Shown here piece by piece: positions 1 to 46,883 of a stretch of DNA of 46,883 nucleotides. Under the pieces are notes generated by a model. That model was not told the DNA's origin. It saw only the letters and a program-made list of their open reading frames with translations, and searched no databases. Made by a program: the position numbers and the translations under genes. Position 1 is the stretch's first letter; the number at the start of each line of letters is the position of its first letter. Source of the stretch: Chryseobacterium gleum (lineage in GTDB: Bacteria; Bacteroidota; Bacteroidia; Flavobacteriales_D; Crocinitomicaceae); assembly GCA_945902775.1 (NCBI GenBank), contig CAMDMY010000011.1, positions 1 to 46,883 of the forward strand, written 5' to 3'.

Positions 1-876
1 GGTAATTTTATTATTTCCTACAGTAACGAAATCATTTTCGGTAAATAATAAAGGCTCTACTTTTTGTTCTCTTCTTCCTTCTTCTGTTTTCAATCTAACT
101 TGATAAGGAAATAATCCAACTGCTTTTGGTAATCCTTGATTCCATCTACCTTTTTCATCTTTCTCTCTTTCTTCAAGAACACCTGTTGTTGAACTACCAT
201 CTCCTGCAGCAACTAATATATTTTTAAATACTTCCGCTTCTCCGCCTAATGAACGATAAATCTCTAAAGCTCTTTCTTCCACATACTGATTAACTGACTG
301 ATTCATAGCTCTAACAGTTACCAGACGATCATTGTCGTTTAAAAACTGAAAGGACTCTAAAAACGCGTTTTTATCATCAAAAGACAAACCTGGATCTGTA
401 AGATTATCTAATTTTTTATTCGGGACTAATTTTCCATCTTTCTCTTTTACAGCACTTGGAGGTAAATACGTTATTAAAAGTTTCTCAAAGCGAAGGTACT
501 TCGACATATACGGTTCTAATTCTTTCTCTCCTTCTCTTTTCGCATTTAGTACTTTATTTAACTCCCATATCGCCATTTTATTTGCAGCCTCAGCTAACAA
601 ACCTTTTTCGGATTTCGCAATTTCTTCACGACGAATGATTAATATTTCAGGGTTGTATATGATCAACATTTCTATCGAATCATAATTTATTTTTTTATTT
701 GGGAATTTTATTATTGGACCTTTATAATCAAAATATCTACCCATATTGGTATCCAAAATTGGACTTTTCTTAACGATATGAAATAGATAAGCTCTCTCTT
801 CAGGATTTAAATTTTCATCTGTTTGAGCAAAAGAAAAAAGGGGTAAAAATGCAATCAATAATAAAAGTTGCTTCAT
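1..876 (-). CDS. Secreted protein of unknown function (N-terminal part, cut by window edge)
   Basis: An open frame starts with ATG at 876 and runs for 292 codons to the window edge without a stop, so the C-terminus is missing. The N-terminus is a clear Sec signal peptide (MKQLLLLIAFLPLFSFA, then Q18), with the A-Q cleavage pattern common in Bacteroidota. The mature part is hydrophilic and rich in Glu, Lys and Asn, with no membrane segment. I recognise no family. A TACCTTTA box at 918-925 on the same strand could be its -7 promoter element. It is periplasmic or outer-surface by inference. The next gene (1012-2040) lies upstream on the same strand but is separated by a hairpin terminator. Confidence 0.75.
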   Translation of the reverse strand, partial: MKQLLLLIAFLPLFSFAQTDENLNPEERAYLFHIVKKSPILDTNMGRYFDYKGPIIKFPNKKINYDSIEMLIIYNPEILIIRREEIAKSEKGLLAEAANKMAIWELNKVLNAKREGEKELEPYMSKYLRFEKLLITYLPPSAVKEKDGKLVPNKKLDNLTDPGLSFDDKNAFLESFQFLNDNDRLVTVRAMNQSVNQYVEERALEIYRSLGGEAEVFKNILVAAGDGSSTTGVLEEREKDEKGRWNQGLPKAVGLFPYQVRLKTEEGRREQKVEPLLFTENDFVTVGNNKIT

Positions 877-962
877 AAATAAAATAAACAAGTTGATAAT
901 ATAACTCAATTAGGCTTTAAAGGTAACACTTGAAATGAAAAATTCTTTACGATTTCATAAAA

Positions 963-991
963 AAACCGCTCAACTTTTGGTTGAACGGTTT
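963..991 (-). terminator. Intrinsic terminator of the 1012-2040 gene
   Basis: Two 12-nt arms, 963-974 and 980-991, pair with a single G-U position around a 5-nt loop. Read on the minus strand, the stem is followed directly by a run of T. It lies about 20 nt past the stop of the T9SS cargo gene. Confidence 0.8.
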
Positions 992-1011
992 AAAATTAGA
1001 AGTTTATGAAC

Positions 1012-2040
1012 TTATCTTAAAGTAATCTTTTTTGTTGTTTTAACATCATTATTGGAAATAACAACGAAATAAACACCCTTTTCGTTATTAGATAAATCAA
1101 AACTTGAACCATTTAAAACCTTATCTATTGAAGCTACTTCTCTACCAGTTTGATCAATAACAAGAGCTGATGCATTTTCTGAAAAATCTCCTGAAAGTGT
1201 TACAATTCCTTGAGACGGATTTGGATAAACTAAAAAATCTGATACTGAAGTTTCTGTTAAACCAACACCATAAGGATTTACTGAAGACAGAACTAAAGAG
1301 ATATTATTATTAATTAAACCAGCCGATATAGAAATATTTATATGAGAAAAAATGGGTAATTTACTTGTTCCTGAAGTAGAATAATAATCGAATTGAGTCC
1401 TAGTAATTGTTGCAGGAACATTAAGTGTCATGTATAAAAAATTAGTAATAGTTGTTTCTACAACTTTATGCCTAATTACATTTGTAAATGATGTTGGTCC
1501 AGCTAAAATCAATGTTCCTTGACCATCAATTGATGCTGAAATAGTTCCAGTACAAGCAGATCCTTGTGCTGATGTTAATGTTTTATTATAACATGTTCCT
1601 GAGTAAGTATCTGTTAAACTATTCGTTACAGCAAATGGATAATTCATTACTTTTTCTGGATCTATATTAAATTTCACTATAATATCTCCGGAAGTAGCTT
1701 CACGAAATTTAAATCCGTAAGAAGTTCTATCATTGGGAGTTGATCCCCAATAACTTGAAATGAAATTTGGAATTTTAGTCATCTTTGTTGCCAAAATAAA
1801 ACAATTCGTGTCCGGCGTTAAAACAGAAATCGTTTTAGGTGGATTGTTAACCAAAGAATTAAGATTAGAAAAATCCCAAATAACTCCTGTACCATTTGTT
1901 GAACTGAAATTTGAAAATGTAGATAGACATTCATACATTAATCCAGTCTCTCCGATACCCGGTTCATTTAAAGAAGTTAAACTTTGACCATTGGAAAAAG
2001 TTGAAAATAATAAGGATACTAAAAATAGTGTCTTTTTCAT
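1012..2040 (-). CDS. T9SS type A sorting domain-containing secreted protein
   Basis: A 342-residue exported protein. It begins with a signal peptide (MKKTLFLVSLLFSTFSNGQ). Its last ~75 residues form a type IX secretion C-terminal sorting domain: the FLVYPNPSQG start motif, a GREV turn, a GVYFVVI strand and a final KKITLR. The middle ~230 residues are Ser/Thr/Asn-rich and beta-strand-like, with no recognised enzyme domain, so the cargo function is unknown. By family knowledge such proteins cross the outer membrane through T9SS and are released or anchored on the cell surface. A TATGTTTG promoter box lies at 2067-2074 and a terminator at 963-991, so the gene is probably monocistronic. Confidence 0.88.
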   Translation of the reverse strand: MKKTLFLVSLLFSTFSNGQSLTSLNEPGIGETGLMYECLSTFSNFSSTNGTGVIWDFSNLNSLVNNPPKTISVLTPDTNCFILATKMTKIPNFISSYWGSTPNDRTSYGFKFREATSGDIIVKFNIDPEKVMNYPFAVTNSLTDTYSGTCYNKTLTSAQGSACTGTISASIDGQGTLILAGPTSFTNVIRHKVVETTITNFLYMTLNVPATITRTQFDYYSTSGTSKLPIFSHINISISAGLINNNISLVLSSVNPYGVGLTETSVSDFLVYPNPSQGIVTLSGDFSENASALVIDQTGREVASIDKVLNGSSFDLSNNEKGVYFVVISNNDVKTTKKITLR

Positions 2041-2066
2041 AGTTGTTGTTTTCTAAGATTCATTAC

Positions 2067-2074
2067 CAAACATA
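2067..2074 (-). promoter_or_regulatory. -7 promoter element (TATGTTTG) of the 1012-2040 gene
   Basis: The minus strand reads TATGTTTG, an exact match to the Bacteroidota -7 consensus TAnnTTTG, 26 nt before the ATG at 2040. No clear TTG -33 box is visible. Confidence 0.5.
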
Positions 2075-2134
2075 CATAAAAAGATTTAATTACTTTATTT
2101 TTTAACAATTTCATACATTGATAACTTTTTTTAA

Positions 2135-2180
2135 AAAACTTTTTAAACTTTCAATAATTATTGAAAGTTTAAAAAGTTTT
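2135..2180. promoter_or_regulatory. 46-bp perfect palindrome, probable operator of the GbsR/MarR-like regulator
   Basis: Every base from 2135 to 2157 pairs with 2158 to 2180, giving a 46-bp palindrome with no loop and no mismatch, centred on ATAATTAT. Each half carries the repeated core ACTTT. Its right half contains the TTG at 2161-2163 that serves as the -33 box of the downstream promoter, so a dimer bound here would block RNA polymerase. It ends 14 nt before the regulator start codon, the usual place for an autoregulatory operator of MarR-type proteins. Operator function is inferred; the palindrome is seen directly. Confidence 0.75.
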
Positions 2181-2190
2181 ACTATATTTG
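2161..2190 (+). promoter_or_regulatory. Promoter of the gbsR-like operon (TTG-N19-TATATTTG)
   Basis: TTG at 2161-2163 and TATATTTG at 2183-2190 match the Bacteroidota -33/-7 consensus with 19-bp spacing. Only four bases separate the -7 box from the ATG at 2195, so transcription probably starts at or next to the start codon. Confidence 0.72.
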
Positions 2191-2194
2191 ATGT

Positions 2195-2701
2195 ATGGAA
2201 TTCAATGAAGCAAAAGCACAATTTATTCAAACCTGGGGAAAACTAGGAAGTGAATGGGGAATTAACAGAACAATGGCTCAAGTGCACGCTATTCTTTTAA
2301 TCTCTCCAAAACCATTATGTACAGAAGATATAATGGAAGAATTAAATATTTCGAGAGGAAATACAAATATGAATGTTCGAGATCTAATGAATTGGGAATT
2401 AGCATATAAAAAATTAATTCCAGGTGATCGAAAAGAATATTTTGAAGCAGAAAAAGATATTTGGGAGGTCGCTCGAAAAATTATAAAGGAAAGAAAAAAG
2501 CGAGAAGTTGAACCAGTTGTTAAAGTTCTTTCTCAATTAAAACAAATCGATGGCAACAATGAAAATTCGGAAGTAAAAGAATTTACTTCAATGATGGAGC
2601 AATTGGACAGATTTGTGGGAAAGATGGATAAATCAGTTAACCTTTTAATCAATGAAAATGAAAACAAACTCTTTACGCTTCTTTTGAAACTTATGAAATG
2701 A
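2195..2701 (+). CDS. GbsR/MarR family transcriptional regulator
   Basis: A 168-residue DNA-binding protein. Residues ~25-90 look like a winged helix-turn-helix of the GbsR/MarR type, with the recognition helix around ISRGNTNMNVRDL (52-64) followed by a GDRKEYF wing. Residues ~90-168 are long, charged helices suitable for dimerisation. This family represses nearby genes and often responds to a small ligand; the ligand is not evident here. It is the first gene of a four-gene operon, 27 bp before the DCC membrane protein gene. The 46-bp palindrome over its promoter suggests that it represses itself and the operon. No Shine-Dalgarno sequence can exist if the mRNA is leaderless. Confidence 0.87.
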   Translation: MEFNEAKAQFIQTWGKLGSEWGINRTMAQVHAILLISPKPLCTEDIMEELNISRGNTNMNVRDLMNWELAYKKLIPGDRKEYFEAEKDIWEVARKIIKERKKREVEPVVKVLSQLKQIDGNNENSEVKEFTSMMEQLDRFVGKMDKSVNLLINENENKLFTLLLKLMK

Positions 2702-2728
2702 AATAGTATCCATTAAATACAATAGGTT

Positions 2729-3547
2729 ATGAAAAGTTTAAAAGATTACTCACTAATATATGATGACCAATGTCCCTTATGTCAAACATATACAAAAGCA
2801 TTTGTTCTAACAGGAGTTTTAGATAAAAATGGTCGACAGGCTTTTCAAGAAGTCTCTGAAGAAACGTGTACACTAATCGATCGAAAAAGAGCTTGTAATG
2901 AAATCGCTTTGGTGAATCATAAAACGGGAGAAGTGATTTATGGAATTGATAGCATCTTAAAAATTGTCACAACAGTAATCCCATTTTCAAAATATATTTT
3001 TCACTTCCCTCCTATTCACTGGATACTTAAAAAAATGTATTCCTTTATATCTTACAATCGAAAAGTGATTATGCCAAGTAAAAATATAAATGATACTTGC
3101 ACACCCGATTTTAGTTTGAAATATAGAATTTTCTATTTACTATTTACTTGGTCAATAACAGCCTATATTTTAATGCGTTATTCTACCCACTTTTCTCCTT
3201 TAATAAAAGAAAGTTCGTATGGTAGAGAGTTTTTAATTTGTGGTGGACAAATTGTATTTCAATTCATCGTTTTACATAAATTATCAAAAGAAAAACTTTT
3301 TCAATATCTAGGGAATATGATGACCATCTCGTTTGCTGGAGCCATTTTAATTGGACTTTTACAACTTGCGGGAAAACTTTTATCAATCGTTTCAATAAAT
3401 TATTATGTTATCTCATTTTTGGTCGTAGTTTTCTTAATGCTTCTTGAACATCTGCGTCGAGTAAAATTGATGCAACTAACTCTTTTCCCAACCATTACTT
3501 GGGTAATTTATCGAATAATTGTTTTACTAATACTAATTGCATTATGA
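2729..3547 (+). CDS. DCC family (DUF393) thiol-disulfide protein with five predicted membrane segments
   Basis: A 272-residue protein with two parts. The N-terminal ~115 residues carry the DCC family signature: YDDQCPLC at 11-18, with the CxxC at C15 and C18 in a thioredoxin-like context. The C-terminal half has about five hydrophobic stretches (near 133-149, 168-183, 196-215, 222-239 and 252-271), so the redox domain is tethered to the inner membrane. Family members are predicted thiol-disulfide oxidoreductases, but the substrate is unknown. The stop overlaps the next gene's start as ATGA, which indicates translational coupling with the TIGR01777 protein. Confidence 0.8.
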   Translation: MKSLKDYSLIYDDQCPLCQTYTKAFVLTGVLDKNGRQAFQEVSEETCTLIDRKRACNEIALVNHKTGEVIYGIDSILKIVTTVIPFSKYIFHFPPIHWILKKMYSFISYNRKVIMPSKNINDTCTPDFSLKYRIFYLLFTWSITAYILMRYSTHFSPLIKESSYGREFLICGGQIVFQFIVLHKLSKEKLFQYLGNMMTISFAGAILIGLLQLAGKLLSIVSINYYVISFLVVVFLMLLEHLRRVKLMQLTLFPTITWVIYRIIVLLILIAL

Positions 3548-4470
3548 AAACTTATAAAAAAATAGTTCTATTAGGTGGAACAGGACAAATTGGAAAAGCA
3601 TTAATTCGTTTTTACAAAGACAAAGCGATCGAAATAAATGTCTTCACAAGAGGTTTATCAAGAAGTGAAGGAAATGTAAATTATTACAATTGGAATGGAG
3701 AAAGTTTGACAGAATATGTGAATCAATTCGAAGAAGTGGATGTACTCATTAATCTTGTCGGAAAAAATGTAAATTGTCGTTACACTGAAGAAAATAAAAA
3801 GGAAATAGTTGATTCACGAACGAAATCTGTTATCGCTCTTTCTGAAGTTATAAGTAAAGTTTCTACTCCTCCTAAAATTTGGATTCAAGCAGCATCCGCA
3901 ACAATATATAGACATTCTGAAGACCAAGAAATGACAGAAAAGAATGGAAAAATTGGAGAAGGGTTTTCCGTTGAAGTTTGTAAGAAATGGGAAGCAACAT
4001 TTGAAAAAGAAATTCAACAATTTCCAAGTATTCGAAAAGTAATTCTGCGAACAAGTATTGTATTGAGTGAGAATGAAGGCGCCTTTCCACGATTAAAAAC
4101 GATGACAAAATTTGGACTTGGAGGAAAACAAGGAAATGGACGTCAAATGGTAAGCTGGATTCACGAAGGAGATGTTGTCGGAATAATCGATTTTATTATC
4201 AAAAACGATTCAATAAGCGGTACTTTCAATTGCACTTCACCTCACCCAATTACAAATCAACTATTTATGAAACAACTTCGCCAATCATTAAAAGTAGCAT
4301 TTGGACTTCCTGCACCAAAAACTTTACTTGAAATTGGTGCTTTGATTATTGGAACAGAAACGGAGCTAATTTTAAAAAGTAGATGGGTAATTCCTGAAAA
4401 ATTAATTGAATTGGGATATCAATTTGAATACCCAACGATTGAAAAAGCATTTAACAACTTAAAACACTGA
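3544..4470 (+). CDS. TIGR01777 family epimerase/oxidoreductase
   Basis: A 308-residue NAD(P)-binding protein of the extended SDR type. The start is taken at 3544, where the ATG overlaps the previous stop codon as ATGA. This places the glycine-rich cofactor loop GGTGQIG at residues 11-17. Further family features are the LINLVGKNV strand, the DSRTKS segment, the ASATIYR region and a C-terminal ~60-residue domain containing GLPAPKTLLEIGA. The family is annotated as nucleoside-diphosphate-sugar epimerase-like, but no substrate is established. An upstream in-frame start at 3499 would overlap the DCC gene more and is less likely. It is the third gene of the operon. Confidence 0.87.
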   Translation: MKTYKKIVLLGGTGQIGKALIRFYKDKAIEINVFTRGLSRSEGNVNYYNWNGESLTEYVNQFEEVDVLINLVGKNVNCRYTEENKKEIVDSRTKSVIALSEVISKVSTPPKIWIQAASATIYRHSEDQEMTEKNGKIGEGFSVEVCKKWEATFEKEIQQFPSIRKVILRTSIVLSENEGAFPRLKTMTKFGLGGKQGNGRQMVSWIHEGDVVGIIDFIIKNDSISGTFNCTSPHPITNQLFMKQLRQSLKVAFGLPAPKTLLEIGALIIGTETELILKSRWVIPEKLIELGYQFEYPTIEKAFNNLKH

Positions 4471-4472
4471 TT

Positions 4473-5198
4473 ATGAGTATATCATTTCTAAAAGCCGAAT
4501 GGAGAAAATTAGCCATTGCAAATTATGAAGTTTCTCCAGAAATTCTAAAAAAATACTTACCCGCCTATACCGAATTGGATAGTTGGAATGGAAAATATTA
4601 TGTTAGTCTGATTGGTTTTATGTTTTTAAACACTAAAATGCTCGGACTAAAAATTCCGTTTCACATCAACTTCGAGGAAGTAAATCTTCGTTTTTATGTG
4701 AAATTTAAGGAAGGAGAAAAATGGAAAAGAGGTGTTGTCTTCATAAAGGAATTGGTTCCTAAAAAAGCACTTACAATTGTTGCCAACACTTTATACAAAG
4801 AACATTATCAAGCAGTTCCAATGAATCATTCATGGGAAATTGATAAAGAAGCAATTGCAGTTGAATATGGTTGGAAAATAAATTCCGAACTTCAAACTTT
4901 TTCACTTCAAGCAGAAAATAAATTAATAGAAATTCCCGAAGGTAGTGAAGCTGAATTCATCACAGAACACTATTGGGGCTATACTAAAGTAAGTGATTCA
5001 AAAACATATGAATACGAAGTCAGACATCCTAGATGGAACACCTACCCGGTTAAAAATCATTCTATTAAAGTCGACTTTGAAAAAGTCTATGGTTCCGATT
5101 TTGCATTTTTAAATTCTCAAGAACCTGTTTCAGTCATGTTAGCAGAAGGTTCTGAAATTTCGGTTGAAAACAAAAAGAATATTTCAAAATTTCACTAA
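4473..5198 (+). CDS. DUF2071 family protein (YqjF-like)
   Basis: A 241-residue soluble protein beginning 2 bp after the previous stop. It fits the DUF2071/YqjF family, related in fold to acetoacetate decarboxylase: an N-terminal LPAYTELDSWNGKYYVSLIGF block, then VNLRFYVKF, RGVVFIKELVPKKA, and a closing HWGYTK-like segment (EHYWGYTK). Its biochemical function is unknown. As the last gene of the gbsR-like operon it is presumably co-regulated with the DCC and TIGR01777 proteins. No terminator hairpin is obvious in the ~100 bp downstream. Confidence 0.8.
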   Translation: MSISFLKAEWRKLAIANYEVSPEILKKYLPAYTELDSWNGKYYVSLIGFMFLNTKMLGLKIPFHINFEEVNLRFYVKFKEGEKWKRGVVFIKELVPKKALTIVANTLYKEHYQAVPMNHSWEIDKEAIAVEYGWKINSELQTFSLQAENKLIEIPEGSEAEFITEHYWGYTKVSDSKTYEYEVRHPRWNTYPVKNHSIKVDFEKVYGSDFAFLNSQEPVSVMLAEGSEISVENKKNISKFH

Positions 5199-5233
5199 AA
5201 CTATTAAAACCGTTAGATTTAATTTCAACTCAC

Positions 5234-5265
5234 TTTGAAAACATTAAGGAAATTTTCTACCTTTA
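5234..5265 (+). promoter_or_regulatory. Promoter of the amino-acid permease gene (TTTG-N20-TACCTTTA)
   Basis: TTTG at 5234-5237 and TACCTTTA at 5258-5265 match the Bacteroidota promoter with 20-bp spacing; the last base of the -7 box is A instead of G. The start codon at 5304 follows after a leader of roughly 35 nt. Confidence 0.62.
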
Positions 5266-5303
5266 GGATCTTATAAATCATAGACATAGAACTATAATAC
5301 AAT

Positions 5304-7238
5304 ATGAGTTTTAGCAATTTATTTCGAAAAAAAAACGTTCAAGATATTTTAAACCAAGTTGATAAAGACAATGCAGAAGGTCACGGATCACTTGGTAAGC
5401 ACTTAGGCGTAAAAGATTTAGCAGCTTTTGGAATTGCAGCAATTATAGGTGCAGGAATATTTAGTACGATTGGTAAAGCGAGTTCAGATGGGGGACCTGC
5501 TGTTGTTTTTCTGTTCTTATTTACTGCCATTGCGTGTGGATTTGCTGCTTTCGCCTATGCTGAATTTGCTTCAATGGTTCCTGTTTCTGGAAGTGCATAT
5601 ACTTATTCATATGTTGCTTTCGGTGAAATAATAGCTTGGATTATTGGTTGGGCCTTGATAATGGAATATGCAATTGGCAATATCACCGTCGCCATTTCAT
5701 GGAGTGATTATTTCACAGGATTACTAAAAAGCATGCATATTCAACTCCCTCAGTGGATTCAAATGGATTATTTTTCGGCTTATAACGGCTATCAAGAAGC
5801 TGTAAATCTGATGAAAAGTGGAAAAGTATTTGAAAAATTAGCTCCTAATCTACAAGAAGCCTTTACTGCTTGGAAAACGGCACCTTCAATTGGTTCATTC
5901 CATATAGTTGCCGATATTCCTGCCCTGATGATTATTGTCCTAATAACAGCTTTGGTTTACCGTGGAATGAAAGAATCTAGAAATGCCAGTAACTTAATGG
6001 TTGTCATTAAATTAGCGATTATTTTGTTAGTCATTGCTGTTGGTGTTTTTTATGTGGATACTGATAATTGGAATCCGTTTGCTCCGAATGGTGTATCAGG
6101 AATTTTAAAAGGAATTTCTGCTGTTTTCTTCGCTTACATAGGGTTTGACGCTATTTCTACAACTGCTGAAGAATGCAAAGATCCACAACGTGATTTACCT
6201 AGAGGAATGATGTGGGCAATAATTATCTGCACAGTTCTATATATAATTATAGCTTTGGTTTTAACTGGAATGGTTCATTATTCAGAATTAAATGTAGGAG
6301 ATCCATTGGCTTTTGTTTTTGATAAATTGAACTTAAAATGGATGTCAGGAATTATTGCTGTAAGTGCTGTAATTGCAATGGCAAGTGTATTGTTAGTTTT
6401 TCAAATGGGACAACCAAGAATCTGGATGAGTATGAGTCGTGATGGCTTGTTGCCAAAAAAGTTTTCTAAAATTCACCCTAAATTTAAAACTCCATCTTTT
6501 GCTACTATCGTTGTAGGTTTTGTGGTAGCTGTTCCAGCTCTATTCTTAAATCTAACAATGGTTACTGATTTGTGCAGTATTGGAACATTATTCGCCTTTG
6601 TTGTAGTTTGCGCAGGTGTTTTAGTTCTTCAAAACAAACCAAATATTCCAAGAGGGAAATTTAAAACTCCCTATTTAAATGGAAAATATTTTATGCCTAT
6701 TCTGCTAGTAGGAACGATTATCTTTGCTTTCACTTATAATAAAGAAGCTACTTTTCACTTCCTAAAAAACGAGAAAGAAATACTGCAACCAACCGATTTA
6801 CTAACTTCTATAAATCAATCAGAAGCATTAGGTATTAAAGGGGAATTAGCGGTTATAGATAGTGTCAAATTCGCAAAAAATGACAACGATGTTGAAACCT
6901 ATCTTACATCATTAGATGAAAAAGAATACATTAAAACATTACACAAATTACAATTAAAAGAGTCTGTAATATATGAATCAGGTTTTGATTTGTTTTCTCA
7001 TAAAATTCCATTGTATATTTTCTTTTTGATTTCGATTATTTTAACAATTTTATCTATCACTCATAATTTATCTCTTATCCCAATGCTAGGACTAGTAAGT
7101 TGCTTGTATATGATGAGTGAATTGGGAGTTTCAAATTGGATTGGTTTTGGAATTTGGTTATTCGTTGGATTGATAGTTTATTTTGGTTATTCACGAAAGA
7201 ATAGTAAGTTGGAGGTTAAAATAGACACTAGACTTTAG
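5304..7238 (+). CDS. APC family amino-acid permease
   Basis: A 644-residue polytopic inner-membrane transporter. The N-terminal motif HGSLGKHLG followed by FGIAAIIGAGIFSTIG is the signature of cationic amino-acid transporter-type APC permeases. Conserved blocks include AFAYAEFASMVPVSGSAY and AVFFAYIGFDAISTTAEE. About twelve hydrophobic segments are visible. A hydrophilic ~80-residue insert (about residues 480-562) separates the penultimate helices and makes the protein longer than a typical ~460-500-residue permease. The substrate is likely an amino acid but cannot be specified. The C-terminal codons run into a short direct repeat at 7222. Confidence 0.88.
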   Translation: MSFSNLFRKKNVQDILNQVDKDNAEGHGSLGKHLGVKDLAAFGIAAIIGAGIFSTIGKASSDGGPAVVFLFLFTAIACGFAAFAYAEFASMVPVSGSAYTYSYVAFGEIIAWIIGWALIMEYAIGNITVAISWSDYFTGLLKSMHIQLPQWIQMDYFSAYNGYQEAVNLMKSGKVFEKLAPNLQEAFTAWKTAPSIGSFHIVADIPALMIIVLITALVYRGMKESRNASNLMVVIKLAIILLVIAVGVFYVDTDNWNPFAPNGVSGILKGISAVFFAYIGFDAISTTAEECKDPQRDLPRGMMWAIIICTVLYIIIALVLTGMVHYSELNVGDPLAFVFDKLNLKWMSGIIAVSAVIAMASVLLVFQMGQPRIWMSMSRDGLLPKKFSKIHPKFKTPSFATIVVGFVVAVPALFLNLTMVTDLCSIGTLFAFVVVCAGVLVLQNKPNIPRGKFKTPYLNGKYFMPILLVGTIIFAFTYNKEATFHFLKNEKEILQPTDLLTSINQSEALGIKGELAVIDSVKFAKNDNDVETYLTSLDEKEYIKTLHKLQLKESVIYESGFDLFSHKIPLYIFFLISIILTILSITHNLSLIPMLGLVSCLYMMSELGVSNWIGFGIWLFVGLIVYFGYSRKNSKLEVKIDTRL

Positions 7239-7269
7239 ATATTAGACACTAGATGTTAGAAGTTAGAAA
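7222..7269. repeat. Short direct repeats (TAGACACTAGA units)
   Basis: TAGACACTAGAC at 7222-7233 and TAGACACTAGAT at 7243-7254 are 21 bp apart, followed by two shorter TTAGAAGTTAGAAA-type units. The first copy encodes the last residues of the permease (IDTRL). Similar TTAGA-rich tracts occur between genes in other Flavobacteriales; a link to them is an impression. Confidence 0.55.
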
Positions 7270-7294
7270 TTAATTGAGTAGTATTTTTATTTGT

Positions 7295-7621
7295 ATGAAA
7301 AGATCATTCAAAGCCTATTTATTTGATTTGAAGTACGTTTTACTAGTTGTATTACTAGTGATTTCATTTTTGATTTCCTTATTTACTTTTACCAAAACAA
7401 CGTGTGCTAAAATAGTAGATGAATCAAGCATTAATAGCTGCACCACAATTGTTTACCAATTTGAAGTCAATCAAAAAATTAAACAAGGAAGTATGGATGC
7501 TGGTATTCTAAAAAAAGATATATCATTCAAATCAATGCAGAAAATGGAATGTGTTGAAATTAAATATTCAAAACTACTACCAAATATTAATTGGATCAGC
7601 GATCAAAGAATTATAGAGTAA
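7295..7621 (+). CDS. Small single-pass membrane protein of unknown function
   Basis: A 108-residue protein starting with ATG at 7295; a TTG seven codons upstream is a less likely start. Residues ~11-33 form one strongly hydrophobic segment (VLLVVLLVISFLISLFTF), with positive residues before it, so the N-terminus is probably inside and the ~75-residue remainder periplasmic. Two cysteines (in TTCAKIV and INSCTT) could form a disulfide outside the membrane. No family is recognised. It lies 56 bp after the permease and could be co-transcribed with it, but the intervening repeats make this uncertain. Confidence 0.6.
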   Translation: MKRSFKAYLFDLKYVLLVVLLVISFLISLFTFTKTTCAKIVDESSINSCTTIVYQFEVNQKIKQGSMDAGILKKDISFKSMQKMECVEIKYSKLLPNINWISDQRIIE

Positions 7622-7699
7622 ATAATTCACAACCATCAACTTAATTAATATTCTTCCATTATTCCCTTTAAAAATTTAGAAAAATTCTGTTTTTTTCCC

Positions 7700-7707
7700 T
7701 ACTTTTG
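7700..7707 (+). promoter_or_regulatory. -7 promoter element (TACTTTTG) of ffh
   Basis: TACTTTTG is an exact TAnnTTTG match 21 nt before the ffh ATG at 7729. No good TTG box is seen at the expected upstream distance. Confidence 0.5.
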
Positions 7708-7728
7708 CAGTATTAAAATTGAAAAATT

Positions 7729-9078
7729 ATGTTTGAGAATCTTACTAGTAAGTTTGAAAAAGCGTTTAAAGTATTAAAAGGTCACGGTCAAATTACAGAA
7801 ATCAATGTTGCTGAAACATTGAAAGAAGTGAGAAGAGCTTTATTAGATGCCGATGTTAACTTCAAAACAGCAAAAGAATTTACAACTACTGTAAAAGACA
7901 AAGCAATTGGTAGAGATGTACTTACATCCGTTTCCCCTAGTCAATTAATGACGAAAATATGCCACGAAGAATTGGTTGAATTAATGGGAGGAAATGAAGT
8001 TGAAATTAACTTAAAAGGGAATCCTGGAATTATTTTAATGTCAGGACTTCAAGGTTCTGGTAAAACTACTTTCACTGGTAAATTAGGTAATTACCTAAAA
8101 ACGAAAAAAGGTAAAAATGTATTATTAGTAGCGTGTGATGTTTACCGTCCAGCTGCTATTGATCAATTACACGTTTTAGGAGAACAACTTGGAATTGAAG
8201 TATACTCAAACAAAGAAGATAAAGATCCTGTAAATATTGCTAAATCGGCTATTATTCACGCAAGAAGCAAAGGCTTCAATGTAGTAATTGTCGATACTGC
8301 TGGACGTTTAGCGGTTGATGAGCAAATGATGAATGAAATTGCAGCTGTTAAAGAAGCAATTAATCCATCTGAAACTTTGTTTGTAGTGGACTCTATGACA
8401 GGTCAAGATGCTGTTAATACTGCAAAAGCATTTGATGATAAAATTAATTTTGACGGAGTTGTTCTTACAAAATTAGACGGTGATACAAGAGGTGGAGCTG
8501 CTTTATCTATCAAATCGGTAGTTAATAAGCCAATTAAATTTGTTGGTACAGGGGAAAAAATGGATGCATTAGATGTTTTCTACCCTGCTCGTATGGCGGA
8601 TCGTATTCTTGGAATGGGTGACGTTGTTTCGTTAGTAGAATTAGCACAAGAGCATTACAACGAAGAAGAAGCTAGAAAACTACAAAAGAAAATATCTAAA
8701 AATCAATTCGATTTCAATGACTTCTTGGCGCAATTGCAACAAGTTAAGAAAATGGGGAATGTAAAAGATTTAATGGGAATGATTCCGGGAATGGGCAAAG
8801 CTATGAAAGATGTTGAAATCAAAGACGACGCATTCAAACCTTTGGAAGCAATTATTCAATCTATGACTCCAATAGAAAGATCTAACCCTGATTTGATTAC
8901 TGCTCAACGTAAAAACAGAATTGCTGCAGGAAGTGGAACGAATATTCAAGAAGTAAATAAACTGATGAAACAATTCGACGACACAAAGAAAATGATGAAA
9001 ATGATGAGTAACCCGAAAGGAATGGCTCAAATGATGAAACAAATGCAAGGAATGGGTGGCGGAATGCCACAGATGTAA
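7729..9078 (+). CDS. ffh: Signal recognition particle protein Ffh
   Basis: A 449-residue SRP54 GTPase that, with 4.5S RNA, binds signal sequences of nascent membrane proteins and delivers ribosomes to FtsY. The N domain covers ~1-95. The G domain shows GLQGSGKTT (106-114), the DVYRPAA block (137-143), DTAGR (189-193), TKLDGD and the GTGE closing motif. The M domain (~300-449) contains MGMIPGMGK and SNPDLI, and ends in a methionine-rich tail (KQMQGMGGGMPQM) that binds hydrophobic signal peptides. The length is normal for bacteria. It is transcribed from its own promoter and followed by a hairpin repeat at 9092. Confidence 0.98.
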   Translation: MFENLTSKFEKAFKVLKGHGQITEINVAETLKEVRRALLDADVNFKTAKEFTTTVKDKAIGRDVLTSVSPSQLMTKICHEELVELMGGNEVEINLKGNPGIILMSGLQGSGKTTFTGKLGNYLKTKKGKNVLLVACDVYRPAAIDQLHVLGEQLGIEVYSNKEDKDPVNIAKSAIIHARSKGFNVVIVDTAGRLAVDEQMMNEIAAVKEAINPSETLFVVDSMTGQDAVNTAKAFDDKINFDGVVLTKLDGDTRGGAALSIKSVVNKPIKFVGTGEKMDALDVFYPARMADRILGMGDVVSLVELAQEHYNEEEARKLQKKISKNQFDFNDFLAQLQQVKKMGNVKDLMGMIPGMGKAMKDVEIKDDAFKPLEAIIQSMTPIERSNPDLITAQRKNRIAAGSGTNIQEVNKLMKQFDDTKKMMKMMSNPKGMAQMMKQMQGMGGGMPQM

Positions 9079-9091
9079 TTTATTTATTTTT

Positions 9092-9136
9092 TGTAGAGAC
9101 AGGTCTAGTACGGACAGGTCGCGAACTGTCTCTACA
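9092..9136. repeat. Interspersed hairpin repeat (TGTAGAGACAG type)
   Basis: Arms TGTAGAGACAG (9092-9102) and CTGTCTCTACA (9126-9136) are perfect inverted copies around a 23-bp centre that holds a second GACAGGTC unit. It looks like a dispersed REP/MITE-like element of the GTAGRGACA family; a related copy is at 17773-17832. It sits between the convergent ffh and hutD-like genes, where it may end transcription both ways. The TAG inside its right arm is the stop codon of the hutD-like gene. Confidence 0.7.
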
Positions 9137-9710
9137 GAAATATAAATATTTCAATCACCTCACAATCACCTTTCAATTCAACAGTATAAACATCTCCCCT
9201 ATTTTCAATCATTATCAATTCTCCCTTTTTTAGAAAATATTCCGAATCATTAATTCTACTATTTAATTCTCCGGAAATAATATAATATCCCATTCTTTCA
9301 GGAATGTTTGAAAATTCTTTTGAGATTGGTTCTTCATTTTTTATAATCAAATAATTTAATTCTCCTTTAAAACCTCGCTTAACAATCAAATTAAAATCAG
9401 TAATTCCCCCTTTTGAAGTCGTTTTCCAATCACCTGAAAATGAATCAATTTCAAATTGTTTTAAGTTTTTAGAATACTGATTTTCGTGAACTATTTCTAA
9501 TTCACCATTTAACACCATTAATAATCGATCGAAACCTACAAAAGAAGTAAATTCAGACTCTTCCACTTCGATAATCGCCGAACTTATTCTGAAATCAAAA
9601 TTACGTTCCTGCAAAGTAGAATTCTTCGGAAAGATATACAACTGCGAAGTAGAACCACCTGACCAATTAGAAATCATATTCTCCTCTTTACTGATTAATT
9701 CAATCTTCAT
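9132..9710 (-). CDS. HutD/Ves-like cupin family protein
   Basis: A 192-residue protein taken from ATG at 9710; the open frame extends to 9782, but the extra 24 residues are not family-like. HutD family features are NWSGGSTSQLYIFP near the N-terminus, FDFRISSAIIEVEESEF, and FVGFDRLLMVLNGELEI, all typical of the bicupin fold. HutD/Ves proteins are linked to histidine utilisation or cold response, but the molecular role is unsettled and no hut genes lie nearby. The last codons (IFIFL) and the TAG stop run into the 9092-9136 repeat, so the C-terminus may have been rewritten by repeat insertion. It is divergent from the beta-CASP nuclease gene. Confidence 0.72.
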   Translation of the reverse strand: MKIELISKEENMISNWSGGSTSQLYIFPKNSTLQERNFDFRISSAIIEVEESEFTSFVGFDRLLMVLNGELEIVHENQYSKNLKQFEIDSFSGDWKTTSKGGITDFNLIVKRGFKGELNYLIIKNEEPISKEFSNIPERMGYYIISGELNSRINDSEYFLKKGELIMIENRGDVYTVELKGDCEVIEIFIFL

Positions 9711-9818
9711 ATTATAACTTCTTATTTCAAAACTAAAGTAATAATAAATACTGTTAAAAATGATTCCCGTCATAGTTAACACTCCTTTTCCAAACTAACT
9801 TCAAAAAAAAATTAGATT

Positions 9819-11198
9819 ATGAATAATTCAAAAATATCGATTCAATTTTTAGGTGCTGCGGAAACCGTTACTGGTTCTAAGCATTTATTAAAAACTCCAG
9901 AATTAAACATTTTAGTGGACTGTGGTTTATTCCAAGGTTTAAAACAACTTCGTTTAAAAAACCGAGAAAAACTTCCATTCAATGAAAAAGATATTGATAT
10001 ACTATTAATAACTCACGCACATTTAGATCATTGCGGATACATTCCTCTACTTGTAAAAAATGGATTCAAAGGCAAGATATTAATGACGTCTCCAACTAGA
10101 GATTTAGTGGAGATAATCTTAAGAGATAGTGCTAAAATTCAGGAAGAAGAAGCTAGAAGAGCGAATGAGGAAGGATATTCTAAACATAGTCCTGCTCTTC
10201 CATTATACATAGAAAAAGACGTTGAAAATTCGTTGAAATTATTTGAGGTAAGAAAAGATGAAGAATGGTATGAATTATCTAATAATATATCATTTCGCTA
10301 TCTAAAAAACGGACATATATTAGGTTCTTGCTTCATTGAAATCGAATGTTTTGGACGAAAAATAACCTTTTCTGGTGATATCGGCCGAAAAGAAAACGAT
10401 TTATTAAACGCTCCATCCATTTTAGAAAATGCAGATTTCTTGATTATGGAAAGTACGTATGGAGATCGTTTACATCCAAAAGGCAAAGCAATTGATGATT
10501 TACAAGATGTTATAACAGATACGATTAAAAAAGGAGGAACTTTATTGATTCCAAGTTTTGCAGTTGAAAGAGCTCAGGAGTTGATGTATCTAATAAATAA
10601 ATTAAAATCGGATAAAAAAATACCAGATTTACCTGTTTATTTAGATAGTCCAATGGGTGCAACTACAACCGATATATTTTTAAATAATCCAAGTTGGCAT
10701 AAACTTTCTCCTAGTGAAGCTCATACGATAAGTTCAAATATTTCAATAATTCGAGAATTTTCAGATACGCTAAAATTACTAAAAGACAAACAATCAAAAA
10801 TCGTAATTGCTGCAAGTGGTATGTTAACAGGAGGAAGAGTTTTAAGCTATTTAACTGAATTTGGAAAATCTCCTAAAAACACCATTTTACAAGTTGGATT
10901 TCAAGGTGAAGGAACACGAGGAAGAGCGCTAAAAGATGGAATTAGAGAATTAAAAATGTTCGGTAAATATTTTCAAATTGAAGCTGAAGTCAAAAACATT
11001 GATAAAATGTCTGGGCATGCAGATCAATTTGAAATGATTGAATGGTTAAGAAACTTCAAGGAAAAACCAGATAAATTATTTATTGTTCACGGAGAACCTC
11101 AGGCACAAAACATTTTTAGAGTAAAAATTCAAGATGAGCTATCGATATACCCTATTATTCCTAAGTTATGTGAAGAATTTGAATTATTTCAGCTATGA
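9819..11198 (+). CDS. Beta-CASP metallo-beta-lactamase fold nuclease (RNA specificity family)
   Basis: A 459-residue nuclease of the CPSF73/Ysh1-like beta-CASP group. The metallo-beta-lactamase core shows TVTGSKHLL, the HAHLDH zinc motif (66-71), HILGSCF and the FSGDIG aspartate motif. The beta-CASP cap follows with ESTYGDR, SFAVERAQEL, YLDSPMG, AASGMLTGGR and MSGHADQ, ending in FIVHGEPQ, which carries the last metal-binding histidine. Relatives are endo/exonucleases acting on RNA or, in some groups, DNA; the substrate here is not known. The stop codon overlaps the start of the ATP-cone nuclease as ATGA, indicating a two-gene translational unit. Confidence 0.92.
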   Translation: MNNSKISIQFLGAAETVTGSKHLLKTPELNILVDCGLFQGLKQLRLKNREKLPFNEKDIDILLITHAHLDHCGYIPLLVKNGFKGKILMTSPTRDLVEIILRDSAKIQEEEARRANEEGYSKHSPALPLYIEKDVENSLKLFEVRKDEEWYELSNNISFRYLKNGHILGSCFIEIECFGRKITFSGDIGRKENDLLNAPSILENADFLIMESTYGDRLHPKGKAIDDLQDVITDTIKKGGTLLIPSFAVERAQELMYLINKLKSDKKIPDLPVYLDSPMGATTTDIFLNNPSWHKLSPSEAHTISSNISIIREFSDTLKLLKDKQSKIVIAASGMLTGGRVLSYLTEFGKSPKNTILQVGFQGEGTRGRALKDGIRELKMFGKYFQIEAEVKNIDKMSGHADQFEMIEWLRNFKEKPDKLFIVHGEPQAQNIFRVKIQDELSIYPIIPKLCEEFELFQL

Positions 11199-12049
11199 AT
11201 AAAAACGATGATATAGTAGTTCGAAAATCGAATGGAAAAGATGAATATTTTTCATTCCAAAAATTAAGAAATTCACTCTTAATATCCAATGCATCTTTAA
11301 ATGAAGCAGATGGAATTGTGAATGAACTTAAAGGTAAAATATACCAAGGGATTAGCACTAAGAAAATTTACAGTATGGCTTTCAGAATGTTAAAAAAACA
11401 ATCTCCTGCTAATGCCTCTAGGTATCATTTGAAACAAGGAATAATGGAACTTGGCCCTTCTGGCTTTCCGTTTGAAAAATACGTAGGTGAATTATTTAAA
11501 CACGAAGGATTTGATACTATTGTGGGTGTCATTCTAAACGGAAAATGTGTAACGCATGAAATTGATGTAATCTGTAAAAAGGAAAACACAATAATGTTGA
11601 TGGAATGTAAATACAAAAATCAGCCAGGTGTTTCTGTTGATGTTAAAGTTCCTTTGTATATATATTCAAGATTTAATGACCTACTAGAAAACAACTTATT
11701 ACAAATACCATTTACAAACTTCAAAGGTTGGATTGTGACCAATTCAAGATTTACAGAAGACGCAATGAAATTTGGAACTTGTCGAGGAATGTATCTATTA
11801 GGTTGGGATTATCCTTATAAAAACTCATTGAAAGACATTATTGACAGAACCAAACTCTACCCAATCACTTGTTTATCAACACTTTTAAAAAATGAAAAGC
11901 AATACCTATTAGATAAAGGAATCGTTTTAGTTAAAGAATTAATAAACAGCGAACGTTTACTATCAAGAGCGGGAATAAGTTCGAATAGAATTCCTAAAAT
12001 TCTGGATGAATGTTCAACTTTGTGTAATTTCAATGTTGAATCTGAATAA
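11195..12049 (+). CDS. ATP-cone domain fused to an Mrr-like PD-(D/E)XK nuclease
   Basis: A 284-residue protein. Residues ~7-90 form an ATP-cone: VVRKSNGKDEYFSFQKLRNSL and the IYSMAFRML helix. This nucleotide-sensing module is best known from ribonucleotide reductase and NrdR. Residues ~92-205 form an Mrr-like restriction endonuclease domain with catalytic residues in HEIDVI (E122, D124) and MECKYK (E137, K139). Residues ~255-280 (LLSRAGISSNRIPKILDEC) resemble a helix-hairpin-helix. It probably cuts nucleic acid under control of ATP or dATP binding, but the target is unknown. Start overlaps the beta-CASP gene by 4 nt; its 3' end overlaps the convergent methyltransferase gene by 20 nt. Confidence 0.85.
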   Translation: MNKNDDIVVRKSNGKDEYFSFQKLRNSLLISNASLNEADGIVNELKGKIYQGISTKKIYSMAFRMLKKQSPANASRYHLKQGIMELGPSGFPFEKYVGELFKHEGFDTIVGVILNGKCVTHEIDVICKKENTIMLMECKYKNQPGVSVDVKVPLYIYSRFNDLLENNLLQIPFTNFKGWIVTNSRFTEDAMKFGTCRGMYLLGWDYPYKNSLKDIIDRTKLYPITCLSTLLKNEKQYLLDKGIVLVKELINSERLLSRAGISSNRIPKILDECSTLCNFNVESE

Positions 12050-12608
12050 ATAATTCACTTCCTTTTCTTGGTAAAACGGAATTATAACAATTTTCCATAT
12101 AAATGTTTGAAAAATATTTTGAAAAGTATTCTAAATACTCTTCTTTATTTCCTCCAAATGGTGGTCCCGACTCAAAATTTCTATTGAATAATACACCTAC
12201 TAATTTGCCTCCGGGCTTTAATAGTTCACTTATTTTTTTAGCATATTTTAAACGTAAAATAGGATCAATAGCACAAAACAATGTTTGTTCAATTATCAAA
12301 TCATATTTCCCTTGATGTTCAAAAAAATCACCTTGAATTAATTGTGAAACAGGGAAATCTGGATTTTTAATTTTGAAATTTTCTAAAGGTTCAACAGCAA
12401 AATCTAATAAATACGTATTTAAAAAACCTAATCTATACAAATAAGTTCCTTCATATCCACTTCCGCAACCAGGAATTAAAATGGTACAATTTTTATCTAC
12501 TAATTGATCTATATATGCTTTTATAGGTGGTGAAATCTCACCTAAATCCCAACCAATTTGAGCTTTTTGATAGCGATTACTCCAGTATTCTGATGATAAT
12601 TTATTCAT
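12030..12608 (-). CDS. TPMT-family SAM-dependent methyltransferase
   Basis: A 192-residue class I methyltransferase resembling thiopurine S-methyltransferase. Family marks are YWSNRYQ and IGWDLGEISPPI at the N-terminus, the SAM-binding loop PGCGSGYE (46-53), an acidic YLLDFAVEPL strand, QGDFFEH, and DLIIEQTLFCAI. The C-terminal PPFGGNKEEY segment is also typical. Bacterial members methylate thiol, selenium or other small nucleophiles; the natural substrate here cannot be told. The gene begins 5 bp after the phosphatase gene on the same strand, so the two are probably one transcript. The 3' end overlaps the convergent nuclease gene. Confidence 0.88.
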   Translation of the reverse strand: MNKLSSEYWSNRYQKAQIGWDLGEISPPIKAYIDQLVDKNCTILIPGCGSGYEGTYLYRLGFLNTYLLDFAVEPLENFKIKNPDFPVSQLIQGDFFEHQGKYDLIIEQTLFCAIDPILRLKYAKKISELLKPGGKLVGVLFNRNFESGPPFGGNKEEYLEYFSKYFSNIYMENCYNSVLPRKGSELFIQIQH

Positions 12609-12613
12609 TAAAA

Positions 12614-13651
12614 TTAATTAACCAATACACCCAAAACTACAACATCATCCATTTGATCGTGTTGACCTTTCCAACTAGTATATGTTTCTTCTAAAATATC
12701 TTTTTGATGTAAAAATGGTTTTGAAGAAACTTCTCTTAATTTTTCAATGAATGTAGATTTCATAAATCGAAGATCTTTATCTCCTCCTATTTGATCTGCA
12801 TAACCATCACTAAAAGTATAAATCTTATCCCCTTGAAATAAATCAATTCGAGTAATGGTAAAATCAGTTTCAGATTTATGAATTCCGATAGGTTGTTTAT
12901 CTCCTTTTAATTCAATAATCTCATCGTTTCGAATAATAACAACAGGATTATGTGCTCCTGAAAAAGACAATGTTTGATCATTTAAATCCCAACAACAAAG
13001 AGCAATATCCATTCCATTATGAACTTTTTCGGCTTTCTTGCGAGTCATTTTTTTATTTAAGGTCTTAACAACTGAATCTCTTAATTTATCTAAAATTAAA
13101 TTAGTTTCTTCAACTTCATTTTCAATTATTATTTCATTTAATAACGAATTACCTATCATTGTCATAAATGCACCAGGAACACCATGACCAGTACAATCAG
13201 CTGTCGCCCAAAATAACTTATTACTTTTAGTTTTGAATACCCAATAAAAGTCACCACTTACAACATCTTTGGGTTTATACATTACAAAATGATCAGGGAA
13301 TACAGAACTCATATATTCATGAGAGGTTAGTATAGCTTCTTGAATCGTCTTTGCATATTCAATACTATCCATAATCAATTTATTCTTTTTTTCAATTTCA
13401 ACCGTTTGATTACTTAGTTCAAAACCATGCTGTTCAATAATGGAAGATTTTAATTGACTCCAGAAAGAAGGATCTTTTAATAAATCAAAATTAGATTCAA
13501 AAGTATGTGTTAACGTTTCTTCATCCAAAATAGAAGGATTGGAAAAAGTATATATCAATTGTTGAATTTGACTTAAATTAATATCATTTTCTAATCTAGA
13601 AAGAATAGAATCAAATTCTGTTGAATCAAAAGAATCATCTGAATTGTGCAT
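12614..13651 (-). CDS. PP2C/SpoIIE-type serine phosphatase
   Basis: A 345-residue cytoplasmic protein, start taken at the ATG at 13651 because the longer frame begins with TTG. Residues 1-90 are helical with no known domain. The motif SIEYAKTIQEAIL (~97-109) is the linker that precedes SpoIIE domains in Bacteroidota signalling proteins. The phosphatase domain shows DVVSGDFYW (129-137), ADCTGHGVPGAFMTMIG (151-167), FSGAHNP and FSDGYADQIGG, with the aspartates that hold two metal ions. It likely dephosphorylates an anti-sigma-factor antagonist or similar protein, but no partner gene is nearby. The input domain is unusual in lacking PAS, GAF or TPR units. Confidence 0.87.
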   Translation of the reverse strand: MHNSDDSFDSTEFDSILSRLENDINLSQIQQLIYTFSNPSILDEETLTHTFESNFDLLKDPSFWSQLKSSIIEQHGFELSNQTVEIEKKNKLIMDSIEYAKTIQEAILTSHEYMSSVFPDHFVMYKPKDVVSGDFYWVFKTKSNKLFWATADCTGHGVPGAFMTMIGNSLLNEIIIENEVEETNLILDKLRDSVVKTLNKKMTRKKAEKVHNGMDIALCCWDLNDQTLSFSGAHNPVVIIRNDEIIELKGDKQPIGIHKSETDFTITRIDLFQGDKIYTFSDGYADQIGGDKDLRFMKSTFIEKLREVSSKPFLHQKDILEETYTSWKGQHDQMDDVVVLGVLVN

Positions 13652-13681
13652 AGTAGTAATTTTTAAATTAAAAATAGATTG

Positions 13682-13689
13682 CAAAACTA
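13682..13689 (-). promoter_or_regulatory. -7 promoter element (TAGTTTTG) of the phosphatase gene
   Basis: The minus strand reads TAGTTTTG, a TAnnTTTG match 30 nt before the ATG at 13651. The position supports the shorter start, since the longer TTG-initiated frame would begin inside this box. Confidence 0.55.
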
Positions 13690-13756
13690 AGCCATTTTCA
13701 TCTTGTTTAAAAATTTATTTTTCAACAGTATAATCGTTGATTTTGAAAAGTTAAAA

Positions 13757-14734
13757 TTAATTATCTAAAAAAGTGATTTTATTTATTTTTGACACATTTG
13801 AAGTACTAATTTCTATAAACAAAAGTGCTGATCTAAACCCTGTTAAATCAACTGATTTTGAAACAATTAAACTTTCATTATATATCTCTTTACCAGAAAT
13901 ATCATATATCTTTAATTCAACTGGTTCATTTATATTAATCATAACAATTCCAGTTGTAGGATTCGGATAGATTGAAAAATTCAATTCATTTTTATATACA
14001 CCCAAAGGACCTTGATGGATAACTCCAACAGCATCCAAATCAAATCCTCCAGAAGGAAATTCAGTCGGAAATAAATCATTGATTATTGAACCTTTACTAT
14101 CAAATGAACCTATTTGAGGATTTATACTTCCTATCACATCAATAATTTTTACGTGTGTTATTGATGTAATGTCAAGTCCAATATTTCCTGATAATTCTTC
14201 TAAATCAAAAGGTATTCCATAACCAATTCTGTATTTTCCAGCAAGATTATTGAAATAACGACAATCAGACATATCAAAAGCTCCTATTTGAACAGTTGAC
14301 GGCGCTTCACTTATTGCTGGAAATCTTACAAAATTAATACCATCTGAACTTACTTCTACAAACGCTAATTCTAAAAAATTATCTACAAATCCATTTTCAA
14401 AAACAACAAAATCAGGTCCTGATTCGTTTTTTATAGGACGATTAAAAGTCAATACAGCAACACCTGAATCTCCTAGAGAAACTATTCCGTTTGTCGTTTT
14501 TTCATCTTGTTGGATCGCATCTAATTTATCACCAAAAGAAGCATAACCAGCAGAAGGATTTAATTTATTCATTAATCCTCTCGTCAATTCAATACCATTT
14601 GCCCAATCAATAATAATAGATGAATCTTTTTTTATTGCTGTTGTACCTATATTTCCTGGAGCAGGAGCAAATGTTTGACTTTGAATTGAAAAAGCCGTTG
14701 AAAAAATTAAAGCACTAATAATCAATCTATTCAT
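13757..14734 (-). CDS. T9SS-sorted cell-surface protein of the B12 operon
   Basis: A 325-residue exported protein with signal peptide (MNRLIISALIFSTAFSIQSQ). The ~235-residue mature domain (FAPAPGNIGTTAI, WANGIELTRG, SLGDSGVAVLTF, GPDFVVFENGF, VEVSSDGINF, FDLDAVGVI) matches a beta-sandwich surface protein often encoded beside B12-type TonB receptors in Bacteroidota; this association is from memory. The last ~75 residues are a T9SS type A sorting domain starting with FSIYPNPTTG. The start overlaps the upstream beta-propeller gene by 8 nt, so the two are coupled. It is the last gene of the riboswitch-controlled operon and may capture corrinoid or a carrier at the surface. The binding role is inferred. 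Confidence 0.82.
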   Translation of the reverse strand: MNRLIISALIFSTAFSIQSQTFAPAPGNIGTTAIKKDSSIIIDWANGIELTRGLMNKLNPSAGYASFGDKLDAIQQDEKTTNGIVSLGDSGVAVLTFNRPIKNESGPDFVVFENGFVDNFLELAFVEVSSDGINFVRFPAISEAPSTVQIGAFDMSDCRYFNNLAGKYRIGYGIPFDLEELSGNIGLDITSITHVKIIDVIGSINPQIGSFDSKGSIINDLFPTEFPSGGFDLDAVGVIHQGPLGVYKNELNFSIYPNPTTGIVMININEPVELKIYDISGKEIYNESLIVSKSVDLTGFRSALLFIEISTSNVSKINKITFLDN

Positions 14735-15788
14735 AAAAAATTATTTTACTTGGATTTAATCCAACGTGATAACTATTTTCTAAACTTCCTGACTTTGAAA
14801 ACACTTTTACATATCCTGTATTTGTATAATTCATTGCGTCAAGACAATATATTTTTTGATTAGACGAACGATATTGCAATCCATACAAAGTCGTGAAATT
14901 AGCTCCGTTTATTAATTCTGGAATTGAAATCACTTCATTAATAACATCAAACACCCCCACTTTTGAAACTGAATTACTACTTGATTTATAAGTGATTAAC
15001 ATATTATATTCCATCATTTCCATGTTTGATATTTGTTCCGAAAAAATAACTGAAACCTCATCGTTTAACGAATTGATTTTCACCATTTTCGAAGATATTG
15101 TGGAATAATTTCCTCTAACTATTACATATACATCTCCTTCTAAATCAGTTAATATCGACCCAGGATTTAGTCCTACTTTAATTTTTTTATACTCCATCAA
15201 ATTTGTTAAATCTATTACTGAAACGGTAGAGTCCATTTTTTGAGAATTTAATCCGCCTGAATTAGCAACGTACAATTTTGAATTTGAAACAGTTAATCCT
15301 TCAGGATTGAAACCTACTTTTATCCTTTTAACCACTTCTAAACTTGAAGTATCAATAACATCAACATATCCATCAAAACAAGAAACAAAAGCATTTGAAC
15401 CATAAAAAGCAATCGAACGAGGCTGTTTTGAAATGCCATTATTCATCATCGAAATTTGTTTAATAGATGTCCCTGTTGATTTATCTAGGACTTCAATCGT
15501 GCTAGAAACATTTACCACAACATAAATCTTACTACCATAAGACTCCATATCATTCCCTGTATCGCCTAACAATCTTCCTGTTTTTGTAGTGAAAAATTGA
15601 TTATCAATAGCCGAAATTGATAAATCAATCCAAGAAAGTGATGCATTATTTTGCTGAAACAAACCTTCACATAAAACTATCATTCCATTTTTCAATGGCG
15701 TAACATTATCTGTATTGGTTTCTACTACTTTTTTCTTTTTACATCCAAAAACGAGCAGAATCAGAATTACTATTTTAATTAAACGCAT
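14727..15788 (-). CDS. YncE/DUF5074-like beta-propeller lipoprotein (BtuG-like)
   Basis: A 353-residue lipoprotein. The signal ends in LVFGC with the lipidated cysteine at C16, followed by KKKK. The rest is a repeated beta-propeller with YncE-type blades such as IEVLDKSTGTSIKQI, VDVIDTSSLEVVKRIKVG, GLTVSNSKLYVANSG and VSVIDLTNLMEYKKIKVG. Bacteroides BtuG, a surface beta-propeller that binds B12 and caps BtuB, has the same kind of fold and is encoded with a TonB receptor, as here. Its start overlaps the receptor gene by 14 nt. A corrinoid-capturing role is therefore likely but inferred. The lysine run after the cysteine is unlike the acidic surface-export signals described for some Bacteroidota, so localisation is open. 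Confidence 0.82.
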   Translation of the reverse strand: MRLIKIVILILLVFGCKKKKVVETNTDNVTPLKNGMIVLCEGLFQQNNASLSWIDLSISAIDNQFFTTKTGRLLGDTGNDMESYGSKIYVVVNVSSTIEVLDKSTGTSIKQISMMNNGISKQPRSIAFYGSNAFVSCFDGYVDVIDTSSLEVVKRIKVGFNPEGLTVSNSKLYVANSGGLNSQKMDSTVSVIDLTNLMEYKKIKVGLNPGSILTDLEGDVYVIVRGNYSTISSKMVKINSLNDEVSVIFSEQISNMEMMEYNMLITYKSSSNSVSKVGVFDVINEVISIPELINGANFTTLYGLQYRSSNQKIYCLDAMNYTNTGYVKVFSKSGSLENSYHVGLNPSKIIFYE

Positions 15789-17760
15789 AATTTAAAGTCA
15801 CTAAATAATTTCTACCTGGCATTACAAAATACCTGATATATGAATAATTTGTATCGAAAATATTTTTAATAGAAAACTGAATTCTAACTGATTGTCTATT
15901 TTTAAAATTAACTTTTGAAAAAACAGCTACATCATAAAGAGAAAATCCAGCAACCCGATTTGAAGAAATATTTTCAGTCAATGAATAACGAATTGAAGAC
16001 ATTGTTGAACTTACTTGTATCCCTGTATTTTTTCTTTTTGTGCTTACATTCAAATTACCTGTATATCTTGGTATATAAGCTACTTGATTTAAATAAGTTG
16101 GTGCGTTTTTATCTGAAACGTCAACTGAATATTGGTAGGTATAATTCAAATCTACATCAGTATACCAATACATTTTAAAACACTTTTCTAATCGAACACG
16201 CGACTCAAATCCAAATGTATTTACTCTTCCTATGTTTTGCATCGACCAAACAAATAAATTTTTAGTTGGTATTGCCAATATTTGATTTTCAACTCGATTT
16301 GCAAATCCATTTACAACAAGCATTAAATCCATTTTCTTTTGAATTGGCTTAAAAGATAAACCGAGTGAAAATTGGTTTGCTTCTTCTGGTTTAAGCTTAA
16401 TATTTCCTATATTATTGTAGTACAATTCATTAAACGATGGCATCCGAAAAGAATTTCGATACCATGCTTTTATTTTCCATTTCCATTTTCCAAATTCATT
16501 TTTCTCAATCGCTAAAAATGGATTCATCTTCAAGCGATTAGCAGCTCTTTCTCCTGTATTATTTTCCTCCAAAATACGTTGAACAGAAACTTGAAGTTCT
16601 GAAGTCCAATATATTCTATTGAAATTAAATCCTACTAATCCGAATGAATGCAGTCTTCTTGGTGTTGCAGAATTTAAAGATGAAAAATACAAATCACTGT
16701 ATTTACTTTCAATTCCACCGAAAATGATTGAATTTTCCTTTAATTTTCTTTGAAGTGAAACACCTATCTGGGATGTATTATTAGTGTAAATAGTTGATAT
16801 CCCACCTGTATTATTTAGAAAAAAGGGATCTGAATAATGCAACCTATCGTGATTATATGTACCAAAAAGTCGATAAACAATTTGTTTGAATTGATGTGTA
16901 AAATCTATATTCAAATTTTGCGCTTGTGTCGAAAGTCGTTGATTCGCCATTTCATTATATAATATAACAGCTCCAGGCAAACCTTGATTTGAACCGTTAG
17001 TTTTATATATACACCTAAATTCTGCTTGATTCTTAAAACTTGTACCTAAAGTAATACCTGAATACCAATCTTTTAAATCATTATTAAAACGTTGCCCTTC
17101 ATAATTAAAATTTCCATTCTGAAGTGAATAAGGATATTTCCCATTTGCTTGACGGTATTTTCCAAAACAACTAATAAATGATTTTTTAGAACTAATTTTA
17201 GATGTAAAGTAGTTGTCAATTTCACCGAAAGAACCTATTCTAGAAGCAAACCGCACTTTAAACTTCTCGTCTGACTTGATGTTCTCAAATGTATTAATTG
17301 TCACCAAACTTCCACTCAAATAAGCAGAAGCAGGTAATAAAAAGCCATTTCGTCCACCTGTGCTTAAAGTTACATTCTCAACATTGTCTGTTTGAACTTG
17401 ACCTAGATTAATTTGTCCGGTTTGAGTATTGTTAATTGTAAATCCATCAATTAAAAATGTAGTGTGTTGACTTCCAAGTCCTCTAACTGAAACTGTTTTC
17501 AATCCACCTAATCCACCGTAACTTTTCATAGAAGTTCCAGAAAATTTTTGCAGTATTGTACCTACATCTTCTGGTTGAGAATAGAGTATTTGATTTCGAG
17601 AATAACTTTGAGAAGTCAATTCTAACGTTCTCAATTTTAAGATCTCAACACTAGAAACATTCACTTCAGATAATGACCTCACTGTGTCTTGACTGTATCC
17701 TAGCATACAGAAAAAGAAACAGTTAAAGAATATTAATTGAAGTGAATGTTTTTTATTCAT
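15775..17760 (-). CDS. btuB: TonB-dependent outer-membrane receptor, BtuB-like
   Basis: A 661-residue TonB-dependent transporter. A signal peptide (~1-23) is followed by a candidate TonB box in TVRSLSEVNVSS and a plug domain with PEDVGTILQKFSGTSMKSYGG, SVRGLGSQHTTFLIDGF and LNNTQTGQINLG-like segments. The remainder is a 22-strand-type beta-barrel ending near NYLVTLNYAFN. The size matches B12 receptors (~600-660) rather than the larger SusC type, and there is no CarboxypepD-like extension. The cobalamin riboswitch upstream of the operon and the BtuG-like neighbour point to B12 or another corrinoid as substrate. A 60-bp hairpin fills the gap to the upstream DUF4465 gene. Confidence 0.88.
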   Translation of the reverse strand: MNKKHSLQLIFFNCFFFCMLGYSQDTVRSLSEVNVSSVEILKLRTLELTSQSYSRNQILYSQPEDVGTILQKFSGTSMKSYGGLGGLKTVSVRGLGSQHTTFLIDGFTINNTQTGQINLGQVQTDNVENVTLSTGGRNGFLLPASAYLSGSLVTINTFENIKSDEKFKVRFASRIGSFGEIDNYFTSKISSKKSFISCFGKYRQANGKYPYSLQNGNFNYEGQRFNNDLKDWYSGITLGTSFKNQAEFRCIYKTNGSNQGLPGAVILYNEMANQRLSTQAQNLNIDFTHQFKQIVYRLFGTYNHDRLHYSDPFFLNNTGGISTIYTNNTSQIGVSLQRKLKENSIIFGGIESKYSDLYFSSLNSATPRRLHSFGLVGFNFNRIYWTSELQVSVQRILEENNTGERAANRLKMNPFLAIEKNEFGKWKWKIKAWYRNSFRMPSFNELYYNNIGNIKLKPEEANQFSLGLSFKPIQKKMDLMLVVNGFANRVENQILAIPTKNLFVWSMQNIGRVNTFGFESRVRLEKCFKMYWYTDVDLNYTYQYSVDVSDKNAPTYLNQVAYIPRYTGNLNVSTKRKNTGIQVSSTMSSIRYSLTENISSNRVAGFSLYDVAVFSKVNFKNRQSVRIQFSIKNIFDTNYSYIRYFVMPGRNYLVTLNYAFN

Positions 17761-17772
17761 TTTTGTATTGAA

Positions 17773-17832
17773 TTTTATTAATTATATCGTAGGGACAAGG
17801 CATGCCCTGTCATTACGATATAATTAATAAAA
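17773..17832. repeat. 60-bp hairpin repeat (GTAGGGACA type) inside the B12 operon
   Basis: Arms 17773-17791 and 17814-17832 are a 19-bp perfect inverted repeat. The 22-bp centre also pairs almost completely around GGCATGCC and carries GGGACAAGG/CCCTGTC, close to the repeat core at 9092-9136. It fills the intergenic space between the DUF4465 gene and the receptor gene. It could be a dispersed element and could stabilise or attenuate the upstream transcript; no T-run follows on the minus strand, so it is not a standard terminator. Confidence 0.7.
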
Positions 17833-17835
17833 AAA

Positions 17836-18816
17836 TTATTTCACCAATTTTTGAATCAACGAACCATTTTCATTCGTCAATTTTAAAATGTATGAACCCG
17901 AATTTAAATCAGATACATTTAAGACAGAAAAATTCAAATGTTTTTTAGAAATCAATAATTTACCTGAAACATCAAATAATTCAATTGTTCCATTTTCTCC
18001 TGAAATCGTTAATTCATTCTGAATTGGATTAGGATAAATAGAAACACTTGAAAGCATTGATTCTGAAAGACCTATGCTTTTACTGATTACCAAATCATCA
18101 ATTGCAAAATAAGTTGGAGTATTTGCATAAACAACACCTGAATAAACTGAATTATCAGATGACTCAAATTTAAATGAAAGTGTATAAACTGTTTCTTTTA
18201 AGAATGTTAAATCAACATTTTTCCAAGTATTTACTATATAATCTTGATTATTGTCTGAAAACCTAAAATCCGCAAGGTAAAAAACTGTTGAATCTATCTT
18301 CGTTCCATCCTCTCTTTGAGCAATTATCCAAACTCTTAAATAATCGTTACCGTTTGTTCCATCTGGATTCCCACTAGCTCCATTTACTGATCCAAATTTT
18401 TTAGCAAACTGATCCCCGTCTCTCATTGACAAAGCAGCATACGTAGTATTTGTAATTTTAAAAGAGTCTAAATCAACTCCTTGACCTGCAAAGGAAATAG
18501 TTCCATCAGGAGTGAAAACACCATAATTAGCAGAGTTATTTCCTGAGCCTGCAAATGAACTATATTGATTTACAATACCACCAGTTGTTACATCAGTTAC
18601 ATTTGAAACAGAAAATCCTGCCGCAAAGCCTCCTGAACCTGAAGGGAAAAATTCATTTGAGAAAACAACTCCTTTTTCAATAAAACCTCCCGAACCGGTA
18701 GCTCCATCATTGAATGTTTCTGGACTTAACATTACATTTTCAAACCCAATAGTCTGTTGAGCACTCAGCGTTAAAGCTGTGAAAAGTGTACAAATAGAAA
18801 AATAAATTTTCTTCAT
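17836..18816 (-). CDS. DUF4465 domain T9SS-sorted surface protein
   Basis: A 326-residue exported protein, first gene after the cobalamin riboswitch. The signal peptide is MKKIYFSICTLFTALTLSAQ. Residues ~21-245 fit DUF4465: TIGFENVMLSPETFNDG, FSNEFFPSGSGGFAAGFSVS, GVDLDSFKITNTTYAALSM, DYLRVWIIAQ, and FAIDDLVI, a jelly-roll-like carbohydrate-module fold. The C-terminal ~70 residues are a T9SS type A sorting domain (VSIYPNPIQNELT, GSYILKL, LIQKLVK). DUF4465 proteins recur in B12 riboswitch operons of Bacteroidota, usually as lipoproteins; here T9SS replaces lipid anchoring. A corrinoid-binding role is inferred from context. Confidence 0.85.
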   Translation of the reverse strand: MKKIYFSICTLFTALTLSAQQTIGFENVMLSPETFNDGATGSGGFIEKGVVFSNEFFPSGSGGFAAGFSVSNVTDVTTGGIVNQYSSFAGSGNNSANYGVFTPDGTISFAGQGVDLDSFKITNTTYAALSMRDGDQFAKKFGSVNGASGNPDGTNGNDYLRVWIIAQREDGTKIDSTVFYLADFRFSDNNQDYIVNTWKNVDLTFLKETVYTLSFKFESSDNSVYSGVVYANTPTYFAIDDLVISKSIGLSESMLSSVSIYPNPIQNELTISGENGTIELFDVSGKLLISKKHLNFSVLNVSDLNSGSYILKLTNENGSLIQKLVK

Positions 18817-18944
18817 AACTTTTTAGTTATTAATTAAATAAAATAAATAAAAATGAAGAAATCAGTCCAAGCCAAAATGCCTTGCACCTAGGAATACAGA
18901 GTATTTCCGACTTTTATCTGAAGTCTTCAAAACATATAAGACCT

Positions 18945-19100
18945 TGGCAGGTATTCTGACTCTCACCAACTCGATTTCGTCTTCCCAGTTTTTCAACCAG
19001 TGACTATTATGAAATCGATTTAACAGTGATTACAGCTGCAGACACAGTTTCGGATTTTCACCGAATTCCCTTTTATTCCACGCAGTGGTACCATAAATCT
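18945..19100 (-). ncRNA. Cobalamin riboswitch
   Basis: Read on the minus strand, the leader contains GGTACCACTGCG, the core GGGAATTCGGTGAAAATCCG with a following GCTGTAATC, GTCACTGG, ACTGGGAAG, and the B12 box GAGTCAGAATACCTGCC (18946-18962). These occur in the order and spacing of the cobalamin aptamer (coenzyme B12 class). The 130 nt to the ATG at 18816 hold several small hairpins (for example 18891-18908 and 18909-18925) that could form the expression platform. By family knowledge, bound cobalamin turns off downstream B12 uptake genes. Outer boundaries are approximate. Confidence 0.93.
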
Positions 19101-19104
19101 GCTG

Positions 19105-19112
19105 CAAATATA
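19105..19112 (-). promoter_or_regulatory. -7 promoter element (TATATTTG) of the B12 operon
   Basis: TATATTTG on the minus strand lies just before the riboswitch aptamer and would start transcription near 19100, giving a leader of about 285 nt before the DUF4465 gene. No clear -33 TTG is seen. Confidence 0.6.
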
Positions 19113-19301
19113 GTTTTATTTTTTAAACCATAGTGTTTAAAAGAGTTTGCACAGTTTATCACAGAGTTGAAAATTAAAACTTAGTGAAACTCTTTGGTTA
19201 AAAAATCAGTGTACGTATTGTTTTTATTTATTTTTTTTCATAAATTGCATGTATAAATGACAAGGCATATTATCTTAAAGTCTAATTTAATAAATTGAGT
19301 C

Positions 19302-19655
19302 ATGAAAGCGAAAAACATAGAAAAAGTAAACGAAGCAATCTTTGTATTGAGAAGTTTTATTGACTTAAGTTCAGAGCTTTTACCCTATTTAGCTGAACTT
19401 AAATATTCGAAAAACCTTTCAGCCGAAGATCAAGAAGATCAAGAAAAAATTATTGAAGTTTTTAAAAGTTATAATTTCGATAAAAAAATTTCCTATTTAC
19501 TAATTCACTCAACGATTTTAGACGTAATTGAGAAATCGTTTAACTTCATTATTGATGGTAAACATTCACGAGATTCATCTAGAAAACAATTGTTAGAATT
19601 CAGAAAGGAACACAGAAAATTAAAAAATAATTGGAATTTGATTGATGCTAATTAA
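19302..19655 (+). CDS. Small helical cytoplasmic protein of unknown function
   Basis: A 117-residue protein, highly charged and predicted all-helical, with no signal peptide or membrane segment. Notable parts are AIFVLRSFIDLSSELLPYL and a basic C-terminal KQLLEFRKEHRKLKNNW. I recognise no family. It ends 27 bp before the potassium-channel gene on the same strand, so the two could be co-transcribed, although the channel has its own possible -7 box in the gap. The A-T-rich region 19113-19301 upstream holds no other gene. Codon use looks like the neighbours. Confidence 0.65.
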   Translation: MKAKNIEKVNEAIFVLRSFIDLSSELLPYLAELKYSKNLSAEDQEDQEKIIEVFKSYNFDKKISYLLIHSTILDVIEKSFNFIIDGKHSRDSSRKQLLEFRKEHRKLKNNWNLIDAN

Positions 19656-19670
19656 TTAACAAATTCTCAT

Positions 19671-19678
19671 TAATTTCG
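19671..19678 (+). promoter_or_regulatory. Possible -7 element (TAATTTCG) of the potassium-channel gene
   Basis: TAATTTCG differs from TAnnTTTG at one base and is followed by four bases and then the ATG at 19683, the same geometry as at 2183 and 42999. No convincing -33 box is present. Confidence 0.35.
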
Positions 19679-19682
19679 CTCT

Positions 19683-20594
19683 ATGAAAAGAGCGAATGAC
19701 CCGGGTTTAGGTTCCAAATTTCAGAAACCAATCGAACGAATGATGAATCCTGATGGTTCTTACAACATTGTTAGACGAGGTGGTTTAAATGGATTACAAG
19801 ATTTCTACAAATTCTTACTCGAAATAAAGTGGTATTGGTTTATACTTTTTATCACTTCTTTTTACATTATCATGAACTTAATTTTTTCAAGTTTATACTT
19901 ATTGATTGGTATCGAACAATTGAAAGGAACTCATAATGGTCAAACTGATTTTTTTAATGCTTTTTTCTTTTCAGCTCAAACATTTACAACTGTAGGATAT
20001 GGTTCAATTTCTCCTCATGGAAAAGCGGCTGATATTCTTTCTATGATTGAAGCTTTTGTAGGACTATTAAGTTTTGCATTAGCAACTGGTTTATTATATG
20101 GTCGTTTTTCGAAACCATCACTTAAAATAGCATTCTCTAAAAACCTGTTAATCACACCTTACGAAGATGGAAATGCATTAATGTTTAAGATTGTAAACAT
20201 GCGAAACAATGTATTATTAAACACACGAATATCTACTTTAGTTACAATAGACAAAGGGACTCAAAATGAAGAATTTAACAAAGAATATTTTGCTTTAAAT
20301 CTTGAAACAGATACAGTCAAATTTTTCCCTCTTACCTGGACAATCGTTCATAAAATTGATGAATCATCTCCTATATTTGGATTTACACTTAAAGATTTGA
20401 AAAAGAGAAATGCTGAAGTAATTGTTATGGTTGAAACTTTCGACGAAACTTTTGCACAAGAAATTATTCAAAAACATTCGTATGCTCATAGTCAATGGAT
20501 TGAGGGAATGAAGTTTGACCGTAATTTCAGAATTGATGAAAAGGGAAGATTAACTTTACATATTAATGAGTTAAATAATATTTCTCCTATCTGA
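19683..20594 (+). CDS. Inward-rectifier potassium channel, KirBac type
   Basis: A 303-residue potassium channel. The N-terminal ~45 residues include a slide-helix region (GGLNGLQDFYKFLLEI). M1 spans ~50-75 and M2 ~117-140. The pore loop holds the selectivity filter TVGYG (103-107) after SAQTFT. The C-terminal ~155 residues form the cytoplasmic immunoglobulin-like Kir domain (FKIVNMRNN, RISTLVTI, FPLTWTIVHKIDESSP). It would work as a tetramer in the inner membrane and conduct K+ down its gradient. The length fits the KirBac family. A small unknown protein gene lies just upstream, and queE follows after 35 bp with its own likely promoter. Confidence 0.93.
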   Translation: MKRANDPGLGSKFQKPIERMMNPDGSYNIVRRGGLNGLQDFYKFLLEIKWYWFILFITSFYIIMNLIFSSLYLLIGIEQLKGTHNGQTDFFNAFFFSAQTFTTVGYGSISPHGKAADILSMIEAFVGLLSFALATGLLYGRFSKPSLKIAFSKNLLITPYEDGNALMFKIVNMRNNVLLNTRISTLVTIDKGTQNEEFNKEYFALNLETDTVKFFPLTWTIVHKIDESSPIFGFTLKDLKKRNAEVIVMVETFDETFAQEIIQKHSYAHSQWIEGMKFDRNFRIDEKGRLTLHINELNNISPI

Positions 20595-20614
20595 AAGGTT
20601 AATTACATAATTAG

Positions 20615-20622
20615 TACCTTTA
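20615..20622 (+). promoter_or_regulatory. Possible -7 element (TACCTTTA) of queE
   Basis: TACCTTTA matches TAnnTTTG except for the last base and lies 7 nt before the ATG at 20630, which suggests a very short or absent leader. Confidence 0.35.
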
Positions 20623-20629
20623 TACTTAT

Positions 20630-21253
20630 ATGACAAAACAAGAAATTAATTCGTCTAAAGAACTTCCTATAATGGAATACTTCTATACCATTCAGGGAGA
20701 AGGATTTTTTTCTGGTAGGGCTGCTTTTTTTATCCGAACGGCTGGTTGTGATGTTGGTTGTGTTTGGTGTGATGTAAAAGAAAGTTGGGATGCTGATAAA
20801 CACCCTCTAAAATCGATTGACTTTCTAATTGATGAAGTTCAAAAGTCAGGAACAGAATTAGTTGTCATTACTGGTGGAGAGCCTGCGATGTATGATTTAA
20901 CAACTATTACAAATAAAATTAAAGCTTTAAATATTGAAGTAGCAATCGAAACTTCAGGCTGTTATAACTTGATAGGTGATATTGATTGGTATTGTTTTTC
21001 ACCTAAAAAATTCAAATCGCCGGTTGAAGAGGCTTATTTTAAAGCTTCTGAATTAAAAGTAGTAATTAGTCATCCGTCTGATTTTGAATGGGCTGAGGGT
21101 CACGCAACTAAAATAAATCATTCTTGTAAATTATACTTACAACCCGAATGGTCAAAACAGGAACGATTCTTGCCTGAAATAATTGAGTATGTAAAAAAAC
21201 ACCCGAAATGGCGTATTTCTTTGCAAACACATAAATTTATGAATATACCTTGA
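20630..21253 (+). CDS. queE: 7-carboxy-7-deazaguanine synthase QueE
   Basis: A 207-residue radical SAM enzyme that converts 6-carboxytetrahydropterin to 7-carboxy-7-deazaguanine in queuosine synthesis. The N-terminal EYFYTIQGEGFFSGRAAFFIR segment is characteristic. The cluster-binding cysteines C40, C44 and C47 (CDVGCVWC) show CxxxCxxC spacing, and VITGGEPAM forms the SAM-binding region. ETSG and FSPKK follow, and QTHKFMNIP closes the protein as in other QueE sequences. The other que genes are not in this window. Confidence 0.95.
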   Translation: MTKQEINSSKELPIMEYFYTIQGEGFFSGRAAFFIRTAGCDVGCVWCDVKESWDADKHPLKSIDFLIDEVQKSGTELVVITGGEPAMYDLTTITNKIKALNIEVAIETSGCYNLIGDIDWYCFSPKKFKSPVEEAYFKASELKVVISHPSDFEWAEGHATKINHSCKLYLQPEWSKQERFLPEIIEYVKKHPKWRISLQTHKFMNIP

Positions 21254-21352
21254 AAATAATCTAGTCATTCAATACTGTAACGAAACATTTTCATTGTCGT
21301 TCTCGTAATTATACAATAACAATTAAACAGTGTTCAAAAACTATAATATCGC

Positions 21353-23368
21353 ATGAAGCATTTACTAATTATTCTTCACATTTTAGCTTTCACTTCTTTT
21401 GGAATTGCTCAAAATCAATATTCTACTTCAAGTAAAAAAGCAATAAGCTATTTTGAAGAAGCAATGAAAGCTCCTAATTCTAGAAGTGAAATTACTGGCC
21501 AACCAAAGTACCAAGAAGGGATTGACTTACTTCTAAAAGCCTTAGAAAAAGATCCTAAATTTTGGGAAGCACACCTAGTTGTTGCAGAGTTCTATGAAGC
21601 ATTAGGAAAAAATAAAGAAGCAATTTCTTCTTTTGAAAGCGCTTTAGCTATTAATCCTAACCACAGTACTACAGGAAGTACGTTTTTCTATTTGGCTAAC
21701 TCTCAACAATTGATAGGAGATTACGATAATGCAATCAAAAATTTAGATTATTACATCAATTTTAGAAATGCAAATCCAGATATGGTTAATCAAGCCTATG
21801 CAATGAGAGAAAATTGTATTTTCGCTAGGGATGCTATAAAAAATCCGCTCCCTTTCGATCCAATCAATATGGGTCCTGGAATTAATACTGCTGATCCAGA
21901 ATATTACCCAACAATTACTGTAGATGGAAAAACTATCCTATTTACAAGAAGAATTGATGATGCACGAGTTCCTGTATACAAAGAACAAGAAGATTTTTAC
22001 GTTTCACAATTAAGTGATCAAAATATTTGGGGGACTGCTTCTCCAATGCCTCCGAATGTGAATTCATTATTAAACGAAGGAGCACCAACTATTTCTGCTG
22101 ATGGCCGTTCTCTTATTTTCGTTGCTTGTTCGAGTCAATCAGATGATATTGACTACGGTGAAGGAAGAGATGGAAAAGGAAGTTGTGATTTATTTTACTC
22201 TAAAAAACTAGGGAAATCTTGGACGAATCCGGTCAACTTGCCTGGTAATGTTAATTCATTCACGTGGGAGTCTCAACCATCGCTATCTTCTGATGGTAAA
22301 ACACTTTATTTCATAAGAAGAGTCAATAGAAAAGGGGAATTACCTAATTCCGATATTTTCGTTTCTAAAATGAATACGAATGGAACTTGGGGAACAGCTC
22401 AGAGACTTCCTGATATTATAAACACACCAACGCAAGAAGAATCTGTTTTAATTCATCCCGATGGAAGATCATTGTATTTTGCTTCAAGAGGACATAAAGG
22501 AATGGGTGGCTCAGACTTATATGTCTCTCGACTAGATGATAACGGTAAATGGTCTAAACCAGAAAATTTGGGTTACCCTATAAATACGAAGTCGGATGAG
22601 AATTCATTGATGGTTTCACCTGATGGAGAAGTTGGATTTTTTGCTTCTAATCGCGATGGAGGACATGGTGATTTGGATATTTATTGGTTTAATATGCCTG
22701 AAAATCTTCGTCCAACAAAAACATTGTATTTCGAAGGTAAAGTATTTGATGTAAACACGAAAAAACCTCTTGCTGGTAAATTTCAACTTATTGATTTAAA
22801 AACTGGAAATGAAGTTATTTACTCTGAAGCAGATGCTATTTCAGGAGAATTTATGGTCTCGTTACCAGTAAATAGGGATTATGCCTTAAATGTGTCTTTT
22901 AATGGTTATAACTTCTTCTCTCAAAACTTTAACTTAATTAATCCTGAAGGATTAGAAGCTTTTCATATGGATGTCCCGATGGTTCCGATAACTAGTGATG
23001 CTCCAACAATTCTTAAGAACGTATTCTTTGATTTAGGAAAAGCTACTTTACGTTCCGAATCGTTTGTTGAATTAAATAAACTGCGTGATTTCTTAACAAC
23101 AAATCCAACAATTAAAATTGAATTAGGAGGACATACCGATACAAGAGGTGATGCGACTGAAAATCAAATTCTTTCTACAGATCGTGCTAAATCAGTTTAT
23201 AATTATTTAATTGGTCAAGGAATTGTTACTGATCGTTTATCATACAAAGGATATGGAGAAACAATGAATATTAACTCAGATGCTGATATTACAAAATTGG
23301 CAAGCGAGATAGACAAAGAAGATGCGCATCAAGAGAATCGTCGTACTGAATATAAAATCATTAAATAG
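21353..23368 (+). CDS. OmpA family protein with TPR, PD40 propeller and CRD domains (PorE-like)
   Basis: A 671-residue envelope protein. After a signal peptide (MKHLLIILHILAFTSFGIA, then Q) come TPR units (~30-165, with KYQEGIDLLLKALEKDPKFWEAH), a PD40/WD40-like propeller (~185-455, with repeated ISADGRSLIFVAC, LSSDGKTLYFIRR, HPDGRSLYFASRG and VSPDGEVGFFASNRDGG), a carboxypeptidase-regulatory-like domain (~465-545) and an OmpA peptidoglycan-binding domain (~555-671, with GHTDTRGD and NRRTEYKI). The domain order equals that of T9SS component PorE, which anchors to peptidoglycan. Here the signal lacks a lipobox, so it may be a paralog. It heads an operon with the UbiA and maf genes. Confidence 0.9.
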   Translation: MKHLLIILHILAFTSFGIAQNQYSTSSKKAISYFEEAMKAPNSRSEITGQPKYQEGIDLLLKALEKDPKFWEAHLVVAEFYEALGKNKEAISSFESALAINPNHSTTGSTFFYLANSQQLIGDYDNAIKNLDYYINFRNANPDMVNQAYAMRENCIFARDAIKNPLPFDPINMGPGINTADPEYYPTITVDGKTILFTRRIDDARVPVYKEQEDFYVSQLSDQNIWGTASPMPPNVNSLLNEGAPTISADGRSLIFVACSSQSDDIDYGEGRDGKGSCDLFYSKKLGKSWTNPVNLPGNVNSFTWESQPSLSSDGKTLYFIRRVNRKGELPNSDIFVSKMNTNGTWGTAQRLPDIINTPTQEESVLIHPDGRSLYFASRGHKGMGGSDLYVSRLDDNGKWSKPENLGYPINTKSDENSLMVSPDGEVGFFASNRDGGHGDLDIYWFNMPENLRPTKTLYFEGKVFDVNTKKPLAGKFQLIDLKTGNEVIYSEADAISGEFMVSLPVNRDYALNVSFNGYNFFSQNFNLINPEGLEAFHMDVPMVPITSDAPTILKNVFFDLGKATLRSESFVELNKLRDFLTTNPTIKIELGGHTDTRGDATENQILSTDRAKSVYNYLIGQGIVTDRLSYKGYGETMNINSDADITKLASEIDKEDAHQENRRTEYKIIK

Positions 23369-23370
23369 AT

Positions 23371-24354
23371 ATGCACTTTTTACGATTAATTCGACCAGTA
23401 AATTTAATAATTATAGCATTTACAATGTACAGCACCCGTCTGTTCTTGTACATCTACGAACAACTTTTTAAAATCAATTTATTCCAAAAAGGAGGTGAAG
23501 AATTTGACTTCTTTTTAATCGTATTTTCGACGGTTTTAATTGCTGCAGCGGGAAATATCATCAATGATTATTTTGATGTAAGAGCGGATAGAATAAATAA
23601 ACCTGAAAAATTAATTATTACTAAACATATAAACAGAAAATGGGCTATTTTAAGCCATTGGGTTTTAAATGTTATTGCTTTTGGAATTGCCATCTATTTA
23701 AGTGCTAGAAATAATACTTTTTGGTATATGTTTATACATTTACTTTCTATCAATGCACTTTGGTTTTATAGTATGTACTTTAAAAGAAAACCATTTATTG
23801 GTAATTTTATAGTAGCTACTCTTACAGCTTTAGTTCCTATATTGTGTGGAATACATTTTTATATTCATCACGAATTACCAACTATTGAATTAGAAAACAT
23901 TAATACTCCATTTGCTTTTTGGATTTATCACTTAATGGCACATGGACACTATATTCTAATTTTAGCATTGTTTGCCTTCGCATCTAATTTAGCTAGAGAA
24001 ATAATTAAGGACATCGAAGATATAGAAGGAGATAAATTATTACACGCTAAAACACTTCCAATTCTTTATGGCGTGAGTAAATCAAAATGGATGGCTGGAC
24101 TTTTATTAATTCTCTCTCCTATTTTATTTTGCCTTTTATTCTTTTTAAAGATTGATTCATCTTCAAATCTTATTGAAAACATACGTTTATTTATTCCTGT
24201 TTTAGGTGCTCTCTTTTTAGATATAATCTCTATCGTATTATTAATTAAAGCAAAAAGTCGTAAAGAGTTAAAGCGCGTTGATTTAATGATTAAAATAGCA
24301 ATGCTTTTAGGCCTTTCTTTACCTTTTTATTGGATATTAGCTTATAGTTTTTAA
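23371..24354 (+). CDS. UbiA family prenyltransferase
   Basis: A 327-residue integral membrane enzyme with about nine hydrophobic segments. The first aspartate-rich motif is NDYFDVRAD (65-73) followed by RINKP, and the second is KDIEDIEGD; together they bind Mg-diphosphate of the prenyl donor. In Bacteroidota such proteins are commonly labelled geranylgeranylglycerol-phosphate geranylgeranyltransferase, but the acceptor cannot be read from sequence. The start lies 2 bp after the OmpA-family stop, and maf follows after 1 bp, so the three genes are one operon. Confidence 0.88.
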   Translation: MHFLRLIRPVNLIIIAFTMYSTRLFLYIYEQLFKINLFQKGGEEFDFFLIVFSTVLIAAAGNIINDYFDVRADRINKPEKLIITKHINRKWAILSHWVLNVIAFGIAIYLSARNNTFWYMFIHLLSINALWFYSMYFKRKPFIGNFIVATLTALVPILCGIHFYIHHELPTIELENINTPFAFWIYHLMAHGHYILILALFAFASNLAREIIKDIEDIEGDKLLHAKTLPILYGVSKSKWMAGLLLILSPILFCLLFFLKIDSSSNLIENIRLFIPVLGALFLDIISIVLLIKAKSRKELKRVDLMIKIAMLLGLSLPFYWILAYSF

Positions 24355-24355
24355 T

Positions 24356-24928
24356 ATGATTCAATCAAATAAAAAAATAGTCTTAGGTTCAAAATCACCA
24401 AGAAGACAAGAATTGTTAGCAGGAATTGGTATTGAATTCACTATCAGAACGAAAGATACTGACGAAAGTTATCCAGTAAATTTAAAACCAACTGATGTCC
24501 CTATCTATATTGCTCAAAATAAAGCAAATGCTTTAAAATCAGAATTAGCAGAAGATGAAATTTTAATTTGTGCTGATACAGTTGTAATTGTTGAAAATAC
24601 AATATTAGGAAAACCGAATAATGAAAAAGAAGCAACAGAAATGCTTCAGCTTTTATCTGGAAAAACGCATTTAGTTACAACAGGTGTTGTCCTTTCTTCC
24701 TGTTCAAAAACGAAAGACTTTAGTTTAACAACAGAGGTAACGTTTAAAAATTTATCTTCTGAAGAAATTGAGTATTATGTCTCAAATTACAAACCTTTTG
24801 ATAAAGCGGGAAGTTACGGGATTCAAGAGTGGATTGGTTTTATTGGGGTAACATCAATAAAAGGTTCTTATTTTAATGTAGTTGGATTACCAATTCATGA
24901 AGTCTACCAACATTTAACTAACTTTTGA
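24356..24928 (+). CDS. maf: Maf-like nucleoside triphosphate pyrophosphatase
   Basis: A 190-residue protein of the Maf/YhdE family, which hydrolyses non-canonical or pyrimidine nucleoside triphosphates to monophosphates. The N-terminal loop LGSKSPRRQELL (10-21) binds phosphate; ADTVV, ILGKP, MLQLLSGKTH, TEVTF and YKPFDKAGSYGIQ are family blocks; the closing NVVGLPI is also typical. The dTTP/UTP-type specificity suggested by the ADTVV and QEW segments is an inference. It is the last gene of its operon and is followed by a strong hairpin terminator. Confidence 0.95.
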   Translation: MIQSNKKIVLGSKSPRRQELLAGIGIEFTIRTKDTDESYPVNLKPTDVPIYIAQNKANALKSELAEDEILICADTVVIVENTILGKPNNEKEATEMLQLLSGKTHLVTTGVVLSSCSKTKDFSLTTEVTFKNLSSEEIEYYVSNYKPFDKAGSYGIQEWIGFIGVTSIKGSYFNVVGLPIHEVYQHLTNF

Positions 24929-24960
24929 TTAAACATTCAAAATCGAAAATTCAACAACAT

Positions 24961-25020
24961 TATTTCTACAAAAAACAAAAAGGGGCAAATATTCGCCCCT
25001 TTTTGTTTTTTGTAGAAATA
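24961..25020. terminator. Bidirectional intrinsic terminator
   Basis: Arms 24961-24986 and 24995-25020 form a 26-bp perfect stem with an 8-nt loop. The inner part is GC-rich (AGGGGC/GCCCCT), flanked by A-runs on one side and T-runs on the other, so it works in both directions. It separates the convergent maf gene and the OmpA-like gene. Confidence 0.92.
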
Positions 25021-25022
25021 CC

Positions 25023-26195
25023 TTATCTTACCTTGAATGAGACTCTTCTGTTCTTAGCTAATCTTAAATCTTCTTCGTCGATATCAGAAATTTCTGAACT
25101 TGGATCTGAAATTCCAACAGGATTTGAAATCAATCTAGATTCAGCAATCCCTTTAGATGTCAAATATTTAATAACTTCATTTATACGTTTGTTAGACATG
25201 TCAGAAAAAGCAGGTTTTTCAGCTGCTAACTTTTCTTCCATTTCATCGTTGTGACCAACTATTTCCAATTTCAAATTTGGATTTGCTTTTAAATCTTCAG
25301 CAATTAAATCCAATGATTTCATTGAATTTGGTAATAATTTACTTTTACCAAAACCGAAATATTCATTCTGTAATTCAATTTGGTCTTTTACAGGCATCCC
25401 TTCATTAACATTTACTACTTTTTGAAAAATAGTATTTGAATATGATTCATCACCTGAACTTGAGCCTCCACAATCGCACGTTCCATCTTCAGCAACTAAA
25501 ACAACTGAAATATCATCGATATAATAATAAGCCGCGGTAATTTGTGCCGCTTTATTTTTTGGGTCCTTTTTATTTTTTTCGTTTTTAGTATTTTCATTAG
25601 AAGTGAAATTACCTAAAGTGATAAATTTCTCGCCACCTTCAGCATAGTATGTTGCACAAACTTCTTCCCAGTTATACATTGCACTAAAAATTTTATTTTT
25701 AGAATCTAAAACATGTGTTTTTTCAATTATAGCTGTTTTAGAATCTGTGCCATAAGGTTTTGAAGAAAAATTAACCCCCATTTGATTTGAAGCAAACTTA
25801 GAAGATTCAGATAAAGACAAACTAAATCTTACACAATACTTCATTCCTTTTTTTAAAGGTGAATTCAATTTACCCATGATATATGATCTAGGCATTGCAT
25901 CACCAAACGAATAACCAACAATTCCTGCATAATTTGTTCCTTCTTTAGCATCCTCCTTACCGTACAGATTTTCAGGAACATTTATAGTTACATTTTTAGA
26001 AGGTGTGAACAAATCTGCCCGAACTCCTGTTGGAGAAGTCCAACCTGTAGCATTCTCAATACAACCTAAAGCCTTCATTTTACCTTCAATAGTCTCAAAT
26101 CCAGGATTTGGAACCAAATTTTCTTGTCCGATTGAAGTGATTGACATCAATCCTAAAGGAAAAGCAACTAATAGTGATTTAATACTTAATTTCAT
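25023..26195 (-). CDS. OmpA-like exported protein with an N-terminal beta-sandwich domain
   Basis: A 390-residue envelope protein with a signal peptide ([24 protein letters not shown]). Residues ~25-240 start with [13 protein letters not shown] and include ATGWTSPT and [10 protein letters not shown], a carbohydrate-binding-like beta-sandwich seen in many Bacteroidota surface proteins. [11 protein letters not shown] linker (~248-257) follows. The C-terminal ~110 residues are OmpA-like ([52 protein letters not shown]) and should bind peptidoglycan, although the usual GHTD reads GHND. The start codon lies 17 bp inside the end of hemE, so translation is probably coupled. Confidence 0.87.
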
Positions 26196-27216
26196 AGTCT
26201 TTAACAGTTTTAATAAAAGTTTTCACCTTTTCAGGATCAATGTCTGGATATACTCCATGACCTAAATTCACAATGTGACGTTTACTTGTGAATGAATTTA
26301 ACATATTAATTGTTGAACTTTCAACAGCTGCATGAGAAGCATACAAAGCGCAAGGATCTAAATTACCTTGTAATGTTCTAGTTTCTCCAATTTGCTCTCT
26401 AATTTTCACACTATCCATATTCCAATCCAAACCTACCGTATTACAATTTAATTTTGCAATAGCTTCAACAGAAGAAATAGCACCTTTTGAAAAAACAGTA
26501 ACTGGCACCTCATTTATTGCCGAAACAATTTTGTCTATATATCTCAATCCAAATTCTGCATATTGTTCAGTTCCAAGAATTCCGGCCCAAGAATCGAATA
26601 ATTGCAACATATGAGCTCCCGCTTTTGCCTGTGCTTTTAAATACTGAATAGTAACTTCTGTTATACGACTAAGCAACTCGTGTGCCAAAATTGGATTCGT
26701 ATATAATAACTTTCTAGATTCAGAAAAAGTTTTAGAACCATGTCCTTCAACCATATAACAAAATATTGTCCAAGGCGCACCTGCAAAACCAATTAAAGGA
26801 ACTCTCCCTCCTAATTCTTTGTTCGTGATTTTAATTGCTTCTAAAACATAACCTAAACGGTCTTCAATATCAAATCCTGTTTCTGCATATTTTAAACCTT
26901 CTTCTGATCGGATGGTCTTTTCAAACCAAGGACCTTTAGCTTCTAGCATTTGATATTCTAATCCCATCGCCTCTGGAACTACCAAAATATCTGAAAATAT
27001 AATTGCAGCGTCAACACCCAGTATATCAACTGGTTGAATTGTTACTTCAGCAGCAAATTCAGGTGTTTCTACTAATTCTTTAAAGCCGCTTAACTTGCTT
27101 CTCACAGCTCTATATTCTGGTAAAATTCTACCAGCTTGACGCATCAACCAAACAGGATAGCGTTCAATGCTTTCACCTTTTGCTGCGCGTAAAATAAGAT
27201 CGTTTTGTAATTTCAT
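26179..27216 (-). CDS. hemE: Uroporphyrinogen decarboxylase HemE
   Basis: A 345-residue cytoplasmic enzyme that removes four carboxyl groups from uroporphyrinogen III to make coproporphyrinogen III in haem synthesis. Signatures are [17 protein letters not shown] near the N-terminus, [50 protein letters not shown] and LGHGVYPD. The start is taken at the ATG at 27216; the upstream TTG would lie inside the promoter box. The 3' end overlaps the OmpA-like gene by 17 nt. No other hem gene is in the window. Confidence 0.96.
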
Positions 27217-27222
27217 AGTAGA

Positions 27223-27254
27223 CAAATATAAATATTAGATTTTGGACTGAACAA
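27223..27254 (-). promoter_or_regulatory. hemE promoter (TTG-N21-TATATTTG)
   Basis: On the minus strand, TTG at 27254-27252 and TATATTTG at 27230-27223 are 21 bp apart. The ATG at 27216 follows only 6 nt after the -7 box, so the mRNA leader is very short or absent. Confidence 0.65.
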
Positions 27255-27337
27255 TAGATTTTAGTATTTATTAGAATAATGGGATAAAATCACTAAATAA
27301 ACCCTTCAAGAAATATCGTTTAGATGATGAATATCAT

Positions 27338-28009
27338 TTACCATTTAATTTCTTGAATATTTTTTGAATTTAAATATTCATTTGTTTTACTAAAATGTTT
27401 ACAACCAAAAAAACCTCTATATGATGACAAGGGTGATGGATGAACCGATTTTAAAACCAAATTTTTTGACGCATCAATTCCATTTCCTTTTTCGTGCGCC
27501 TTTGAACCCCACAAAAGATAAACTACATTCTCCTTATTTAAATTCAGTTGATAAATCACCTCATCAGTAAAAAATTCCCAACCTTTATTTGCGTGACTTC
27601 CAGCCTCACCTTCTCTAACAGTTAAAATACTATTCAGAAGTAAAACTCCTTGTTCGGCCCATCTTTCTAAATTTCCATTTACAGGAAAAGGTATATTTAG
27701 GTCTGACTCAATTTCTTTAAAAACATTTATTAAACTTTTGGGAAAAGGTTTCACATCTTCTTCAACAGAAAAACAAAGACCATTCGCGTGTCCTCTTGTT
27801 GGATAAGGATCTTGTCCTATAATAACAACTTTAACATTTTCGAATTTACATTCATTGAATGCTTTAAAAACAGATTCTTTGGGTGGAAATATAGCGTCAT
27901 CATATGTTTTTAACTCACTTTCTAAAAAAAGTTTTAAATTTTGAAAATAGTTTTTTTTAAATTCATTTTTTAATCTTTCTTTCCACGTTTTTTCTAATTC
28001 CAACTTCAT
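27338..28009 (-). CDS. ung: Uracil-DNA glycosylase Ung
   Basis: A 223-residue family 1 uracil-DNA glycosylase that excises uracil from DNA. The water-activating motif GQDPYP is at 65-70 (catalytic D67), followed by GLCFSV. VLLLNSILTV and the GWEFFTD block are conserved, VYLLWGSKA is the uracil-recognition strand, and HPSPLSSYRGFFGCKHFSKTN carries the DNA-intercalating loop. Length is normal. It is transcribed from its own promoter; the region towards hemE (27217-27337) holds no other gene. Confidence 0.97.
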   Translation of the reverse strand: MKLELEKTWKERLKNEFKKNYFQNLKLFLESELKTYDDAIFPPKESVFKAFNECKFENVKVVIIGQDPYPTRGHANGLCFSVEEDVKPFPKSLINVFKEIESDLNIPFPVNGNLERWAEQGVLLLNSILTVREGEAGSHANKGWEFFTDEVIYQLNLNKENVVYLLWGSKAHEKGNGIDASKNLVLKSVHPSPLSSYRGFFGCKHFSKTNEYLNSKNIQEIKW

Positions 28010-28013
28010 ATAA

Positions 28014-28021
28014 CAAAGATA
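28014..28021 (-). promoter_or_regulatory. -7 promoter element (TATCTTTG) of ung
   Basis: TATCTTTG on the minus strand is an exact TAnnTTTG match. Four bases separate it from the ATG at 28009, predicting a leaderless transcript. A TTG lies 25 bp further upstream, somewhat too far. Confidence 0.55.
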
Positions 28022-28059
28022 TGAATAACAAAGAAAATAAATGATTCAACTACATTCCT

Positions 28060-28067
28060 TATATTTG
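28060..28067 (+). promoter_or_regulatory. -7 promoter element (TATATTTG) of the lipoprotein gene
   Basis: TATATTTG lies 34 nt before the ATG at 28102 and drives the lipoprotein-esterase pair, divergent from ung. No clear -33 box. Confidence 0.5.
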
Positions 28068-28101
28068 TATTTAAAGAGTTATTTAATCAAAATATCATAT
28101 A

Positions 28102-28860
28102 ATGAAAAATACATTTGCATTGCTATTTTTATTTGCTATTATATTTAGTTGTTCTGAAAATAAATCAACAGACAATGAATTAACAGAAAAAGAAAATAAC
28201 AAAAAACAAACTTTAGAGGAAATAATAGATAGACACGTTCAATCTCAACTTTCTATTCCTTCAACTGAAAAATATACTCTTCATATTTACAAAGAACATC
28301 TTGATGGTGATGATAAAATTGATGCGATTATTACAGTAAATAGATTAAATTTTGCCTACGAGGAAGCAAATAAATCAGGTAAATATGAAATTCGAAAAGA
28401 ATTAGGTTTTACAGGTCATTACAATTACATTTTTTATTTTGATGGTGGCTTAAATATGATTTCACCATCAATCATTGTTCCTTCTTCCCCACAAGCGGAA
28501 TTGATTGTGAAATTTGAAAATATTTCAACCTCTGCTTTCAAAGACGTTATAGTTGATTATAAAATAAGAAATTCATCTTTTAGAAATTATTATAACATAA
28601 TGAATCATAGTCCGGTTCAAGTTTTTCAATGGAAATTATATGATTACTTAGGCGAAAAAAATGTAGAAGCTAACTACATTGAGTATTCAAATGGATCTGT
28701 CGGACTTGCAAAAGATATCTTGATTTTCAAAGGAAAATTAAAAAATGGGAACAATGTAAAAGATATTTACAATTTTTCACCTGAAATAGAAAAAGAAGGA
28801 GAATTAATTCATCGTTTTTTCTACTTAGATAAAGAAGGAAAATATTTCACTAAAAAGTAA
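28102..28860 (+). CDS. Lipoprotein of unknown function
   Basis: A 252-residue lipoprotein. The signal ends in AIIFSC with the lipidated cysteine at C17, followed by SENKSTD. The mature part begins with a Glu/Lys-rich spacer and continues as an alpha/beta domain with HLDGDDKIDAIITVNR, which resembles a calcium-binding-like repeat in secreted proteins. I recognise no family. The stop codon is directly followed by the ATG of the esterase gene, so the two are one transcript and may act together in the envelope, though the esterase itself has no signal peptide. Confidence 0.72.
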   Translation: MKNTFALLFLFAIIFSCSENKSTDNELTEKENNKKQTLEEIIDRHVQSQLSIPSTEKYTLHIYKEHLDGDDKIDAIITVNRLNFAYEEANKSGKYEIRKELGFTGHYNYIFYFDGGLNMISPSIIVPSSPQAELIVKFENISTSAFKDVIVDYKIRNSSFRNYYNIMNHSPVQVFQWKLYDYLGEKNVEANYIEYSNGSVGLAKDILIFKGKLKNGNNVKDIYNFSPEIEKEGELIHRFFYLDKEGKYFTKK

Positions 28861-29493
28861 ATGGAAAATACCTTAACATGCTCTAAAACATTCCGTTATT
28901 TTACTTTTGGCAATCCTGATGATGCTAAATACATTCTTTATGTTTTACATGGTTATGGTCAATTAGCTGAATACTTCATCCGTAAATTTCATGATTTAGG
29001 TAATAATTATTTCATTGTTGCCCCTGAAGGAATGCATCGTTTTTATTTAAAAGGAAGCAATGGAAGAGTCGGCGCCTCATGGATGACAAAAGAAGCGAGA
29101 GAACTAGATATTTCTGACACACAAAATTGGCTCAATCACCTAAAAAAAGAAATCGATTCAAACTATTCGTTTCAAAAAGAAATTGTACTTGGATTTTCTC
29201 AAGGAGGAGCAACAGCAGCTCGCTGGACTACAATCAATTCAATTCCAAATCAAATTTATTGGGCGAACGTTTTTCCTACTGATATTGATCCGAAATCTAT
29301 TATTTCAAAAGAAAATAACGTAAATAAACATTTTGCTATAGGGACTCAAGATGAATATTTCAATTCTGAAGAACAACTTTCAACTCTTTCTTTTTATGCT
29401 AACTTAGGATTTAAAACACACATTTTCAACGACTCCCATACAATTGATAATATCACTTTAAAAGAAATTTTAACAGATATAACTAAAAAATAA
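28861..29493 (+). CDS. Alpha/beta hydrolase (phospholipase/carboxylesterase family)
   Basis: A 210-residue serine hydrolase similar to the YpfH/carboxylesterase group. The oxyanion segment VLHGYGQ is at 29-35, the nucleophile elbow GFSQGG places the catalytic Ser at S113, the acid is probably D164 in GTQDEY, and the His is H193 in DSHTID. FIVAPEGMHRFY is also typical. There is no signal peptide, so it is cytoplasmic. The substrate is unknown. The gene abuts the lipoprotein gene with no gap. Confidence 0.88.
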   Translation: MENTLTCSKTFRYFTFGNPDDAKYILYVLHGYGQLAEYFIRKFHDLGNNYFIVAPEGMHRFYLKGSNGRVGASWMTKEARELDISDTQNWLNHLKKEIDSNYSFQKEIVLGFSQGGATAARWTTINSIPNQIYWANVFPTDIDPKSIISKENNVNKHFAIGTQDEYFNSEEQLSTLSFYANLGFKTHIFNDSHTIDNITLKEILTDITKK

Positions 29494-29565
29494 AAAAAGT
29501 TAAAAACTATTAAAAACTTTAAAGCATTAATTTGGCACAATTTCTGATATTTGCACTGAAAATTA

Positions 29566-30225
29566 ATGAATATGAAAATCTTATTATTTGCTTTTTGCCT
29601 TTTAACACTTACTGTTTCTGCACAAGATTCTAAAGAAATTAAAGACGCTAAATCACAAGGTATTTTAGACAAACTTTCAACAAAAATGAAAGGTTTAAAA
29701 TCATTTTATATCGAATTCAGTGCGAATATTAAAAATGCTTCATCTGGAACAAATGAAACTTCTGCTGGTAAAGGTTGGGTGAAAGATAAAAAATTCTGTG
29801 CTTCTTACGGCGATAACACAATCATTTCTAATGGAATAAAAACATGGACAGTTGTAAAAGAAGAAAAATCTGTATATGAGTCTGACGCAAATGAAGATGA
29901 TAAAGAATCAATCAATCCAAAAAAATTATTGACTATCTGGGAAACTGGTTTTAAAAACAAATACGAAAAAGAAGAAAATTTAAATGGTGAGATAGTTCAC
30001 GTTATTTATTTGTACCCTAAAGCAGCTGGAAAAGTTGATTATCACACAATTATTCTTTATATCTCTAAAAATACAAATGAAATGAAGAAAGCTATTTTGA
30101 AATCGAAAGATGGAACTGTGATGACTTATTCATTAACTAAATTTACTCCAAACGAAACTATCGAGGATACTAAATTTGTATTTGACTCTAAAAAATACCC
30201 AGGATACACTATTATTAAGGATTAA
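29566..30225 (+). CDS. LolA-like outer-membrane lipoprotein carrier protein
   Basis: A 219-residue periplasmic protein with signal peptide (MKILLFAFCLLTLTVSA, then Q). A second ATG at 29572 is an equally good start. The mature part fits the LolA fold: ILDKLSTKMKGLKSFYIEFSA, then GKGWVKDKKFCASYGDNTIISNGIKTWTV, where LolA proteins carry the strand with the Trp-Thr pair, and KKAILKSKDGTVMTYSLTKF. LolA carries lipoproteins from the inner to the outer membrane. In many Bacteroidota lolA lies next to ftsK; here ftsK is 7 kb away. Confidence 0.87.
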   Translation: MNMKILLFAFCLLTLTVSAQDSKEIKDAKSQGILDKLSTKMKGLKSFYIEFSANIKNASSGTNETSAGKGWVKDKKFCASYGDNTIISNGIKTWTVVKEEKSVYESDANEDDKESINPKKLLTIWETGFKNKYEKEENLNGEIVHVIYLYPKAAGKVDYHTIILYISKNTNEMKKAILKSKDGTVMTYSLTKFTPNETIEDTKFVFDSKKYPGYTIIKD

Positions 30226-30242
30226 AGTTGAGGTTAAGATTA

Positions 30243-30275
30243 AGGTTGAGATGTAGTTAATCTAAATCTCAACCT
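30243..30275. terminator. Hairpin between convergent lolA and MutS-like genes, with GAGGTTAAG-type repeats
   Basis: AGGTTGAGAT (30243-30252) and ATCTCAACCT (30266-30275) form a 10-bp stem. The sequence just before it repeats the same word in varied form (GTTGAGGTTAAGATTAAGG from 30228). It lies between convergent genes and could end transcription, although no T-run follows. Confidence 0.5.
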
Positions 30276-30284
30276 CAGCCTATT

Positions 30285-32048
30285 TCAATCTACTAACTTC
30301 ATTTGTTTCAATAAGAAAGAAGCATTCATGTTTTTACAAACACCTTCATTTATTCTATAATCAAAGGATAAATTATCACCTTCAATCGTTGAATCAAAAT
30401 ACATATTTTTAAAAGAAGTATCTTCTTTCGATAAATCACAAAGGGATAAATCATGAGTTGCTATGATTCCTTTTGCATTTAATCGCTTTAATTTTTGAAG
30501 AAACTTTGCAGAACCTATTTCCTTGTCCTTACTATTTGTTCCTTTTAATATTTCATCCAATATAATAAACACCTTCTCCCCTTTTTCAATAGCATCCATA
30601 ATAAATCGTAATCGAATTAATTCCGCGTGGAAATAAGAACTTTCAACAGTTAAATCATCACTTGTACGCATACTTGAGAACAATTTCAATAAGGGTAATT
30701 TACACGATTTAGCTAAAATTGGAAATCCAGCATTCGCAAAAGCAAAAGTCAAACCAAGACTTCTTAAATACGTACTTTTTCCTGCCATATTTGGACCTGT
30801 GATAATTATGAAATTTTCATTACTCTTTATATTAACATCATTCTTTACACTTTTAGCTTGATTTACAAAAGGATGTGATAATTGAATAATTTCAATCGGT
30901 TCATCTTCAGGTATAATTGTAGAAAAAGTAGAATTTGGATGATTATATTTATAAATAGCTCCAGAAATCCAAACTTCAATTTCAGCTAATCTATTCTCCC
31001 AACTCTCTAATTGACTTGCATTTTTAACCAACCATTTTTTTAATTGAGTTACAATTTGAAAATCCCAAGCTATTAAAAAGTTAAGTAGAATTCCAACTAA
31101 AAAATTGATTCGAACATCGAATCTTCCCATTATTTTATCCAACTCTTTGACTTCGTGCAATACACCCTTCTCTTCATTTAATAATTGGTCTTGCTCATTC
31201 TTAAACAACTGATTCTTCACTTTTAAATTACTGTACAATTCTAATTGCTTCAATATCACCTTTACTCTCTCCGATTGATTGGTTAATGTATTTGCAACAG
31301 AATTCGTTCGTTTTAATCCTTGGGCTACAATTGCCAAATTAACCGCTAAAATTGCAGTAAAAATAGAACTACTAATAATCCCTATGGATAATAAAATAAT
31401 GGAAGAAAATGCTACTATTGGTAGAAAAAATCGTAAAAACTTAAACGTCGATGATAATTGAATATCTAATTTAGACAACTCTTTTAGAGAAGCCTGTTTT
31501 TCACCTTTTCGAACCAATCCCTCCGACATAAATTCCTGACACCAAGTAATCTCATCAGCTAAATCAGTAATACAAATTGAATTCAATTCAATTGTTGATG
31601 AACCTTCAGCTAAAGTTTGGGCTAATTTTTCTTTTCCTTGTAAAGAAACTGTTCTATTTACTAATTGGAAAACACTCTTTTTACCAAAAATATCCATATC
31701 CAAAGTGTACGGATGTTTTCCATCTCTAAATTCTGTACCATCTTCAAACATTGACCAATCGCCATCAATTACTTTCAATTCGTTTTCATTAATTGAAATT
31801 AGAGCCACCATTTTATCTCTTTTATATTTTGCATCTACCGATAAATGAACAACATACAAGAATAATCCAAAGAAAATTACAAAGGATGGTAACAATAAAA
31901 TAGATCCCCAAAAAACAAAAAAGGAATTCCCTGCTAACAGAAAAAACAATAATCGTAAAAAAGTAAATAATCTATATCTAGATTGAACGCCTTTTAATTC
32001 TTGATTTAATTCGGTAATTCGATTGGTATAATATGTTTTTACTTCCAC
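30285..32048 (-). CDS. Membrane-anchored MutS-like ATPase
   Basis: A 587-residue protein with hydrophobic pairs near 28-68, a second pair near 205-245 and one segment near 312-330. Residues ~380-587 form a MutS domain V ATPase: TGPNMAGKST Walker A (417-425), SSMRTSDDLTVESSYFHAEL, FIILDEILKGTNSKDKEIG Walker B/signature, and ATHDLSL. There is no mismatch-recognition domain I, so it is not the repair protein MutS; related membrane MutS-like proteins in Bacteroidota have no known role. The start is GTG at 32048: an ATG 11 nt upstream runs into a stop, and the next Met is residue 80, after the first membrane pair. TAGCTTTG at 32065-32072 is the likely promoter. Confidence 0.88.
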   Translation of the reverse strand: MEVKTYYTNRITELNQELKGVQSRYRLFTFLRLLFFLLAGNSFFVFWGSILLLPSFVIFFGLFLYVVHLSVDAKYKRDKMVALISINENELKVIDGDWSMFEDGTEFRDGKHPYTLDMDIFGKKSVFQLVNRTVSLQGKEKLAQTLAEGSSTIELNSICITDLADEITWCQEFMSEGLVRKGEKQASLKELSKLDIQLSSTFKFLRFFLPIVAFSSIILLSIGIISSSIFTAILAVNLAIVAQGLKRTNSVANTLTNQSERVKVILKQLELYSNLKVKNQLFKNEQDQLLNEEKGVLHEVKELDKIMGRFDVRINFLVGILLNFLIAWDFQIVTQLKKWLVKNASQLESWENRLAEIEVWISGAIYKYNHPNSTFSTIIPEDEPIEIIQLSHPFVNQAKSVKNDVNIKSNENFIIITGPNMAGKSTYLRSLGLTFAFANAGFPILAKSCKLPLLKLFSSMRTSDDLTVESSYFHAELIRLRFIMDAIEKGEKVFIILDEILKGTNSKDKEIGSAKFLQKLKRLNAKGIIATHDLSLCDLSKEDTSFKNMYFDSTIEGDNLSFDYRINEGVCKNMNASFLLKQMKLVD

Positions 32049-32064
32049 TTTTTACATTTTTTTT

Positions 32065-32072
32065 CAAAGCTA
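32065..32072 (-). promoter_or_regulatory. -7 promoter element (TAGCTTTG) of the MutS-like gene
   Basis: TAGCTTTG on the minus strand matches TAnnTTTG and lies 16 nt before the GTG start at 32048, which supports that start. Confidence 0.5.
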
Positions 32073-32171
32073 GTTAATTTTATTAGAACTTCTATAATCA
32101 CAACGTTTTATGTTAATTTCTCTTAAAATAATTTAGAAGTGAAATTTCGATTTATTTTACTCATTTTTTTC

Positions 32172-32179
32172 TAACTTTA
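32172..32179 (+). promoter_or_regulatory. Possible -7 element (TAACTTTA) of the DUF58 gene
   Basis: TAACTTTA matches TAnnTTTG except for the final base and overlaps the first possible ATG at 32179. The ATG at 32185 lies 5 nt downstream and would be a leaderless start. Confidence 0.4.
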
Positions 32180-32184
32180 TGCCT

Positions 32185-33105
32185 ATGAGTAATGAAATAA
32201 ATCGATTGAATTTAGCGCAATTCGGGAATCTTGAACTTCTTGCAAAACAAGTTGTTGAAGGTTTTATAACCGGTATGCACAAAAGTCCTTTTCATGGGTT
32301 TTCAGTCGAATTTGCTGAACATCGTTTATACAATGCTGGCGAATCAACTCGACATATTGACTGGAAACTCTATGCAAGAAGCGGAAAATTCTTCACTAAA
32401 AAGTATGAAGAAGAAACAAATCTTCGTTGCCAAATTGTGATAGATTGTTCTAGCTCAATGCTATTTCCAAAAGGTAAAGAACTAAATAAATTAGAATTTT
32501 CTATTTATTCTGCTGCTTCATTGATTGAACTTCTAAAAAAACAAAGAGATGCTGTCGGAATTTCTTTATTCTCTGAAAAATTAGAATTACATACGGAAGC
32601 TAAATCTTCAATTCTTCATCACCGTTATTTATATAGTGAATTAGAAAAGAGAATGAATGAGTATTCGGAAGAAACAAAGAAAACAACCAATGCTATTCAA
32701 GCTTTACACGATATTGCTGAATTAAGTCACAAAAGAAGTTTGGTGATTATTTTTTCAGATTTACTGGACGACCCTACTCGTTCAGATGAATTTTTTCAAG
32801 CCTTACAACACCTAAAACACAATAAACACGAAGTAATTGTTTTTCATGTAGTTGACAAGAAAATGGAAGTTGATTTCAATTTAGAAAACAGACCTTACAC
32901 TTTAGTGGATATGGAAACTGGTGAAAGAATGAAACTTCAACCAGCTCAAATCAGAGAACAATACATTGAATCAATCGGAAAGTACTTTAACGAACTAAAA
33001 CTTCGTTGCGCTTCCTACCAAATCGATTTTATGCCTGCCGATATAAACGAAGGGTATAATCAAATATTACTTCAATATCTTCTGAAAAGAGGGAAATTGT
33101 TTTGA
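32185..33105 (+). CDS. DUF58 domain protein
   Basis: A 306-residue cytoplasmic protein of the DUF58 family, related to von Willebrand A domains. The family core is the VEFAEHRLYNAGESTRHIDWKLYAR segment with the DW pair, then YEEETNLRCQIVIDCSSSM, where DCSSSM gives the DxSxS metal site. In other genomes DUF58 proteins are encoded with MoxR ATPases and Bat aerotolerance proteins; none are nearby here. An ATG two codons earlier at 32179 is possible but overlaps the likely -7 box. It is divergent from the MutS-like gene. The 180 bp downstream to argS hold no gene. Confidence 0.9.
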   Translation: MSNEINRLNLAQFGNLELLAKQVVEGFITGMHKSPFHGFSVEFAEHRLYNAGESTRHIDWKLYARSGKFFTKKYEEETNLRCQIVIDCSSSMLFPKGKELNKLEFSIYSAASLIELLKKQRDAVGISLFSEKLELHTEAKSSILHHRYLYSELEKRMNEYSEETKKTTNAIQALHDIAELSHKRSLVIIFSDLLDDPTRSDEFFQALQHLKHNKHEVIVFHVVDKKMEVDFNLENRPYTLVDMETGERMKLQPAQIREQYIESIGKYFNELKLRCASYQIDFMPADINEGYNQILLQYLLKRGKLF

Positions 33106-33284
33106 TTATACGTTTCCTGTTTTATTCTACTATTCCAATTTAAAACAGATTGACTTACAAACAACTGAATAACAATCATTTAAAAAATATCAAAACCTAT
33201 CTTGATAATGTAACTCAAGGTATGAACTAAATGAATGCGGCTGAGTAAAAATTACATCCCTAAGGGACCAATTTTGTACCGAAA

Positions 33285-35180
33285 CTACATTCTTTCTGGA
33301 ACTCTAACTCCTAACAAACACATTGAAGAAACAATTACTTTGGCAATGTTTTTACTCAAAACCAAACGCATATTTTTCAATTCTTCGTTTTTTTCTATTA
33401 AGATTGGAATATTTTGATAAAACTGGTTGTACAATTTTACTAATTCAAAAATGTAGTTACAAATAACAGCAGGAGACAATTCTCTTCCAGCCTCTTGAAT
33501 AATCGAAGGGTATTCAACTAATAATTTAATAACTTCTTTTTCTGAAGTTGCTAATTCTTTTGCATTTAATGCTTTAGTTTCACCACCTCTCGCTAGTAAT
33601 GATTTGATTCTAGCATGTGCATATTGAATAAAAGGTCCTGTGTTTCCATTCAATTCAATAGATTCAGCAGGATCGAACATCATTCGTTTTTTAGGGTCTA
33701 CTTTTAACAGGTAATACTTCAAACCACCCATTCCAATTAATTGGAACAAATCTTCTTTATCAACTTCTGTCATTCCCTCTAAATAACCACGCTCTTGCGT
33801 CATTTCTTTAGCACTTTGAACAACTTCAGCCATTAAATCATCAGCATCTACAACCGTTCCTTCACGAGATTTCATTTTTCCAGATGGTAAATCAACCATT
33901 CCGTAAGACAAATGTGAACAGTTATCAGCCCAAGAATAGCCTAATTTTTTCAAGATTAGGAATAAAACTTTAAAATGGTAATCTTGCTCATTTCCAACAG
34001 TATATATCATACCGCTTAAATCTGGAAAATCGTTGTAACGGTCAACTGCTGTACCAACATCTTGTGTCATATATACTGTCGTACCATCCGAACGTAACAA
34101 TAATTTTTCGTCTAGTCCGTCAGAAGTTAAGTCTATCCATACTGACCCATCTTCTTTTTTGAAGAAAACTCCTTTTTGAAGCCCTTCAATTACAATATCT
34201 TTCCCCAAAACAAACGTTTCAGATTCGTAGTATAATTTATCGAAATCAACCCCCATACTTTTGTAGGTCGAAGCAAAGCCATCATATACCCAACTGTTCA
34301 TTGTTGACCAAAGTAAATAAACTTGAGGATCTCTAGCTTCCCATTTCACTAACATATCTTTCGCTTCACGCAAAAGGTTCGTTTCATTTTTAGCTAAATC
34401 TTTGATTTTGTCATCAATTCCTTTAATCGCCTTTTCATCTTTACCAACCTTTGATTCAGTTAATCGAATGAATTCAGCTACAGTTTTGTCTGAGAAATCG
34501 GCTGTATCTCCTTTTTCCCATTGTTCGATAATTGATTTAGCTTCAGCATTGAATTGTTTATCAAATTCAACGTAATACTTTCCAACCAATTTATCACCTT
34601 TTAAACCCGTATTTTGAGGAGTTTCTCTCTCCCCTTTTTCATTTAAAGGTGAAAATTTTTCCCACGCTAACATACTTTTACAAATATGTATCCCTCGGTC
34701 GTTAATTATTTGAGATTTAACTACTTTATGCCCGTTTGCTTTTAAAATTTCAGCCACAGAATAACCTAAAAAGTTATTTCTTAAATGCCCTAAATGCAAA
34801 GGTTTATTGGTATTCGGAGATGAATATTCGACCATAATAGTCGGTTTCGAATTTGGAGATTCAAAACCAAAAGTTGAATTATTATTTATTGTATCTAATT
34901 CAGAAAGCCAATACTCATTTGAGATTACAAAGTTTAGAAATCCGCTTACCACATTGTAATGAGAAATAAAAGGTAATTTTTCTTGAATAAACATACCAAT
35001 CTTATTTCCAGCTTCTTCAGGAGAACAACGCAATGCTTTCACAAACGGAAAAATAACCAATGTTAAATCTCCCTCAACTTCTTTTCTAGTTTTTTGAAAT
35101 TGAATAATTTTTGAATCAATTGTTGTACCGAATAACGCTTCAGAATTCTCTACTAATATCTGTTTAATTTGACTTTCCAT
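33285..35180 (-). CDS. argS: Arginyl-tRNA synthetase
   Basis: A 631-residue class I synthetase that charges tRNA-Arg. The N-terminal ~110 residues form the Arg-specific tRNA-binding domain. VEYSSPNTNKPLHLGHLRN holds the HIGH-type motif HLGH (129-132). VYMTQDVGTA and the GNEQDYHF block are conserved, SGKMKSREGT takes the place of KMSKS, and the anticodon-binding domain ends in GVRVPERM, where the terminal Arg/Met is universal for ArgS. It starts 8 bp after the arginase gene, so the two probably share a transcript. Confidence 0.98.
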   Translation of the reverse strand: MESQIKQILVENSEALFGTTIDSKIIQFQKTRKEVEGDLTLVIFPFVKALRCSPEEAGNKIGMFIQEKLPFISHYNVVSGFLNFVISNEYWLSELDTINNNSTFGFESPNSKPTIMVEYSSPNTNKPLHLGHLRNNFLGYSVAEILKANGHKVVKSQIINDRGIHICKSMLAWEKFSPLNEKGERETPQNTGLKGDKLVGKYYVEFDKQFNAEAKSIIEQWEKGDTADFSDKTVAEFIRLTESKVGKDEKAIKGIDDKIKDLAKNETNLLREAKDMLVKWEARDPQVYLLWSTMNSWVYDGFASTYKSMGVDFDKLYYESETFVLGKDIVIEGLQKGVFFKKEDGSVWIDLTSDGLDEKLLLRSDGTTVYMTQDVGTAVDRYNDFPDLSGMIYTVGNEQDYHFKVLFLILKKLGYSWADNCSHLSYGMVDLPSGKMKSREGTVVDADDLMAEVVQSAKEMTQERGYLEGMTEVDKEDLFQLIGMGGLKYYLLKVDPKKRMMFDPAESIELNGNTGPFIQYAHARIKSLLARGGETKALNAKELATSEKEVIKLLVEYPSIIQEAGRELSPAVICNYIFELVKLYNQFYQNIPILIEKNEELKNMRLVLSKNIAKVIVSSMCLLGVRVPERM

Positions 35181-35188
35181 TCTGTTTA

Positions 35189-36142
35189 TTATCCTTTCAA
35201 AGTATCAATAACAACCTCTACTAATTCAGCTGTTACCTCTGCCATTTTATTAATTTTCTCATCCAAACAAGGATTTACCTCCACAAATTCAATGCAAGCT
35301 ATTTTATCATTTGCCGCAAAAGCTGTTAAGAGTTCTTGTGCCTCTTTTGGAGTTAGCCCATTGTCTACAGGAGTTCCAGTTCCATGAGAAGTAAATTCAG
35401 GATCCATCGAATCAACGTCGAAAGAAATATAAATTAAATCACATGCATTTAATCTTTCCTCAACTTCAGAAACAACTTTCGCGGTACCTTTTTCGTTTAC
35501 TTCAGCGACTGTGTAATTTTTAATAGACAATCTTTCCATTAAAGCATTTTCTTGCTCTTCAGTATCTCTTACAGCAATAAATATTAAATCTTGAGGTAAA
35601 ATTTTCGGAGCTACTTCACCAATTGATTTCAATCGATTCCATAAATCAGCTGTTGGTTTTTCAACGTCATTTATTTTGCACTCTAAATTATCATCACTTA
35701 AAGCAGTTGCCAAAGGCATTCCGTGAATATTTCCTGAAGGAGTTGTATATGGAGTATGTAAATCTGCGTGTGCATCAATCCAAACTACACCCAATCTTTT
35801 TTCAGGATAAGTTGCTTTAATTCCTGCAATAGTTCCACCTGCGGAACCATGATCTCCTGCGATTACTAATGGAAATTTACCTGCTTTTAAAATTCCTGAA
35901 ATCTTATCATTCAACGATTCATAAATAGAAACTAATCCATCAATTCTTTTTGCAAATTTATGAGAAGTCGAAATATCTAACAAATGATTCAAAGAAGTAA
36001 TTTCTTCAACAGGATGATCGCCGAAAAAGAATTTGTTATTTTTTCTTGCAGCTGTCATTACGGCACCAGGACCTAAAGAAGCTCCTCTTGTTCCTGCAGT
36101 AATTTCTGAAGTATTGATTAAAAAAACTATATCTTTTTGCAT
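35189..36142 (-). CDS. rocF: Arginase family protein
   Basis: A 317-residue ureohydrolase expected to split arginine into ornithine and urea with a di-manganese centre. Metal-binding motifs are GDHGSAGG, DAHADLHTP and SFDVDSMDP; HGTGTPVDNGLTPKE and a C-terminal EVNPCLDE are also typical. An agmatinase or formimidoylglutamase role cannot be fully excluded, but the NIHGMPLA and SGN segments favour arginase. The gene is followed after 8 bp by argS, so synthesis of Arg-tRNA and arginine breakdown are expressed together. A TACTTTTG box at 36162 is the likely promoter. Confidence 0.92.
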   Translation of the reverse strand: MQKDIVFLINTSEITAGTRGASLGPGAVMTAARKNNKFFFGDHPVEEITSLNHLLDISTSHKFAKRIDGLVSIYESLNDKISGILKAGKFPLVIAGDHGSAGGTIAGIKATYPEKRLGVVWIDAHADLHTPYTTPSGNIHGMPLATALSDDNLECKINDVEKPTADLWNRLKSIGEVAPKILPQDLIFIAVRDTEEQENALMERLSIKNYTVAEVNEKGTAKVVSEVEERLNACDLIYISFDVDSMDPEFTSHGTGTPVDNGLTPKEAQELLTAFAANDKIACIEFVEVNPCLDEKINKMAEVTAELVEVVIDTLKG

Positions 36143-36161
36143 ATATCTATTATAGTAGTGT

Positions 36162-36169
36162 CAAAAGTA
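36162..36169 (-). promoter_or_regulatory. -7 promoter element (TACTTTTG) of the arginase-argS operon
   Basis: TACTTTTG on the minus strand matches TAnnTTTG and lies 19 nt before the ATG at 36142. No clear -33 TTG. Confidence 0.5.
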
Positions 36170-36298
36170 ATACATTTTTATGATTTTAAGTTGAGATAAA
36201 TCGACAGATTAAGTAGTATTATTAAGGAAATACCAAACATTTTAAGTTAAATTACTACTTTCGCTTAAAAATACAATACTAGAAATACTAAATACAAG

Positions 36299-36955
36299 AT
36301 GCTTATGAAACTCATTTTCTTCTGCTTGCTTTCTTTTTCATTATTTTCTCAAAGTTATGAGCCTTTTGAAGGAAAACTTGTCTATAGTATCGAAATGGCA
36401 GATACTTCATTACATAAGTATTTCCCTACAAGAACGATGATTATTTACACGAATGACACAATTGCGAGAATTGAAAACGAAACACAAGAACTTGGAAAAC
36501 AAATAGTTATAAAACATACTCTTTTAAATAAATCAATTCTACTTCTTCAAAACGGAACTGAAAAATATGCTATCCAAACAGATTTATCCAAACAAAAAGA
36601 AAAAGCAAAAAACGACTCGTTAAAACCTCAAATAACCTATAAAAAGAAGTTAGGAAAACGTAAAATTCTTAATTTAAAAGCAAACCGAATTGAACTTACC
36701 GTTAAAGGTAAAAAACAAAAAATAGAAATTCTTTACCTAAAAAATTTATCTCCAAAATACATTGATGCGTATAGCGAAGTTCCAGGATTACCAGTAAGAT
36801 ATTATATTAGCACTGAAGATGGAGTTGCAGTTTACACATTAGTTTATATGGAAAAAGTAAAGTTAAATCGAGATCTTTTTGGGGTTCCAATTGATTATAA
36901 AAAAGTAAGTTTTGATCAATTTATGGATGACTTAATCAAATCGAAAAACAAGTAA
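36299..36955 (+). CDS. Exported protein of unknown function
   Basis: A 218-residue periplasmic or outer-membrane-associated protein with signal peptide (MKLIFFCLLSFSLFS, then Q). The ATG at 36305 is an equally likely start and gives a cleaner signal. The mature part begins EPFEGKLVYSIEM, a pattern shared with GLPGLI/DUF4412-type exported proteins, followed by beta-strands and a basic KKLGKRKILNLKAN stretch; no catalytic motif is seen. A TACTTTCG box at 36256-36263 may be its promoter. It lies upstream of ftsK with 141 bp between, without evidence of co-transcription. Confidence 0.7.
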   Translation: MLMKLIFFCLLSFSLFSQSYEPFEGKLVYSIEMADTSLHKYFPTRTMIIYTNDTIARIENETQELGKQIVIKHTLLNKSILLLQNGTEKYAIQTDLSKQKEKAKNDSLKPQITYKKKLGKRKILNLKANRIELTVKGKKQKIEILYLKNLSPKYIDAYSEVPGLPVRYYISTEDGVAVYTLVYMEKVKLNRDLFGVPIDYKKVSFDQFMDDLIKSKNK

Positions 36956-37096
36956 TAAAATCCCCCTTTTTATTCAAAAGAAATTTTTGAGTTTTTTAAA
37001 TTCAACTTTAGTAACATTTGACTGTGTAAACTATCCTTTTAAAACCATTTTTCAAGGGTATTTGTTCGTTAACTTCGCGTGATATTTTAGCGAAGA

Positions 37097-39709
37097 ATGG
37101 CATTAGAAAACGAATATAAAAGTAAAAACGAGTTTATTCCTAAGGAGTCTTATAACCAAGACGAGCCTAAAGAAAAGTCAACTCCTAAAAAAGAAAAAGA
37201 GAAAAAAACGACTCAAATTAAAAATCCTTTAAAAGATTTTTCTGGTAGATTCGACAAAGAAAAGTTAAGAAGCACAATTGGAGCGTTCTTGATTTTACTT
37301 TCATTTTATTTCTTTTTAGCTTGTTTATCATACATTTTTACTTGGACAGATGATCAAGACCGAGTTTTAGACAAATCCCTTTTCGAATTTCTTTTTGAAG
37401 ACAATCCCGAACCTGTATCTAATTGGTTGGGGAAATTTGGAGCTTGGACATCACATCTTTTTATATACAAGTGGTTTGGATTATCCTCATTTGGATTCTG
37501 TTTTTTATTTTTTATTTCAGGTGTAAAAATCTTATTTAAAGTTTCATTAGTTCCAATAAAAAGAGCGTATGCCATCACATCAATTATGATGGTTTGGTCT
37601 TCTTTATTTTTGGGTTTTTTCGCTAATCAAGTCAATTATCTTGGTGGATCATTTGGATACCATATAAATGATTGGCTAAAACTTTCACTAGGTAGTTTTG
37701 GAGCTTTTATTTTAATAGCCGTTTTTTTTTATTTCGCATTAGTTATATTGTTTAATCCAAACTTTAAACAAATTTTTGATAAACTATTCAATAAATCAGA
37801 AGAAGAGGATATGGGTTACGATGAAAAAAACCCACTTTATAATACGATCAACCCTAACTCTGCTAGAGTTAAACCTGAATTTGATGACTTACATGTTGTT
37901 AACACAATAAAAGACGACGATATTGAAGAAGAGAATATTACAGCTCCTGTAGTTTTTGACGAAGAGGATGAAGAAGAGGATTTTAACGAGGATGATGTTT
38001 TCGATGGTTCTGAACTTGAAATATTGGTTACAAAACCAGCTTCTAAACCAATCACTGTCAACGATGATTTCGAAATTGAAATTCCTGAAGAAGCTTTATC
38101 AGAACCTACACTAAGTGATGATGATTTTACTGTAGTTAAACCTAAAGTGGAAGAAATTTTGAGTGATTCTGAGATGGATGATTTAAGAAAAGAATATGGC
38201 GACTATGACCCAACTTTAGATTTAGCTAGTTATATCTTACCTCCTATCGAACTTTTGAAAGATTATGGTAGAGGTGGAATCAATATAAATAAACAAGAAT
38301 TAGAAGACAATAAAAACAAAATTGTTGAGACACTTTCTCATTATAAAATAGACATAGCGAAAATTAAAGCAACAGTTGGTCCAACGGTAACACTTTATGA
38401 AATCGTTCCAGCACCAGGAGTTCGTATTTCTAAAATTAAAAACCTAGAAGACGATATAGCATTAAGTTTAAGCGCATTAGGAATTCGAATTATTGCACCT
38501 ATTCCAGGAAAAGGAACAATTGGTATTGAAGTTCCAAATAGTAATCCCGAAATGGTTCCGATGCGAACTTTGATTGCATCTGAAAAATTCCAAAATTGTG
38601 ATTATGAATTACCGGTTGTTTTAGGAAAAACGATTACGAATGAAACGTATATGTTCGACCTGACAAAAATGCCTCACTTATTGGTAGCTGGTGCAACTGG
38701 TCAAGGTAAATCAGTAGGTTTAAATGCAATATTAGTTTCTATTCTTTATAAGAAACATCCTGCTCAAGTAAAATTTGTATTGATTGACCCTAAAAAGGTT
38801 GAATTAACTCTTTTCAATAGAATTGAACGTCACTTCCTAGCTAAATTACCAGGTGAAGGGGATGCCATTATTACCGATACATCAAAAGTAGTGAATACTA
38901 TGAATTCATTGTGTATAGAAATGGATGATCGATATGAATTACTAAAAGAAGCACAGGTACGTACTATTAAAGAATACAATGCTAAATTTATTTCAAGAAA
39001 ATTAAATCCTGAAAAAGGTCATAGATATATGCCTTATATCGTTGTATTAATTGATGAGTTTGCAGATTTAATTATGACGGCGGGTAAAGAAATTGAACAT
39101 CCGATTGCTCGTATTGCTCAGTTAGCTCGTGCGATTGGAATTCACTTAATTGTAGCAACTCAACGTCCATCTGTAAATGTTATTACAGGTATGATTAAAG
39201 CAAATTTCCCAGCTCGTATTGCTTTTAGAGTACTTTCTAAAATAGATTCAAGAACAATTTTAGATGGTTCAGGAGCAGATCAATTAATTGGTCGTGGAGA
39301 TATGTTAATTATGAATGGTTCAGAATTAATTCGTTTACAATGTGGTTTTGTTGACACCCCTGAAGTAGATAATATCTGTGCGTTCATTGGTGATCAACGA
39401 GCGTATCCAGAAGCATTGATTTTACCTGAATACGTTGGTGAAGGAGGAAGTAATGATAATGAATTCGATACCAACGAATTAGACCCGATGTTTGCTGATG
39501 CTGCTAGAATAGTTGTTTTACACCAACAAGGATCGGCAAGTTTATTACAACGTAAATTAAAATTAGGATATAACAGAGCTGGAAGAATTGTAGATCAATT
39601 AGAAGCATTTGGAATTATCGGTCCGTTCCAAGGAAGTAAGGCAAGAGAGGTGCTTTATGCTGAGATACCAACTCTGGATCAATTTTTAGCAACGAAAAAC
39701 ATATTTTAG
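37097..39709 (+). CDS. ftsK: DNA translocase FtsK
   Basis: An 870-residue membrane-anchored translocase that pumps DNA through the closing septum and guides chromosome-dimer resolution. The N-terminal ~45 residues are charged, four membrane segments follow (~55-225), then a strongly acidic linker (~235-375, with EEDEEEDFNEDDVF). The motor domain carries TVGPTVTLYEIVPAPGVR, Walker A AGATGQGKS (~530-540), VLIDPKKVELTLF, the Walker B region VLIDEFADL, and ATQRPSVNVITG. The C-terminal gamma winged helix (GSASLLQRKLKLGYNRAGRI) binds orienting DNA sequences. The length is usual for Bacteroidota. Confidence 0.97.
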   Translation: MALENEYKSKNEFIPKESYNQDEPKEKSTPKKEKEKKTTQIKNPLKDFSGRFDKEKLRSTIGAFLILLSFYFFLACLSYIFTWTDDQDRVLDKSLFEFLFEDNPEPVSNWLGKFGAWTSHLFIYKWFGLSSFGFCFLFFISGVKILFKVSLVPIKRAYAITSIMMVWSSLFLGFFANQVNYLGGSFGYHINDWLKLSLGSFGAFILIAVFFYFALVILFNPNFKQIFDKLFNKSEEEDMGYDEKNPLYNTINPNSARVKPEFDDLHVVNTIKDDDIEEENITAPVVFDEEDEEEDFNEDDVFDGSELEILVTKPASKPITVNDDFEIEIPEEALSEPTLSDDDFTVVKPKVEEILSDSEMDDLRKEYGDYDPTLDLASYILPPIELLKDYGRGGININKQELEDNKNKIVETLSHYKIDIAKIKATVGPTVTLYEIVPAPGVRISKIKNLEDDIALSLSALGIRIIAPIPGKGTIGIEVPNSNPEMVPMRTLIASEKFQNCDYELPVVLGKTITNETYMFDLTKMPHLLVAGATGQGKSVGLNAILVSILYKKHPAQVKFVLIDPKKVELTLFNRIERHFLAKLPGEGDAIITDTSKVVNTMNSLCIEMDDRYELLKEAQVRTIKEYNAKFISRKLNPEKGHRYMPYIVVLIDEFADLIMTAGKEIEHPIARIAQLARAIGIHLIVATQRPSVNVITGMIKANFPARIAFRVLSKIDSRTILDGSGADQLIGRGDMLIMNGSELIRLQCGFVDTPEVDNICAFIGDQRAYPEALILPEYVGEGGSNDNEFDTNELDPMFADAARIVVLHQQGSASLLQRKLKLGYNRAGRIVDQLEAFGIIGPFQGSKAREVLYAEIPTLDQFLATKNIF

Positions 39710-39753
39710 AAGATACGCCATGTAAAGATGCTATTAATCTCGTCTCTATGATA

Positions 39754-39790
39754 TGACAGAATGTCAATATATAAAAATGGTACACCATTT
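39754..39790. promoter_or_regulatory. Two small dyads upstream of the lemA operon
   Basis: TGACA-GAA-TGTCA (39754-39766) and AAATGGT-AC-ACCATTT (39775-39790) are two perfect inverted repeats about 10 bp apart, 40-75 bp before the lemA start. Their position fits protein-binding sites. No regulator can be assigned. Confidence 0.45.
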
Positions 39791-39827
39791 GAAAAAGAAA
39801 AGGTACATTTATAAAAATTAGAAAAAA

Positions 39828-40421
39828 ATGAAAAGATCGTATATTATTTTAGGCTCGATTGCATTATTGGTAATCATTTTATTTGGAACTTACAGATCAT
39901 CGTATAATTCTGCTATTAAATACAAGATGGCAGTTAAAAGATCATGGGGAGATGTTCAAACAACATATCAAAGAAGAGCAGATTTAATTCCTCAATTAGT
40001 TGCTACAGTTAAAGGAGCTGCCAAAAATGAAAAAGAAATATTAACGAATGTAACAAATGCAAGAGCTGGAATTACAAATTTCGATCCTAATCAATTAGAA
40101 CAAGAAATTGGTAACGCACAAAATCCTAGACAAATTGATCTTGCTGGAAAAAAAATCAATACAGCTATTAATTTAGCTTTTGAAGCGTATCCTCAAATTC
40201 GTTCTACTGAGGCGTTTTTTGGTCTTCAAACAGATATTACCGGGACAGAAAACAGAATCAATAAAGCACGTCAGGATTACAATGAAGCAATTGAGATATA
40301 TAACACTCATATTAGTGGTTTCTTAAATAGTACGTTTTTAAATAAAACTACTTTCCCATATATTGAAGAATCTTTTTCTGCATCTGCAGGATCTGAAAAA
40401 GCACCAGATATTAAATTTTAA
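39828..40421 (+). CDS. LemA family protein
   Basis: A 197-residue inner-membrane protein. An N-terminal membrane anchor (~4-22, YIILGSIALLVIILFGTY) is followed by a periplasmic or cytoplasmic helical bundle with the family core YNSAIKYKMAVKRSWGDVQTTYQRRADLIPQLVATVKGAA, where VQTTYQRRADLIPQLV is the hallmark. EAYPQIRSTEAFFGLQ and the NRINKARQDYNEAI helix complete the fold. LemA proteins have no settled function but are regularly encoded with TPM-domain proteins, as here. A strong terminator follows directly. Confidence 0.95.
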   Translation: MKRSYIILGSIALLVIILFGTYRSSYNSAIKYKMAVKRSWGDVQTTYQRRADLIPQLVATVKGAAKNEKEILTNVTNARAGITNFDPNQLEQEIGNAQNPRQIDLAGKKINTAINLAFEAYPQIRSTEAFFGLQTDITGTENRINKARQDYNEAIEIYNTHISGFLNSTFLNKTTFPYIEESFSASAGSEKAPDIKF

Positions 40422-40430
40422 TAATTTTTT

Positions 40431-40465
40431 AAACAGCGACTTTTAAAAGTCGCTGTTTCTTTTTA
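40431..40465. terminator. Intrinsic terminator between lemA and the first TPM gene
   Basis: AAACAGCGACTTTT and its exact complement form a 28-bp palindrome (40431-40458), followed by CTTTTT. The preceding T-run makes it active on either strand. It ends 8 nt before the ATG of the next gene and would uncouple lemA from the TPM genes, or attenuate them. Confidence 0.88.
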
Positions 40466-40472
40466 CAAAACG

Positions 40473-40910
40473 ATGGATATCAAAACATTTTTTACTGAAA
40501 TTCAACAAAAATCTATTCAATTAGCAATTGAAAATGCAGAACTTCATACTTCTGGAGAGATTCGTGTTCACATCGATTCAAAATGCAAAGGAGAGGTTGT
40601 AAAAACTGCAACTCAGATTTTTGAGAAATTAGGAATGCACAAAACACAACTTCGAAACGGTGTGCTTTTTTACCTTGCTGTGGAAGATAAGAAATTTGCT
40701 ATTCTAGGCGACAAAGGAATTAACGATGTTGTTCCTGCTGATTTCTGGGATGTAATTCGTGATTTAATGACAACTGAATTTAAAAAAGATGAATTTACTG
40801 TTGGCTTATGTCAAGGAATTGAATTGGCTGGTAAACATTTAAAAGCACATTTCCCTTATAAAAAAGACGATACCAACGAATTAACAAACGATATTTCGTT
40901 CGAAGATTAA
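40473..40910 (+). CDS. TPM domain protein (short, no membrane segment)
   Basis: A 145-residue protein of the TPM (YgcG/Psb32) fold. Family features are AIENAELHTSGEIRVHI, KLGMHKTQLRNGVLFYLAVEDKKFAILGDKGI and FWDVIRDLMTTEFKKDEF. Unlike the next gene product, it has no signal peptide or membrane helix, so it is probably cytoplasmic or carried by partner interaction. TPM proteins of plants and bacteria act in membrane-protein maintenance; the bacterial role is open. It follows a terminator hairpin and precedes the second TPM gene by 33 bp. Confidence 0.88.
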   Translation: MDIKTFFTEIQQKSIQLAIENAELHTSGEIRVHIDSKCKGEVVKTATQIFEKLGMHKTQLRNGVLFYLAVEDKKFAILGDKGINDVVPADFWDVIRDLMTTEFKKDEFTVGLCQGIELAGKHLKAHFPYKKDDTNELTNDISFED

Positions 40911-40943
40911 TTCTATTATCTCACGTTTACTTAAACTTTTTCA

Positions 40944-41729
40944 ATGTTTCGTTCTCTCATTATATTCCTAGTTTTCACTTTTATCGCAATTGGTTCATTT
41001 GGACAAAAAGGTATTCCTGACGCTCCACATCCTCAAAGATTGGTTAATAATTTATCAACTGCATTTCCTGATTTTATTTCAGGAGCTGAACAAGAATTAT
41101 TAGAAAAAAAACTAGAAAATTTTGCAAACCAAACATCTAATCAAATAACAATTGTTATTGTAGATGACCTTGCTGGATATGAACCATGGGAATATGCTAC
41201 TGAGTTAGGTGAAAAATGGAAAGTTGGTCAAGAGAAGGAAGATAATGGTATTATTATTTTAATAAAACCAACAGGAGGAAAAGGAGAACGTAAATATTTT
41301 ATTGCTCCGGGAAAAGGTTTAGAAGGAGCTATTCCTGATGGAATTTGTAGACAAATAGAAGACAATGAATTATTGCCAAATCTTAAAGCAGGTAACTTTT
41401 ATGCAGCATTAGATCAAACGACTGATGTTTTAATGAAATTGGCGAAAGGTGAATACAATTCAAAAGATTACGCTAAAAAGCATGGAAATTCTAAATCATT
41501 ATTAAAAACAATCATAATATTGATTATGATTATCGTTTTCTTTATTATAATGAGTAAAAGAGGAAATGGAAGTGGCGGAAACGGTTTCACAATGGGTGCT
41601 GGTGGAATGTTCTTCGGAAGCGGTTTTGGAGGAGGATCAGGCTTTGGAGGTGGTTCTTCAGGCGGAGGTGGTTTTGGAGGCTTTGGAGGAGGTGGCTTCG
41701 GAGGAGGTGGTTCTGGAGGAAGTTGGTAA
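40944..41729 (+). CDS. YgcG-type TPM domain protein with glycine-rich C-terminus
   Basis: A 261-residue exported membrane protein: signal peptide (~1-20, LIIFLVFTFIAIGSFG, then Q), a TPM domain (~35-170, with LVNNLSTAFPDFISGAEQELLEKKL, EDNGIIILIKP and APGKGLEGAIPDGICRQI), one membrane helix near 190-204 and a C-terminal tail of ~55 residues made almost only of Gly, Ser and Phe. This matches YgcG family layout. The tail is low-complexity and probably cytoplasmic. It forms a unit with the lemA and short TPM genes. Confidence 0.93.
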   Translation: MFRSLIIFLVFTFIAIGSFGQKGIPDAPHPQRLVNNLSTAFPDFISGAEQELLEKKLENFANQTSNQITIVIVDDLAGYEPWEYATELGEKWKVGQEKEDNGIIILIKPTGGKGERKYFIAPGKGLEGAIPDGICRQIEDNELLPNLKAGNFYAALDQTTDVLMKLAKGEYNSKDYAKKHGNSKSLLKTIIILIMIIVFFIIMSKRGNGSGGNGFTMGAGGMFFGSGFGGGSGFGGGSSGGGGFGGFGGGGFGGGGSGGSW

Positions 41730-41744
41730 TTAAATTATTAATGC

Positions 41745-41777
41745 TTGATTTTGAATGTTGAATTAATTAAAAATCAA
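41745..41777. terminator. Weak hairpin between convergent TPM and baiN-like genes
   Basis: TTGATTTT (41745-41752) and AAAATCAA (41770-41777) pair around a 17-nt loop, with T-rich sequence following on both sides. It overlaps the stop codon of the flavoprotein gene at 41774. Confidence 0.4.
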
Positions 41778-42994
41778 ACATTTTTTCCTGCAATCCAACC
41801 TGTTGTCCAAGCGGCTTGAAAACTAAAACCACCTGTTACACCATCTATGTCTAAAACTTCACCTGCAAAATAAATTCCAGGAACAACTTTCGATTGCATC
41901 GTTGAAAAATCAACATCGTCAAGCGAAATACCACCTGCAGTCACAAATTCTTCTTTAAAAGTAGTTTTCCCTGAAACTTCATAACGATCATTCAATAAGG
42001 TGTTTATCAATTTATTTATTCCCTTCTTCCCTACTTCATTCCATCTCCTTTCTGCAGAAATTTCTGTTTTGGTCAATAAAAAATTCCACAATCGACTTGT
42101 CATAGGAAATGGATTTAAATTTCCAATCATTTTACCTCCATGTTGCTCGATTATTTTATTCATCTCTGATCTCAAATCATCTTCTTTTCGTTCATCTAAC
42201 CAATTCACTAAAATCGAAAATTGATAATTTTTATCTGCTAAAATTCTTGCACCCCAAGCAGATAATTTCAAAATAGCTGGTCCGCTCATTCCCCAATGAG
42301 TTACAAGCAAAGGGCCCTTAGCAGTTAATTTTGTACCTTCGATTTTTACAGTCGTTTCCTCCACTACATTCCCCATAAATTCACAAATAGGATTTTTAGG
42401 CATATTGAACGTAAACAAAGAAGGCAATGGTTCAATTATTGAATGTCCTAACCTCTCTAACCATTCTAAACTAACTCTTTTTGGATGACCTCCAGTTGTA
42501 ACTATTACTTTATCAACTGTAAATACTTCATCATTAGATTTCAAAAGAAATGTACCATCTCCTAAAATTTCAATCTGATTGATACCCGTTTGAATCTTGA
42601 TAATGACGTCTTTAACTTTCGCTTCTTTCAGAAAACAATCAATAATAGATTGTGATTCATTCGACTTTGGAAAGACACAATTATCTGATAAAATTTCAAG
42701 TGGTACGTTTCTCTCTGCAAACCAATCCATTGTTGATTTAGCATTAAATTGTTCAAATGCTTTACGCAAATGAGAACCTCCTCTAGGATAAAATTTAGCT
42801 AATTCTTTATTTTCAAAAGTAGCATTGGTAACATTGCACCTTCCTCCCCCAGAAATTTTAACTTTTGCTAATGTTTTTGCAGACTTTTCAAAAATCGTAA
42901 CTTCATATTCAGGATGATGTTGTTTTACAGATAGAGCAGAAAAAAAACCTGCAGCTCCACCTCCTATTATTCCAATATGTTTCTGGATCTTCAT
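41774..42994 (-). CDS. NAD(P)/FAD-dependent oxidoreductase, BaiN/HI0933 family
   Basis: A 406-residue flavoprotein. The Rossmann FAD-binding motif GIIGGGAAGFF lies at ~8-18. The KISGGGRCNVTNA block (~47-59), FAERNVPLE-type segment, VTTGGHPKR, GPLLVTHWGMSGPAIL and FAGEVLDIDGVTGGFSFQAAWTTGWIAG close the family pattern. Members are often labelled aminoacetone oxidase or BaiN, but the substrate is uncertain. The gene is monocistronic and convergent with the TPM operon. TAAATTTG lies four bases before its ATG. Confidence 0.93.
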   Translation of the reverse strand: MKIQKHIGIIGGGAAGFFSALSVKQHHPEYEVTIFEKSAKTLAKVKISGGGRCNVTNATFENKELAKFYPRGGSHLRKAFEQFNAKSTMDWFAERNVPLEILSDNCVFPKSNESQSIIDCFLKEAKVKDVIIKIQTGINQIEILGDGTFLLKSNDEVFTVDKVIVTTGGHPKRVSLEWLERLGHSIIEPLPSLFTFNMPKNPICEFMGNVVEETTVKIEGTKLTAKGPLLVTHWGMSGPAILKLSAWGARILADKNYQFSILVNWLDERKEDDLRSEMNKIIEQHGGKMIGNLNPFPMTSRLWNFLLTKTEISAERRWNEVGKKGINKLINTLLNDRYEVSGKTTFKEEFVTAGGISLDDVDFSTMQSKVVPGIYFAGEVLDIDGVTGGFSFQAAWTTGWIAGKNV

Positions 42995-42998
42995 GTTA

Positions 42999-43006
42999 CA
43001 AATTTA
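42999..43006 (-). promoter_or_regulatory. -7 promoter element (TAAATTTG) of the flavoprotein gene
   Basis: TAAATTTG on the minus strand matches TAnnTTTG exactly and is followed by TAAC and then ATG. This is the same N4 spacing as at 2183-2195 and 28021-28009, predicting a leaderless mRNA. Confidence 0.6.
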
Positions 43007-43089
43007 ATTTGAAATATTGAATAAAACTTATTGATAAGTATCATTCTATTTATTAATATAGATTAATGGAAAGGAATGTTTATAAATTG

Positions 43090-43097
43090 TAACTTTG
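43090..43097 (+). promoter_or_regulatory. -7 promoter element (TAACTTTG) of the superoxide dismutase gene
   Basis: TAACTTTG is an exact TAnnTTTG match 23 nt before the ATG at 43121. It lies inside the longer reading frame that begins at 43076, so translation from 43121 is preferred. Confidence 0.58.
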
Positions 43098-43120
43098 GAT
43101 TAATTCTAAAAATTAAAAAT

Positions 43121-43819
43121 ATGAAATGTATCAAAACAACATTAGTCGCTGCGACTTGTGTAATAAGTTTGTTCGGAAATACTCAAACGTATTCTTTACC
43201 CAAGTTAAAATATGCTTACAATGCATTAGAAACAAGTATTGATTCAACTACAATGATAATTCATCATACTAAACATCATCAAGCATACATCACCAACCTG
43301 AACAAAGCAATAGTAGGTTCAAAGGCCGATTCTATAAGTCTTACCGATTTATTATTATCAACAAGCACGCGTTCTGAAGTTATTAGAAACAATGCAGGTG
43401 GACATTATAACCATTCATTATTCTGGGAAATTCTTACACCTAAAAAAGATACTAAACCATCTGTAGAATTGTTAAAAGCTATTGAATCAAATTTTGGTTC
43501 TATTGATTCATTAAAAAAAGTTATTAATAAAGCTGCATCCACTAGATTTGGTTCCGGATGGGCTTGGTTAATTGTAACTCCTGATAATAAATTAGTTGTA
43601 AGCTCAACACCAAATCAAGATAATCCTTTAATGGATATTGTTAAAGAACGTGGGATTCCAGTTTTAGGAATAGATGTTTGGGAACATGCTTATTATTTAA
43701 AATATCAAAACAAAAGAGCAGACTATTTAGGTGCTATTTGGAATGTAATTGATTGGGAAGAAGTTTCTAAAAAATATACTAATGCTTTAAACGATCAACT
43801 TTTGAAGAAATTAAAGTAA
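43121..43819 (+). CDS. Exported superoxide dismutase, Mn-type or cambialistic
   Basis: A 232-residue superoxide dismutase with an N-terminal signal peptide (KTTLVAATCVISLFGNTQ), so it acts outside the cytoplasm. The fold begins at YSLPKLKYAYNALE. Metal ligands are H48 in IIHHTKHHQAY, H98 in GGHYNHSLFW, and D185 and H189 in DVWEHAYYL. The outer-sphere residues are Gly in NNAGGHYNH and Q166 in PNQDNPL, the pattern of Mn or cambialistic enzymes rather than classic Fe-SOD; metal choice cannot be proven. The start at 43121 follows a TAnnTTTG box. No partner gene is adjacent. Confidence 0.92.
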   Translation: MKCIKTTLVAATCVISLFGNTQTYSLPKLKYAYNALETSIDSTTMIIHHTKHHQAYITNLNKAIVGSKADSISLTDLLLSTSTRSEVIRNNAGGHYNHSLFWEILTPKKDTKPSVELLKAIESNFGSIDSLKKVINKAASTRFGSGWAWLIVTPDNKLVVSSTPNQDNPLMDIVKERGIPVLGIDVWEHAYYLKYQNKRADYLGAIWNVIDWEEVSKKYTNALNDQLLKKLK

Positions 43820-44221
43820 TTTAAATCGAATGAAGTGCAAAAGTTGGGGATTGAAACCAATTCTACATCAATTGTCAAGAATAATTTAACTTTACTAATC
43901 AAACTTCGATTATCATTCTCTGACTTTTCCTTGATGAAAAGTAAGCAAAAATCAAGGTTCTTTCTAAGGAATTTTTCACTTCATTTAGTTTATATAAAAT
44001 CAACAAACATCGCTAGTGAAGTGAAACCGCAGGTAAATACTTTCCTTCACGCTCTCTTTCGCTGAAAAAGCGAAACGCGATTACGGAAAAATTTACAGCT
44101 AATTCGGTAGAAAGACCAAATTCATATTAGTGCTTCGCAAATACATGTATATTTGGTTCAAGAAAACAATACAAAAAATTAGTCACCAACTTTTTGTATT
44201 GATCACTTAAATCAGTTACAA
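43820..44221. other. Gene-free stretch with several hairpins and a candidate dispersed repeat
   Basis: I see no coding frame with family-like content; a 76-codon frame at 43835-44065 has low-complexity Ser/Lys/Leu composition and is probably spurious. Inverted repeats are CCTTGAT/ATCAAGG (43929-43935, 43951-43957), TTTCGCT/AGCGAAA (44057-44063, 44069-44075) and CAATACAAAAA/TTTTTGTATTG (44167-44177, 44191-44201). The first resembles a CTTGAT-AAAAGTAA element often seen between genes in Bacteroidota. The last may end the dismutase transcript. Confidence 0.45.
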
Positions 44222-44260
44222 AAACGAAAAAAGACCGTTAATAGCGGTCTTTTTTCGTTT
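44222..44260. terminator. Strong intrinsic terminator (both strands)
   Basis: Arms 44222-44237 and 44245-44260 form a 16-bp perfect stem with a 7-nt loop. The AGACCG/CGGTCT core is flanked by A-runs and T-runs, so it serves the minus-strand PorP/SprF gene and also stops transcription coming from the dismutase side. Confidence 0.9.
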
Positions 44261-44279
44261 AATAAATATATAACTTAAT

Positions 44280-45239
44280 TTAAAATGAAGGACAAGAAAT
44301 CGTTTTGAATTTGTGAGGAGGTGTTTTACAATTTAAGTTGATACCTAAAGATAATTCATGTGATCCACCTGAAACACCATTGTTTAATTTAGAAACTGTG
44401 ATATCGTATGAATATCCAATTTTGAATAAATTAGAAGTAAGTCCTGTTGTTAATATAAAAGCGTCTCTATTTCTAAACCACGTCCCTACTGTTAAGGCTC
44501 CATGCTTAACATAAGTTCCTATATTTAATTGAGTGAATCCGTTTTGATAAGAATAAATAATAGCAGGCATAATCATCGTCATATTACTAAACTTTGATTC
44601 TTTTCCTAATTGAATATTTGCTGATGCGTGGGCCGTAAGTCTCATAGGTAGTTTGTCATTAGTACCAAGAATCATAGATTCGTTTGGTTGAGTTAAATGG
44701 TTTGCCGCGAATCCAAAATTCAAATTCTTACTAAATAATAAGAAACCTGCTGTAGCATCGAAAAAACCAAAATTTCCACCTCTCACTTTGTCTCCCGTCG
44801 GATAAATAAAACCTTTTCTAGGATCTATCATATCTCCGAAAGTTAGTTTACTCCAATCTAGAGATTTTTGAACCCATGTTGCTTTAGCTCCAAATTTGAA
44901 AGACCATTTTCTATTAATAGGCATGTGATAAGAATAAATCAAACTTCCTGTTGTAGTGTTTATGGTTTTAGCTTGTAAATCATTCACTAATATAACCCCT
45001 ATTCCTCCAGAAATGTTTTTAAAATACTGATCGTATGAAGCAGCATAACTAACATAATTTCCTGAAAGGTTAGGCCATTGGTTTCTGTAATTCATTGCAA
45101 ACCTAGGACAACCATATGAACCCGCAAAGGCAGGATTTAAATAAACGGGGTTAGAATAAAATTGGGTGAATTCTAAATCTTGAGAAAAAACGATTCCAGA
45201 AATAAAAATCATGTATATGATAGAAAGAATATGTCTCAT
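44280..45239 (-). CDS. PorP/SprF family type IX secretion system membrane protein
   Basis: A 319-residue outer-membrane beta-barrel. The signal peptide (~1-19) ends in SGIVFSQ. The family signature follows directly: DLEFTQFYSNPVYLNPAFAGSYGCPR, then YRNQWPNLSGNYVSYAASYDQYF and GGIGVILVNDLQA, with alternating strands to the end. PorP/SprF proteins belong to T9SS or to surface attachment of T9SS cargo (for example SprF with SprB adhesin). This copy stands alone without a large adhesin gene, so its partner is unknown. Three T9SS-sorted proteins are encoded in the window. It is the only gene of its transcript. Confidence 0.92.
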   Translation of the reverse strand: MRHILSIIYMIFISGIVFSQDLEFTQFYSNPVYLNPAFAGSYGCPRFAMNYRNQWPNLSGNYVSYAASYDQYFKNISGGIGVILVNDLQAKTINTTTGSLIYSYHMPINRKWSFKFGAKATWVQKSLDWSKLTFGDMIDPRKGFIYPTGDKVRGGNFGFFDATAGFLLFSKNLNFGFAANHLTQPNESMILGTNDKLPMRLTAHASANIQLGKESKFSNMTMIMPAIIYSYQNGFTQLNIGTYVKHGALTVGTWFRNRDAFILTTGLTSNLFKIGYSYDITVSKLNNGVSGGSHELSLGINLNCKTPPHKFKTISCPSF

Positions 45240-45441
45240 ACTTTTGTACTAGTCCTTAAATTTAAACTATAACGATAGTGTCGTAAATATAAATATTTTT
45301 ATCATATTTCAAATTATTATGTATCTATTTCTTTCAAAACAGCCTTCCCAATGAATATTTAATTTTCATTTCATTCGTTTTTTAAAAAGATTTTCATTAT
45401 TTTTCGATAAAATAATTAGGTCCTATTTAACACTGAAATAT

Positions 45442-46883
45442 ATGATAGAAATTAAGAGACTTTTTGATATACCCTATTATCAACAAGAAAAATATCCAAA
45501 CGACAAAATGTTTGTTACTAAAACAAACAATAATTGGAATGGAATATCTACACATAATTTCATAGATAATGTAAATCTAATTTCTAGAGGATTAATTTCT
45601 TTAGGAATTGAAGTTGGAGATAAAGTTTGTATTGCTTCTAGTAATAGAGTTGAATGGAATATAATGGATATAGCTATACAACCAACTGGTGCTATTGTCG
45701 TTCCTATATATACTAATATATCATTAAGCGATTACAGATTTATTTTTAATGATGCAGGAATTAAATTATGTGTAGTTGATACTAAAGAATTATTTGATAA
45801 AATAAATTTAATCAAAAACGAAATTGAGACCTTTAGTCATCTATTCACATTCAATGAAATAGATGGAATTCCAAATTGGAGAAATATTTCGGAAAAAGCA
45901 AATGAAACAGCTATAGACGAAGTAGAAAAACGAAAATCTGTTATCAAAAATTTAGATTTAGTTACTATAATTTATACATCTGGAACGACAGGTAACCCAA
46001 AAGGTGTAATGCTTTCGCACAATAATTTGATTTCTAATGTTGAAGGATGTAGACCTAAAATTCCTGCAAATGAAAATTCTAGAGTACTTTCTTTTCTTCC
46101 TGCTTGTCATGTTTATGAGAGAATGCTTCATTATTTATACATGACAATTGGTGCGAGTATTTATTTTGCAGAATCGCTAGATACAATCGGTGAAAATATC
46201 AAAGAAGTCAAACCACAAGTTTTTACCGCTGTGCCTCGTTTAATCGAAAAGGTATTTGACAAAATAATGGCTAAAGGAGAAGAACTTACTGGAATAAAGA
46301 GAAAATTATTCTTTTGGGCTGTTAAATTGGCTGAAAATTATGAATTCGAGGGCAAATCAATTTGGTATAATATTAAGTTATTAATTGCTCGAAAATTGAT
46401 TTTCTCTAAATGGCAAGAAGCTTTAGGAGGAGAAGTAAAAGCAATAGTATCTGGAAGTGCAGCACTTCAACCAAGACTCGCTAGAATGTTTTTCGCAGCA
46501 GGACTTCCCGTACTAGAGGGATACGGATTGACTGAAACCTCCCCTGTTGTTTCTGTTAATTGTTTTCAAAAAGGAATTAGAATTGGGACAGTTGGTACAC
46601 TTCTAGAAAATGTTCAAGTGAAATTCGCTGAAGATGGCGAAATTCTTGTGAAAGGTCCAAATGTAATGATGGGATATTATAAACTTCCTGAAAAAACGAA
46701 AGAGGAAATTGATGAAGAAGGATGGTTTCATACAGGTGATATAGGTCAATTTATTGAAGGTAAATATTTAAAAATAACCGATCGTAAAAAAGAAATTTTT
46801 AAAACTTCAGGCGGTAAATATATAGTTCCACAAGCAATGGAAAATAAGTTCAATGAATATAGATTTATTGAACAAATGATGGT
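45442..46883 (+). CDS. Long-chain-fatty-acid--CoA ligase (cut by window end)
   Basis: An open frame from ATG at 45442 reaches the window edge after 480 codons, so about 100 C-terminal residues are missing. It belongs to the AMP-forming acyl-CoA synthetase family, FadD15/long-chain type. Seen are IYTSGTTGNPKGVMLSHNN (AMP/ATP phosphate loop), LPACHVYERM, VFTAVPRLIEKVFDKI, VSGSAALQPRLARMFFAAGLPVLEGYGLTETSPV and WFHTGDIG, then TDRKKEIFKTSGGKY, the hinge into the C-terminal domain. It activates fatty acids as acyl-CoA for beta-oxidation or lipid synthesis. The 200 bp upstream are AT-rich without another gene. Confidence 0.95.
   Translation, partial: MIEIKRLFDIPYYQQEKYPNDKMFVTKTNNNWNGISTHNFIDNVNLISRGLISLGIEVGDKVCIASSNRVEWNIMDIAIQPTGAIVVPIYTNISLSDYRFIFNDAGIKLCVVDTKELFDKINLIKNEIETFSHLFTFNEIDGIPNWRNISEKANETAIDEVEKRKSVIKNLDLVTIIYTSGTTGNPKGVMLSHNNLISNVEGCRPKIPANENSRVLSFLPACHVYERMLHYLYMTIGASIYFAESLDTIGENIKEVKPQVFTAVPRLIEKVFDKIMAKGEELTGIKRKLFFWAVKLAENYEFEGKSIWYNIKLLIARKLIFSKWQEALGGEVKAIVSGSAALQPRLARMFFAAGLPVLEGYGLTETSPVVSVNCFQKGIRIGTVGTLLENVQVKFAEDGEILVKGPNVMMGYYKLPEKTKEEIDEEGWFHTGDIGQFIEGKYLKITDRKKEIFKTSGGKYIVPQAMENKFNEYRFIEQMM

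What the first reader, a model, noticed from the sequence alone, without database searches (positions are those of the whole stretch)
9819..12049. Coupled beta-CASP nuclease and ATP-cone/Mrr-like nuclease
The two genes overlap as ATGA, so their products are made together. One is a metal-dependent beta-CASP nuclease; the other joins a nucleotide-sensing ATP-cone to a PD-(D/E)XK nuclease with intact E122, D124, E137 and K139. A nuclease gated by ATP or dATP levels next to a processing nuclease suggests a nucleic-acid decay, repair or defence module that I cannot match to a named system.
Basis: partly seen in the sequence, partly recalled or inferred. Interest (0 to 1): 0.62.

Follow-up and report, generated by a model that had tools for sequence, protein, structure and literature searches.

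The report
Stress-regulon RNase plus ATP-cone nuclease
Two co-translated bacterial genes, an RNA-cutting enzyme and a second nuclease that carries an ATP-sensing domain, stay side by side across many Bacteroidota and belong to low-oxygen/energy-stress gene sets rather than to antiviral defence, which suggests that such cells tie RNA breakdown to their energy state.

Summary
In detail: a 459-aa MBL/beta-CASP/RMMBL RNase-type protein (p1) and a 284-aa protein (p2) overlap as ATGA. p2 is an ATP-cone plus an AF1548-like PD-(D/E)XK domain, and both active sites are intact. The pairing is conserved. In 296 Bacteroidota genomes, 33 of 36 genes of the p1 subfamily lie beside p2 on the same strand, normally p2->p1; the window's genus has the swapped order. 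The defence reading fails: no viral or phage relatives and no defence neighbours. Relatives instead sit in energy-stress islands: universal stress proteins, D-lactate dehydrogenase, Hsp20, AMP/thymidine phosphorylase, PRPP synthase, phosphoketolase, acetate kinase. A CRP/FNR-type box TGAYN4RTCA is about 26-fold enriched in those islands over a control pattern, recurs 50-64 bp upstream of p1 in 5 of 10 pair-bearing genomes of the window's genus (window 9760-9773), and precedes a PAS-kinase/REC-CRP regulator operon in the window's own genome. Published Bradyrhizobium data show an MBL-hydrolase/thymidine-phosphorylase/PRPP-synthase operon to be microoxia-induced and FixK2-dependent. Best reading: an oxygen/energy-stress RNA-turnover module whose second nuclease is gated by adenine nucleotides through its ATP-cone. 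The gating and the RNA-salvage step are inferred, not shown.

The parts
9760..9773 (.). CRP/FNR-type palindrome ATGATTCCCGTCAT, centre about 52 bp upstream of the p1 start
   Evidence: Same box recurs 50-64 bp upstream of p1 in 5 of 10 pair-bearing genomes of the genus (shuffled mean 0.12, 0 of 5000 shuffles reach 5); class defined independently in relatives' islands. Chance of the strict form in this 108-bp gap is about 0.001.
9819..11198 (+). p1: MBL/beta-CASP/RMMBL ribonuclease of the TTHA0252 type
   Evidence: Pfam; PDB TTHA0252 E 3e-67; motifs conserved in 64 relatives
10572..10931 (+). Beta-CASP domain of p1 (residues 252-371)
   Evidence: PF10996, E 7.7e-31
10974..11162 (+). RMMBL (RNA-specificity) domain of p1 (residues 386-448)
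   Evidence: PF07521, E 1.4e-15
11195..12049 (+). p2: ATP-cone / AF1548-like PD-(D/E)XK protein; its start codon overlaps the p1 stop (ATGA)
11198..11443 (+). ATP-cone of p2 (residues 2-83); nucleotide-contact positions V9, K11, K23
   Evidence: VIA Z 10.1 to NrdR 9gex, offset +42, so V9/K11/K23 = EcoNrdR V51/K53/K65; conserved 52, 51 and 50 of 52
11453..11854 (+). PD-(D/E)XK nuclease domain of p2 (residues 87-220); active site E122, D124, E137, K139 at 11558-11611
   Evidence: 1y88 Z 22.3; AspBHI, EndoMS, Card1, Can2 Z about 10-11; 52 of 52 conserved; AF1548 catalytic D38/E51/K53 predicted in PMC1821046
11858..12013 (+). AF1548-like C-terminal domain of p2 (residues 222-273)
   Evidence: PF22357 above cut-off

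Best explanation
The pair is an oxygen/energy-stress RNA-turnover module. A CRP/FNR-type regulator switches the operon on when respiration fails; the best candidate is the PAS-kinase/REC-CRP pair on contig C61. p1 then degrades or processes RNA as a TTHA0252-like beta-CASP ribonuclease. p2 is a second, metal-dependent PD-(D/E)XK nuclease whose N-terminal ATP-cone binds adenine nucleotides and sets its activity by the ATP level, probably through a change of oligomer as in NrdR and ribonucleotide reductases. Where AMP/thymidine phosphorylase, PRPP synthase, phosphoketolase and acetate kinase accompany the pair, the released nucleotides could be salvaged or burnt for ATP. The window genome lacks a match to the phosphorylase family, so there the minimal output is controlled RNA decay. 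Shown here: the families, intact sites, conserved linkage, stress-gene setting and the box. Inferred: RNA as p2's substrate, gating by ATP, and the salvage flow.
For: Linkage: 33 of 36 p1-subfamily genes adjacent to p2 in 296 genomes; swapped order in the window's genus still keeps the pair, and that order forms one clade. Setting: USPs, D-lactate dehydrogenase, Hsp20, P-type ATPases, type II GAPDH, phosphorylase, PRPP synthase; p2-p1-phosphorylase-PRPP synthase with phosphoketolase and acetate kinase on a Chlamydiota plasmid and, without the last two, on a Pontibacter plasmid. Box TGAYN4RTCA: 157 intergenic against 6 for a control pattern, peak 40-80 bp before starts; 20 of 72 p2-operon heads against 1 (Fisher 2e-17); genus footprint; also upstream of the PAS-HK/REC-CRP operon and a USP in the own genome. 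Published: MBL hydrolase, PRPP kinase and thymidine phosphorylase induced at 0.5% O2 (PMC6515984), MBL hydrolase and thymidine phosphorylase down in a fixK2 mutant (PMC9104804). Structure: ATP-cone and AF1548 folds with conserved nucleotide contacts. A TTHA0252 disruptant changes global mRNA levels, PMC4229858.
Against: The window's own pair is alone: no stress genes next to it, and no TIGR02645 match in the genome. 21 of 54 p2 genes lack an adjacent p1, and some are followed by a P-type ATPase or another gene instead. The strict box is not enriched genome-wide (21 against 16 for the control) and is missing upstream of the pair in five genus members, in which the pair stands next to valS. One of the five box-bearing genomes (G302) lacks a close REC-CRP gene. 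The window box also lies upstream of the divergent hutD. The ATP-cone scores below its Pfam cut-off. The Bradyrhizobium operon is not known to include p2, and its MBL protein was not aligned to p1 here.
Confidence: 0.55

Rival explanations
1. Shutdown rather than salvage: under energy stress the two nucleases cut ribosomal, transfer or messenger RNA to stop translation and enter dormancy, much as stress toxins do; no carbon or energy is recovered.
For: Same regulon and setting; USPs and Hsp20 suggest quiescence; the window genome lacks the phosphorylase; ligand-sensor plus PD-(D/E)XK layout resembles Card1/Can2.
Against: Frequent phosphorylase, PRPP synthase, phosphoketolase and acetate kinase partners point to metabolism; TTHA0252 acts in ordinary mRNA decay.
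Confidence: 0.25
2. Antiphage defence: p2 senses a drop in ATP or dATP during infection and, with p1, destroys nucleic acids.
For: Nuclease plus nucleotide sensor; p1 is distantly like Cas14 of type VII CRISPR (402.7 bits against a cut-off of 800) and the p2 nuclease domain like Can2/Card1.
Against: No phage or viral-contig relatives of p2; neighbours are not defence genes; microoxia and FNR-type control.
Confidence: 0.06
3. DNA repair or genome protection: p2 is a DNA endonuclease (like EndoMS or AspBHI) that acts when dATP pools change, and p1 is only a neighbour.
For: p2 domain resembles EndoMS, AspBHI and Hjc-type folds; ATP-cones often read dATP.
Against: Tight linkage to an enzyme with an RNA-specificity domain; no repair genes among recurrent neighbours; p1 falls far below the repair exonuclease model TIGR04122 (46.6 of 325 bits).
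Confidence: 0.1

Closest known systems
Ribonuclease TTHA0252 (Thermus thermophilus, PDB 2dkf)
   Same: Same MBL/beta-CASP/RMMBL layout over nearly the whole p1 (E 3e-67); 5'-3' exo- and probably endo-RNase per PMC4229858
   Different: Not known to be paired with an ATP-cone nuclease or under oxygen control
AF1548 (PDB 1y88) / Pfam AF1548-like_C
   Same: p2 residues 87-280, Z 22.3, 31% identity; same catalytic residues as predicted in PMC1821046
   Different: The archaeal protein has no ATP-cone: its 199-aa chain starts at the nuclease domain; function untested
NrdR and ribonucleotide reductase ATP-cones
   Same: Cone fold (Z 9-11) and nucleotide-contact V/K/K positions
   Different: Output domain is a nuclease instead of a Zn-ribbon or a reductase; EcoNrdR E59 equivalent is variable here
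Card1/Can2 ligand-gated PD-(D/E)XK nucleases of type III CRISPR
   Same: Sensor domain plus related PD-(D/E)XK domain (Z about 10; PADLOC CARF_PDDEXK E 2e-7)
   Different: ATP-cone replaces CARF; no CRISPR genes seen nearby
Bradyrhizobium bll3117-bll3116-bll3115 (microoxia-induced, FixK2-dependent)
   Same: Thymidine phosphorylase family, PRPP kinase and MBL hydrolase, as in the p2-p1 operons; box ATGATCTGGGTCAA like the window's
   Different: No ATP-cone nuclease reported; sequence identity to p1 not measured here

Membership tests
Beta-CASP ribonuclease (TTHA0252-like) | MBL + Beta-CASP + RMMBL domains | tested here: met
   all above cut-off
Beta-CASP ribonuclease (TTHA0252-like) | Motifs 1-4 and A-C intact | tested here: met
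   invariant or nearly so in 64 relatives
Beta-CASP ribonuclease (TTHA0252-like) | RNase activity | not testable with these tools
   only inferred from TTHA0252
ATP-cone | Cone fold | tested here: met
   AlphaFold2 model against NrdR, Z 10.1, 1.9 A; Pfam score below cut-off (22.9 of 25.8)
ATP-cone | Conserved nucleotide-contact residues | tested here: met
   V/I9, K11, K23 in 52, 51 and 50 of 52 at the EcoNrdR V51, K53, K65 positions
ATP-cone | Binds ATP or dATP | not testable with these tools
   needs calorimetry or a structure
AF1548-like PD-(D/E)XK | Homology to 1y88 and AF1548_C | tested here: met
AF1548-like PD-(D/E)XK | Acidic/acidic/Lys active site | tested here: met
   D124, E137, K139, plus E122, in 52 of 52
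Type VII CRISPR Cas14 | Score above NF045584 cut-off (800 bits) | tested here: not met
   402.7 bits
Ligase-associated exonuclease TIGR04122 | Score above cut-off (325 bits) | tested here: not met
   46.6 bits
Antiphage defence system | Presence in defence islands or viral contigs, or a curated defence model | tested here: not met
   only generic MBL, CARF-PDDEXK-domain, permease and methyltransferase hits
CRP/FNR-type stress regulon | Box upstream, phylogenetically conserved | tested here: met
   absent in the valS-linked members of the genus
CRP/FNR-type stress regulon | Induced by low oxygen or energy stress in this organism | not testable with these tools
   only Bradyrhizobium data for partner genes

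The most novel reading that the evidence does not exclude
An energy-charge-gated RNA-scavenging system: on loss of respiration the cell, through an ATP-cone nuclease and a beta-CASP RNase, turns its own RNA into nucleotides that AMP phosphorylase, PRPP synthase, phosphoketolase and acetate kinase convert into ATP. RNA then acts as an emergency fuel, and the ATP-cone is the fuel gauge.
Probability: 0.22. Interest if true: 0.85.

Novelty: new variant of a known kind. Interest (0 to 1): 0.6.

Why it matters
ATP-cones are best known as regulators of deoxynucleotide synthesis; a cone that gates a nuclease would extend this sensor to nucleic-acid decay. The pair and its box give a specific, testable link between respiration failure and RNA turnover across Bacteroidota. 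They also give a candidate function to proteins now annotated only as 'ATP cone domain-containing' and 'MBL fold' and to the microoxia-induced phosphorylase/PRPP-synthase/MBL operon of Bradyrhizobium, for which I found no functional discussion in the passages I read of the two papers.

Tried and rejected
Defence: phages, viral contigs and PADLOC gave nothing specific. Cas14 and TIGR04122 membership rejected on scores. Genome-wide enrichment of the strict box in the window's genome: not seen, so the case rests on relatives' islands and the genus footprint. Literature on ATP-cone/Mrr or AF1548 function: one prediction paper only. A Bacteroidota FNR motif in PMC8510549: none usable. The survey of other phyla is limited: the one genome-contig scan kept its best 80 loci, nearly all Bacteroidota, so distribution elsewhere is known only from plasmids. 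A p1 relative with the phosphorylase and PRPP synthase but no annotated ATP-cone gene occurs on two Alphaproteobacteria plasmid stretches read with their annotation.

Full report
OBSERVATION. p1 (9819-11198, +, 459 aa) and p2 (11195-12049, +, 284 aa) overlap as ATGA. p1 carries MBL, Beta-CASP and RMMBL domains above Pfam cut-offs. Its closest solved relatives are Cas14 of type VII CRISPR and the RNase TTHA0252 (E about 1e-67), but it reaches only half of the Cas14 cut-off. All catalytic motif residues are present and conserved in 64 relatives. p2 matches Mrr_cat and AF1548-like_C above cut-off and ATP-cone just below. Its model (mean pLDDT 92.7) resolves this: residues 2-81 superpose on NrdR's ATP-cone (Z 10.1, 80 residues, 1.9 A), and 87-280 on AF1548 (Z 22.3). 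V9, K11 and K23 fall at EcoNrdR V51, K53 and K65, nucleotide contacts named in PMC12176259, and are conserved in 52, 51 and 50 of 52 relatives; E122, D124, E137 and K139 are conserved in 52 of 52. A 2007 paper predicted D38/E51/K53 of AF1548 as catalytic (PMC1821046); by the alignment these are D124, E137 and K139.

IS THE PAIR REAL? Two searches of the same 296 Bacteroidota genomes were crossed by coordinate. p2 occurs at 54 places in 49 genomes. Of 36 genes in the p1 subfamily (at least 430 bits), 33 are adjacent to p2 on the same strand, with gaps of at most 309 bp. All but the window's have p2 first. The window's genus has p1 first, and so do two MAG contigs, L031 and L032; on the p2 tree the window and these two form one clade (100/97), while linkage as a label changes 13 times against 36 for shuffled labels. 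In the genus the unit lies in different places, beside hutD, valS, an aminoacyl-tRNA-synthetase-like gene or an outer-membrane-type gene, yet stays together. p2 is not bound to p1, however: 21 of 54 copies have no adjacent p1, and some are followed by a P-type ATPase, an 84-aa gene or others.

SETTING. In 80 named loci with up to 10 kb flanks, recurrent neighbours are universal stress proteins, D-lactate dehydrogenase, copper and cation P-type ATPases, archaeal-type AMP/thymidine phosphorylase, PRPP synthase, type II GAPDH, a DeoC/LacD-type aldolase, phosphofructokinase and Hsp20 (Hsp20 by its sequence only). On a Chlamydiota plasmid the order is phosphoketolase, glycogen phosphorylase, p2, p1, thymidine phosphorylase, PRPP synthase, acetate kinase; on a Pontibacter plasmid 2-hydroxyacid dehydrogenase, p2, p1, phosphorylase, PRPP synthase. 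Rhizobial and roseobacter plasmids carry p1 relatives with phosphorylase and PRPP synthase but no annotated p2. In three Bacteroidota loci the gene two downstream of p2 is an ATP-cone fused to a glucoamylase (PF10091 and PF03477 above cut-off for the one scanned). No phage or viral contig holds p2. The window's flanking genes are ordinary: ffh, amino-acid permease, hutD, a TPMT-like methyltransferase, SpoIIE-type phosphatase. This is not a defence island.

REGULATION. A search for palindromes in the islands' intergenic DNA picked out TGAT-N4-ATCA (49 against 3 expected) and ATGAC-N4-GTCAT (7 against 0). TGAYN4RTCA occurs 157 times between genes against 6 for a control pattern, with a peak 40-80 bp before start codons; 20 of 72 p2-operon heads (the window's included) have it against 1 for the control (Fisher 2e-17). 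The window has ATGATTCCCGTCAT at 9760-9773. Among ten pair-bearing genomes of the genus, five have such a box 50-64 bp upstream of p1, with different spacers and different neighbours; 5000 shuffles gave a mean of 0.12 and never five. The valS-linked members lack it. In the window's own genome two boxes stand roughly 60 and 80 bp upstream of a PAS histidine kinase followed by a REC-cNMP-HTH_Crp regulator on contig C61. The same two genes lie in the relatives' islands (64% identity to the L045 regulator). A close copy of the regulator (81% or more) is present in four of the five box-bearing genomes and in none of the five box-less ones; because the box-less group is mostly one lineage, this is a clade-level agreement only. 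A separate FNR-like protein with N-terminal cysteines on C38 is an alternative regulator.

INDEPENDENT EXPERIMENTAL SUPPORT. In Bradyrhizobium diazoefficiens the MBL hydrolase bll3115, PRPP kinase bll3116 and thymidine phosphorylase family protein bll3117 rise at 0.5% O2 in protein and transcript (PMC6515984). bll3115 is 30.6-fold and bll3117 6.6-fold lower in a fixK2 mutant, with a box ATGATCTGGGTCAA at -74; phosphoketolase and acetate kinase behave likewise (PMC9104804). I did not align bll3115 to p1; the link rests on p1 relatives next to the same partner genes on rhizobial plasmids.

MECHANISM. Most likely p1 is a TTHA0252-like RNase (TTHA0252: 5'-3' exo- and probably endo-activity, global mRNA effects, PMC4229858) and p2 a second nuclease whose ATP-cone reads adenine nucleotides, both made when respiration fails. 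Whether ATP switches p2 off, so that it fires on ATP loss, or on is unknown; the metabolic setting favours firing at low ATP. Where the phosphorylase operon is present, RNA ribose could feed PRPP, pentose phosphates, phosphoketolase and acetate kinase to make ATP; this last step is inference from established enzyme families. The window genome has no match to TIGR02645, so there the flow would end at nucleotides.

VERDICT. I found no description of the pair in the papers that could be searched. Parts are known families; the combination, a cone-bearing nuclease tied to an RNase inside a CRP/FNR-type stress regulon, is a new variant.

Noticed in passing
L005:2685-3828, L006:1241-2385, L009:2687-3831: An ATP-cone fused to a putative glucoamylase (PF10091), two genes downstream of p2 with a glutaredoxin-like gene between: a second enzyme apparently placed under an ATP-cone in the same setting.
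   Followed up: partly
window 11546-11548, 11606-11608, 11780-11782 (p2 C118, C138, C196): Three cysteines are invariant in 52 p2 relatives and also present in AF1548; a metal or redox site is possible but distances were not measured.
   Followed up: no
L207:1749-4028 (contig C61 of the window genome): PAS histidine kinase plus REC-cNMP-HTH_Crp response regulator with two TGAYN4RTCA boxes upstream. It looks like FixL plus a FixJ/FixK fusion; the PAS has a histidine that, from memory, sits where FixL has its haem ligand. Not tested.
   Followed up: partly
L207:1265-1630: A 121-aa protein without a Pfam match, preceded by a box and next to the regulator; similar-looking small proteins stand near p2 in L037 and L107.
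   Followed up: no
window 27324-27337: A second strict box, ATGATGAATATCAT, 99 bp upstream of hemE (uroporphyrinogen decarboxylase).
   Followed up: partly
window 9819-11195 (p1): p1 matches phrog_36352 (phage family of unknown function) at E 4e-92 over its whole length, so some virus carries a p1-like protein; p1 itself was not searched in phage records.
   Followed up: no
G198 (three p2 copies), G103 (two copies): Some genomes have two or three p2 copies, one of them without a p1 next to it.
   Followed up: no
L083:12228-12776: A P-loop AAA_28/dNK-like protein recurs after p2 or p1 in six loci; it could supply a nucleoside or ribose-phosphate kinase step.
   Followed up: no
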